Part shown: one piece after another, positions 1 through 41,643 of the stretch | Layout of the letters: every line of letters begins with the position of its first letter | Numbering within the stretch: the first letter of the stretch is position 1 | Origin: Phycisphaerae bacterium | Lineage (GTDB): Bacteria > Planctomycetota > Phycisphaerae > Sedimentisphaerales > Anaerohalosphaeraceae | DNA length: 41,643 nucleotides | Direction of reading: 5' to 3' | Assembly: GCA_016782835.1 (NCBI GenBank) | Contig: JADHXS010000006.1 | Coordinates: 1-41,643, forward strand | Translations under genes and position numbers: made by a program | The notes under the pieces: model-generated | What the model was told of the DNA's origin: nothing | What the model saw: only the letters and a program-made list of their open reading frames with translations | Database searches by the model: none

Positions 1-442
1 CTTCTTCACACAATTCAATGACGTTTACTTCATCCAGACCCATGATACTGACCATTGAGCCTTCAGAGGCATCAGCCGCCGCTTGCATGGCATTGCCGCG
101 TTTTTGAACCAGTTTTAATCCGTCTTCAAAGGAAATCAGTCCCGCTGCATACAAGGCGGTATATTCCCCCATACTCAAACCCGCTGTAACATCTGGCTTG
201 ATGCCCGATGCGCCGAACAGTTCAAGCAGGGCGGCAGACACCACAAAAATCGCCGGCTGCGAAACCGTCGTCGCGCTAAGTTTTTCTTCCGGCCCTTCCA
301 GGCACAACTGCTGCAAGTCATAACCGACAATCGCATTGGCTCGTTTAAACAGTTCCCTGGCTTGAGGATGCTGTTCAATCAGATCGTTGCCCATCCCTAC
401 GGTCTGAGCGCCTTGTCCCGGAAATAAAAATGCTGTTCTCAT
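1..442 (-). CDS. fabD: Malonyl-CoA:ACP transacylase, N-terminal part (cut by window edge)
   Basis: This enzyme moves malonyl groups from CoA to acyl carrier protein and so supplies extender units for fatty-acid synthesis in the cytoplasm. The minus-strand frame from ATG at 442 reads MRTAFLFPGQGAQ, the family's N-terminal signature. The nucleophile motif GLSMGEYTAL follows at about residue 90, with the catalytic Ser inside GLSMG. About 147 codons are present. The rest of the usual roughly 310-residue protein, including the second catalytic His, lies outside the window. The gene starts 36 bases downstream of the fabH stop codon and is the last visible gene of the rpmF-plsX-fabH-fabD operon. Confidence 0.95.
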   Translation of the reverse strand, partial: MRTAFLFPGQGAQTVGMGNDLIEQHPQARELFKRANAIVGYDLQQLCLEGPEEKLSATTVSQPAIFVVSAALLELFGASGIKPDVTAGLSMGEYTALYAAGLISFEDGLKLVQKRGNAMQAAADASEGSMVSIMGLDEVNVIELCEE

Positions 443-478
443 CGTCCCTGTTTCGTAATTAAAGGTACCACATCCTGT

Positions 479-1492
479 TTACAATTGAATCACATTCGCA
501 CCCCAGGTCAAACCGCCGCCGAAGGCGACCAACAGAACAATGTCGCCGGATTTAAGTTTTCCGAGACGTCTGCATTCATCTAAGGCAATCGGAATCGAAG
601 CCGCTGAGGTGTTACCATATTTGTCAATATTGATGAATATGCGGTCGTTGGTAAATTTAAGGCGTTTACCGACCGATTCGATAATCCGTGCATTCATTTG
701 ATGCGGAATAAACATTGCGATGTCTTCCACATCCAGATCGCATTTTTTGAGACATTCATTAACCAATTCGACGATTCGGCGAACCGCTGTTTGATAAACG
801 GCTCGTCCATCAATGGACATATAGACCATGGACGGGTCAGCAAGCGATTTTCCAACCGGATTACGGGACCCGTAAGCAGGGCAGTTCAACGCCGTCCAGC
901 CGCTTCCGTCTGAAAACGAAGTGCTGTACATAACGCCTTGGGGGCCTTCACTGGCGGATTTAAGAATCACCGCTCCCGCACCATCCCCGAACAAAATACA
1001 ACTGCCGCGATCTCGGTAGTTTGTAATGCGCGTCAGGGTTTCAGCGCCGATAACCAAAGCGTTTTTGTAAAGGCCGGAGCTGACAAATTGCTGAGCAATG
1101 GATAATCCATAAACAAAGCCGCTGCACGCCGCCGACAAATCAAACGCCCACGCATTTTTGGCGCCGATCATATCCTGTACAAAGCAGGCCGTGGAAGGAA
1201 AGACCATTTCCGGCGTAATGGTGCCGATGATAATCATGTTCAATTCTTCTGGTCTCATCCCTGCATCTTTCAGGGCTCGCCGAGCCGCTTCCGCCGACAG
1301 AGTTGCCGTTGTTTCCCCTTCAGAAACAACATGGCGAGTCTTGATGCCCGTCCGTGCCGTAATCCATTCATCGGAAGTGTCAACGATTTTGGTTAAATCT
1401 TCATTCGTCAGGATTTTTTCAGGAACAAAAGACCCCGTACCCGCCAGAATAGCCCGGCGCTTAGGTGTTTGAACCGTAGGATTATTGACCAT
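479..1492 (-). CDS. fabH: Beta-ketoacyl-ACP synthase III
   Basis: FabH condenses acetyl-CoA with malonyl-ACP to begin fatty-acid synthesis. The catalytic triad is visible: Cys123 in LSAACSGF, His264 in PHQMNARI and Asn294 in YGNTSAAS. The glycine-rich C-terminal segment VAFGGGLTWG is also present. The length of 337 residues is slightly above the usual 317-330 because of a short N-terminal extension. The chosen ATG at 1492 has GGTGGAA just upstream and overlaps the plsX stop by 11 bases, which suggests translational coupling. The order plsX-fabH-fabD is the common bacterial one. Confidence 0.97.
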   Translation of the reverse strand: MVNNPTVQTPKRRAILAGTGSFVPEKILTNEDLTKIVDTSDEWITARTGIKTRHVVSEGETTATLSAEAARRALKDAGMRPEELNMIIIGTITPEMVFPSTACFVQDMIGAKNAWAFDLSAACSGFVYGLSIAQQFVSSGLYKNALVIGAETLTRITNYRDRGSCILFGDGAGAVILKSASEGPQGVMYSTSFSDGSGWTALNCPAYGSRNPVGKSLADPSMVYMSIDGRAVYQTAVRRIVELVNECLKKCDLDVEDIAMFIPHQMNARIIESVGKRLKFTNDRIFINIDKYGNTSAASIPIALDECRRLGKLKSGDIVLLVAFGGGLTWGANVIQL

Positions 1493-2495
1493 TGGATTCC
1501 ACCGTTGATTGATTTAAACGTTCTACGATTTTTTCATTAATACGCTTAGTGGCAAATTTCTTACACGCAAGAATGGCATTTTTGATGGTCCGTGCCTTGC
1601 TGGAACCATGGCAAATCACCGACACGCCGTTGACCCCAAGCAGTAACGCGCCGCCATATTCATGATAATCATACTTTTTAAAAATCTCTTTGGCAACGGA
1701 TTTAAACCATAATGCCATGAGTTTGTTGCGGTTTTTGACCTCCTGCGCCAGAGCCGCAAAAATCATGTCCACAAGCCCCTCGGTCAGTTTTAAAACCACG
1801 TTTCCCAAAAAACCTTCACAAATCACCACGTCGCATTTACCTTCGAAAATATCCCGCCCTTCGAGATTCCCGACAAAATTCAGCTTCGGGTCCGATTTAA
1901 GGAACTGCCGGGTCTTTTTAACCAGTTCATTACCCTTGGCATCTTCTTCACCGATATTCATCAGCCCGATACGTGGATTGGGAACACCGAGCATTTCCTC
2001 AGCATAAATACTGCTCATCACCGCATATTGATAAAGATTGATAGGTTTGCAGGCGATATTCGCACCCACATCGCAAATCGTGACCGGGCCGTAATAGGTG
2101 GGAAAAACCACCGCGATACCGGGCCGTAAAACCCCCTCAAGATTCCGCATACGGAGTTGGCAGGCCGCCACACACGCACCGGTATTCCCCGCCGAAAGAA
2201 CGGCATCGACCTGGCGATGCGATGCGGCCCGCGCCATGATGGCAATCGAGCTTTTGGGCTTGTGGCGAATCGCCTCAACAGGCGATTCATCCATGCTAAT
2301 AATCTCCGGCGCATGAAAAATGCGAAAGGTGTCCGCCGATGCCCCCTGTTTCTGCAATTGTGACTGGATGATAGGCTCATCGCCAATAAGAACGACTTCA
2401 TCATCATCGTCGAGGGCTTCCTTGACCTCCAGCACACCGGCAATGATCTCACCGGGGGCATTGTCGCCTCCCATAGCGTCAACTGCGATTCGCAT
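1482..2495 (-). CDS. plsX: Phosphate acyltransferase PlsX
   Basis: PlsX makes acyl-phosphate from acyl-ACP as the first step of phosphatidic acid synthesis in the PlsX/PlsY route. The N-terminus MRIAVDAMGGDNAPGEI is the family hallmark, and SAGNTGACVA and EGFLGNVVLK are further conserved blocks. The length of 337 residues is normal. It lies only two bases after the rpmF stop and overlaps fabH, in the classic rpmF-plsX-fabH arrangement that links ribosome and membrane synthesis. Confidence 0.97.
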   Translation of the reverse strand: MRIAVDAMGGDNAPGEIIAGVLEVKEALDDDDEVVLIGDEPIIQSQLQKQGASADTFRIFHAPEIISMDESPVEAIRHKPKSSIAIMARAASHRQVDAVLSAGNTGACVAACQLRMRNLEGVLRPGIAVVFPTYYGPVTICDVGANIACKPINLYQYAVMSSIYAEEMLGVPNPRIGLMNIGEEDAKGNELVKKTRQFLKSDPKLNFVGNLEGRDIFEGKCDVVICEGFLGNVVLKLTEGLVDMIFAALAQEVKNRNKLMALWFKSVAKEIFKKYDYHEYGGALLLGVNGVSVICHGSSKARTIKNAILACKKFATKRINEKIVERLNQSTVESNGQ

Positions 2496-2497
2496 TG

Positions 2498-2686
2498 TTA
2501 GTCTTCAGCCTTTTCTGCGAGATTGAGGGTAATCTGGTCATTGACATAACCGCACTGGCCGCAGGCGGCGTGAGGAAGCTTGGCGGCGCTGCATTTTTTA
2601 CACAGCGAATAATTCACCGGGCTTAAACGATGATGACTCCGCCGTGTGCGTGTTCGTGATTTACTGGTTTTTTTGACTGGAAGCAT
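2498..2686 (-). CDS. rpmF: 50S ribosomal protein L32, zinc-binding form
   Basis: This is a 62-residue basic ribosomal protein of the large subunit. The N-terminal SKSRTRTRRSHH stretch is typical of L32. Four cysteines (29, 32, 42 and 45, in CKKC and CGQC) form the zinc ribbon of the C+ form, so it has not been replaced by the zinc-free version. It is the first gene of the operon. GGAGAG lies 10 bases before the ATG, and a candidate promoter sits at 2713-2741. Confidence 0.96.
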   Translation of the reverse strand: MLPVKKTSKSRTRTRRSHHRLSPVNYSLCKKCSAAKLPHAACGQCGYVNDQITLNLAEKAED

Positions 2687-2712
2687 ATCGGTCTAACTCT
2701 CCAAAACGAATG

Positions 2713-2741
2713 TCTAAATGCGATACATGATAACAAAGCAA
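2713..2741 (-). promoter_or_regulatory. Candidate sigma70 promoter of rpmF-plsX-fabH-fabD
   Basis: On the minus strand TTGCTT and TTTAGA are 17 bases apart, placing the start site near 2706, about 20 bases before rpmF. The rest of the 413-base divergent region (2687-3099) is A+T-rich, holds the opposing promoter at 3027-3055, and shows no other gene or obvious operator. Confidence 0.4.
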
Positions 2742-3026
2742 CAAAATCCCCTCCTTTAGCTCATCAGCCGGACAAGCTAATTAATAGGGATTCTTTCAAA
2801 ATTTAAACCAAATAAAACCCATGTGTTATTTTCGAAAATGTATAACAGGCCGGGCTTTGACCGTAAAGTAAAATAATTTCGGAAAAGGAATTTATATAGC
2901 CGATTCAGCCTTATCAGTCAAGCGATTTAATCTGAAAAAACGCGTGAAAATATGTATTTTTCAAAGTTTACGGTTGCATTCAGGAGAATTGTTGATTATT
3001 TTATAGAATTCCATATTTTGGGAATT

Positions 3027-3055
3027 TTGAAGTTTTTCAGCATGTCCGGTATATG
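3027..3055 (+). promoter_or_regulatory. Candidate sigma70 promoter of the SPOR-like protein gene
   Basis: TTGAAG and TATATG are separated by 17 bases. The predicted start near 3062 gives a leader of about 38 bases before the ATG at 3100. The call rests on sequence match only, in an A+T-rich region where chance matches are common. Confidence 0.4.
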
Positions 3056-3099
3056 CGGAAAAATGCAAATTATGATAACCCCAGAGATTTTGTTAGCTT

Positions 3100-3846
3100 A
3101 TGGCCCGAAAATCAAAACGAATGGCGTTATATGAGGCAATTCGCCAGGGACAGGTGAAAATCGCGAAGGGCCTTGAAAGTGGACAGATGCGGTCGGATGG
3201 TATTGGGCACAGCAAGCCTAAAAGCGGAATTCCGGACAGCATCGCTCTTTTTAAAAACAAGGAAAAATCCCCGTCAATTTCGACTTTATCAAAGATTTTA
3301 GCCGTTGTTTGCGGACTGGCGGCAATGGCGATTCTGCTGTTTGGTATCTGGCTTGTGATACATTTAACCGGCGGTTCCGAGACTGTTCCTACAACCGATG
3401 AGCCTGCTAACCAGTCGCAAATGACGCAGGGGAACGTAGGCGAGAAAATCGAACCGGCCGAAGAAGAAAGTTCCGGCTTCATGGGGTTTGGCGGAAAAAA
3501 GGCCTCCGAAGAATCAGCCGTAGAGAAACAACCGGCCCAGCCGACGCCGTATCAGGGGCCGAATGTGATTGTGATTCAGCAGATTCCTCCGGACCAGCAG
3601 GACAAATTGCTGCCTGTTCAGGAGTACTACAATGCCAAGGGCATTGCGACTGAAATGATTCAGCGGAGCGGATATACCTTGCTGGTGACGAAGGCCGGGT
3701 TTGATTACGACCCGAAACGCCAGGGCACGGACGGCTATCGTCTGTTGCAGCGAATCCGGCAGTTGGGCCTGACCTATCCGGAAGCAACCGGAGATACCAA
3801 GTTCGGCTTACGGCCGTTTCAGGATGCGTACGGTTATAAACGATAA
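3100..3846 (+). CDS. Single-pass membrane protein with SPOR-like C-terminal domain
   Basis: I do not recognise a named family. The 248-residue product has a basic N-terminus (MARKSKRMALYEAIRQGQ), one membrane segment at about residues 66-91, a Glu/Pro/Gln-rich linker, and a compact C-terminal domain from about residue 152. That domain begins with a beta-strand (NVIVIQQI), then a helix and a YYNAKGIATEMI strand. It resembles the layout of SPOR peptidoglycan-binding domains, but I cannot prove membership. The order suggests an inner-membrane anchor with an exported domain. The gene is followed after 27 bases by the small basic protein, so the two may be cotranscribed. The ATG at 3100 lacks a strong Shine-Dalgarno; the Met at residue 8 is an alternative. 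Confidence 0.75.
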   Translation: MARKSKRMALYEAIRQGQVKIAKGLESGQMRSDGIGHSKPKSGIPDSIALFKNKEKSPSISTLSKILAVVCGLAAMAILLFGIWLVIHLTGGSETVPTTDEPANQSQMTQGNVGEKIEPAEEESSGFMGFGGKKASEESAVEKQPAQPTPYQGPNVIVIQQIPPDQQDKLLPVQEYYNAKGIATEMIQRSGYTLLVTKAGFDYDPKRQGTDGYRLLQRIRQLGLTYPEATGDTKFGLRPFQDAYGYKR

Positions 3847-3873
3847 GCGTTAAAAATATCAGGAGAAAGTTGA

Positions 3874-4041
3874 ATGTCAATTGATCGTTCATTAAGAGTT
3901 AAGGGCGCGTTAAAGCGTCATCGGAATGTACTTTCGCGTGAAGAGCGGCTTCAGGTTCTCAAGACTGAGGAGCGCTGGGAAGACGGCGACAAAGTCACGG
4001 GGCTGCCGAAGGTCGCTCACCGAAAAGCCAGCGTTAAATAG
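3874..4041 (+). CDS. Small basic protein (TIGR04137-like, PVC group)
   Basis: This is a 55-residue gene with ATG at 3874 and AGGAGA seven bases upstream. The product begins MSIDRSLRVKGALKRHRNV and ends in Lys. It is rich in Arg and Lys and contains LSREERLQVL and a GLPKVAHRK tail. From memory this matches the small basic protein family shared by Planctomycetes, Verrucomicrobia and Chlamydiae (TIGR04137). Its function is unknown to me, but its charge and size recall ribosomal or nucleic-acid-associated proteins. A weak 5-bp hairpin followed by TTAATTTT overlaps the stop codon (about 4041-4061) and could end the transcript. Confidence 0.85.
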   Translation: MSIDRSLRVKGALKRHRNVLSREERLQVLKTEERWEDGDKVTGLPKVAHRKASVK

Positions 4042-4090
4042 AGCAGCGGCTCTTAATTTTAAGCAGAATTAACTTGCCGCTCGGTACACG

Positions 4091-4119
4091 TTGGCATTGA
4101 GTACGGGCGGCAATGCTAT
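4091..4119 (+). promoter_or_regulatory. Possible promoter of the aminotransferase gene
   Basis: TTGGCA and TGCTAT are 17 bases apart. The start would fall near 4126, about 30 bases before the ATG at 4156. The -10 match is only moderate. Confidence 0.3.
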
Positions 4120-4155
4120 GCGCAGAACAATTTAGTCAATTAAAGGAATGGTACG

Positions 4156-5271
4156 ATGGATTATCTGGCGGATCGCACAAAACTGATAGATGCCAGTGGT
4201 ATACGCAAGGTTTTTGCACTGGCGGCCCAACTGGATGACCCGGTGAATTTTTCGATTGGCCAGCCGGACTTTGACGTTCCGGATGTTGTCAAGGACGCCG
4301 CGATTGACGCAATCCGCAAAGGCTATAACAAATATTCACAAACCGCCGGACTGGAAGATGTCGTCGCCTGCCTGAAGGCAAAGATCGCCGCCGAGTACGG
4401 CTGGGACAATCCGCCGCTGATGATTACCGACGGTGTCAGCGGGGGACTGCTGCTGGCATTCATGGCGTTAATCAATCCCGGCGATGAGGTCATCGTGCAG
4501 GACCCGTATTTTGTCATGTATAAACATCTCGTCAGGATGCTGGGCGGAAAGTGCGTCTATATCAACACCTATCCGGATTTCCGGCTGCCTGTCGAAAAAA
4601 TCGAAGCGGCCATTACGGACAAAACGAAACTGATTTGTTTGAATTCGCCCGCCAATCCGACCGGCGCCGTCTATACGGAAAAAGAGGTCAACGACATTGC
4701 CCAACTGGCTCAGCAGAATAACATTATCGTTCTCAGCGACGAGATCTATGAAGAATTCTGCTATGACGCCAAAAATCCCAGTATCGGCACCTATTATGAC
4801 AAGGCGATTATTCTCAGGGGATTCAGCAAAAGTCATGCGATGACCGGCTGGCGGTTGGGGTATGCCGCCGTCTCGGAAAAACTGGCGCCGCTGCTCGATA
4901 AGATGCTGATGATTCAGCAGTATACCTTCGTCTGTGCGCCGACGCCGTTCCAGATGGCGATTCCGGCGGCGATGGAATGCGACACCACCGCCTATGTTGA
5001 CCAATACCACAAAAAACGCGACCGCATGCTCGAAGGGCTGGGAAAGTGCTTTGACATCACCCGGCCGGCGGGGGCGTTCTATATGTTTATCAAGGCACCG
5101 GACAAATACCCCAATGCGACAGCGTTTGTCAAAAAGGCCATCGAAAACAATGTCCTCATCATCCCGGGCAATGTCTTCAGCGAACAGGATACGCACTTCC
5201 GTATCAGCTATGTCGCCACCGATGAAAAAATCGAACAGGGTATCAAAATCCTCTGTAATCTGGCAATGTAG
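4156..5271 (+). CDS. Class I/II PLP-dependent aminotransferase (aspartate/aromatic type)
   Basis: A cytoplasmic fold-type I aminotransferase of 371 residues. The PLP Schiff-base lysine is Lys225 in GFSKSHAMTGWR. The cofactor-binding Asn167 lies in NSPANPTG and Asp195 in LSDEIYEE. The N-terminal segment FSIGQPDFDVP is typical of the aspartate aminotransferase Igamma subgroup. Substrate preference (aspartate, aromatic or another amino acid) cannot be read from sequence alone. AAAGGA precedes the ATG by eight bases. A strong terminator follows at 5323-5349, so the gene appears to end a transcription unit. Confidence 0.93.
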   Translation: MDYLADRTKLIDASGIRKVFALAAQLDDPVNFSIGQPDFDVPDVVKDAAIDAIRKGYNKYSQTAGLEDVVACLKAKIAAEYGWDNPPLMITDGVSGGLLLAFMALINPGDEVIVQDPYFVMYKHLVRMLGGKCVYINTYPDFRLPVEKIEAAITDKTKLICLNSPANPTGAVYTEKEVNDIAQLAQQNNIIVLSDEIYEEFCYDAKNPSIGTYYDKAIILRGFSKSHAMTGWRLGYAAVSEKLAPLLDKMLMIQQYTFVCAPTPFQMAIPAAMECDTTAYVDQYHKKRDRMLEGLGKCFDITRPAGAFYMFIKAPDKYPNATAFVKKAIENNVLIIPGNVFSEQDTHFRISYVATDEKIEQGIKILCNLAM

Positions 5272-5322
5272 CCGATTGTCATTCACGCGAAGGCGCCGAA
5301 TCCATAGTTTTACCCGTTCAAG

Positions 5323-5349
5323 GCCGGCAGGCATCTGCCGGCTTTTTTT
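5323..5349 (+). terminator. Intrinsic terminator after the aminotransferase gene
   Basis: A perfect 8-bp stem (GCCGGCAG/CTGCCGGC) with a four-base loop is followed by seven T. The rest of the 305-base gap to the next start holds a promoter at 5479-5506 and, at about 5415-5475, a low-complexity stretch (AGTTAGCAGTAAACAG, then GGGGGATTTTGATTT) that resembles the reverse complement of 31470-31520. Confidence 0.9.
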
Positions 5350-5478
5350 GTTGCGATGAATTGGGTTCGGTTGTCATTTTTTTATGCTCTCCGATTAGGC
5401 GGATTTCGAGAGATTCCAGTTAGCAGTAAACAGGGAAAGGCAGAAGCCAGAGGGCAGAAGGGGGATTTTGATTTGTGC

Positions 5479-5506
5479 TTGACTTTCATGTTTGAGCGGT
5501 TATAAC
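5479..5506 (+). promoter_or_regulatory. Candidate sigma70 promoter of the Na/Pi cotransporter gene
   Basis: TTGACT and TATAAC are 16 bases apart, with a start near 5513 and a leader of about 64 bases. I see no clear tandem Pho-box repeats upstream of it. Confidence 0.6.
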
Positions 5507-5576
5507 TCCGCGTAAAGTGTGTGAATTTTATCTGATATTAACGAAACGCTAACATGGATTGGTGCGGGATTTTCTT

Positions 5577-7469
5577 ATGAGTTATCAGGCTTTGGAAATC
5601 ATCTTTCAGGTATGCGGGGGTTTGGGAATCTTTCTTCTCGGCATGAAAAACATGTCCGAAGGTATGCAGGCCGTGGCGGGGGAGCGTTTACGGAAGCTCA
5701 TCGGGGCGGTCACGAATAACCGGCTGATGGCCAGCGGCGTCGGCACACTGGTAACCTGTATCATCCAGTCCAGTTCCGTGACGACGGTGATGGTGGTTGG
5801 CATGGTCAACGCCAGCATTATGACGCTGGCGCAGGCCATCGGCGTGATACTGGGGGCGAATATCGGCACGACGATTACCGGCTGGATACTGGTCGTCAAG
5901 GTCGGCAAATACGGGCTGCCGCTGTTGGGGATTTCGGCCTTTTTCTACCTGTTTTCCAAAAAAGACAGCATCCGCTTTTTTTCGATGTTTCTCGTTGGTT
6001 TAGGCATGGTATTTTTCGGCTTAGAGTTGATGAAACAGGGATTTGCCCCGATTAAAGAAATGCCGGGGTTTGTGGTATGGTTCCACCGTTTCAGTCCGGA
6101 TTCGTATTTAGGCGTGTGGAAATGCGTGCTGGTCGGGGCGGCACTGACGGCGGTCGTGCAATCGTCGTCGGCGACGTTGGGTATTACGATGGCACTGGCG
6201 CTGACCGGGGCGATTGATTACCGCACCGCGGCGGCATTGATTCTGGGCGAAAACATCGGCACGACGATTACAGCGCTCCTGGCTTCCCTGGGGGCTTTCA
6301 CGAATGCCCGCCGGGCGGCCTATGCACACGTGGCATTTAATGTCATCGGAGTCTGCTGGATTACGCTGGTGTTTACGCCGTACACGAATCTGATTTCGCG
6401 GATTATCACGAAAACGCAGATTTGCGATATTGGTGTGATTGTGGTGGCCGAAGGGAATGACGCCAAAATCAAAGACTACGCCGGAACGTGTGATATTCCG
6501 GAAAAAGCCCTGTACTTTACCGACGCGAGCGGCGGGCACACCAACAACCTCGGCGAAACGCTGAGTGATGATACGTCGTATGTACTGGCGAGTGACCTTG
6601 AGAAATTTGTCGATGCCCACCGGTTGCCGGATTTGCCGCTCTATACCACGCATGGCGTTGAATACCCCTTTACGCAGTCGGCCATTGCGTTTACGCATTC
6701 GGGATTCAATGTTGTCAACACGCTGCTGTTTTTGCCGTTCATCGGACTGCTGGCGAAGTTCCTGGTCTGGCTGGTGCCGGATAAAGTGGCGGAAAAACCG
6801 CGGCTGACCTACCTGAATGTGCGGATGCTGGATACCCCGGCGATTGCCATTGAACAGTCGTATAAGGAACTGATTAAGATGGGGCATTCCACAAAAGATA
6901 TGATGCACCAGTTCAAGCGGATGCTGTCGAATAAAGAACCCGACCGGCAAACGGCCGAACTGATTTTCCAGAAGGAAACCGACCTCGACGTGATTCAGAA
7001 AGAAATCGTCGAGTTTATCGGGAACATGATGGCCGGTAATATCACACATGAGGTGATGCAGGACGCCAGCGCTCATTTGCGTATGGCGGACGAACTGGAA
7101 TCGGTCAGCGATTATGTCCAGAGCCTGCTGAAACTGCGGCTGAAGATGCGCAATACAGGGCTTCAGTTCAGTGAGGGCGGCCTGAAAGATTTGATGGACC
7201 TGCATGAAAAAGTGCAGGAGTATATCGACCTGATTAACGCGGGCATCGAACGGGAAGACGCAATGCCGGACTATTTCAGTGAAATGCGAACGAAGGGACT
7301 GGCGGTAACGAACCTGATGAAGGAATGCCGCGAACGGCACCTGATGCGTGTGGGCGACGGTATCGTGTCTCCTTTGATGAGCCTGATTTATACCGATATG
7401 CTGACGGCGTATCGGCGGATTAAGGACCATGCGTTTAATATTGCCGAAGTGCTGGCGGGCGAAAAATAA
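5577..7469 (+). CDS. Na+/phosphate cotransporter family protein with PhoU-like C-terminal domain
   Basis: A 630-residue inner-membrane protein of the NptA/YjbB type (PF02690). The two inverted-repeat signature motifs are clear: QSSSVTTVMVVGMVNA followed by GANIGTT, and QSSSATLGITMAL followed by GENIGTT. The C-terminal third (about residues 430-625) is helical and PhoU-like. About 80 residues (roughly 281-362) are inserted between the transmembrane part and the last FNVVNTLLFLPF helix. This is not part of the core fold and is probably a loop domain outside the membrane. The ATG at 5577 is preferred, with a GCGGGA-like ribosome site. A TTG at 5559 would add six residues. Phosphate import is the family's expected role, but some members act in efflux or regulation. 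Confidence 0.92.
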   Translation: MSYQALEIIFQVCGGLGIFLLGMKNMSEGMQAVAGERLRKLIGAVTNNRLMASGVGTLVTCIIQSSSVTTVMVVGMVNASIMTLAQAIGVILGANIGTTITGWILVVKVGKYGLPLLGISAFFYLFSKKDSIRFFSMFLVGLGMVFFGLELMKQGFAPIKEMPGFVVWFHRFSPDSYLGVWKCVLVGAALTAVVQSSSATLGITMALALTGAIDYRTAAALILGENIGTTITALLASLGAFTNARRAAYAHVAFNVIGVCWITLVFTPYTNLISRIITKTQICDIGVIVVAEGNDAKIKDYAGTCDIPEKALYFTDASGGHTNNLGETLSDDTSYVLASDLEKFVDAHRLPDLPLYTTHGVEYPFTQSAIAFTHSGFNVVNTLLFLPFIGLLAKFLVWLVPDKVAEKPRLTYLNVRMLDTPAIAIEQSYKELIKMGHSTKDMMHQFKRMLSNKEPDRQTAELIFQKETDLDVIQKEIVEFIGNMMAGNITHEVMQDASAHLRMADELESVSDYVQSLLKLRLKMRNTGLQFSEGGLKDLMDLHEKVQEYIDLINAGIEREDAMPDYFSEMRTKGLAVTNLMKECRERHLMRVGDGIVSPLMSLIYTDMLTAYRRIKDHAFNIAEVLAGEK

Positions 7470-7500
7470 AAATCAAAGATTAAAAATTAAAAAGCAAAAT

Positions 7501-7590
7501 TATGGAATCCCGATACCGTCGGGATGCTGAAAAAACAGATTCTTCGTTTTCCCTTCGACTTCGCTCTGGGCTAAGGACTTTTTGAGAATG
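7501..7590. repeat. Dispersed palindromic repeat region
   Basis: The 131-base convergent gap holds a perfect 7-bp hairpin (ATCCCGA at 7507-7513, TCGGGAT at 7519-7525). It is preceded by an A-rich tract of AAATCAAAGATTAAAAATTA character and by TATGGA. A segment whose minus strand reads GTCATTCTC...GAGCGAAGTCGAAGGG...GAAGAATCTG follows. Related copies occur at 12360-12450, 26701-26760, 31317-31375 and 40333-40396. It may also end the convergent transcripts. Confidence 0.75.
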
Positions 7591-7600
7591 ACTGCCGGCA

Positions 7601-8320
7601 TCAATGTTTCTTTAAGATGTCGGAGATGTCGCGGGCGTAGACCGGCTCGATGACACATTTTTTCAGGCCGGTTTCGTGCAGGTATTTGACCTGGTGTCCC
7701 TGGAAGCGGTTGAGGATACACACCAGCCTTTCGCCGGCTTTGCCGAGCAGCAGTTGACAGCGTGAGACCGTCAGTTCTTTTTCCGGTGATGCATGAAAAC
7801 AGACAATGGCCTGCGAATCAGAATCGGCCCGGAGGTAGGCTTTCAGGTCTTTTGTTTGTACGGCGGCGCCGTTGTCCTGTGCGACTTTCAGAAATGCCTC
7901 CAGTTTTTCGAAATCATCCGTCAGTGCGATAAACTGTTCCGGGGGCTTCTGAAACGGCCCAAACAGGTTTTTGGGGTCAATATCGCTCAGCACTTCCTTC
8001 CAGTCGTTTTGGCTGACGCCGAAGGATTTGGCAAACTGAAGGACGAACTGTTTTTCCTTTTCGTCCACCTGCCCATCGGTTTTGGCCATGACGACCATCG
8101 CCTTTAAGGCAGCGAGGGCTTTTTCGCGATTTGAGACGGGATAAAAGGAGATGTTATCGCTGATGACCTCCCGGAGCAGGGCATTCCAGTCATCTACCAA
8201 CACGGCAAGCTCTGTGGCGGCTCTGCTGAGAAATGCCTTTTCCTGCGGTTGAATCACTCCGTCACAGCACATTAATCGCATCAGATTTTTCAGGCAGTTC
8301 ATGTTATCCGGTGCTGTCAT
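7601..8320 (-). CDS. TerB-like (tellurite-resistance TerB fold) protein
   Basis: A 239-residue cytoplasmic protein when started at the ATG at 8320, which has AAGGAAAAGG upstream. Residues about 5-110 form a helical TerB/DjlA-like domain, with the repeated acidic motifs MCCDGVIQPQEKAFL and AKTDGQVDEKEKQFV typical of this fold. The C-terminal half (RFQGHQVKYLHETGL and following) has no family I can name. TerB-like domains often bind metal ions or act in membrane stress. The role here is unknown. The frame stays open upstream to 8479, but that part overlaps the A-rich intergenic sequence and looks non-coding. Confidence 0.75.
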   Translation of the reverse strand: MTAPDNMNCLKNLMRLMCCDGVIQPQEKAFLSRAATELAVLVDDWNALLREVISDNISFYPVSNREKALAALKAMVVMAKTDGQVDEKEKQFVLQFAKSFGVSQNDWKEVLSDIDPKNLFGPFQKPPEQFIALTDDFEKLEAFLKVAQDNGAAVQTKDLKAYLRADSDSQAIVCFHASPEKELTVSRCQLLLGKAGERLVCILNRFQGHQVKYLHETGLKKCVIEPVYARDISDILKKH

Positions 8321-8533
8321 GGGCCTTTTCCTTGAAAACCTGTTTTTTTCGTCCGCATTATCATACACGGGCGGGGCGATTTTGCAAGCTGGAAGTTGCT
8401 CAATCAATTCGGTATATCTTTTGAAATGGGTGTGTTTTTTTGTGAAACAGGGGGGTTGCGAGGGCGTTTTAATAATCAAGGCTGTGAAAGATTTCTATTG
8501 TCAAAGCTGCGAAAAGGGACTAAAATTTTGCGT

Positions 8534-10093
8534 ATGGACAATCATGGCTTACGGATACGGATATTGTTGTGTGTGATTGCGGCGGTTCTGGTGTGGATTT
8601 TTAGCCGGCCGGGTTCGCTGCTATCGGCACAGGAAGATGCCTCGCAATCAGACATTATACCTGAAAAAACCGCCGCGATTTTGACCTGTCACGATATGAT
8701 CGACGACGGGTTGTATCAGTCGATTGTCCGGCGGAGCGAAGAGGCGATTGGGCGGGGGGCGGATTATCTCATTTTGGATGTGCAGACCTACGGCGGGCTG
8801 GTCAAAAGCGCCGATGATATCAGTAAATATCTCATTCTTGAGCTTGGCGATAAGATTCATACCGTTGCTTATGTCAGTACCGAGGCGATTTCCGCCGGGT
8901 CGATGATTAGTGTGTCCTGCAAAGATATTATCATGCGGAAAAACACAACCATCGGCTGCAGCGCCCCAATCATCATGGGTGATACGGAGATGGGCGAGGC
9001 GGAACGGGAAAAATCGGAGAGCTTTGTGCGAGCAACATTCAGCCGGGCGGCCGAAGCTAATGGCTATCCCGAAGCGCTGCTGAAAGCGATGGTCAGTCAG
9101 AAGCTGGAGGTCTGGGGTGTTAAGAATCGCAAAACCGGCCAAATGGAATACTTTGAGAAAGATTTTCTGCCCACCGACCCAAATACCTTTGCAATTGGAC
9201 AAAAGACGATGGTGTGTCCGGCAGGCGAACTTTTGACCCTGACGGCTCAGCAGGCCAAGGAGTATGGAATTGCGCGAGCGGTGGTCAGCAATGAACAGGA
9301 AATGCTGGAATTTTTGGCGAAACGAGACAGGATTACTTTTTCAGATAGCATTATTCGGCTGGAAACGATGTGGTCCGAAGAGTTGGTTCGGTGGCTGAAG
9401 TCGCCGTTGGTCTCGGGTATTCTTATCATGGGCATCCTGTTGGGGATCTATGTTGAATTGCATGCGCCGGGATTGGGATTGCCGAGTTTATTAGCCATTG
9501 TGTGTCTGGTGATTTTGGTTGGGAGCAAATATTTGACCGGACTGGCAAACTGGATCGAGATCGCGGTTCTGTGCATTGGATTTATCCTGCTGATGGTGGA
9601 AATCTTCGTCATTCCCGGATTCGGAGTTGCCGGTTTTGCGGGAATACTCTGTATCTTTGCGGGATTATTCGGAATGCTTGTCAGGAACGCACCGGATGAA
9701 CTTCCATGGCCCCGCAGCGAGGAAGCGTGGAATCTTTTTGCGCAGGGGGTTTTGGGGATTATCGGCGGAATTGCGGGGTTTACGGTGGTCGCCTGGCTTC
9801 TGGCAAAATATATGCCCCGGATTGCATTCCTCAGCGGATTGATTTTAAGCTCCCCCCGAGGCGATAGTGAAAGTTTAAGCCAAAGCGGTGGTAATTCATC
9901 CTCCAAAACAATTGCTGCGGGAGATTGCGGTGTGGTTATCACTTCGTTACGTCCGGCAGGCAGCGCCCGTATTGACGGGAAACTCTGCGATGTTGTGTGC
10001 CAGGCGGAATTTATTGAAAAAGGTGTGTCGATTGAAGTGGTAAAAGTCTCCGGGAACCGAATCGTAGTCAAAAAGACCGAGGAGAAAAATTGA
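8534..10093 (+). CDS. NfeD family membrane-bound serine protease (ClpP-class), long form
   Basis: A 519-residue membrane protein. It starts with a signal sequence (residues about 5-34), followed by a ClpP/1510-N-like protease domain. The likely catalytic dyad is Ser120 in EAISAGSM and Lys160 in EREKSESF, spaced as in PH1510-N. Four or five membrane helices follow (about 290-440), and a C-terminal OB-fold NfeD domain (GDCGVVITSLRPAGSARIDG). Long NfeD proteases are thought to cleave membrane proteins such as stomatins. The ATG at 8534 is chosen because the signal peptide begins there; upstream in-frame codons look non-coding. The stop overlaps the next gene as TGATG. Confidence 0.92.
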   Translation: MDNHGLRIRILLCVIAAVLVWIFSRPGSLLSAQEDASQSDIIPEKTAAILTCHDMIDDGLYQSIVRRSEEAIGRGADYLILDVQTYGGLVKSADDISKYLILELGDKIHTVAYVSTEAISAGSMISVSCKDIIMRKNTTIGCSAPIIMGDTEMGEAEREKSESFVRATFSRAAEANGYPEALLKAMVSQKLEVWGVKNRKTGQMEYFEKDFLPTDPNTFAIGQKTMVCPAGELLTLTAQQAKEYGIARAVVSNEQEMLEFLAKRDRITFSDSIIRLETMWSEELVRWLKSPLVSGILIMGILLGIYVELHAPGLGLPSLLAIVCLVILVGSKYLTGLANWIEIAVLCIGFILLMVEIFVIPGFGVAGFAGILCIFAGLFGMLVRNAPDELPWPRSEEAWNLFAQGVLGIIGGIAGFTVVAWLLAKYMPRIAFLSGLILSSPRGDSESLSQSGGNSSSKTIAAGDCGVVITSLRPAGSARIDGKLCDVVCQAEFIEKGVSIEVVKVSGNRIVVKKTEEKN

Positions 10094-10599
10094 TGTTCTG
10101 GTGGCTTCTTTTGGCAATTATTTTGTATCTGCTGTGTGCCATTTTGATCGTGGCTGAAGTCTTTATTCCCAGCGGGGGGCTTTTGAGCGTTTGCTCACTG
10201 GCGTGTTTGGCAGGCGGAATCATTATCTTTTTTAATTTCAGTTCTGCGGCGGGATTGATGGGTGTTGTGATTGCGGTCATCATGGTCCCCAGTTCGCTGA
10301 TTCTTTCCTATAAAACGCTGCCAAAGACTCGATTCGGCCGCAGTGTGACGCTGACGCCTCCGCCGCGTGAACAGGGAGAGGGAATTCCCGACAGGGCGGT
10401 TTTAAACGACCTGATGGGCAAACAGGGAATTGTTTTAACACCGCTTCGACCGGTAGGTATCTGCGATTTTGACGGGAATCGGGTGCAGTGCGTTGCCGAG
10501 AGCGGTTTTATCGAAAAAAGTGAAAACGTTATTGTGGTTTTGGTGGAAGGAACCAGAGTGGTGGTTGCTTTAAATCAGAAATCCAACGAAAGGAGTTGA
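10093..10599 (+). CDS. Short NfeD family protein
   Basis: A 168-residue protein with two N-terminal membrane segments (about 2-22 and 28-65) and a C-terminal NfeD OB-fold ([20 protein letters not shown]...). It has no protease domain. The OB-fold closely resembles the tail of the preceding NfeD, so the two are probably ancient paralogues. The ATG at 10093 shares one base with the upstream stop and has GGAG 12 bases before it. The stop lies inside the ribosome-binding region of floA. Short NfeD proteins usually accompany flotillin-like proteins in membrane microdomains. Confidence 0.9.
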
Positions 10600-10604
10600 A
10601 CCAT

Positions 10605-11651
10605 ATGGCCTCTCAATTAAATCATGTTCTTGCAGCAGGAAATTTTGCGAATGTCGCACTGGTGGGTTTGTTAGTCCTTCTTGGAATTTTCGCACTGGTC
10701 TTTATTTTGATTATTGCTTCGTTTTTCAAGCTCTGGCTGCAGGCGAAGCTGTCACGGGCGGATGTGAAGTTTTCGGAGCTGATTGGTATGTGGCTTCGCA
10801 AGGTGGAACCCCGTACCATTGTTATCAGCCGGATTACGGCGGTGCAAGCCGGATTGGACATCTCGCAGCGGGATCTGGAAAGCCATTTTCTGGCGGGCGG
10901 GCGTGTCCCTAATGTGGTCCGAGCGCTGATTGCGGCTAACCGGGCGAATATCGACTTGTCATGGAAAACAGCGACGGCAATCGATCTTGCGGGCCGGGAT
11001 ATTCTCGAAGCGGTCCAGACCAGTGTTAATCCCAAAGTGATCGATTGTCCGGATCCGCGAAAAGGCAGGGAGACGGTCGATGCCGTGGCGCAGGATGGGA
11101 TTCAGCTCAAGGCCAAGGCCCGTGTCACCGTCCGTGCCAATATCGACCGGCTCATCGGCGGGGCGACGGAAGAAACGATTATCGCGCGTGTGGGTGAAGG
11201 CATTGTGACCACGATCGGCAGTGCTATTACACATAAAAGCGTGCTGGAAAATCCGGACAATATTTCCAAATCCGTCTTAGCCAAAGGACTGGATGCGGGA
11301 ACAGCTTTTGAAATCCTGTCGATTGATATTGCGGATGTGGATGTCGGGGAAAATATCGGCGCTCAGTTACAGGGTGCCCAGGCTGAAGCCGACCTGAAAC
11401 GGGCTAAAGCGGAAGCCGAAAAACGCCGTGCGATGGCAGTGGCCCGTGAGCAGGAAATGCGGGCGGCAGTCGAGGAAAACCGCGCCAAAGTTGTTCTGGC
11501 AGAGGCGGAAGTTCCCAAAGCCATGGCTGACGCGTTCCGCCAGGGTAATATGGGCATCATGGATTACTACCGCATGAAAAACATTAACGCCGATACGTCG
11601 ATGCGCGATTCTATTGCCAAAACCGATGCTCCGAAAAAAAATGTGGAGTAG
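10605..11651 (+). CDS. floA: Flotillin-like protein FloA
   Basis: FloA is an SPFH-domain membrane scaffold that organises functional microdomains. The 348-residue product has an N-terminal membrane segment (about residues 17-45) and the FloA-type stretch [14 protein letters not shown]-like (here [19 protein letters not shown]). The SPFH domain follows, with a long Ala/Glu-rich coiled coil (about 250-320: [21 protein letters not shown]). The ATG at 10605 is set by AGGAG nine bases upstream; the in-frame TTG at 10596 overlaps that site and is rejected. It is the third gene of a tightly packed operon with two NfeD genes. Confidence 0.95.
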
Positions 11652-11654
11652 AAA

Positions 11655-12353
11655 ATGATTCCAGTATTTGATAAGCCATTTGTCCTGTTGGCCGACGGCG
11701 ACTGGTCGCGGCTGATCGGGATCATAGTGATCTTTGGCTTTTATGCTATCGGAGCGGTTGCAAAGATGTGGGCCAAGCATTCTTCGGGTGGCGAGGATGA
11801 AGACGGCACCAAAGAAACCTCACAAGCCGTAGAACTTGCTAAAAAGTACGCAAAGCAAAAACAGACACAGCGGTCGCAACCCAAACCGACCCGAAACAAC
11901 GAATTTATGTCCGAGTGGGATCGCCGGCAGGAGATAAAACGTCAACGATTGGCGCAGCTTCATGAACAGGGAAAGCCGGTGGAACCTGTCAAAATACCGG
12001 CTGTTCCTCAACAAAGACAAAAGCCGCAACCGGCCCCTAAACAGGCTGTTCAAAATTCAGAATACATCAACGTTCCGGATTTTCAGAAAGCCTGGGCGTT
12101 AAATCTCCCCAAGCAACCGGGCCGGCAGAAAAAGCCCATCATTCAACCGCCGAAATTATCGCCCACGCCGCAAACGTTCAGAGCGGCCGCAAAACCGGCG
12201 AAATCCCGTTCTCATAAAAAACCTGCAGTCGCGGAGACACCACCACCAACCCGTCCGTTGGATATTTTTCTGAAAGATTCGGATGCATTAGGTTCGGCGA
12301 TTCTTTTAAAGGAAATTCTGGATAAGCCGATTGCCTTGCGGGAGGAATGGTAA
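11655..12353 (+). CDS. Membrane-anchored Pro/Gln/Lys-rich protein of the floA operon
   Basis: No family is recognised. The 232-residue product has one membrane segment (about 18-37, LIGIIVIFGFYAIGAVAKMW). A basic, Gln/Lys-rich region and a Pro-rich low-complexity stretch (about 100-195) follow. The C-terminus (PLDIFLKDSDALGSAILLKEIL...) looks structured, so this is not merely linker. The ATG lies three bases after the floA stop, with GTGGAG as ribosome site, so cotranslation with floA is likely. It may be a client or partner of the FloA scaffold, but that comes only from position. Confidence 0.8.
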   Translation: MIPVFDKPFVLLADGDWSRLIGIIVIFGFYAIGAVAKMWAKHSSGGEDEDGTKETSQAVELAKKYAKQKQTQRSQPKPTRNNEFMSEWDRRQEIKRQRLAQLHEQGKPVEPVKIPAVPQQRQKPQPAPKQAVQNSEYINVPDFQKAWALNLPKQPGRQKKPIIQPPKLSPTPQTFRAAAKPAKSRSHKKPAVAETPPPTRPLDIFLKDSDALGSAILLKEILDKPIALREEW

Positions 12354-12359
12354 AGATAA

Positions 12360-12450
12360 TATAAAAAATTGAAGATAAAAGAGCAATCCGTCGTCGCCAA
12401 AGGCTATGCCGGGACAAGAAGTGTGGAATCCCGACGTAGTCGGAATGACA
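12360..12450. repeat. Dispersed repeat copy in the 12354-12661 gap
   Basis: The 308-base convergent gap contains an A-rich tract (AAAAAATTGAAGATAAAAGAGC) and then GTGGAATCCCGACGTAGTCG followed by GAATGAC. Its core CCGAC-GTA-GTCGG forms a short hairpin. This is the same layout as 7470-7530. The remainder (12450-12661) carries only short, compositionally poor reading frames that I do not regard as genes. Confidence 0.7.
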
Positions 12451-12661
12451 AGTTGGGTATTATGCACCCATGTACAGATAAATCCCCATAAAATCATGGC
12501 TTGGAAGACATTGCTTGAAACGTCCCATAATATATCTTATGTTGCATTCAAAGAAATTGACTCATACGACCATTATGTCGATAAGTATATTGAGAATATG
12601 GACTTACATTGATTTTAGCGAGGGAATCCGCATTTTTCCGTCAGAACTGGCTTCAGGCATC

Positions 12662-14293
12662 CTATTTTTTCTTTGCCTGATGAATGGCCAGCAGATTTTC
12701 TGATGTTTCTTCGAGTCGTTTCCAGTTTGTAAAGGCGCGGTCAATCAATCCGAGGTTTTCCAGGATGATCTCCAGGTTCGCCCGGATATCAGAACTTTCC
12801 TGCTGTTCGGTTGCCTTTGTCCGATGCAATTTTTTTATTGCTTCGGCAAAGGCGTTTTTATCACAGTACAATATGGATGTTTTATAATACATTTCCAAAA
12901 GAGAAGAATAATTATCCGGGCTGTCGTTGATTAAGGTTTCGATGGCCTTTTCGGGCCGTCCGTTGTCGAAATGGCAAATCGCCAGTTTGTTCAATGCTCG
13001 ATAATGAATCGGGTTTAACGGCAAAACGTTTTGAAACTCACTAATCGCCAACGGTAAGTTGTTTTCGACCATCATCAAAATGCCGTATTTGTAATGCACA
13101 TCCGGTCTTGTGGGTGATTTTTTGAGTTGTTCCTGATAGGCTCGTATTACATCATCGATTAACACGATCGGTTTATCGGACTCTCTTTGTGTGGTTATAT
13201 TTTCGTCCAAAACCGCCTGAAACTGCAAGGTTGCTGATTCCGAATACAACAAGGTACTGTTTTGCTGAATGGATGCTGCCAATGAGAGTGTCTGGGTTGC
13301 TTCGGGATCTTCGCCGGATAGTTTCAGGGCTTTAACCAGTCCAAGATAAGCATCCACAATTTCATCGTTGATTTCAGCGGCTTTATTAAATAGTTCGGCC
13401 GCAAGAGAAAATCGCTGCTGCCTTAGATAGTGTGTTCCCAGCTTAATTGTTGCTTCGAGAGAATTGGGCTGGACGCGGATGGCATTTTCAAAACATGCAA
13501 TGGCTTCTGCATCTTTTTCCCACTGGCTGTACACGTCGGCCATCCGTACCAGTAAATCCGGCATCGGTCCCACCTGATCTATCGTCCGGTGGATTTTCTC
13601 CATGGCCTGCTCGAATAATCCGCAACTTATCAATTCCTCAATATCATCTCCCTCTCTATTGACGAGAAAATTATCCGGATGTGACAGAATTGCCAGATTA
13701 AACGTGTCGATAGCTTTTTCGAATTCCTCGACGGTCATATATAAGTGCCCCAGCAATACCAATGACGAAATGTCTTCCGGATGTTCGGACGTGACCTGTT
13801 CGTATTCGTAAATCACCCGGTCCAAACGCCCTTCCTTTAGATAGATGGCCGCCATTCGCTGACGCGGCAGCTGCAGGTAACTCTTGAACTTGATACAGTC
13901 CTGGTAAAACTCGAGTGCCTGCTCGATGTTTCCCATGCGTTCATGGCAATATCCCAGTACATATAATACCATCGTGTTTGACGGCTGCCGCAGATAGATG
14001 CTTTGAGCCTGTTCGATGGCTTTTTGGGGGTTATTATGATGAAGACAAATTGTGGCTGCCGCCATTCTTGCATAGATACATTCCGGCTGTTCGAATAAGT
14101 ACAGTTTCAACTTATCTTCTGCCAAAAGAAGCTCACGGTTTGCCAGATGGTCCAGGATAGGAATAAGTTGTCCAGTCGGCACTGAATTCTGAACGTCCGG
14201 AATCCGGGAAAGAACATTATTCAGCCAGTGCCACAGGATTTCAGTTATTTCAACGGTTATTCCTTTTCCAAAAATCTCTAAGAGTTTACTCAT
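12662..14293 (-). CDS. Tetratricopeptide-repeat protein
   Basis: A 543-residue protein built mostly of TPR units. Repeats of the 34-residue pattern are visible, for example VLYVLGYCHERMGNIEQALEF, SLVLLGHLYMTVEEFEKAI and ATIKLGTHYLRQQRFSLAAEL. About ten units span residues 55-520. There is no signal peptide or membrane helix, so it is likely a cytoplasmic scaffold. The ATG at 14293 is chosen for AGGAA seven bases upstream. An in-frame ATG at 14317 would overlap the end of a small upstream frame. The partner and pathway are unknown; response regulators lie next to it. Confidence 0.85.
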   Translation of the reverse strand: MSKLLEIFGKGITVEITEILWHWLNNVLSRIPDVQNSVPTGQLIPILDHLANRELLLAEDKLKLYLFEQPECIYARMAAATICLHHNNPQKAIEQAQSIYLRQPSNTMVLYVLGYCHERMGNIEQALEFYQDCIKFKSYLQLPRQRMAAIYLKEGRLDRVIYEYEQVTSEHPEDISSLVLLGHLYMTVEEFEKAIDTFNLAILSHPDNFLVNREGDDIEELISCGLFEQAMEKIHRTIDQVGPMPDLLVRMADVYSQWEKDAEAIACFENAIRVQPNSLEATIKLGTHYLRQQRFSLAAELFNKAAEINDEIVDAYLGLVKALKLSGEDPEATQTLSLAASIQQNSTLLYSESATLQFQAVLDENITTQRESDKPIVLIDDVIRAYQEQLKKSPTRPDVHYKYGILMMVENNLPLAISEFQNVLPLNPIHYRALNKLAICHFDNGRPEKAIETLINDSPDNYSSLLEMYYKTSILYCDKNAFAEAIKKLHRTKATEQQESSDIRANLEIILENLGLIDRAFTNWKRLEETSENLLAIHQAKKK

Positions 14294-14313
14294 GTGTCGT
14301 TCCTGTCTTGGTG

Positions 14314-14517
14314 TCATCTCGTTATTTCTTTATTATCCCATGCGTTATCGACAAAACGACCGGACGGATTAATGCCCCAGAGAGCAAGTGTTTCCGAATC
14401 GCGGGGATTTAGACGATGAATAGGACAATCGTGCCGTCTGTAACGATTGCTTAGGCGGTCTGAGGATTTATCGGACAAAACCGGTAGAGAGGGGGTTATG
14501 ATGGGCCACAGGCCCAC
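14314..14517 (-). CDS. Possible small protein upstream of the TPR gene (doubtful)
   Basis: This is a 67-codon frame whose TGA overlaps the alternative ATG of the TPR gene. The C-terminal half (HDCPIHRLNPRDSETLALWG) has a protein-like composition. The N-terminal half derives from a GGGTGGGCCTGTGGCCCA palindrome that looks intergenic, and I see no ribosome site. The 265-base gap holds nothing else recognisable. Confidence 0.25.
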   Translation of the reverse strand: MGLWPIITPSLPVLSDKSSDRLSNRYRRHDCPIHRLNPRDSETLALWGINPSGRFVDNAWDNKEITR

Positions 14518-14558
14518 CCTACTGCTGTTTGGCTTTTATATGAGGCAGTTAAAAAATG

Positions 14559-15014
14559 CTACTGGTGGGAATTTTGCTCGATCTCACTGAGATAGGCCAG
14601 GGTTCGTTCCAGTTTGTCTTCCAGATGTTTTAACTTCAGCATGGTTTTTACGCGTGTGAGCAATTCCCATTTATTGACGGGTTTGCTGAGAAAATCATCC
14701 GTTCCGGAATCAATCGCCCTTTCGATATCCCCGATTTCATTGAGCGCGGTGACCATAATGACAGGGATATCCGTTGTTTTGGGATTGTTTTTGATTTTTT
14801 TGCAGACTTCAAAGCCGCTGACCTTAGGCATCATCACATCCAAAAGGACCAGATCCGGGGGTGTTTTCTGAATGATGTCCAGGGCTTGCTGACCCCCTTC
14901 GGCTGAGAGGGTTTGACAGTCAATGTCTTCCAGATAAGCCAGGATGAGTTCAAGGTTTTGAGGATTATCGTCAACCACCAGTACGACGGAGCTTTGTGTA
15001 TCTTCAGACGGCAT
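14559..15014 (-). CDS. Stand-alone response-regulator receiver protein
   Basis: A 151-residue CheY-like receiver domain with a short C-terminal coiled tail and no DNA-binding or enzyme output domain. The phosphoacceptor is Asp59 (LVLLDVMMP), with acidic pair Asp15/Asp16 and the conserved Lys111 (LSKPVNK). AAGGGAA lies nine bases before the ATG. It follows the 88-residue protein gene by 55 bases on the same strand. A minimal histidine kinase is divergently encoded, so they may form one signalling unit. Confidence 0.92.
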   Translation of the reverse strand: MPSEDTQSSVVLVVDDNPQNLELILAYLEDIDCQTLSAEGGQQALDIIQKTPPDLVLLDVMMPKVSGFEVCKKIKNNPKTTDIPVIMVTALNEIGDIERAIDSGTDDFLSKPVNKWELLTRVKTMLKLKHLEDKLERTLAYLSEIEQNSHQ

Positions 15015-15069
15015 ATTTGTATTCCCTTATTGCTCAAATCAATCATTTTTATGACGTAAAAACAGGAAT

Positions 15070-15336
15070 TTACCCGTCTTCGGCGTATTTGTCAATAAAT
15101 TCCCGAATGGCGGGCCTTAGATAAATACTTTCGGTGTCCTGAATTGTTTTGCCGATTGCTTTCGCACAGCTTACGGCGGTTTCCAACGGGGACGAATCCC
15201 GGTCAATCATAAAGATTTTTTGGCCGTTTAAAGAGCATAGTCCTCCCCTGCCGCCGCCCATGGCGTCTTTCCGTATCGCCACATCGTGTTCGGCAAGAAG
15301 CGTCAATAGTTGCCGGGTTATCGTCTGGTAATCCAT
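15070..15336 (-). CDS. Conserved-looking 88-residue protein, function unknown
   Basis: A small cytoplasmic protein with the striking segment AMGGGRGGLCSLNGQKIFMID, then an acidic helical region (SSPLETAVSCAKAIGK) and the end IYLRPAIREFIDKY. I believe similar proteins occur in other planctomycetes but cannot name a family. The ATG at 15336 is preferred, because the longer frame to 15498 runs antisense through the histidine kinase N-terminus. The Gly-rich loop could bind a nucleotide, but no standard P-loop (GxxxxGKS/T) is present. It probably shares an operon with the receiver protein downstream. Confidence 0.7.
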   Translation of the reverse strand: MDYQTITRQLLTLLAEHDVAIRKDAMGGGRGGLCSLNGQKIFMIDRDSSPLETAVSCAKAIGKTIQDTESIYLRPAIREFIDKYAEDG

Positions 15337-15415
15337 TCTCTCAAGAAAAAGTCCTGTATTGACCGATAAAACAGAATACACCTGTTCCATCGTAGCGACT
15401 GGAACAGAAAAAACA

Positions 15416-16207
15416 ATGATGATTTTAAACAGGCGGGAGACCCCTTTGGCGGATTTACTTGAACAGCGTAAGACGTTGCATCGGCGCGTCAAAGACATTG
15501 AAGAAAAATATCAGGCCCTGGAAGATGCGGTGATGCGGCTGCAGCCATTAGCCAATCTGGGAATGGCGTGGGCGATGACGGCCCATGAACTCAACAATCT
15601 GCTGATGCCTGTGATTAACTATTCGCAGTTGGCGCTTCAGAATCCGGCCGATGGGGTTCTGTGTGAAAAAGCGATTCAAAAGTCGGTACTTCTGGGTGAG
15701 CGGGCAGCGGCGATTCTTGAAAAGACCATGATGCTTGCCAGTGAAACCCCCATGAAAAAGGAAAAGCACTCGCTGGACCTGCTTCTGGATAACGTCTTTA
15801 TCTGTATCGGGCGTGATTTTAAGAAAGACAAAATTCAGGTGATTCAAGAGGTTGCCGAGCACATTGAAATAAGGGCCGACGGTGTTGCCATTCAACAGGT
15901 TTTTATGAACCTGATACTCAATGCCCGACATGCGATGCTGGAAAGGGGCGGCCAACTGAAAATCAGTGCTGAAGAAACGGTAGACGGGACGAGTATTCAG
16001 ATTTCGGACACCGGCTGCGGGATTGAACCGGATATGCTGAAAAAAATATTCACGCCCTTTTATACATCCGGAAAGGACGGGGGCAATGGCTTGGGGCTGG
16101 CTTTTTGCCGGAAAGTGATTGAAGCTCACAGCGGTTTTATCACGGTAGAGTCGGATCCCGGATGCGGAACCCGCTTTAAGATTATGTTGCCAAAATACAC
16201 GATATAA
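15416..16207 (+). CDS. Minimal sensor histidine kinase
   Basis: A 263-residue soluble histidine kinase. An N-terminal coiled coil (about 8-45) leads to the phosphoacceptor His57 in MTAHELNNLLMPV. The ATP-binding domain follows, with N-box NLILNARHAM, G1 ISDTGCGIEPD, F-box FTPFYTSGK and G2 GNGLGLAF. No sensor domain, PAS domain or membrane segment is present, so input must come from a partner. The ATG at 15416 is the first one consistent with the coiled coil; it lacks a strong ribosome site. Divergent neighbours are an 88-residue protein and an orphan receiver that could be its partner. Confidence 0.92.
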   Translation: MMILNRRETPLADLLEQRKTLHRRVKDIEEKYQALEDAVMRLQPLANLGMAWAMTAHELNNLLMPVINYSQLALQNPADGVLCEKAIQKSVLLGERAAAILEKTMMLASETPMKKEKHSLDLLLDNVFICIGRDFKKDKIQVIQEVAEHIEIRADGVAIQQVFMNLILNARHAMLERGGQLKISAEETVDGTSIQISDTGCGIEPDMLKKIFTPFYTSGKDGGNGLGLAFCRKVIEAHSGFITVESDPGCGTRFKIMLPKYTI

Positions 16208-16236
16208 GGTATAAGTCCGTGCTGTAGGATTATACC

Positions 16237-17526
16237 ATGGGAAATATGTGTAATATATTGGCGGCTACTCTTTTCGGTCATTTGTGGCAAACCGTCTTCA
16301 TGCTGCTGTTGCTGAGTTGCTCGGCTTTTTTTTCGGGTTCAGAAACCGCTTTTTTTCATCTGTCGCGACGCCAGGTACGCCGGTTTTCACAGTCCACGGT
16401 TCGGCTGGAACGGTTGATCGCGTTGATTCTTTCGGATCCCAATCGATTTCTTACGGCTTTGCTGCTTGGGAATATGGCGGTTAATGTTCTTTTTTTTGCC
16501 GTGTCGAGTATGTTGTCACTTCAAATTGGTCAATCGTCAGGGGCTCTGGCGGGGACTTTTTTTGCCGCGGCGTGCTTTCTTTTGCTTCTGTTATGCGGGG
16601 AGATGCTGCCGAAATCACTGGCCTATTCGAATTCGAAGCGTTTCAGTCTGATTGCCTCGCCAATCTGCTATTTGCTGGTTCGCGTGCTGGGTCCGCTTCT
16701 GAAAACACTGGATGTGATACTCATTCAACCGTCGATTCGTCTTTTTGTCCGTTCGCAAAAGACGACAGGCGTTTCCGTTAACCAATTGCGAACGCTGCTG
16801 GAGTCATCGCGCCGCCGAGGGCTGATCAGCCATGATGAGAACCAACTTCTGGGCGAGATATTAAAGTTCAGCTTTTTAAAGGCTCGCCATGTGATGCAGC
16901 CTCGCGTTGAAATGCCCGCCTGCTCCATCGATGCCCCCGTTGACCGGATCAAACAGGTGATGTATCAAGAAAATCTGGTCAAAATTCCTGTGTATACTAA
17001 AGATATCGATTCGGTCGTTGGGGTTGTGCATTTGCGAGACTTCTTTTTGAATCCGGACCGCCCTGCCGCCTCGCTTGTTCGCACGGTGCATTTCGTTCCG
17101 GAGCAGAAAACGGTCGAATCATTGATTGAATTCTTTAAAAGAACGCAGACGGACATTGCCGTTGTTGTGGATGAATACGGCGGTATCGCAGGCTGGGTTC
17201 AACTGGAGGATATTATCGAGCAGTTGCTGGGTTCGATCGAGGATGTCGGCGAACAGGAGCCTATCGAACAAATCGGACCGATGACCTACCGTCTGCTTGC
17301 CGATCTTTCGATTTATGACTGGAGCGATGCATTCGGTATTGATATTGAGGACCGGCGGCTGACGACGATCGGCGGCTTTGTGACGGCTATTCTGGGGAAA
17401 ATCCCGAAACAGGGAGACGTTGCGATGTTCAAAAATATGAAGTTTACAGTTGAAAAAGTTGGCACGAATCGAATTCATTCGATTATCTTGTCATTGGAGC
17501 CCCTTGTTGAGGTTGATTCCAAGTAA
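16237..17526 (+). CDS. DUF21/CBS/CorC_HlyC membrane protein (CNNM-type)
   Basis: A 429-residue integral membrane protein of the HlyC/CorC (CNNM) family, whose members are linked to Mg2+ or Co2+ transport. The DUF21 domain with four hydrophobic helices covers about residues 10-190 and contains the family motif FFSGSETAFF. Two CBS domains (about 205-335, with MQPRVEMPACSID and VDEYGGIAGWVQLEDIIEQL) follow, then a CorC_HlyC transporter-associated domain (about 350-420). All expected domains are present. A related gene without the last domain lies 17 bases downstream. Confidence 0.92.
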   Translation: MGNMCNILAATLFGHLWQTVFMLLLLSCSAFFSGSETAFFHLSRRQVRRFSQSTVRLERLIALILSDPNRFLTALLLGNMAVNVLFFAVSSMLSLQIGQSSGALAGTFFAAACFLLLLLCGEMLPKSLAYSNSKRFSLIASPICYLLVRVLGPLLKTLDVILIQPSIRLFVRSQKTTGVSVNQLRTLLESSRRRGLISHDENQLLGEILKFSFLKARHVMQPRVEMPACSIDAPVDRIKQVMYQENLVKIPVYTKDIDSVVGVVHLRDFFLNPDRPAASLVRTVHFVPEQKTVESLIEFFKRTQTDIAVVVDEYGGIAGWVQLEDIIEQLLGSIEDVGEQEPIEQIGPMTYRLLADLSIYDWSDAFGIDIEDRRLTTIGGFVTAILGKIPKQGDVAMFKNMKFTVEKVGTNRIHSIILSLEPLVEVDSK

Positions 17527-17543
17527 TTTTTAATAAAAAGCAT

Positions 17544-18548
17544 ATGATCCAACTGATTTTACAATTGTGTTTGATTGTTTTTTTGATTCTGCTTGGCGGC
17601 TTTTTCGCAGGGAACGAAACGGGTGTTTACCGCCTGAGCCGGTTTCGTCTGCGAATCGGGGTTGAACAGGACAAGTCCGCTTTTAAGCTATTGTTTTCCA
17701 TTCTGCGGGACGGTCAGGGTTTAATGCTTTCCCTGCTTCTGGGGAATAATCTGGCCAATTATTTCGTGACTTATTTCGTAACAGTACTCATTTTTACCAG
17801 CGTCAATGACCATCATTGGGCGGAAGTCTATGCGACGGCAATCCTGACCCCCGTTTTATTTGTTTTTGTCGATATCATTCCAAAAAATTTATACTATCAC
17901 AAGGCGGATACATTAATGCCGTCTCTGGTCTGGTTCAGTTGGTTTTTTTATCGCGTCTTTAGGCTTTCCGGTATGGTCGGAATTTTAAAGGGAATATCCA
18001 GAACGTTATCGTTTGTGCTCCGTCTTGATGTTGACACCGCCAAGGCGGTTGATGCGACCCAGCGGCATCAGGTTCATCAGATTATTCATGAAACGCAGGA
18101 GGAAGGTCTCCTGTCGGAATCGCAAAAAGATATGATGAACCGTCTAATCGATATTGGCGATGTTTCCGTTGCTTCGGTCATGATTAAACTAAAAGCCGTT
18201 GAGATGATTTCTATTGACTCGGGCTATTTGGCACTGGTGGAACATCTCAAAGAAAACACACATACCCGGCAGCTTGTTTATGAAAATGAAAGAAGCCGCA
18301 TCGTCGGATTTATTCGGATTTATGATGTACTCGAAAAGTATGACTCTCTCAATAATCTCAACGATGTGACCGTTGAGCTGACCGAGATCAATCGCAACAG
18401 TTCAGTTCTTGAAGCGATTAACCTGTTGCGTCATCAGCATGCGAAAATCGGGCTTGTCGTTGAACGATCTAAAGCATCCAAAAAAGCCGTCGGAATCATT
18501 ACCATTGCGGATCTGATTGAAGAATTGACCGGCGAATTAAATCCATAG
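17544..18548 (+). CDS. DUF21/CBS membrane protein lacking the CorC_HlyC domain
   Basis: A 334-residue paralogue of the preceding gene. The DUF21 helices cover residues about 1-165 with the motif FFAGNETGVYRLSR. A CBS pair follows (about 190-330, ending VGIITIADLIEELTG). The C-terminal CorC_HlyC domain is absent and the protein ends in ELNP. Two such genes in tandem suggest a two-subunit membrane complex. The stop is only two bases from the convergent dacB stop and no hairpin separates them. Confidence 0.9.
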   Translation: MIQLILQLCLIVFLILLGGFFAGNETGVYRLSRFRLRIGVEQDKSAFKLLFSILRDGQGLMLSLLLGNNLANYFVTYFVTVLIFTSVNDHHWAEVYATAILTPVLFVFVDIIPKNLYYHKADTLMPSLVWFSWFFYRVFRLSGMVGILKGISRTLSFVLRLDVDTAKAVDATQRHQVHQIIHETQEEGLLSESQKDMMNRLIDIGDVSVASVMIKLKAVEMISIDSGYLALVEHLKENTHTRQLVYENERSRIVGFIRIYDVLEKYDSLNNLNDVTVELTEINRNSSVLEAINLLRHQHAKIGLVVERSKASKKAVGIITIADLIEELTGELNP

Positions 18549-18550
18549 CA

Positions 18551-19957
18551 TCAAAACGTGCGGTCATAAACAGCGACGGTGATATCGTTGATACATCGCC
18601 GCGTCGTGCCGTTGCCGCCTTCGGTCAGTATGCTGAAGATGATGTCGCCCTGGGCTGTTTTGCATATCCCTGAAAAAGAATGGACTCCTGCGATATAGCC
18701 GGTTTTGCCAAGTATATTATTTTTGTAGGGTGCCTGCCGAAAATATTTGGAAATGGTGCCGTCGGTCCCCCCTACCGCCAGAGAATTACACAGTAATTCG
18801 CCTGTATCGTCGGTGTAAACATCCCTTAAAACCGCGACCAGTGCCGTTGGCGAAAGCTGGTTTTTTCGACTCAGGCCGCTGCCGTCATCCAGTACAAACT
18901 GTTCAGGGGCAACTCCCAGCGATTGCAGATACCTGGAAACCAGTGTCCGTCCATGGGGCCATTCGCCGTTTATATGCCCTTGTGTGTTTTCTGCCGAGAT
19001 TGTCTTGATGAGGCATTCGGCGGCCAATCCGAGGCTGTCTTTATTGCAGCGTGCCAAAACATCTCTAATGGGCGTTTGAAATGTTGTCAATATCCGGATG
19101 GAATTGTCATGTTTTACATATTTCTGGAGAATTTTCCCCCGAATTGAGATACCTGCCTGCTTGAGCCGGTCGCTGAGAATCGAGGCAAAAAGGCTTTGCG
19201 GGTTCTCAATGGCAACGTCAAAACCAGCCTGCGTATTCAACTTTCCTTTTACCAAAAGCTTATTGGGAACCGAGTTTCGATAGGCACCGACGGCACTGGA
19301 GCCTTTTGAAATCAGTTTTAGCTGATTGATTAAGGTCACATAGGAATTGTTCGGTTCCATTTTCAGCGTCGGGATGTTATTGACTCGCTCGGCGGTAATA
19401 TGAACGCAATTATTATAAAAATTCAGGCCGCTGACTTCACACGCATACCATTGATTGAGCTGTTCCGGCGGCCAGGAAGGATGAACTCGGTTGTTATCAA
19501 AAAAACTAACATCGATAACCACATCGTTTACCGCCTTGATATCAGCCTTTCTCAACGCGGCAATAATTTCCTCAAAGATCCTGTTTACCGACCGCGGGTC
19601 CTGCGGGTCAAGTTTAGGTTCAGCCAACAGCGGGTCTCCTGCGCCGATGATGACCAAATTATTGTCAAGCACCCCCACTTTTGTCTGGAAAACATAATCC
19701 GGGCCCAAATAATGCAGCGACGCGGCGGTGGTAACCAGCTTCATATTGGAAGCCGGAATCATGGGCTTGTCCGCATTTTTCTGGTAGAGGGTTTTGCCGC
19801 TTTGGGCATCCACGGCCAAAATCGCGAAGACGGTTTTTTCCTGTTTAGCCTGTTGAATAATGCGGGTGATTGAATCTGCCCGGCAGAAACCGGATATATA
19901 GCAGACACTTAAGCATAAAACCAGGATTTTTCTTTTACATCCATACATGGGGTACAT
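18551..19957 (-). CDS. dacB: D-alanyl-D-alanine carboxypeptidase/endopeptidase, PBP4 type
   Basis: A periplasmic class C penicillin-binding protein (peptidase S13) that trims or opens peptidoglycan cross-links. It has 468 residues with an N-terminal signal peptide (about 8-27). The catalytic motif is SNMK (Ser70, Lys73) in MIPASNMKLVTTAA, and the KTG motif is Lys418-Gly420 in LGKTGYIAGVHSF. The usual S-x-N motif appears as S-L-G at 308-310 (NKDSLGLAAE), which departs from the family. Position 181-183 YNN and the DDGSGLSRKN block also match PBP4. No clear ribosome site precedes the ATG at 19957. The Met at residue 4 (19948) is an alternative. Confidence 0.92.
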   Translation of the reverse strand: MYPMYGCKRKILVLCLSVCYISGFCRADSITRIIQQAKQEKTVFAILAVDAQSGKTLYQKNADKPMIPASNMKLVTTAASLHYLGPDYVFQTKVGVLDNNLVIIGAGDPLLAEPKLDPQDPRSVNRIFEEIIAALRKADIKAVNDVVIDVSFFDNNRVHPSWPPEQLNQWYACEVSGLNFYNNCVHITAERVNNIPTLKMEPNNSYVTLINQLKLISKGSSAVGAYRNSVPNKLLVKGKLNTQAGFDVAIENPQSLFASILSDRLKQAGISIRGKILQKYVKHDNSIRILTTFQTPIRDVLARCNKDSLGLAAECLIKTISAENTQGHINGEWPHGRTLVSRYLQSLGVAPEQFVLDDGSGLSRKNQLSPTALVAVLRDVYTDDTGELLCNSLAVGGTDGTISKYFRQAPYKNNILGKTGYIAGVHSFSGICKTAQGDIIFSILTEGGNGTTRRCINDITVAVYDRTF

Positions 19958-20096
19958 TTTTTAACATATCTATTCGGGAAATTCAAGGCACTGGCGGCAG
20001 TTATTTCGAAAAATATGCTAAAATCGGATATGGTTGTTTTTAATATAATTAGGACTTGATATGATTTTTTGCTGCCTTTTTCGGTATCCGTTGTGT

Positions 20097-20576
20097 CTAA
20101 TCCAGTGTTGAAGACGGGGACTCAACGACAGGGATGAGCAAGCCGGGGAGCGACAAAAAGTCCCCTATATACTGGATAACTTCCATAAATTTAATATAAT
20201 CCGAGGGTTTGACAACATAAAAGGAACAACCCTGCTCATAACAGAGCTCAATTTCGTGCGGGTTATTTGTTGTGGTGAGCATAATCACCGGAATTTTACT
20301 TAACTCCGGATTTTTTTCTATTGCCCTGAGCACGTCGATGCCATTGGTTTCCGGCATTTTAATATCCAATAAGAGGATATATTGGCCGGGTTTAAATGTT
20401 TCCGGGATGTCGGATTTTCCGTTCAGGTATGCTAACAATTCCCGGCCATCCGGAAAATGGATAATATGAGCATCTACACACGTACGCCAAAGATTCTTTT
20501 TTAAAAGCGCAACATGTCCCCTGTCGTCTTCCGCTAATAATATATTCAAATTTGAGGAGATTACCTTACTCGTCAT
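20097..20576 (-). CDS. Stand-alone response regulator, Rcp1-like
   Basis: A 159-residue single-domain receiver of the phytochrome-response-regulator (Rcp1) type. The acidic triad is Glu16-Asp17-Asp18, the phosphoacceptor Asp71 (LLLDIKMPETNG), and the conserved Lys123 lies in VVKPSDY. It is 12 bases downstream of a close paralogue. No sensor kinase is adjacent. The nearest in the window is the minimal kinase at 15416-16207. Confidence 0.9.
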   Translation of the reverse strand: MTSKVISSNLNILLAEDDRGHVALLKKNLWRTCVDAHIIHFPDGRELLAYLNGKSDIPETFKPGQYILLLDIKMPETNGIDVLRAIEKNPELSKIPVIMLTTTNNPHEIELCYEQGCSFYVVKPSDYIKFMEVIQYIGDFLSLPGLLIPVVESPSSTLD

Positions 20577-20588
20577 ACTTTTAGTATA

Positions 20589-21029
20589 TCAGGAAATTAC
20601 CGCAGGGACTTCAACAATTGAAAGAAAGTGCCTGATTCGATTCATGGATTCGACAAATTTTTCATGGTCCACCGGTTTAACGACAAACATGTTACAGCCT
20701 AATTTTTGACTTTTGTCGATGATTTGTTGGTTGTCGGCGGTTGTCAAAATGATAACAGGGATTTTTTTCAATTGAGGGTCTGTTTTAATGAATTCGAGCA
20801 CTTCCAATCCGCCCACTTTGGGCATACGAATATCAAGAATTAATAAACAGGGATGTTTCGAATGCGGAAAGGCGGGATCTTTGAGTTGATTTAGAAAATC
20901 AAGCGTTTGCTGACCATCGATAAAACGAACCACGTTATTGGCAATCCCGGTGCGGAGCAGATTTCTCTCCATCAGCGAAAAATGGCCGTCATCATCCTCT
21001 GCAATCAAAATAATGGCATCATCCCGCAC
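20589..21029 (-). CDS. Stand-alone response regulator, Rcp1-like (tandem paralogue)
   Basis: A 146-residue receiver with acidic Glu11-Asp12-Asp13, phosphoacceptor Asp66 (LLILDIRMPKVGG) and Lys118 (FVVKPVDHEKF). It starts with GTG at 21029, supported by AAAGGAG with nine bases between GGAG and the start codon. It shares the Rcp1-like layout, including a long loop before beta-3, with the following gene. A good promoter is visible upstream. Such output-less receivers usually act through protein contacts or phosphorelay. Confidence 0.9.
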   Translation of the reverse strand: MRDDAIILIAEDDDGHFSLMERNLLRTGIANNVVRFIDGQQTLDFLNQLKDPAFPHSKHPCLLILDIRMPKVGGLEVLEFIKTDPQLKKIPVIILTTADNQQIIDKSQKLGCNMFVVKPVDHEKFVESMNRIRHFLSIVEVPAVIS

Positions 21030-21094
21030 GATAAACAGCTCCTTTCGGATTCATTTAAGTTAAGGATCGCCAATGATGTCATCCTTCATCACTA

Positions 21095-21122
21095 ATCATA
21101 ATGGATTCGTAAAAAAAGTCAA
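21095..21122 (-). promoter_or_regulatory. Candidate sigma70 promoter of the tandem receiver genes
   Basis: On the minus strand TTGACT and TATGAT are separated by 16 bases. The start would be near 21088, about 59 bases before the GTG. The rest of 21123-21407 is A+T-rich and I see no gene in it. Confidence 0.55.
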
Positions 21123-21407
21123 AGTGAATATTTAAAATATAATACACCTATCAATTCACGTAAAAGGCGCTTTAATTTCCGAAAAGATGGGATTCCGGGA
21201 TTCTGGATTAGCGGATTTGTTATTTTATCCGTTATAGCAACCAAATATCCTTCTGCTATCCGTTAAATACGGCCGGGGCGGATATTTCGAAAGACCATTA
21301 TTTTTTTTTGCGTCCTTCCTAAAAGCTAAGATATTTTAGATAAATCAGTTATGAAATGCTATATATATAGATATGGGGCGTCCTTAAATATTCTTGTTTT
21401 CGTCCGG

Positions 21408-21436
21408 TTGACACCCGCCGAAATGACTGATATACT
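21408..21436 (+). promoter_or_regulatory. Near-consensus sigma70 promoter of the pyrKD leader
   Basis: A perfect -35 TTGACA is separated by 17 bases from -10 TATACT. The predicted start is at 21443-21444, giving a leader of about 120 bases before pyrK. This is the strongest promoter match in the window. Confidence 0.8.
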
Positions 21437-21453
21437 TTTGATGACGTGAGACA

Positions 21454-21561
21454 ATGGAATTTGAATCTATCGGCTTTCTTTGCCGTGGCGGGCTTCCGGG
21501 ATATCTGTGGATGAATGTTCCGGAAGCTTTTTTTGTAACGCTTTTTGAAAAAAGAACTTGA
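21454..21561 (+). CDS. Putative 35-codon leader ORF spanning the pyr attenuator
   Basis: An ATG about ten bases after the predicted start site opens a 35-codon frame. It begins MEFESIGFLCRGG and ends TLFEKRT, with a TGA two bases before the pyrK ATG. It runs through both arms of the terminator hairpin and its T tract. GTGAG four bases upstream could serve as a weak ribosome site. The peptide itself looks unimportant; a regulatory role through ribosome position is inferred by analogy with E. coli pyrL. Chance openness of a 35-codon frame cannot be excluded. Confidence 0.5.
   Translation: MEFESIGFLCRGGLPGYLWMNVPEAFFVTLFEKRT
21492..21534 (+). terminator. Leader terminator/attenuator before pyrK
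   Basis: GCTTCCGG (21492-21499) pairs with CCGGAAGC (21520-21527) over 8 bp with a 20-base loop. A run of seven T follows. A smaller CGGC/GCCG hairpin lies just upstream at about 21470-21484. Because this lies between a strong promoter and the pyrK start, it should act as an attenuator and not as the end of an upstream gene, since the upstream gene runs the other way. Confidence 0.7.
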
Positions 21562-21563
21562 AT

Positions 21564-22508
21564 ATGCAACACAAGGACGTCCAAAAAGGTGTTTTTCAGG
21601 CTGAAGTTCTCAGTAATCAACAAATTCGCCAGTGCTATTATCGGTTGAACCTTCTTTTTGATGCTCACGGCAGCCGTCTTTTTCAGCGAGTTATTCCCGG
21701 TCAGTTTTTGCAGTTAGACCTTAGCCCTGTTGCCTTGCCGGATATCAAACAAATCCCGGAGCATCTGAAAGATGCGGCTGTCAGAGGCGTAATGCTTCGC
21801 CGCCCTTTCAGTTTTTCTGATGTTGTTGTGACCCCTTCGACGGAGGGTCCTACTGTAAAAGTTGAAATCCTGTATTGTGTTCTTGGGCCTGCGACAGTTC
21901 GAATGATGAGCCTCAAAAAAGGAGACAGTGTGAGCGTTTTGGGCCCTCTGGGGAATGGATTTTCGATTTCTGAAAACCTTACTGATGCACTTTTAATCGC
22001 GGGCGGTATGGGGTCGCCGCCAATTCTGCATTTGGCGGGCTATTTAAAGCGTCATCATCCTGATGTGAATACCGTTTGTTTTGTGGGGGCTAAAAGTTGT
22101 GCCGATTTACCTTTTACCGTCAAGATCGGCAATTTCAAGGGATTGATTCTTGAAGAATTTGAATTAATCGGTGCGCCTTCCCATATTGCAACCGATGACG
22201 GCTCCGCAGGCTTCGATGGATATGTGACGGATTGTTTAAGGCACTGGCTTGAGAAAAATAGTGTTGATTCGGCCAAAACGACGATTTTTGCGTGCGGCCC
22301 GGAGGCGATGCTGGCCGGTACCGCAAGACTGGCACAGGATTTTTCACTCCCCTGCCAGGTCAGCATGGAACGAATGATGGCCTGCGGCATCGGATTATGC
22401 CAAAGCTGTGCCGTAGAAGTGAAGGAAACCAAAAATCAGACAGCGTATCAGTTGTGTTGTAAAAACGGGCCTGTATTTGATGCTAAAAAGGTAGTTTTTC
22501 GCATTTGA
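21564..22508 (+). CDS. pyrK: Dihydroorotate dehydrogenase B, electron-transfer subunit
   Basis: PyrK carries FAD and a [2Fe-2S] cluster and passes electrons from PyrD to NAD+ in pyrimidine synthesis. The 314-residue product has an FAD-binding barrel (LRRPFSFSD at about 80), an NAD-binding domain (LLIAGGMGSPPILHLA) and the C-terminal cluster motif CGIGLCQSC at residues 274-282, with a fourth Cys at 298 or 299. The ATG at 21564 is preferred; a TTG at 21558 would add two residues. It is followed by pyrD after three bases, as in class 1B systems. Confidence 0.95.
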   Translation: MQHKDVQKGVFQAEVLSNQQIRQCYYRLNLLFDAHGSRLFQRVIPGQFLQLDLSPVALPDIKQIPEHLKDAAVRGVMLRRPFSFSDVVVTPSTEGPTVKVEILYCVLGPATVRMMSLKKGDSVSVLGPLGNGFSISENLTDALLIAGGMGSPPILHLAGYLKRHHPDVNTVCFVGAKSCADLPFTVKIGNFKGLILEEFELIGAPSHIATDDGSAGFDGYVTDCLRHWLEKNSVDSAKTTIFACGPEAMLAGTARLAQDFSLPCQVSMERMMACGIGLCQSCAVEVKETKNQTAYQLCCKNGPVFDAKKVVFRI

Positions 22509-22511
22509 AAA

Positions 22512-23444
22512 ATGGAAAAGAATGCTAATTTACAAATAAATTTCGCGGGGCTGCCGCTTGCCAGTCCCGTAATGACTGCTTCCGGGACGTGTGGTTATGC
22601 CGACGAGTTGCTGGAGTTTATGAACTTGTCCAAAATCGGGGGAATTGTCACTAAAAGCATTTCTCTTGAGCCCAGAGCCGGTAATCCAACGCCTCGAATT
22701 GTGGAAACCAGTTCAGGAATGCTGAATGCGATTGGGCTTGCAAATATGGGGCTGGAGCGGTTTTTAGAGGAAAAAGTCCCGATTCTGGAGAAGCTGGATA
22801 CCAATATCTTTGTGAATCTTGCCGGACAAACGATTGATGAATACGTAACCGTTGCCAAGCGGCTTGCACAGGAAGAGGCGATTGACGGTTTTGAGCTGAA
22901 TATCAGTTGTCCCAATGTCAAAAAAGGCGGTATAACCTTCGGAACGGACCCCGTTTTGATTGGTGAGATTACCGCTGCCGTCAAAAAAGCTTGTTGCGGC
23001 AAACCCTTGATGGTCAAGCTGACGCCGGCCGTAACGGATATCAGTGTTACGGCCAGGGCCGCCATTGAAGCCGGAGCAGATGCCCTGAGCCTGGTCAATA
23101 CCTTTACGGCCATGGTGATTGACATTGATTCCCGCAAACCCGTTCTGGCTAATCGCACCGGCGGTCTGAGTGGGCCGGCGATAAAACCTATTGCGGTCTA
23201 TCTTGTCAACAAAGTCTATCATGAGGTCGCCAAAGACGCGAATATCCCGATTCTGGGGATGGGCGGAATTGTGACGGTTTCAGATGCTCTTGAATTTATC
23301 ATTGCCGGGGCTACTGCGGTGGCGATTGGAACCTCGACATTTGTGTATCCGGATACGGCCCAAAAAGTGGCACAGGGACTTGGAGAGTACTGTAAAAATA
23401 AAGGGATTTGTGATATTCGGGAATTGATTGGCAGCTTGCGTTAA
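22512..23444 (+). CDS. pyrD: Dihydroorotate dehydrogenase B, catalytic subunit
   Basis: A class 1B enzyme oxidising dihydroorotate to orotate with FMN. The 310-residue protein has the active-site Cys133 in ELNISCPNVKKGG, which marks class 1 (class 2 uses Ser). The FMN-binding segments MVKLTPAVTDI and GMGGIVTVSDALEFIIAGA and the early MTASGTCGYADE motif are also visible. Pairing with pyrK confirms the NAD-linked type. No other pyr gene is in the window. Confidence 0.96.
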   Translation: MEKNANLQINFAGLPLASPVMTASGTCGYADELLEFMNLSKIGGIVTKSISLEPRAGNPTPRIVETSSGMLNAIGLANMGLERFLEEKVPILEKLDTNIFVNLAGQTIDEYVTVAKRLAQEEAIDGFELNISCPNVKKGGITFGTDPVLIGEITAAVKKACCGKPLMVKLTPAVTDISVTARAAIEAGADALSLVNTFTAMVIDIDSRKPVLANRTGGLSGPAIKPIAVYLVNKVYHEVAKDANIPILGMGGIVTVSDALEFIIAGATAVAIGTSTFVYPDTAQKVAQGLGEYCKNKGICDIRELIGSLR

Positions 23445-23464
23445 GTTCTCTGAACCAGTATAAT
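23436..23464 (+). promoter_or_regulatory. Candidate sigma70 promoter overlapping the pyrD end
   Basis: TTGCGT and a perfect TATAAT are 17 bases apart. The -35 lies in the last pyrD codons. The start near 23471 would serve the small gene at 23528 and perhaps those after it. Confidence 0.6.
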
Positions 23465-23527
23465 GAGTGCAGTTTAAAAAATCCAACATTGAATTGTCAG
23501 AGGATTGGAAACAAAAGAAAGGATTCA

Positions 23528-23833
23528 ATGGCCCAAGCGAATGTTTTGAAACTGTTACTGGACTATTTTCCAACAGCCATTGACACGGGACAGTGTATCG
23601 TTTTTATCAGTGAGAACTGGCGTGTTGAACTGCGGGAACATCAAAATCCCTGTTTTGGACAGCATGGTAAAAACATTCCGGTGATTCGCGTGAAGGTCTT
23701 CAAAAAAGCGCTCAACGGTGAATTTCTGCAGGGACATTATGAAGACTTTCAAATCGAGTCCGTGAGCGAACTGGCCAATCAAATCGAACGTTATGTTCAG
23801 CATGCCGTAGGACAGAATATCCGGGAGAATTAA
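23528..23833 (+). CDS. Small protein of unknown function (101 residues)
   Basis: No family is recognised. The ATG at 23528 has AAAGGA about six bases upstream; the frame is open 13 codons further but without support. The product begins MAQANVLKLLLDYFPTAID, has a mixed alpha/beta composition (CIVFISENWRVELREHQ, then VIRVKVFKKAL), and ends in an amphipathic helix. There is no signal peptide or membrane segment. It lies 20 bases before the DUF167 gene and probably shares its transcript. Confidence 0.75.
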   Translation: MAQANVLKLLLDYFPTAIDTGQCIVFISENWRVELREHQNPCFGQHGKNIPVIRVKVFKKALNGEFLQGHYEDFQIESVSELANQIERYVQHAVGQNIREN

Positions 23834-23853
23834 TTGAGACGAATGGACACCTG

Positions 23854-24132
23854 ATGAGCGGGGACACGGCAAAGGGGATTCATATAACGGTCAAGGTCGT
23901 TCCCGGCAGCAGTCGAACGGAAATCGCGGGACTCTATAATAACATGCTGAAAATCAAGGTGGCCGCCGTAGCCGAAAAGGGAAGGGCTAACAAGGCGTTA
24001 CTGGAGTTCTTAGCCAGGCAATTAGGGATTCGGAAAAATGCGTTGCGAATCACAAGCGGACAGACAAGCGGTATTAAACACATATGGCTCGAAGGAGTAA
24101 CGAAAAAGGATGTTGAAAAGCTCTGCCCATAA
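23854..24132 (+). CDS. DUF167/YggU family protein
   Basis: A 92-residue protein matching the UPF0235/DUF167 family, with the conserved core VKVVPGSSRTEIAG, LKIKVAAVAEKGRANKAL and RITSGQTSGIKHIWLEG. The family is small and widespread and its function is not established. The length is normal. Its end overlaps the start of the next gene by 23 bases, which suggests coupling. Confidence 0.93.
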   Translation: MSGDTAKGIHITVKVVPGSSRTEIAGLYNNMLKIKVAAVAEKGRANKALLEFLARQLGIRKNALRITSGQTSGIKHIWLEGVTKKDVEKLCP

Positions 24133-25834
24133 AACAGGAATATTGCCGCGAACAGCGCATTTATGCCTCTTTCTTGTTTTCATTCTATCCCCGTCTGGTG
24201 ACAGTTATGCTGAGATATTGGCCAATCATAACAAACGGGGACTGCGTGCCTACACGATCGAAGGTGTTTTGCGGCTGCACGAAGAAGAAATCGATTTGGG
24301 GACCGCCGCGTTGATTTTGTCACGGGACTGGGGAACGAATAAAACCTCGCATGTCTATCGGCGAAAAATCGATGACATGGCGGAGGAAATTCTCAAACGC
24401 ATGAAAAAGGAACATGTTCCAACGGATTATCACGCGATTCCCGCAATCAATGCCTATTTGTTTGATGAATTGGGATTTGCAACGGTGGATAACGCCGATA
24501 ATCCGGATGATTTGTTTCTGCACATTGTGCTGGAAAAAAAGCAGGGATACTGCCTGAGCCTGTCGGTTCTGTATCTGGCGATTGCCGAACGGCTTGGACT
24601 CCAGATGTATGGTGTTGTGGTGCCGGGGCATTTTTTTGTCCGCTACGATGATGGCCATAAGCGGTATAATATTGAAACAACCTCGAATGGTGCCATTGCT
24701 CCCGATGAGCACTATACCGAGCAGTTTAAGCCGCCCAAACAGCTTAAGACACTGTACATGAAAAATCTGACTAAGAAACAAACACTGGGATGTTTTTTTA
24801 ACAATCTGGGGAATTGCTATCTGGCTGTCGGTGACACGCAGAAAGCCTTTGAAATCCTGACAAGCGCTGTTGAAATCAATCCGCTTCTTTCCGAAGCTCA
24901 TATGAATCTGGGGAATATTTACTTACAGAAAGAAATGTTTCCGGAGGCGATTAACAAATATGAGCAGGCGTTATCAATTCTTGGGCGAGACGCCAACGCT
25001 TTCAATAATCTTGGAACGGCTTATATGCAGATCGGGGAATACGGAAAAGCGGAATCCTGCTACAAAACCGCACAAAGCATCAACCCGGAGAATGTTGATA
25101 CGTATCGAAATCTCGCCAGAGCCTTGTATATGCAGGACAACGATCAGGCGGCGATTGCTCAGCTTCGGGGCGCTCTGGCGCTGAATCGGGATGATGTTGA
25201 AAGTATGATATTGCTTGGTCAAATTTATCAAAAACTTAAACAAATACCCGAAGCACTCATGCGGCTTCAAAAGGCTGTCCGATTGGAACCATCAAATTTA
25301 TCGGCGCAAACAGCGTTGGGGTATCTTTACCTTGAAACCAATCAGGCCCAAGAGGCATTAAAGCAATTTCAGGCGGTACTTGATTACCACGGGGATGATG
25401 CCCACCTGTGGTTTGGAATGGCCCAGGCTTATCATCTTGCGGGATACACAGACGATGAAATACGGGCGTACGAAAAAACGCTCGCTCTTTCGCCGAATCT
25501 GGTCGCTGCTTTGCAGAATGTCGGCAATGCTTATTTTACAAAGGAGATGAACGACGAAGCCATTTCCACATACCAAAAAGCCGTCTTGCTTGAGCCTCAA
25601 AATTCGGTATTGCACTATAATCTGGCGGTGATGTTAGCCAAAACACAGCAACACCAGCAGGCGGTAACCGAATTTTTGAAAGCGATACAGTTCAACCCCC
25701 AATATGCAGAGGCCTGTCATGGGATTGCGATTTCGTATTATCAATTGGGAGAGTATGAATTTACGAAAATATACGCACAAAAGGCCAAAGCAATGGGTAT
25801 GGATATTCAGGAAATACTTTTAAACCCGAAATAA
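24110..25834 (+). CDS. Exported or anchored protein: SirB1-like transglutaminase domain plus TPR array
   Basis: A 574-residue protein. A signal sequence (about 14-35) is followed by a Transglut_core2 (SirB1) domain at residues about 40-210. It contains KKQGYCLSLSVLYLAIAERLG, with Cys at the expected nucleophile site, and VVPGHFFVRYDDG with the His. Nine or ten TPR units follow (about 225-565), for example AHMNLGNIYLQKEMFPEAINKYE. This architecture is common in planctomycetes and related diderms. The enzymatic role is not known, and a scaffold in the envelope is likely. The ATG at 24110 lies inside the DUF167 gene and has GGAG about 14 bases upstream. Confidence 0.88.
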   Translation: MLKSSAHKTGILPRTAHLCLFLVFILSPSGDSYAEILANHNKRGLRAYTIEGVLRLHEEEIDLGTAALILSRDWGTNKTSHVYRRKIDDMAEEILKRMKKEHVPTDYHAIPAINAYLFDELGFATVDNADNPDDLFLHIVLEKKQGYCLSLSVLYLAIAERLGLQMYGVVVPGHFFVRYDDGHKRYNIETTSNGAIAPDEHYTEQFKPPKQLKTLYMKNLTKKQTLGCFFNNLGNCYLAVGDTQKAFEILTSAVEINPLLSEAHMNLGNIYLQKEMFPEAINKYEQALSILGRDANAFNNLGTAYMQIGEYGKAESCYKTAQSINPENVDTYRNLARALYMQDNDQAAIAQLRGALALNRDDVESMILLGQIYQKLKQIPEALMRLQKAVRLEPSNLSAQTALGYLYLETNQAQEALKQFQAVLDYHGDDAHLWFGMAQAYHLAGYTDDEIRAYEKTLALSPNLVAALQNVGNAYFTKEMNDEAISTYQKAVLLEPQNSVLHYNLAVMLAKTQQHQQAVTEFLKAIQFNPQYAEACHGIAISYYQLGEYEFTKIYAQKAKAMGMDIQEILLNPK

Positions 25835-25860
25835 AACATACACATACAGGAGAGAATACA

Positions 25861-26694
25861 ATGAAAAACGGATTCAGGAAAATCATTTCAATGATCGTTA
25901 TCGGTTTGCTGGTACTGATAGTTGTCGCGGCCCTGCTGATCAATATTTTCGGCGATGTCGCTTTAAAGACCGGCGTTGAAACCGGTGCCAGTAAAGCAAT
26001 GAAGGTTGACGTAACGCTGAATGATATTTCGTTGGCAATTTTAGCTGGCAAACTCAATATGAACAGCCTTGTCGTTGAAAACCCGGAAGGCTATCAGAAC
26101 CCGACATTTCTTGAGTTGGGACACGGTTTTGTAGATTTGAAGATAACGAGCTTATTGAGCGATACGATTGAAATTGAAAAAATTCAACTGGACAATGTCA
26201 GTGTAACGATTGAGCAAAAAGGGCTAAGCAATAATCTTAAGGAAATTCTCAATAACCTGCCGAAAGCCGAACCCACTGAGGAAAAGCCTGCCGAAGAAAA
26301 AACCGGCAAAAACCTGCTGATTAAACAACTGGACATCGAGAGCGTTAAAGTAACGGTTAAACTGCTTCCTGTTCCCGGGCGTGCGGATAACCTGACACTG
26401 GACCTTGCTCCGATTCATATGGAAAATATCGGCTCAGGAGAAAAAATCAATACGCCCCAACTTGTTTCGAAAATCCTTCTGGCGATTGCCGGTGCAATCG
26501 CGGAGAAGGGAAAAGGTGTTCTGCCATTGGATATGATCAATTCAATTGGTGATCAGCTTAGTGAGCAGGGACAACAACTTCTTGAGGCCGGTAAAGACGT
26601 GGGCACCGGAATTATCGAAAGCGGCAAGGACATTGGGAAAGAAGCCACTGATGCCTTAAAGGGATTGAATCCGTTCCAAAGGAAAGAGGAATAA
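25861..26694 (+). CDS. AsmA-like membrane-anchored protein
   Basis: A 277-residue protein with an N-terminal membrane anchor (about 8-33). It then has an AsmA/DUF748-like beta-rich region: ISLAILAGKLNMNSLVVENPEGY, the FLELGHGFVDLKITSLL motif and IEIEKIQLDNVSVTIEQKG. A Glu/Pro/Lys linker (about 138-155) leads to a second beta segment and an amphipathic helical tail (GKDVGTGIIESGKDIGKE). AsmA-like proteins act in lipid transport across the periplasm. This short form may be an accessory. A strong ribosome site AGGAGAG precedes the ATG. Confidence 0.8.
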   Translation: MKNGFRKIISMIVIGLLVLIVVAALLINIFGDVALKTGVETGASKAMKVDVTLNDISLAILAGKLNMNSLVVENPEGYQNPTFLELGHGFVDLKITSLLSDTIEIEKIQLDNVSVTIEQKGLSNNLKEILNNLPKAEPTEEKPAEEKTGKNLLIKQLDIESVKVTVKLLPVPGRADNLTLDLAPIHMENIGSGEKINTPQLVSKILLAIAGAIAEKGKGVLPLDMINSIGDQLSEQGQQLLEAGKDVGTGIIESGKDIGKEATDALKGLNPFQRKEE

Positions 26695-26700
26695 AAGACC

Positions 26701-26760
26701 GTGTCATTCCGAACGAAGCGAGGAATCTGTTAAAAACAGTTCACGAAGCGGTTCCTTCTT
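26701..26760. repeat. Dispersed repeat copy (GTCATTCCGA...GAGGAATCTG type)
   Basis: GTCATTCCGAACGAAGCGAG then GAATCTG matches the family seen at 7537-7590 and 31317-31375. AGGAA and TTCCT flank a smaller CTGTT/AACAG hairpin and are followed by CTTTTT, so on the plus strand it could act as a weak terminator after the AsmA-like gene. Confidence 0.6.
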
Positions 26761-26782
26761 TTTGAGGATTTTGCCGAATACC

Positions 26783-27781
26783 ATGCCATGTGAGAAACCG
26801 TCTAAAACCGGTGTTATTCTGCATTCAGGAGCCATCGGGGATTGCCTGTTGACACTGCCGCTGGCGGCGTTCATCAAAAAAATCTATGCGCTTCATCGAC
26901 TTGATTTCATCGGTCCGAGCGAATATATCAACTTTTATCCGGGGCGTACTTGTATCGATACGGTGATTTCAATGGACGGGCTTGATTTGCATCGACTCTT
27001 TGAAGAGCCCCGTTCTTTTGAATTATCCGACAATGACCGATTGGCAAGCACGTTTAGCCGATATGAGCAGGTTGTCAGCTTTCTGGGATTTGACCACCCT
27101 GCTTTCGAAAAGAACCTGTTGTTTACGGTTCACAGCACCCATTCGGCTGAGGTCACCTTAATTCCTGCCAAGCCCGGCTCCAACAAGGCAATCCATGTTT
27201 CGGATTATTACCTGGATTTTTTCAATCAAGAACAGCAACTTGAAGCCGCATTCGAGCCGGAGCTGACAACAGTATCTCCTTTGCCGGATGATTATCTGGC
27301 GGGCAGTCATCTTTTGGAACAGATTCATGTGGATTCGGAGCAGCCGGTTGTTGTGATTGCGCCGGGAAGCGGGTCCCGCAAAAAATGCTGGTATTGGGAG
27401 AATTTTTTTCAGACGGCCTCCGATTTGAAATCCAATGGCGTCCAGCCGGTATTCCTGTTGGGGCCTGCCGAGCAGGAACGTTTTGAGGATGCGGCACTTC
27501 AGACAATCCGCCAATTTCCGGTTCTGGAGAATCTGTCTCTGACACAGGTTTTGCAGGTTTTGACGCAGGCGGATGTATTCCTGGGAAATGACAGCGGCAT
27601 CGGGCATCTGGCGGCGGGTATGGGTAAAAAAGCAGTTATTCTGTTTGGTCCGACTAATCTGGTTCAATATGCCCCGCGCGGTAAAAATGTGGTCATTCAG
27701 CATCTACCACAAGAAAATTTTAACCATTTTGTGTCTAAATCGCAGGCCGGGATTGTCAAAACACTGCTCGCAATGCTCTAA
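26783..27781 (+). CDS. Glycosyltransferase family 9 (heptosyltransferase-like)
   Basis: A 332-residue GT-B enzyme of family 9, which transfers heptose or another sugar to lipopolysaccharide core. The N-terminal motif VILHSGAIGDCLLTLPL and the nucleotide-sugar-binding block VIAPGSGSRKKCW are present, with FLGNDSGIGHLAAGMGKK and LFGPTN near the C-terminus. There is no membrane segment, as expected for a peripheral inner-membrane enzyme. An in-frame TTG at 26762 exists, but ATG at 26783 fits the family start better; GAGGA lies rather far upstream. The lpxD-lpxI pair downstream supports a role in LPS. Confidence 0.9.
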   Translation: MPCEKPSKTGVILHSGAIGDCLLTLPLAAFIKKIYALHRLDFIGPSEYINFYPGRTCIDTVISMDGLDLHRLFEEPRSFELSDNDRLASTFSRYEQVVSFLGFDHPAFEKNLLFTVHSTHSAEVTLIPAKPGSNKAIHVSDYYLDFFNQEQQLEAAFEPELTTVSPLPDDYLAGSHLLEQIHVDSEQPVVVIAPGSGSRKKCWYWENFFQTASDLKSNGVQPVFLLGPAEQERFEDAALQTIRQFPVLENLSLTQVLQVLTQADVFLGNDSGIGHLAAGMGKKAVILFGPTNLVQYAPRGKNVVIQHLPQENFNHFVSKSQAGIVKTLLAML

Positions 27782-27811
27782 AGGGCGTCCTGATTCTTAT
27801 TCAATCAGTAT

Positions 27812-27839
27812 TTGACGTACAGGCAAGGCATGTTATAAT
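27812..27839 (+). promoter_or_regulatory. Strong candidate sigma70 promoter of lpxD-lpxI
   Basis: TTGACG and a perfect TATAAT are 16 bases apart. The start is near 27846, about 30 bases before lpxD, so lpxD begins a transcription unit separate from the glycosyltransferase. Confidence 0.75.
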
Positions 27840-27876
27840 TTGCACCAATAAGATAATAAGAACAGGATTCTATACT

Positions 27877-28908
27877 ATGCCAAAAAAGACAGTGAAAGAA
27901 ATCGCCGACCATGTTGGCGCCGAAATTATCGGGGATGCATCCGTTGTGATTGAATCGGCCGCGACGCTGGACAGTGCCGGTCCCGGCCAGATCACTTTTT
28001 TGAGCAACCCGAAGTACACCCCGCGTGTTAAAACGACTCAAGCGGCAGCCGTTCTCGTTGCCCGGCAGGTTCAGACGAACGCCTGCCAGATTGTTACCGA
28101 AGACCCCTACTACGCGTTTATGCAGGCGGTTGTGCTGCTCCATGGACATCGTCAGCATCCGCAAACGGGCCTCAGTCAACAGGCCAATATTGCGGCCTCG
28201 GCCAGGCTTGGCAAAAATTGTAATATTCATGCGTTTGCTGTTGTCAGTGAAAATGCGGTCATCGGCGATAATTGCCAAATCTACTCCGGCGTTTTTGTCG
28301 GCCCGAATGTGACTATCGGAGACGACTGTGTCTTGTATCCGAATGCGGTGATTTATGACGGATGCCAAGTCGGCAATCGGGTCATTGTTCAATCGAATGC
28401 GTCCGTCGGTCAGGACGGTTACGGTTTTGCCACGCATAAAGGCGAACATCACAAAATTCCTCAGATCGGCATTGTTATCTTAGAGGACGATGTGGAAATC
28501 GGTTCCGGCTGTGTCGTCGAACGCGGGACGCTGGACAATACCGTTATCGGCAAGGGCAGCAAGATTGGTGATATGGTCGCCATCGGCCACGGCACGAAAA
28601 TCGGACCGCATTGTCTGCTGGTGCCGCAGGTCGGCGTGGCCGGTTCGGTCGAGATGGGGCATCACTGCGTGCTCGGCGGCCAGGCCGGGATTGTAGGGCA
28701 TCTTAAAATCGGGAATAGGGTCACTATCGGCGCACAAGCAGCGGTCATCAATAACGTGCCGGATGGCGCAACAATTTTGGGTGCCCCCGCCATTGACGCC
28801 AACAAAGCCAAACGTGCCTATGCTCTGATTGAAACGCTGCCCGAAATGCGGCAAAAATTACGCAAGCTGGAAAAAGAAATAAGCAAAAGCAGAACCGAAG
28901 GTTCGTAA
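27877..28908 (+). CDS. lpxD: UDP-3-O-acylglucosamine N-acyltransferase
   Basis: LpxD adds the second acyl chain in lipid A synthesis. The 343-residue protein has the N-terminal uridine-binding domain (ITFLSNPKYTP) and a left-handed beta-helix of hexapeptide repeats (about 105-290). The catalytic His238 in AIGHGTKIG aligns with His239 of the E. coli enzyme, and QDGYGFATHKGEHHKIPQIG is typical. A short coiled tail ends the protein. The last codons RTEGS-stop lie inside a hairpin of a dispersed repeat (28892-28973), so the native C-terminus may have been altered by it. Confidence 0.96.
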   Translation: MPKKTVKEIADHVGAEIIGDASVVIESAATLDSAGPGQITFLSNPKYTPRVKTTQAAAVLVARQVQTNACQIVTEDPYYAFMQAVVLLHGHRQHPQTGLSQQANIAASARLGKNCNIHAFAVVSENAVIGDNCQIYSGVFVGPNVTIGDDCVLYPNAVIYDGCQVGNRVIVQSNASVGQDGYGFATHKGEHHKIPQIGIVILEDDVEIGSGCVVERGTLDNTVIGKGSKIGDMVAIGHGTKIGPHCLLVPQVGVAGSVEMGHHCVLGGQAGIVGHLKIGNRVTIGAQAAVINNVPDGATILGAPAIDANKAKRAYALIETLPEMRQKLRKLEKEISKSRTEGS

Positions 28909-28973
28909 TATAATAGCCGGAGGTGAAACCTCCGGAAAGAATGCTTCTTCGCTTATGTTAGCCCCGAAGGGGC
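28892..28973 (+). repeat. Composite hairpin repeat, copy 1 (lpxD end to lpxI)
   Basis: Three perfect stems: GAACC-gaa-GGTTC (28892-28904), a 12-base A+T linker ending AATAG, CCGGAGGT-gaa-ACCTCCGG (28917-28935), then GCCCC-gaa-GGGGC (28961-28973). The first stem is within the lpxD reading frame and the third ends 14 bases before the preferred lpxI ATG. The order matches the copies at 29901 and 31581. Confidence 0.8.
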
Positions 28974-28987
28974 CACAATATGAACGT

Positions 28988-29824
28988 ATGACACAACCAA
29001 AAACACTGGGTTTGATTGCAGGACAGGGACGACTGCCCTTTCTGGTGGCCGACGGCGCTAGGCGTGCCGGATGTAAAGTTGTCTGCATCGGACTGGCTGA
29101 CAGTGCCGAGCCGTCATTGGCCGAGCATGTGGATGTGTTTTTTGACGGCGCCATCGCCCGCCCCGGCGGATGGATGCGGAAACTTCGCAAACACGGCGTC
29201 TGTGAGACGATTATGGTCGGCCGGGTTGCGAAAACGAAAATCTACACCCCGCGGCGAATCCTGAAATACCTGCCGGACTGGCGGGCGATGCGAATCTGGT
29301 ATTGGCGACTGCGAAAAAAAGACAAACGAAACGATACGGTTTTATGCGCGATTGCTGACGAATTTGCCCGCGGCGGCATTATCCTGGAGGATTCGACGAT
29401 GTATTGCAAAGAACACCTCGCCACCGAAGGCGTCATGACAAAATGCCAACCCCCTGCCTCCGTTTGGGAGGACATCAAGTTCGGCTGGGAGTTAGTGAAG
29501 AAAGTCGGCGAACTGGACATCGGGCAGGCCATCGCCGTCAAGGAACGCGAGATCATCGCCGTCGAGGCCATCGAAGGAACCGCCCGCATGATTCAGCGCG
29601 CCGGCGAGCTTTGCAAAAAAGGCGGCTGGACACTGCTCAAGTCCGCCAAGCCCGATCAGGACATGCGATTCGACGTGCCGTGCATCGGCACCGATACGAT
29701 TCAAAGCCTCAAAGATAACGGCGCTACCTGTGTCGTTGTGCAAAAGCAAAAAACCATCATCATCGACAAACCCGAAACCCTCGCCCTCGCCGACAAACTC
29801 AACATCGCCGTCGTAGGCTATTAA
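28988..29824 (+). CDS. lpxI: UDP-2,3-diacylglucosamine pyrophosphatase LpxI
   Basis: LpxI hydrolyses UDP-2,3-diacylglucosamine to lipid X and replaces LpxH in some diderms. The 278-residue product matches the DUF1009/LpxI family, with the N-terminus TLGLIAGQGRLPFLVADGAR, VGRVAKTKIY, NDTVLCAIADEF, and the C-terminal block GTARMIQRAGELCKKGGW and RFDVPCIGTDTI. Asp in RFDVP is expected to be catalytic. The ATG at 28988 fits the family start; an in-frame ATG at 28955 would place repeat hairpin sequence in the protein. No Shine-Dalgarno is visible before either, and two hairpins lie just upstream. Confidence 0.95.
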   Translation: MTQPKTLGLIAGQGRLPFLVADGARRAGCKVVCIGLADSAEPSLAEHVDVFFDGAIARPGGWMRKLRKHGVCETIMVGRVAKTKIYTPRRILKYLPDWRAMRIWYWRLRKKDKRNDTVLCAIADEFARGGIILEDSTMYCKEHLATEGVMTKCQPPASVWEDIKFGWELVKKVGELDIGQAIAVKEREIIAVEAIEGTARMIQRAGELCKKGGWTLLKSAKPDQDMRFDVPCIGTDTIQSLKDNGATCVVVQKQKTIIIDKPETLALADKLNIAVVGY

Positions 29825-29900
29825 CCGGGAACACAGGCGTCTCGCCCGCAACAAAAGCGTGGAGCGGCAACGACACGATATAAGAAAAGCAAAATTCCAT

Positions 29901-30056
29901 AAGCCCGTAGGGCTTCTAATAATAATAGCCGCGGGTGAAGGGAGCAAAGCGACCGGAACCCGTGGACGGGAGTACAGTCCACCTACCGACCCCATCGGGG
30001 TCGAATATCGGATTTTATTACCCGAGGGTGGCACGGTCAAGCTTTGCTTGGCCGTG
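29901..30056 (+). repeat. Composite hairpin repeat, copy 2 (lpxI - deacetylase gap)
   Basis: Four stems in series: AAGCCC-gta-GGGCTT then a 13-base linker ending AATAG, CCGCGGGT/ACCCGTGG (29929-29965) with an inner GG/CC, GACCCC-atc-GGGGTC (29988-30002), and CACGG/CCGTG with CAAGC/GCTTG (30032-30056). They fill the 241-base gap between lpxI and the convergent deacetylase gene. Confidence 0.8.
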
Positions 30057-30065
30057 AATGTGTCG

Positions 30066-31217
30066 TTACCCGATTCCATGAATTGAGAAAACCAAACTTT
30101 TGACTTGTTCGATCACCTGTTCGACGAGGGGAGCGACGTTTTCTTTTTGCTCTTTTGAGGGAATCAGGACGCGGTCGCGGAGGCCTGCGCCGTTAGTCCA
30201 TTCGGTACTTTCCAGCATCACCCCGCCCATGCCTGCGGTTGCGTCTGCGGCCATTTGTTCGCCGCACAGGGCCGTCCAGACCAATGCCCACGCCCGCACG
30301 GCATTGTCCACATTGTAGCCTCCCCCGCCGGTGGCCAGAATGGGTTTATCAAACGCCAGCAGGTTATTGATGACATCGACAAAGACGTTATTGGTCAGTG
30401 AAAGCCCCGCCAGCGGGTCGCCCGCCAGTGTATCGGCTCCGGCCTCCAGCATAATCACATCCGGCCCGTAGGCACGAATCAATGGAATCACCACGTCGCC
30501 AAATGCCTTGAAATAAATGTCATCATACGCCCCAATCGGCATCGGCAGGTTGATCGCATACCCTTTGCCTTCGCCGGTTCCGATCTCATCGACGAATCCG
30601 GTACCCGGAAACAGCGTCCGGCCATCCTGATGCATCGAAATCGTCATGACATCGTTGCGCCCATAAAACGCCGCCTGCACACCATCGCAGTGATGCACAT
30701 CAATATCGACAAAACACACCCGTTTGCCCGCATCGACGAGTTTCATGCAGCCCAGCACCACATCGTTGACATAACAAAACCCCCCCGCACGGTCGGGAAA
30801 GGCATGGTGGTATCCGCCGGAAGGATTAAACGCGATGCGGGCCTTGCCTTCGGCAATCAGCGCCGCGCCCGTCATGGTCGCCCCCGCCGCCAGGGCCGCG
30901 TATTCATACATCCCATGAAAAACCGGACAGTCGCCTGTGCCGAGGTTCATCATCAGCATCTCATATTCATATTCGCCCTCGCCGGCCCGCTGCAGCGCCC
31001 GCAGGTATTCCGACGTGTGAAATTGCCGTAATTGGTCAAACGTTGCCGGCTGCGGCGGGACCTCGGTTTTATCCCCGCCGGTCAATAAGCCCATCGAATG
31101 CAGCATCTGCCGGACCTTGCCCGCACGGGAGGTCTTGAACGGACACGCCTCCGGATACGGATACTGCTCCAGTTCCCGGCTGTGAATAAAAACTTTTTGT
31201 TGGGTCGTTTCGCTCAT
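30066..31217 (-). CDS. Histone-deacetylase-family amidohydrolase (AcuC/HDAC-like)
   Basis: A 383-residue Zn-dependent deacetylase of the arginase/deacetylase fold. The tandem His137-His138 (GGYHHAFPDRAGGFCY), the zinc ligands Asp173 and His175 (FVDIDVHHCDG) and Asp262 (LEAGADTLAGD), and the GGGGYN loop with its Tyr are all present, so it should be active. Substrates in bacteria include acetylated lysines (as AcuC on acetyl-CoA synthetase) and acetylpolyamines; which applies here is unknown. The start at ATG 31217 is supported by family alignment (SETTQQKVFIHSRELEQY). No Shine-Dalgarno precedes it, and its promoter predicts a leaderless transcript. Confidence 0.92.
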   Translation of the reverse strand: MSETTQQKVFIHSRELEQYPYPEACPFKTSRAGKVRQMLHSMGLLTGGDKTEVPPQPATFDQLRQFHTSEYLRALQRAGEGEYEYEMLMMNLGTGDCPVFHGMYEYAALAAGATMTGAALIAEGKARIAFNPSGGYHHAFPDRAGGFCYVNDVVLGCMKLVDAGKRVCFVDIDVHHCDGVQAAFYGRNDVMTISMHQDGRTLFPGTGFVDEIGTGEGKGYAINLPMPIGAYDDIYFKAFGDVVIPLIRAYGPDVIMLEAGADTLAGDPLAGLSLTNNVFVDVINNLLAFDKPILATGGGGYNVDNAVRAWALVWTALCGEQMAADATAGMGGVMLESTEWTNGAGLRDRVLIPSKEQKENVAPLVEQVIEQVKSLVFSIHGIG

Positions 31218-31223
31218 GACCGA

Positions 31224-31252
31224 ATTATACCCGTAGCTCTCTCCCTTTTCAA
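31224..31252 (-). promoter_or_regulatory. Promoter for leaderless deacetylase transcript
   Basis: On the minus strand TTGAAA and a perfect TATAAT are 17 bases apart. Only six bases separate the -10 from the ATG, so transcription should begin at or within a base or two of the start codon. The -35 lies inside a palindromic repeat (CTCCCCCTTGAAAAGGGAG). Confidence 0.65.
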
Positions 31253-31375
31253 GGGGGAGTGTCACGAAGTGACGAGGGGGTTATTTATCCACAGATTCCA
31301 CGGTTTTTTAAAGAATTGTCATTCCGACTGGAGCAATGCGAAGTCAGAGCGTAGCATTGCGCAACGGAGGAATCT
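31234..31375. repeat. Cluster of dispersed palindromic repeats upstream of the deacetylase gene
   Basis: The first unit, about 31234-31283, contains CTCCCTTTTCAAGGGGGAG and GTCACGAAGTGAC. The second, about 31317-31375, is a GTCATTCCGACTGG...GGAGGAATCTATTTTT copy with an inner GCAATGCGAAG/CGTAGCATTGC palindrome. The remaining 31376-31528 is low-complexity sequence with ACTGTTCACTCCTCACTGAT and no gene. Confidence 0.65.
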
Positions 31376-31580
31376 ATTTTTCAGTAATTTCTTTTAAGAA
31401 CCAAAGGTTCGCTGGATTATTATCCGACATCCAAACACCCGCAAAACAAATCATCACTCAAAAGCCCCTTCTAAAATCAAAAGATCAAAAATCCCCAATT
31501 TTACTGTTCACTCCTCACTGATGACCGTTTACTGAATATATCCACCCTGTCCACTTCGTCCATCAAAATCGCTAATCCAA

Positions 31581-31640
31581 AAGCCTATCAGGCTTAAATA
31601 ACAATAGCCGCGGGTGAAGGTCGCAGACCGAAACCCGTGG
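31581..31640 (+). repeat. Composite hairpin repeat, copy 3
   Basis: AAGCCT-atc-AGGCTT (31581-31595), a 12-base linker AAATAACAATAG, then CCGCGGGT/ACCCGTGG (31608-31640). The layout and linker match copies 1 and 2. It lies in the read-through tail of the broken RHS/IS3 frame. Confidence 0.8.
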
Positions 31641-31720
31641 AAAACAATCCCCCAACAACCCACGACCCCAACAGCCTGCTTTGAGCACAGCCGAATGGAT
31701 TCCATATCGCACATATTCTC

Positions 31721-31843
31721 CCTGTCTTGAGGAAGGCGGAGCGTAGCGGAGCCTTGCTCAAGACACATCGCCGCGAATGCCGCTGGGGCCATATAATCCA
31801 GGCTGCTGTGCGGCCGATAGTGATTATAGTCCATCCGCCAACG
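31721..31843 (-). pseudogene. IS3-family transposase, C-terminal fragment
   Basis: About 41 codons read RWRMDYNHYRPHSSLDYM then APAAFAA and SATLRLPQ. This is the extreme C-terminus of an IS3-type orfB integrase, where the NxxRPH block follows the catalytic Glu. The catalytic DDE residues are absent, so it is dead. It is fused in frame to the RHS fragment upstream (junction near 31845), leaving a chimeric open frame that reads on to 31529 through repeat sequence. No inverted terminal repeat was identified. Confidence 0.8.
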
Positions 31844-31846
31844 ATC

Positions 31847-32206
31847 CGCATCGTAGACTCGAATACGGCGGTTCTGTGTGTCGTAATCGAATTCGGCAAC
31901 TAAGCTATCCTGATCGTCATGGATTTTACTAATTCGATTTTCATAATCATATGTGAATCGATACCCATCCTTATCGTCCGTTAAATTACCGGCATCATCG
32001 TAATCAAGATTGGCTGAATCGATAGAAGTGTATCGGTTGGTGGTGGTATCCACGGAATATGAGTCACTGGAGCCATCCCGCAGTGTCTGACTGCCGTCAC
32101 GATTGCCCAAGTCGTCCATCGCAAACGCTTCATAAACATTCGTCAGATGATTAACCAGGTAATCGGCTCTCGTTACCCGATCCAGATCATCATAATCAAG
32201 ATTAAA
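31847..32206 (-). pseudogene. RHS/YD-repeat protein fragment
   Basis: About 120 codons with typical YD repeats: LDYDDLDRVTRADY, YEAFAMDDLGNRDG, LDYDDAGNLTDDKDGYRFTYDYENRI, and FDYDTQNRRIRVYD. It has neither the N-terminal part nor the core-closing DPxG(L) motif of a complete RHS protein. It is cut at about 32206 by the recombinase remnant and at about 31846 by the IS3 remnant. RHS proteins are large secreted or surface repeat proteins, often carrying toxins; this piece cannot function. Confidence 0.85.
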
Positions 32207-32440
32207 TTTGGTTATCGAAAATGGCGTAAAATCTGTAAAAAAGCGGGCTTGGCTGAGTTGAGATTCCATGATCTTCGAAAAACATTCTGTTCGTTGCTGG
32301 CACAGAACGGTGTTTCAACTGCGGTCACCCAGCGATTGTTAGAACACTCATCTCCAAATCTGACGAACAAAATTTACACAAATATTGACCCTGTGCTGAG
32401 GCAATCAGTTGAGAAATTGCCGATTAGTAAGTGGTTATGA
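32207..32440 (+). pseudogene. Tyrosine recombinase (phage integrase family), C-terminal fragment
   Basis: About 77 codons match the catalytic C-terminus of an integrase: KWRKICKKAGL, the HxxR box FHDLRKTFCSLLAQNG, LLEHSS in place of LLGHSS, and the nucleophile region NKIYTNID. The N-terminal half with the first catalytic Arg is missing. The codons in front of it are antisense RHS sequence. It is the relic of an integrated element and marks the left edge of the metal-efflux region. Confidence 0.85.
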
Positions 32441-32484
32441 CCTTTGTTATCCAACGTGAAACAATAAGATTTGCACGAAAACTA

Positions 32485-32513
32485 TTGATATTTATTCATA
32501 AATGTGGTAATAA
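32485..32513 (+). promoter_or_regulatory. Possible promoter with a very short leader
   Basis: TTGATA and TAATAA are 17 bases apart, with a predicted start near 32520 and the ATG at 32523. No Shine-Dalgarno is visible. The area is A+T-rich, so chance matching is a real risk. Confidence 0.35.
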
Positions 32514-32522
32514 TCAAGAACT

Positions 32523-32939
32523 ATGTTCAAGCAAAAAGTGACAATATGGCTTGTGGGGCTAATATGTTTTAGTTCCGCAGGTGGCTTTTCTAAAGTCATA
32601 TGCTGTGGTTCTGATGGGCATATTGCGTTGGAACCGGTTTTTCATAAACATTGCGAGTGCCCCAAGCCCGATGAAACCAGTAGTCAATGTCGACTTTCCG
32701 GGCCTATTATTGAGTCTATGCCTGGTCACGGGCATTGTACCGATACAGTAGCAATTTCAGGTGTTATTATTTCCGTACGGAAAAATATTAAGTCCTCAAC
32801 AGATAAACTTATTGCTACAAAGATTACTTCGAAAACAACGTCACTTTATTGCCCCACTCTTTTAAGCCATTTTTTGGCTCGAGGGTCTAAATTATCATCA
32901 TTCCATGAACCTTTGCGGACCGTCATTCTTCTGACGTGA
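32523..32939 (+). CDS. His/Cys-rich exported protein at the head of the metal-efflux cluster
   Basis: A 138-residue protein with a signal sequence (about 5-24). Its early mature part is dense in possible metal ligands: VICCGSDGHIALEP, then HKHCECPKPDE, and later PGHGHCTDT. I recall similar small proteins near RND metal pumps but cannot name a family. Position and composition suggest a periplasmic metal-binding or sensing role, which is inference. The C-terminal part (SKTTSLYCPTLLSHFLARGS) is Ser/Thr-rich. It is separated from the outer-membrane factor gene by 107 bases. Confidence 0.7.
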   Translation: MFKQKVTIWLVGLICFSSAGGFSKVICCGSDGHIALEPVFHKHCECPKPDETSSQCRLSGPIIESMPGHGHCTDTVAISGVIISVRKNIKSSTDKLIATKITSKTTSLYCPTLLSHFLARGSKLSSFHEPLRTVILLT

Positions 32940-33046
32940 TCTTCCATTACCCTATTCTTTCCTAATTTCCCAAATATTCTGCAATGGTGGTCTATCCATA
33001 TAGCGGAATCTTCTGTGCTAAGTGTCTATTTTAAGGAATGTCATTT

Positions 33047-34411
33047 ATGAGGATTCGAAAGTCTGTATTTGTCTTACTTGCCTTACTATTCATCGGGTGT
33101 GCTCAACAACACACTACGAGAATAAGCAAAGAAACGAACCATGACACCGGCCAATACCCTGCGGCATCTGTTTCTCGGGTGAGTAAACAACCTGTGGATG
33201 AAATTGTCGTCGATTCCAACGGTACTTTGCCGCTCAGGCAGGTACTGGCATTGACTTTGATTCACAATCCGGAATTAAAGGTTTTTTCGTTAGAAACCAG
33301 AGCCACCCAGGCACGGGAATTACAGGCCGGGTTATGGCCGAATCCGGAAATAGACATTGAAGCGGAAAATGTCGGGGGTACAGGAGAACTGAGCGGTTTT
33401 GATGGAGCCGAAACAACCATTCAATTGAGCCAGTTGATCGAGTTGGGGAACAAGTCCCAGAAAAGAAGAAAAGTCGCTTCGCTTGAAAAAGAATTGGCTG
33501 GGGTTGACTATGAAAGTAAACGGTTGGAAGTCTTTAGTGAAGCGACAAAAGCGTTTATTTCGGTTTTGAAAGCACAGGAAAAACTTCAGTTGTCCAATGA
33601 GTTATTAACGCTTTCCGAAAAATCGTTTGAGACGGTGACGAAAAGAGTTGATGCAGGAAAGGATTCTCCGGTCGAAAAAACAAGAGCCTCTGTTGTCCTG
33701 GCAAATATCAAAATATCAAACCGCCAAGCAAAGCGAGATTTAGAATATGCCAGTAAACAGTTAGCCTCCTTCTGGGGACAGGATAAGCCGCTATTTAGGG
33801 AGGCGGCAGGGGATTTATATCGCATCGAGCCATTGCCAACATTAGAAAATTTGATAACTCAATTAAAACAGAATCCTGAATACGCCCGGTGGGAAACTGA
33901 GATCAAGAAAAGTCGAGCGGTGCTGGATATGGAAGAATCCAGGGCCATCGGTGACATTACCATTGGTGCGGGCGTTCGACGATTTAACGAAACCAATGAC
34001 AATGCTTTCGTATTCGGCGTTTCTATTCCTTTACCCGTTTCTGACAGAAATCAGGGGACCAAACAGGAGGCTGTTTATAATTTAGCTAAATCGCACCAAT
34101 CGCAAAAAGCGGCATGGTTAAAACTGCAAAATGAATTTAATCAAACGTACCAGGAATTTACAAACTCATTCAGTCAGGCCACATCGCTAAAAAACGAGGT
34201 CCTTCCTGCTGCCATTGAAATGTTCAATGCGGCCACAAGAGCATACCAGGAAGGAAAAGTGGATTATTTAAATTTGCTGGATGCTCAACGCACACTCTTT
34301 GATATCAAAAATGAATATATTGAAAGTCTGGCAGATTCTCATACCGCCAAGGCTGATATTCAGCGTTTTATAGCCAATGAAATCGAACCTGTCAATATTT
34401 CAGAAAGTTAG
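33047..34411 (+). CDS. Outer-membrane factor (TolC family) of heavy-metal RND efflux system
   Basis: A 454-residue CusC/CzcC-like lipoprotein. The lipobox LLALLFIGC lies at residues about 11-19. Two TolC repeats follow (PLRQVLALTLIHNPELKVF at about 65-90 and the second near 260), and the C-terminal part contains AYQEGKVDYLNLLDAQRTLFD, a strong family signature. It forms the trimeric duct in the outer membrane. The ATG at 33047 is chosen because AAGGA lies nine bases upstream; the ATG at 33038 abuts that site. It is the first of three pump genes. Confidence 0.93.
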   Translation: MRIRKSVFVLLALLFIGCAQQHTTRISKETNHDTGQYPAASVSRVSKQPVDEIVVDSNGTLPLRQVLALTLIHNPELKVFSLETRATQARELQAGLWPNPEIDIEAENVGGTGELSGFDGAETTIQLSQLIELGNKSQKRRKVASLEKELAGVDYESKRLEVFSEATKAFISVLKAQEKLQLSNELLTLSEKSFETVTKRVDAGKDSPVEKTRASVVLANIKISNRQAKRDLEYASKQLASFWGQDKPLFREAAGDLYRIEPLPTLENLITQLKQNPEYARWETEIKKSRAVLDMEESRAIGDITIGAGVRRFNETNDNAFVFGVSIPLPVSDRNQGTKQEAVYNLAKSHQSQKAAWLKLQNEFNQTYQEFTNSFSQATSLKNEVLPAAIEMFNAATRAYQEGKVDYLNLLDAQRTLFDIKNEYIESLADSHTAKADIQRFIANEIEPVNISES

Positions 34412-34418
34412 CAATGAT

Positions 34419-35639
34419 ATGAAATCCAAAACACTTATTGCAATAATAGTTGTTCTTGCTGTTTGCCTTTTGGGCTATATAGCGGTGCGAGATACACACC
34501 CTGATGACCATAAAGATGACCATGCCGAACACGCTGAAATGTCTTATGGCCCTGATGTACACGAAGAGGAAGAACAGGCTATAGAATTAACGCCTGAAGA
34601 AATCCAGGAAATCGGTCTGGAAACAGCCGTCGCAGGTAGCGGGGCTATCGATGTTCACATTAATCTGGCCGGCGAAATCAACGTTAATCTGGATCGAATG
34701 GCTCATGTGGTTCCTCGTGTAGAAGGCGTTGTGGCCCAGGTCGGCAAGACACTGGGGGATACTGTTAAAGCGGGTGAGGTTCTCGCTGTTATTGAAAGTC
34801 AGGAACTCGCAGATGCAAAGGCCGGGTACCTGGCAGCTGTTGAAAGATATGAGATGGCCAAACTTTCTTTTAACAGAGAAGAAAAACTATGGAAAGAGAA
34901 AATATCCTCTGAACAGGATTATCTGGAAAAGAAGCAGGCCTTGACGGAAGCAAGCATTGAAATGAGATCGATCGAGCAAAAACTCCATGCGATTGGTTTT
35001 GATAAATCGTATCTTGAGAAACTTTCCGGCCAGCCAGAACAGGTTCTGACCCGATTTGAAATTAAAACTCCTTTTGACGGTACAATTATTGAAAAACATA
35101 TCGTGCTTGGTGAACTGGTTGGTACTGAGTCAGCTGTTTATGTTGTTGCAGATTTAAGTTCGGTATGGGTGGACCTGCAAGTTTACTCTAAGGACCTCAG
35201 GCACATTGAGAAAGGCCAAAAGGTAATTATATCCGCTGATTCTGAAATGCCGGATGCCATCGGTATCATTAGTTATGTTGGGCCTGTTTTGGGAACAGAA
35301 TCCAGAACGGCTTTAGCCAGGGTCGTCCTTGCCAATGAATCAGGAGCTTTCAGGCCAGGGCTTTTTGTGACTGCCAAAGTAGCTGTTTCGAAAACACAAG
35401 CAAAAGTTGTTGTGCTCAAAGATGCGATACAATCGCTTGAAGGGAAAAAATGTGTGTTTGTTAAAAATGCTCATGGCTTTGAACCATCATTTGTTGAAAT
35501 TGGACTTGAAAATGAAAGCCACGTGGAGATTCTTTCAGGTTTGGCGACCGGACAGGAATATGTGACAAAAGGAGCATTTACGTTGAAGTCTAAAATTGTA
35601 ACCTCAACGCTCGACAGCCACGCTGGACACGGTCATTAA
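34419..35639 (+). CDS. RND efflux periplasmic adaptor (CusB/CzcB family)
   Basis: A 406-residue membrane-fusion protein. An N-terminal anchor (about 4-23) is followed by a His/Asp/Glu-rich segment (HPDDHKDDHAEHAEM and HEEEEQ) that could bind metal in the periplasm. The barrel-sandwich domain (VVPRVEGVVAQVGKTLGDTVKAGEVLAVI), an alpha-hairpin and the second lipoyl half (RFEIKTPFDGTIIEKHIVLGE) follow. The ATG at 34419 lies seven bases after the upstream stop; an in-frame ATG at 34377 inside the upstream gene is rejected because the anchor would no longer be N-terminal. Confidence 0.92.
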   Translation: MKSKTLIAIIVVLAVCLLGYIAVRDTHPDDHKDDHAEHAEMSYGPDVHEEEEQAIELTPEEIQEIGLETAVAGSGAIDVHINLAGEINVNLDRMAHVVPRVEGVVAQVGKTLGDTVKAGEVLAVIESQELADAKAGYLAAVERYEMAKLSFNREEKLWKEKISSEQDYLEKKQALTEASIEMRSIEQKLHAIGFDKSYLEKLSGQPEQVLTRFEIKTPFDGTIIEKHIVLGELVGTESAVYVVADLSSVWVDLQVYSKDLRHIEKGQKVIISADSEMPDAIGIISYVGPVLGTESRTALARVVLANESGAFRPGLFVTAKVAVSKTQAKVVVLKDAIQSLEGKKCVFVKNAHGFEPSFVEIGLENESHVEILSGLATGQEYVTKGAFTLKSKIVTSTLDSHAGHGH

Positions 35640-35653
35640 AAGGAGCGAAACTT

Positions 35654-38600
35654 ATGCATCATAAAATAGTTCACATCTCATTGCATTATCGTTTTTTTGT
35701 GATATTGGGGATATTGGGGATTACCGCCCTGGGTATCTATCAATATAACCAATTGCCTGTCGACGCTTTTCCCGACATTTCGCCGGTTATGGTTCCGGTC
35801 TTTGCCGAGGCGCATGGCATGGCCCCGGAAGAAGTTGAACGATTGATTACATTTCCCATCGAATCGGCAATGAACGGTCTTCCCGGAGTTAAACAGATAA
35901 AATCCACCTCAGCATTTGGCATGGCCGTGGTCTATGTATATTTCGAGGATGATATTGGCATCTATTTTGCCCGGCAAATTGTATCAGAAAGACTTAGCGA
36001 GGCTCTTTCGCAACTTCCTGAAATGCATGAACCGCCAAGTTTGGGACCCATATCTACCGGTCTGGGACAAATTTTCATTTATTATCTGGCTATGGATGAA
36101 GAAGCTGATACGGAAGGCAAAGACCCGGCGACGTATCTTCGTGAAATCAATGATTGGGTTGTGAAGTACCAACTGCAAACGGTACCTGGTGTGACGGATA
36201 TTCTTTCGATTGGTGGCCATGTGCTTCAGTATCAGATTCGTGTGAATCCTCATTTGCTGAATAAATACAGGGTCGGTCTTGAAGACATAGTTGCTGCGGT
36301 TACAGAAAACAATGCCAATGCCGGCGGGCAATTCATGGTGCTGGGCAGTGAGGAATATCTTGTAAGAGGCATCGGTTTGCTGGAAGACCTTGAAGGGATA
36401 AGAGATATTCATATAAAGGTGATCAATGGTACTCCTGTCAAAATTAGAGATATCGCTGAAGTTGAATACGGCAAAGAGATTCGCCGGGGTGTCGTTTCTC
36501 GAAATGGAAACCAGGAGGTTGTTTCCGGAATCGTCATGAAACTATTCGGAACAAATACATCACAAGCGATCGAACATTTGTACGAAAAAATCCCTGAGGT
36601 CCAGAAAGCTCTTCCCGATGGCATTCATCTTGTACCATATTATGAGCAGGCTGAACTTGTCGAACAGGCAACCTGGACGGTGAAAAAGGCACTGCTGCAA
36701 GGGGCAGTTTTAGTTGTCGTTGTTTTATTTATATTCCTTGGAAATCTCAGGTCTGCTTTTATCGTGTCACTTGCTTTGCCTTTGTGTGCCTTTATTTCAA
36801 TTATCCTGATGCGACTGACCGGAATCTCCGCAAATCTAATGTCACTTGGCGGAATTGCTATTGGTATTGGAATGCTGGGCGATGGAGCGATTGTTATGGT
36901 GGAAAATATATTTCACCATCTTAACACAAACGCAGGCAATACACTCGCTAGGAAAACGGATATAATTTATGAAGCCGCGAAAGAAGTAACCAAACCGATT
37001 ATATTTTCTATACTGATTATCATTACGGTATTTCTTCCCATCTTCAGCCTTGAAAATGTCGAAGGTAAGATGTTCTCTCCAATGGCCTTTACATTGTGCT
37101 TCGCAATATTTGGTTCCTTACTAATTGCGGTTGTCGCAGCCCCTGCACTGTGTACATATCTATTAAAAGCAAAAATCCATAAAGAATTTGTATTGGTTAC
37201 ATATTTTAAAAAAATCTATAAGCCATTATTGATCTGGGCAATAGTTAACAGGAAAAAAGTTCTGTTTTTTGTGCTTGTCGGGTTTGCATTGAGTCTTTTC
37301 TCTGTACCTTTTCTTGGTACAGCATTCATTCCTACGCTGGAAGAAGGTTCGATTCTGATTGGGGTAACAATGGCACCTTCAACATCTCTTGAAAAAGGAA
37401 CAGAAATTATTCAATCACTGGAAAAAAATATTATTAAATTCCGCGAGGTCGAAGAAGTTATCTCGCGTATAGGTCGCCCAGAAGCAGGCAGCCATCCTCA
37501 TCCGGTAAATTACTCTGAGATTCACATTGAACTAAAAGAGAAGAAAGATTGGGAAGATTACAAAAACAAAAAACAACTTGTTAATGCCCTTAATGAATCC
37601 TTGTCCTCGTATCCTGGTATACAGTTGAATTTTACTCAGCCCATCCAAAATGCCTTTGATGAACTGCTGTCAGGCATAAAGGCTCAGGTGGCAATAAAAC
37701 TCTTTGGTGAGGACTTAAACGTCCTACGAGATAAATCTACTGAAATCCGGAATGCCATAGACAATATTCCTGGTCTTGTTGATCTTGCAGTTGAACAGAG
37801 TTTCGGTCAGCCGCAAATTCAGATAATTGCGAACCGTCAGGCTTGCGGGCGATATGGTATTAACGTCAGTGAGATTTTAAAACTTGTCGAGCTTGCTATC
37901 GGCGGTGAAGTAATTGATAATATCTACTTGAATACCCGTCGTTTTGGAATCCATGTTCGGTATCAGGAGCCTTATCGTTCTGATCCAAAAGTCATTGAAA
38001 ATCTACTGGTTCATGCCGAAAATGGGAATCTAGTCCCTCTTAAAGAAGTTGCCCGGATCAACGAAGTAATTGGTCCGATTCAGATAAACCGAGAAAAAAA
38101 CCAGAGGCGATGGATCGTCCAAGGCAATGTCAGAGGCAGAGATATTGGCAGTGTTATCGCGGATATCAAGGAGCGTATAAGTGATAAAGTTGATTTGCCT
38201 GCTGGTTATTTTATCGAATATGGTGGTCAGTTTGAAAACCAGCAAAGAGCAATGGCTCGCCTTAGCGTCATAGTCCCGGTTGTGTTGATTTTAATATTCC
38301 TGCTCTTGTATTTGGCATTTGGATCACTGAAAGAAGCCTCTCTTATTGTTATGAATATCCCTCTTGCTCTAATCGGGGGTATTTTTGGCTTATTTCTAAT
38401 GAGAGAATACCTTTCCGTGCCAGCTGCGATAGGATTCATCGCTTTGTTTGGTATCGCCGTTCAAAATGGAGTTGTCTTGGTCAGTTACATTAACCAGTTA
38501 CGACAACAAGGCATTGAAACGAAAGAGGCCATAGTTACAGGGGCCTTACAGCGATTGCGTCCAGTTCTTATGACCGCAATGACAACAGTTCTTGGCCTGA

Positions 38601-38755
38601 TGCCTTTATTGCTTTCAAGGGGAATAGGCTCAGAGGTTCAAAGGCCCTTAGCTTCTGTAGTAGTCTTCGGTTTGACATCCGCAACGGCACTGACCTTATT
38701 TGTAATACCTGCGTTCTATCCTTGGTTTGCTATGAAGCTTGATGACGAAGAATAA
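35654..38755 (+). CDS. Heavy-metal RND efflux pump (CusA/CzcA family)
   Basis: A 1033-residue inner-membrane RND transporter of normal length with twelve expected helices. The N-terminus ALGIYQYNQLPVDAFPDISP is typical of the heavy-metal group. The helix-4 motif reads GIGMLGDGAIVMVEN with the proton-relay Asp at about residue 410. The LPEM and PTLEEGSILIGVTMAPSTS blocks are also present. The single Asp and GDGA form differ from the DFG...DGA motif of CzcA and from CusA's form, so I do not assign Cu/Ag against Zn/Co/Cd. It ends at 38755 and a lipoprotein gene follows after 33 bases. Confidence 0.94.
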   Translation: MHHKIVHISLHYRFFVILGILGITALGIYQYNQLPVDAFPDISPVMVPVFAEAHGMAPEEVERLITFPIESAMNGLPGVKQIKSTSAFGMAVVYVYFEDDIGIYFARQIVSERLSEALSQLPEMHEPPSLGPISTGLGQIFIYYLAMDEEADTEGKDPATYLREINDWVVKYQLQTVPGVTDILSIGGHVLQYQIRVNPHLLNKYRVGLEDIVAAVTENNANAGGQFMVLGSEEYLVRGIGLLEDLEGIRDIHIKVINGTPVKIRDIAEVEYGKEIRRGVVSRNGNQEVVSGIVMKLFGTNTSQAIEHLYEKIPEVQKALPDGIHLVPYYEQAELVEQATWTVKKALLQGAVLVVVVLFIFLGNLRSAFIVSLALPLCAFISIILMRLTGISANLMSLGGIAIGIGMLGDGAIVMVENIFHHLNTNAGNTLARKTDIIYEAAKEVTKPIIFSILIIITVFLPIFSLENVEGKMFSPMAFTLCFAIFGSLLIAVVAAPALCTYLLKAKIHKEFVLVTYFKKIYKPLLIWAIVNRKKVLFFVLVGFALSLFSVPFLGTAFIPTLEEGSILIGVTMAPSTSLEKGTEIIQSLEKNIIKFREVEEVISRIGRPEAGSHPHPVNYSEIHIELKEKKDWEDYKNKKQLVNALNESLSSYPGIQLNFTQPIQNAFDELLSGIKAQVAIKLFGEDLNVLRDKSTEIRNAIDNIPGLVDLAVEQSFGQPQIQIIANRQACGRYGINVSEILKLVELAIGGEVIDNIYLNTRRFGIHVRYQEPYRSDPKVIENLLVHAENGNLVPLKEVARINEVIGPIQINREKNQRRWIVQGNVRGRDIGSVIADIKERISDKVDLPAGYFIEYGGQFENQQRAMARLSVIVPVVLILIFLLLYLAFGSLKEASLIVMNIPLALIGGIFGLFLMREYLSVPAAIGFIALFGIAVQNGVVLVSYINQLRQQGIETKEAIVTGALQRLRPVLMTAMTTVLGLMPLLLSRGIGSEVQRPLASVVVFGLTSATALTLFVIPAFYPWFAMKLDDEE

Positions 38756-38788
38756 ACTAACACAATTTAATTTTAGGAGGTCAAGATT

Positions 38789-39232
38789 ATGAATTACAGA
38801 AACTTGGAAATAATGAAGATTGTTGGAGTTTTACTGGTCAGTATAGCTCTTTGCGGATGTTCAGCTAACCGTGTTTCCCTGACTGACCAAGGCCTTGTAT
38901 CTGTTGAAAAACAAGATAGTGAGAAAGTTAAAATTCTATGGACTGATGTGTATGAGCAGGATGGTCAAAAATGGATTTATGGTGTACTAAAACAACATGG
39001 AATCAGCACCAGTTCTATCAAAACACATGTAGATATTCAGGTGTTAAATCCAGATGGTTCTATTCAAAATGAAACAATAACAGACGATCTATTTGTTCCC
39101 CGTAATCGTATTGGCAAAGGCCCAGATTGGAAAAAATTCAGAGTACAACTTCCAGAGGAACTTCCGGAGGATTCTCAGATTAAAATGACAGTTCACAGTG
39201 GCAGTCATAAAAAAACAGATATAAAGTCATGA
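38789..39232 (+). CDS. Small lipoprotein after the efflux pump
   Basis: A 147-residue protein with a lipoprotein signal (KIVGVLLVSIALCGCSAN) and a beta-rich mature part (VKILWTDVYEQDGQKWIYGVL and THVDIQVLNPDG). I do not recognise the family; the fold could be a small beta-sandwich. The strong AGGAGG site and position make it the likely last gene of the efflux operon, perhaps an accessory lipoprotein of the outer or inner membrane. An inverted repeat ATCTGAAA/TTTCAGAT (39234-39272) follows but has no T tract. Confidence 0.8.
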   Translation: MNYRNLEIMKIVGVLLVSIALCGCSANRVSLTDQGLVSVEKQDSEKVKILWTDVYEQDGQKWIYGVLKQHGISTSSIKTHVDIQVLNPDGSIQNETITDDLFVPRNRIGKGPDWKKFRVQLPEELPEDSQIKMTVHSGSHKKTDIKS

Positions 39233-39331
39233 AATCTGAAAGGATGGAGATGTTTATTTTCTATTTTCAGATTGACACCATTATGACTCCACAAACCTGT
39301 ATTTTCAATTATTCCAAAGGACATTATAAAC

Positions 39332-39376
39332 GGCGGAGTAAAATTGTACCACCTGGCGGAACAAAAATGTACCACC
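39332..39376. repeat. IS21-family terminal direct repeats
   Basis: Two 22-base units, GGCGGAGTAAAATTGTACC then ACC and GGCGGAACAAAAATGTACC then ACC, occur at 39332-39353 and 39355-39376. Multiple terminal repeats of this kind mark IS21-type ends. A perfect 7-bp hairpin AGCCGAG/CTCGGCT (39389-39407) lies between them and the istB-like remnant. Confidence 0.75.
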
Positions 39377-39415
39377 GGGTATCTATATAGCCGAGACCGC
39401 CTCGGCTGTCAATCT

Positions 39416-39706
39416 TCAATCCTTACTTGCTCTTTTTTGCCGTTTGGCTAAGCGTTTACGGCTCTGCTCAAGACGATAACTCTGACCATTAGCCTCGATA
39501 ATATGAACCTTATGCGTCAGCCGATCCAGTATCGCACCCGTCAATCGCTCAGAGCCACACACCTCCGTCCAACTCTCGAACGGCAGGTTCGTTGTAATAA
39601 TCAGGCTCTGTCGCTCATAAGCTCTACTGACCACCTCGAACAGCAACTCAGAGCCAGCTTTACTAAATGGAACATAGCCAAGCTCGTCAAGGATCAGCAG
39701 GCTCCG
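39416..39706 (-). pseudogene. IS21-family IstB-like ATPase, C-terminal fragment
   Basis: About 96 codons match the C-terminal part of the IstB AAA+ helper of IS21 elements: LLILDELGYVPFSKAGSELL (Walker B), SLIITTNLPFESW, and LTGAILDRLTHKVHII. The Walker A half and the transposase istA are missing. The 5' cut at about 39706 joins directly to the RHS gene on the other strand. With the terminal repeats it is the right-hand relic beside the efflux region. Confidence 0.85.
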
Positions 39707-39734
39707 GCTGGGCGATGAGGTCATGACCGACCCG

Positions 39735-40305
39735 ACGCAAAGCCAAAAATCGCTGTATTTCGATTATGAGTATGACATGATGAGCCAGTTAACCTACGCC
39801 AAAGCCGCCAATGTGGGCGGGCATGAATATATCGAAGAATCCTACACCTATGCCGAAGACGGCAATGTCAGCCAGTTTACCAAAACGACCAAGGATGCCG
39901 CCGATCCGGTCGATGCAACAAATACGTATGGCTATACCAACGGCGGTGTCAGTGACCTGATGGACGCCGCGACCGGGGCCGAGCCGTTTACGCTGGATAC
40001 CGACGAAAACGGCAATACGACCAAACTGCCAACCGATACGACGGTTGGCAATGATGTCATTGAGTACAACTGGGACAATAAGCTGCGGTCGGCCGAGAAG
40101 TATGTGGATGCTTCGCGGACCGATTCTATCGCCGTCAAATATGACCCGATGGGCAACCGCGTCTGGAAATCCTCCACGGTGGATGGCGAAACCACCAGCC
40201 GGAAATTTATTGTTGACATTTCCGGCGGATTACCTACACTATTGTGTGAAATCGACACCTCCGACGGCTCTTTGAAAAAGTCATACGTTTGGATTGACGA
40301 TTGTC
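39735..40305 (+). pseudogene. RHS/YD-repeat protein, 5' fragment of a disrupted gene
   Basis: About 190 codons of RHS sequence (LYFDYEYDMMSQLTYAKA, EYNWDNKLRSAEKYV, VKYDPMGNRVWKSS, and SGGLPTLLCEIDTSDGSLKKS). The N-terminus is missing because the IS21 remnant joins here. The frame ends near YVWIDD, where about 95 bases of foreign sequence begin. The frame then differs from the one used downstream. It is the broken upstream part of the RHS gene that resumes at about 40400. Confidence 0.85.
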
Positions 40306-40332
40306 GATGGACGACTGACGAAGTATTTAAAA

Positions 40333-40396
40333 CAGTCATGCCGCAGGCATTCCACAATTTTGATTTTTGCTCTTTAATATTTGATATTGCTTTGTG
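40333..40396 (-). repeat. Dispersed repeat copy inserted in the RHS gene
   Basis: On the minus strand the order is an A-rich tract (CAATATCAAATATTAAAGAG, then CAAAAATCAAAA), TTGTGGAATGCC, and the palindrome core TGCCtgcGGCA followed by TGAC. This is the same order as the copies at 7470-7530 and 12360-12450. The expected RHS core motif (LHDRLGSVRQ type) is missing at this spot, so the element replaced or displaced it. Confidence 0.65.
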
Positions 40397-40399
40397 AAG

Positions 40400-41134
40400 A
40401 TGGTGGTCGATTACAACGACATTGACGAATACATCTGTGTCGCCAACAGCTATACCTATACGCCGTTCGGCAGCCATTACGACGGCGAAGGCCCGGCCGA
40501 AACGCTGGACAATCCCTTCAAGTTCACCGGCCAGTGGTACGACGCCGAGATCGCCCAGTACTACCTCCGCGCCCGCCAGTACGACCCAACCATGATGCGG
40601 TTTACATCACAGGATCCGGTTAGAGGCGACCGTCAAGAGCCTTTGACATTGCATAGGTATCTTTACTGTGTTAATGACCCGATTGATCGTGTTGATCCAA
40701 GTGGTGAATTTGCAATTGGAGGAACTGCACTGAGGGTGACTAACGCAGTACTTACTGCTGGTTCGTTATATGGTCACGGACTCAGCCTTGCTGCTTATTC
40801 AGTGGATACCGGCGATGATCGGTTTTGGCAACTTGCAGAGGCAACATTTAAATTTATGCCTTTTGCGGCAGCAATTGCAGCTGGAAATCCTCTTGGGCCT
40901 TTGGCGAATATGGCGACATCTGCTACTATACATATAAACCAAATGGCTTATGGATCTACCACAGGCATGTCCACAGCGCAAGGATTAGCAGTAGATCCTT
41001 TAGCATTTTTGGCCTACCGCATTAGAATGGGCCGTGCGATTGGAAAGATTGGTGCTAATGCAAACGATATGGAAAACTTCATGAGTTGGATGGGTGCAGA
41101 TTGGGTGGAGAGAGTTAATGACATAGAGTATTAA
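40400..41134 (+). pseudogene. RHS protein core end and variable C-terminal tip
   Basis: The frame resumes with VVDYNDIDEYICVANSYTY and PFGSHYDG, then shows the RHS core end FKFTGQWYDAEIAQYYLRARQYDPTMMRFTSQDP and RYLYCVNDPIDRVDPSGE. After that conserved end lies a tip of about 145 residues without a family I recognise, containing Ala/Gly-rich hydrophobic stretches. In polymorphic RHS systems this tip is often a toxin. The gene is broken upstream, so unless an internal start is used the tip is not delivered. The tip codons are visibly more A+T-rich than the core, which suggests exchange at the conserved junction. Confidence 0.75.
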
Positions 41135-41149
41135 TGACGGAGAGATGTA

Positions 41150-41643
41150 ATGACTAAAAAAACAACATTTATTGTATACTCACTATTACTTTTTGTTACT
41201 ATTATCGTCTTCGAAACTGTAGCGAGAAGATTGGACCCGAAATGGGGTAATGCCCCGATCGAACGGTTATCCGGTATGTATATTGCCGTTATCTTTTACT
41301 TGGGGTATGTACTTTATTTATGGAAATTTAATCTGCCTGAATTCCTAAAAAGATTTTTTATCTCTATTCCTTTTGCAATGATGTTTTCGGTTTTTGTTAA
41401 GCTATTAGGGCATGATATTTATTTGAGTACATTGGCGGGAATGTTTTGTTCTATCATGTTGCTTTTGAAAACAATAAACTGGAAAAAGCACTTTGTTGTT
41501 ATCTTGGTTGCCTCTTGTGTGTACAGCCTGGTTGAAACATTGTTTTTTAGCTATTCGGGCGAATTAAAAATAATTTCATTTGCGACAGAAGGATTTATAT
41601 TGCTGGGGCTTGTGCTACCTTTTAGTTTTCTTCTGCTGTACAT
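41150..41643 (+). CDS. Polytopic membrane protein, N-terminal part (cut by window edge)
   Basis: The ATG at 41150 has GGAGAG five bases upstream and starts 15 bases after the RHS stop. The 164 visible codons begin MTKKTTFIVYSLLLFVTIIV and encode about five hydrophobic helices separated by short loops (RRLDPKWGNAPIERLSG). No family is recognised. The reading frame is open to the edge. Its position directly behind an RHS tip is that expected of an immunity gene, but a membrane protein of this size is not a typical known immunity family. Confidence 0.7.
   Translation, partial: MTKKTTFIVYSLLLFVTIIVFETVARRLDPKWGNAPIERLSGMYIAVIFYLGYVLYLWKFNLPEFLKRFFISIPFAMMFSVFVKLLGHDIYLSTLAGMFCSIMLLLKTINWKKHFVVILVASCVYSLVETLFFSYSGELKIISFATEGFILLGLVLPFSFLLLY

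Follow-up and report, generated by a model that had tools for sequence, protein, structure and literature searches.

A conserved promoter, hairpin and terminator unit upstream of pyrKD points to a structured small RNA of the Phycisphaerae

Features of the region upstream of pyrKD

The window analysed here, a stretch of 41,643 nucleotides from a member of the Phycisphaerae (contig JADHXS010000006.1), carries pyrK and pyrD preceded by a compact arrangement of promoter, hairpins and terminator (Table 1), with divergent response regulators as the genes upstream of it. The TTGACA-17-TATACT promoter is the top promoter-like match between positions 18000 and 25000, and the RNA start was placed 7 nt past its -10 hexamer; here as throughout, transcript ends are predicted. 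From this start the RNA would run through a small hairpin (P1), a linker and a terminator hairpin (P2), the stem of which, taken together with the T7 tract, has a folding energy of about -21 kcal/mol. A preliminary description of this DNA had named the promoter, an 8-bp stem with T7 lying inside a 35-codon frame, and a smaller hairpin upstream; all of these are in place, the smaller hairpin being P1, and the frame does end with its TGA two bases before the pyrK ATG. Folded alone, the sequence is moderately unusual when compared with shuffles (z -1.5 to -1.7), and the case therefore rests on comparison across relatives. Elsewhere in the window, an Acido-Lenti-1 RNA (RF01687) lies at 28891-28935 on the minus strand, its 40 bits exceeding the gathering score of 37.

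Table 1. Coordinates of the features in and around the element, as positions in the window.
Feature	Position	Strand	Remarks
Promoter of the small RNA, TTGACA-17-TATACT	21408..21436	+	11/12 consensus match
Small structured RNA, ~92 nt, predicted start to end of T-run (predicted ends)	21443..21534	+	covariance-model match 21464-21534
35-codon ATG frame, MEFESIGFLCRGGLPGYLWMNVPEAFFVTLFEKRT; not conserved, probably not a gene	21454..21561	+	no excess over dummy starts
Hairpin P1: CGGC (21471-21474), loop TTTCTTT, GCCG (21482-21485)	21471..21485	+	97% of cells paired, 81 loci
Linker TGGCGG	21486..21491	+	TGGC nearly invariant across the class
Terminator hairpin P2: GCTTCCGG (21492-21499) / CCGGAAGC (21520-21527)	21492..21527	+	98% of cells paired, 81 loci
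P2 loop octamer GTGGATGA	21507..21514	+	unchanged throughout families f1, f2, f3 and f6; other families have another sequence
T7 tract of the terminator	21528..21534	+	directly after the P2 stem
pyrK (dihydroorotate dehydrogenase B electron-transfer subunit)	21564..22508	+	Pfam DHODB_Fe-S_bind
pyrD (dihydroorotate dehydrogenase)	22512..23444	+	Pfam DHO_dh

Conservation of sequence and structure

For the comparison, pyrK loci were gathered from 98 related genomes and 39 contigs (Phycisphaerae/Planctomycetota metagenome assemblies), the genomes compared being mostly metagenome assemblies. In most relatives the region upstream of pyrK contains a near-invariant block that opens with TTGACA-17-TATACT and continues, after a short variable stretch, with CGGC-UUUCUUU-GCCG, UGGCGGG, CUUCCGGAAURUCNGUGGAUGAAUGUUCCGGAAG and a U-tract; the invariance of this core is inflated, since a model of the same core served to find the loci. 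An alignment of 28 leaders supports the two hairpins P1 and P2, and covariance models were built first from these leaders and then from 60. At the window site the match reaches 95.9 bits (E 1.1e-24), well beyond chance, under a model that includes the window sequence itself among its 28 leaders, and it is the sole match in the genome.

Pairing was further assessed over 81 loci. In this alignment, which was fitted to the modelled structure, 97.9% of the cells are paired, compared with at most 50.5% when the partners are slid along, and pairing is also supported over 60 loci. Two-sided changes occur in 83 cells as opposed to 22 in shuffles, and in P2 they affect seven pairs; at one locus (L117) the lower P2 stem bases have been swapped with compensation and the loop GUGGAUGA has been kept. 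P1 hardly varies, so that conservation, more than covariation, supports its pairing. Its loop measures 4-10 nt, or is widened to 17-40 nt in family f5, where a divergent form with extra hairpins is found: most of its members (L100-L109) have an additional 5' hairpin as well as a long apical hairpin inside P1. A promoter that agrees with the consensus at 10 or more of its 12 positions precedes the element in 74 of the 81 homologous loci; among 243 shuffled sequences, 10 reach this score. Between predicted start and P1 there are mostly 8-90 nt, and predicted RNA lengths run to about 76-174 nt across loci, with 92 nt in the window. Just past the T-run, GCGC(C) is often seen (L157, L154, L158, L184, L188 and others); it is complementary to GGCG(C) of the linker, and it may help to form a longer hairpin when transcription reads through, or be a common terminator tail.

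The sequence of the P2 loop differs between families, as would be expected if the locus were a mere pair of promoter and terminator whose RNA is itself without function. However, P1 and the linker are conserved although a terminator needs neither, and the element is kept as a single copy per genome across the class, which makes such a reading barely credible.

The open reading frame is not conserved

The preliminary description had taken the 35-codon frame for the leader ORF of a pyrBI-like attenuator, in which low UTP would cause RNA polymerase to pause, allowing the ribosome on the leader ORF to close up and block the terminator. In favour of this, the window's ORF does span the terminator and the loop of P1 is rich in U. 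In the relatives, however, the hairpins are retained while the frame is lost, an outcome that the preliminary description had itself named as refuting. When the upstream regions of pyrK are aligned, the codon-level conservation proposed as a check is absent even within the genus of the window: the ATG is missing in several close relatives (L002, L005, L006, L011, L012), stands in a different frame in L008, and is found in the same frame in L003 and L004 alone, where the frame extends 49 nt into pyrK. Considering all three frames, we counted those that start before P2 and cross the terminator. Frames started by ATG were present in 35 of the 81 loci, spread as 13, 13 and 9 over the three frames, and they show no excess over frames from dummy starts (GAT 36, GTA 19, AGT 14). 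Moreover, the lengths of the P1 loop, including the widened loops of f5, are not multiples of three. We thus regard control of the pyrBI type as highly improbable; of the earlier interpretation as a pyrKD leader, the promoter, the intrinsic terminator and a conserved hairpin-based element before pyrKD hold, and the pyrL-type leader ORF does not. As a caution for similar cases, a conserved RNA can yield an open frame through its terminator for free.

Two further observations concern reading frames. A frame whose stop codon is the loop UGA (NGU GGA UGA) seemed conserved in the genus and was rejected, as some members have no start codon and changes in P1 loop length break it elsewhere. At several loci (among L110, L116 and L118-L123) the predicted RNA start nearly coincides with an ATG; the frames differ, with no overall excess over chance.

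Distribution across the Phycisphaerae

Searches with the 28-leader model found the element in 63 of the 161 genomes of the window's order, as one strong copy per genome adjoining pyrK. With the 60-locus model it was detected in 171 of 397 genomes sampled across the class, again as one strong copy each, and a phylum-wide draw of 392 genomes gave no match outside members of the class. Families f4 and f7 are without the element save for a few weak off-locus matches. No exact match to the core 19-mer was found in the viral contigs searched. At gathering thresholds, neither the window's copy nor the copies at 28 other loci match any Rfam family, pyr leaders and riboswitches included, and relaxed thresholds gave chance-level matches only; 6S RNA was considered and rejected, as the RF00013 matches lie elsewhere in the same genomes and represent a separate gene. 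The open-access literature searched holds no description of this element and almost nothing on small RNAs of the Phycisphaerae. The result is a compact and testable RNA family that has defined, albeit predicted, ends, occurs in many families of a single class and is missing from Rfam.

One proposal for a partner of the RNA is CsrA, which would be captured by a GGA in the apical loop of P2. Such a GGA is present in 8 of 17 families (f1, f2, f3, f6, f12, f13, f22 and f27), and the gene for CsrA was found in 50 of 59 relatives, the genome of the window included. Against this, the other 9 of the 17 families (f5, f9, f14-f16, f18, f19, f21 and f23) have no GGA in the loop, GGA is not enriched in the 5' part of the RNA (71 compared with 86 in shuffles), and families that lack the RNA (f4, f7) have CsrA nonetheless. 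The family as a whole does not carry the GGA in hairpin loops by which a CsrA-binding sRNA would be recognised; a CsrA-capturing function is improbable, and CsrA is a weak candidate for the partner.

Coupling to pyrK and its loss

In the window, and nearly always in its order, a pyrimidine gene in the same orientation directly follows the terminator. Outside the order, coordinate comparison in 97 element-bearing genomes placed pyrK directly downstream in 66; in 18 it is located elsewhere, one of these (G310) having the element beside pyrK but inverted; and in 13, some of which are incomplete assemblies, there is no pyrK ortholog at the threshold used. Where pyrK was found, coupling thus amounts to 66 of 84 genomes outside the order, and to nearly all cases inside it. 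Three genomes that carry the element without a recognisable pyrK (G203, G222 and G232) are 98-100% complete. According to a Pfam check, the next gene in uncoupled genomes encodes a DegT aminotransferase (f18), lysS (f12) or a HAD hydrolase (f16), and convergent next genes include those for a phosphate transporter, a thymidine kinase and an O-methyltransferase. Promoter, P1, linker and P2 are all intact in the uncoupled copies, and the pyrK loci of these genomes hold no second copy of the element, the sole match there being the single inverted copy of G310. The uncoupled genomes constitute a natural experiment that separates function in trans from function in cis.

The strong linkage to pyrK with short gaps, together with the overlap of the conserved block with the left arm of the terminator, would fit a cis-acting attenuator of pyrKD that operates without a leader peptide: a protein or ligand bound to P1, the linker and the P2 left arm could set termination versus read-through, in the manner of RAT/LicT, HutP, PyrR or a riboswitch. 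The preliminary description had likewise offered, as its alternative, a ligand or protein that acts on the upstream hairpin, which is possible. The situation in the genus of the window lends itself to this explanation. The gap between element and pyrK measures 30-40 nt there, and no pyrKD promoter is recognisable within it, either in the window's genome or in the genus; nor did we find a significant signal for a separate pyrK promoter in the class loci. An excess of a -10-like hexamer just 5' of the pyrK ATG is confined to a minority (8/32). Since no own promoter is visible and the genes upstream are divergent, pyrKD in the genome of the window is probably reached by read-through past the terminator, and gating of pyrKD in cis without a leader peptide is possible. 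On the other hand, the element remains intact in genomes that lack pyrK and where the next gene is convergent or is one of the DegT, lysS and HAD genes; and by eye we saw no upstream complement to the left arm of P2, hence no antiterminator helix. Family f2 speaks against it as well. Nine of its loci (L113, L115-L119, L121, L123 and L124) share a conserved TTGACA, spotted by eye, some 44 nt ahead of the pyrK start codon, together with an A/T-rich -10-like sequence about 8 nt before the same codon, which suggests a separate pyrK promoter in this family; the position of the -10-like sequence also suggests that pyrK transcripts from these loci are leaderless. On balance, a purely cis-acting attenuator seems unlikely.

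A probable small RNA gene with a proposed role beyond pyrK

Judged by sequence comparison, the conserved unit of promoter, RNA and terminator evolves as an RNA and survives without pyrK. Two features expected of a stand-alone sRNA are found here, namely its own promoter and intrinsic terminator, and conservation that is independent of the neighbouring genes. We consider it probable that the element is a discrete, structured small-RNA gene conserved across the Phycisphaerae, with a role independent of pyrK. The strong link to pyrK, such as a cis element would give, is a point against this reading.

For the proposed small-RNA gene, transcription would start near 21443 and normally end near 21534. 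The released transcript, about 92 nt long, would function as RNA, with a protein or a second RNA as its binding partner and with action in trans as the most likely mode. The putative contact parts are P1 and the exposed UGGCG linker, joined by the loop GUGGAUGA in families f1, f2, f3 and f6. In the genus of the window, where no separate pyrKD promoter is visible, read-through past the terminator would reach pyrKD, and the same RNA may gate these genes in cis. Taken further, this could amount to an RNA regulator found across the class that has two modes of action: pyrimidine synthesis would be gated in cis through premature termination, and the released sRNA would control other genes in trans. 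We advance such a double role tentatively; if true, it would explain why several lineages kept the RNA once it had been separated from pyrK.

Comparison with known regulatory RNAs

The attenuator of E. coli pyrBI, with its coupling through pyrL (PMC5021804), shares with the element, as it stands in the window, a promoter, a U-rich stretch and an intrinsic terminator before a pyrimidine operon, and an ORF that crosses the terminator. It differs in that neither the presence of the ORF nor its frame or sequence is conserved here, whereas the sequence and structure of the RNA are, and in that the element also occurs away from pyr genes. PyrR-binding leaders and the RAT/HutP antiterminators likewise have a conserved RNA block that overlaps the 5' arm of a terminator; to our knowledge, their known binding-loop consensus sequences are absent from the element. 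Like the stand-alone intergenic 6S RNA, the element is a single-copy and widely conserved unit with its own promoter, but it is much shorter and its structure is different.

Some leader-derived RNAs also act in trans, such as Listeria Rli51, which lies upstream of mpl, and rhizobial rnTrpL. As in these, early termination ahead of a gene would release a short RNA, and some transcription may continue into that gene, both being predictions in our case. There is no sequence relation known between them and the element, no antiterminator fold was seen in the latter, and the RNA described here persists without the downstream gene and across a whole class. Judged by analogy, the nearest functional parallels would nevertheless appear to be leader-derived RNAs of this kind, for example Rli51, which has effects in cis as well as in trans (PMC11394854).
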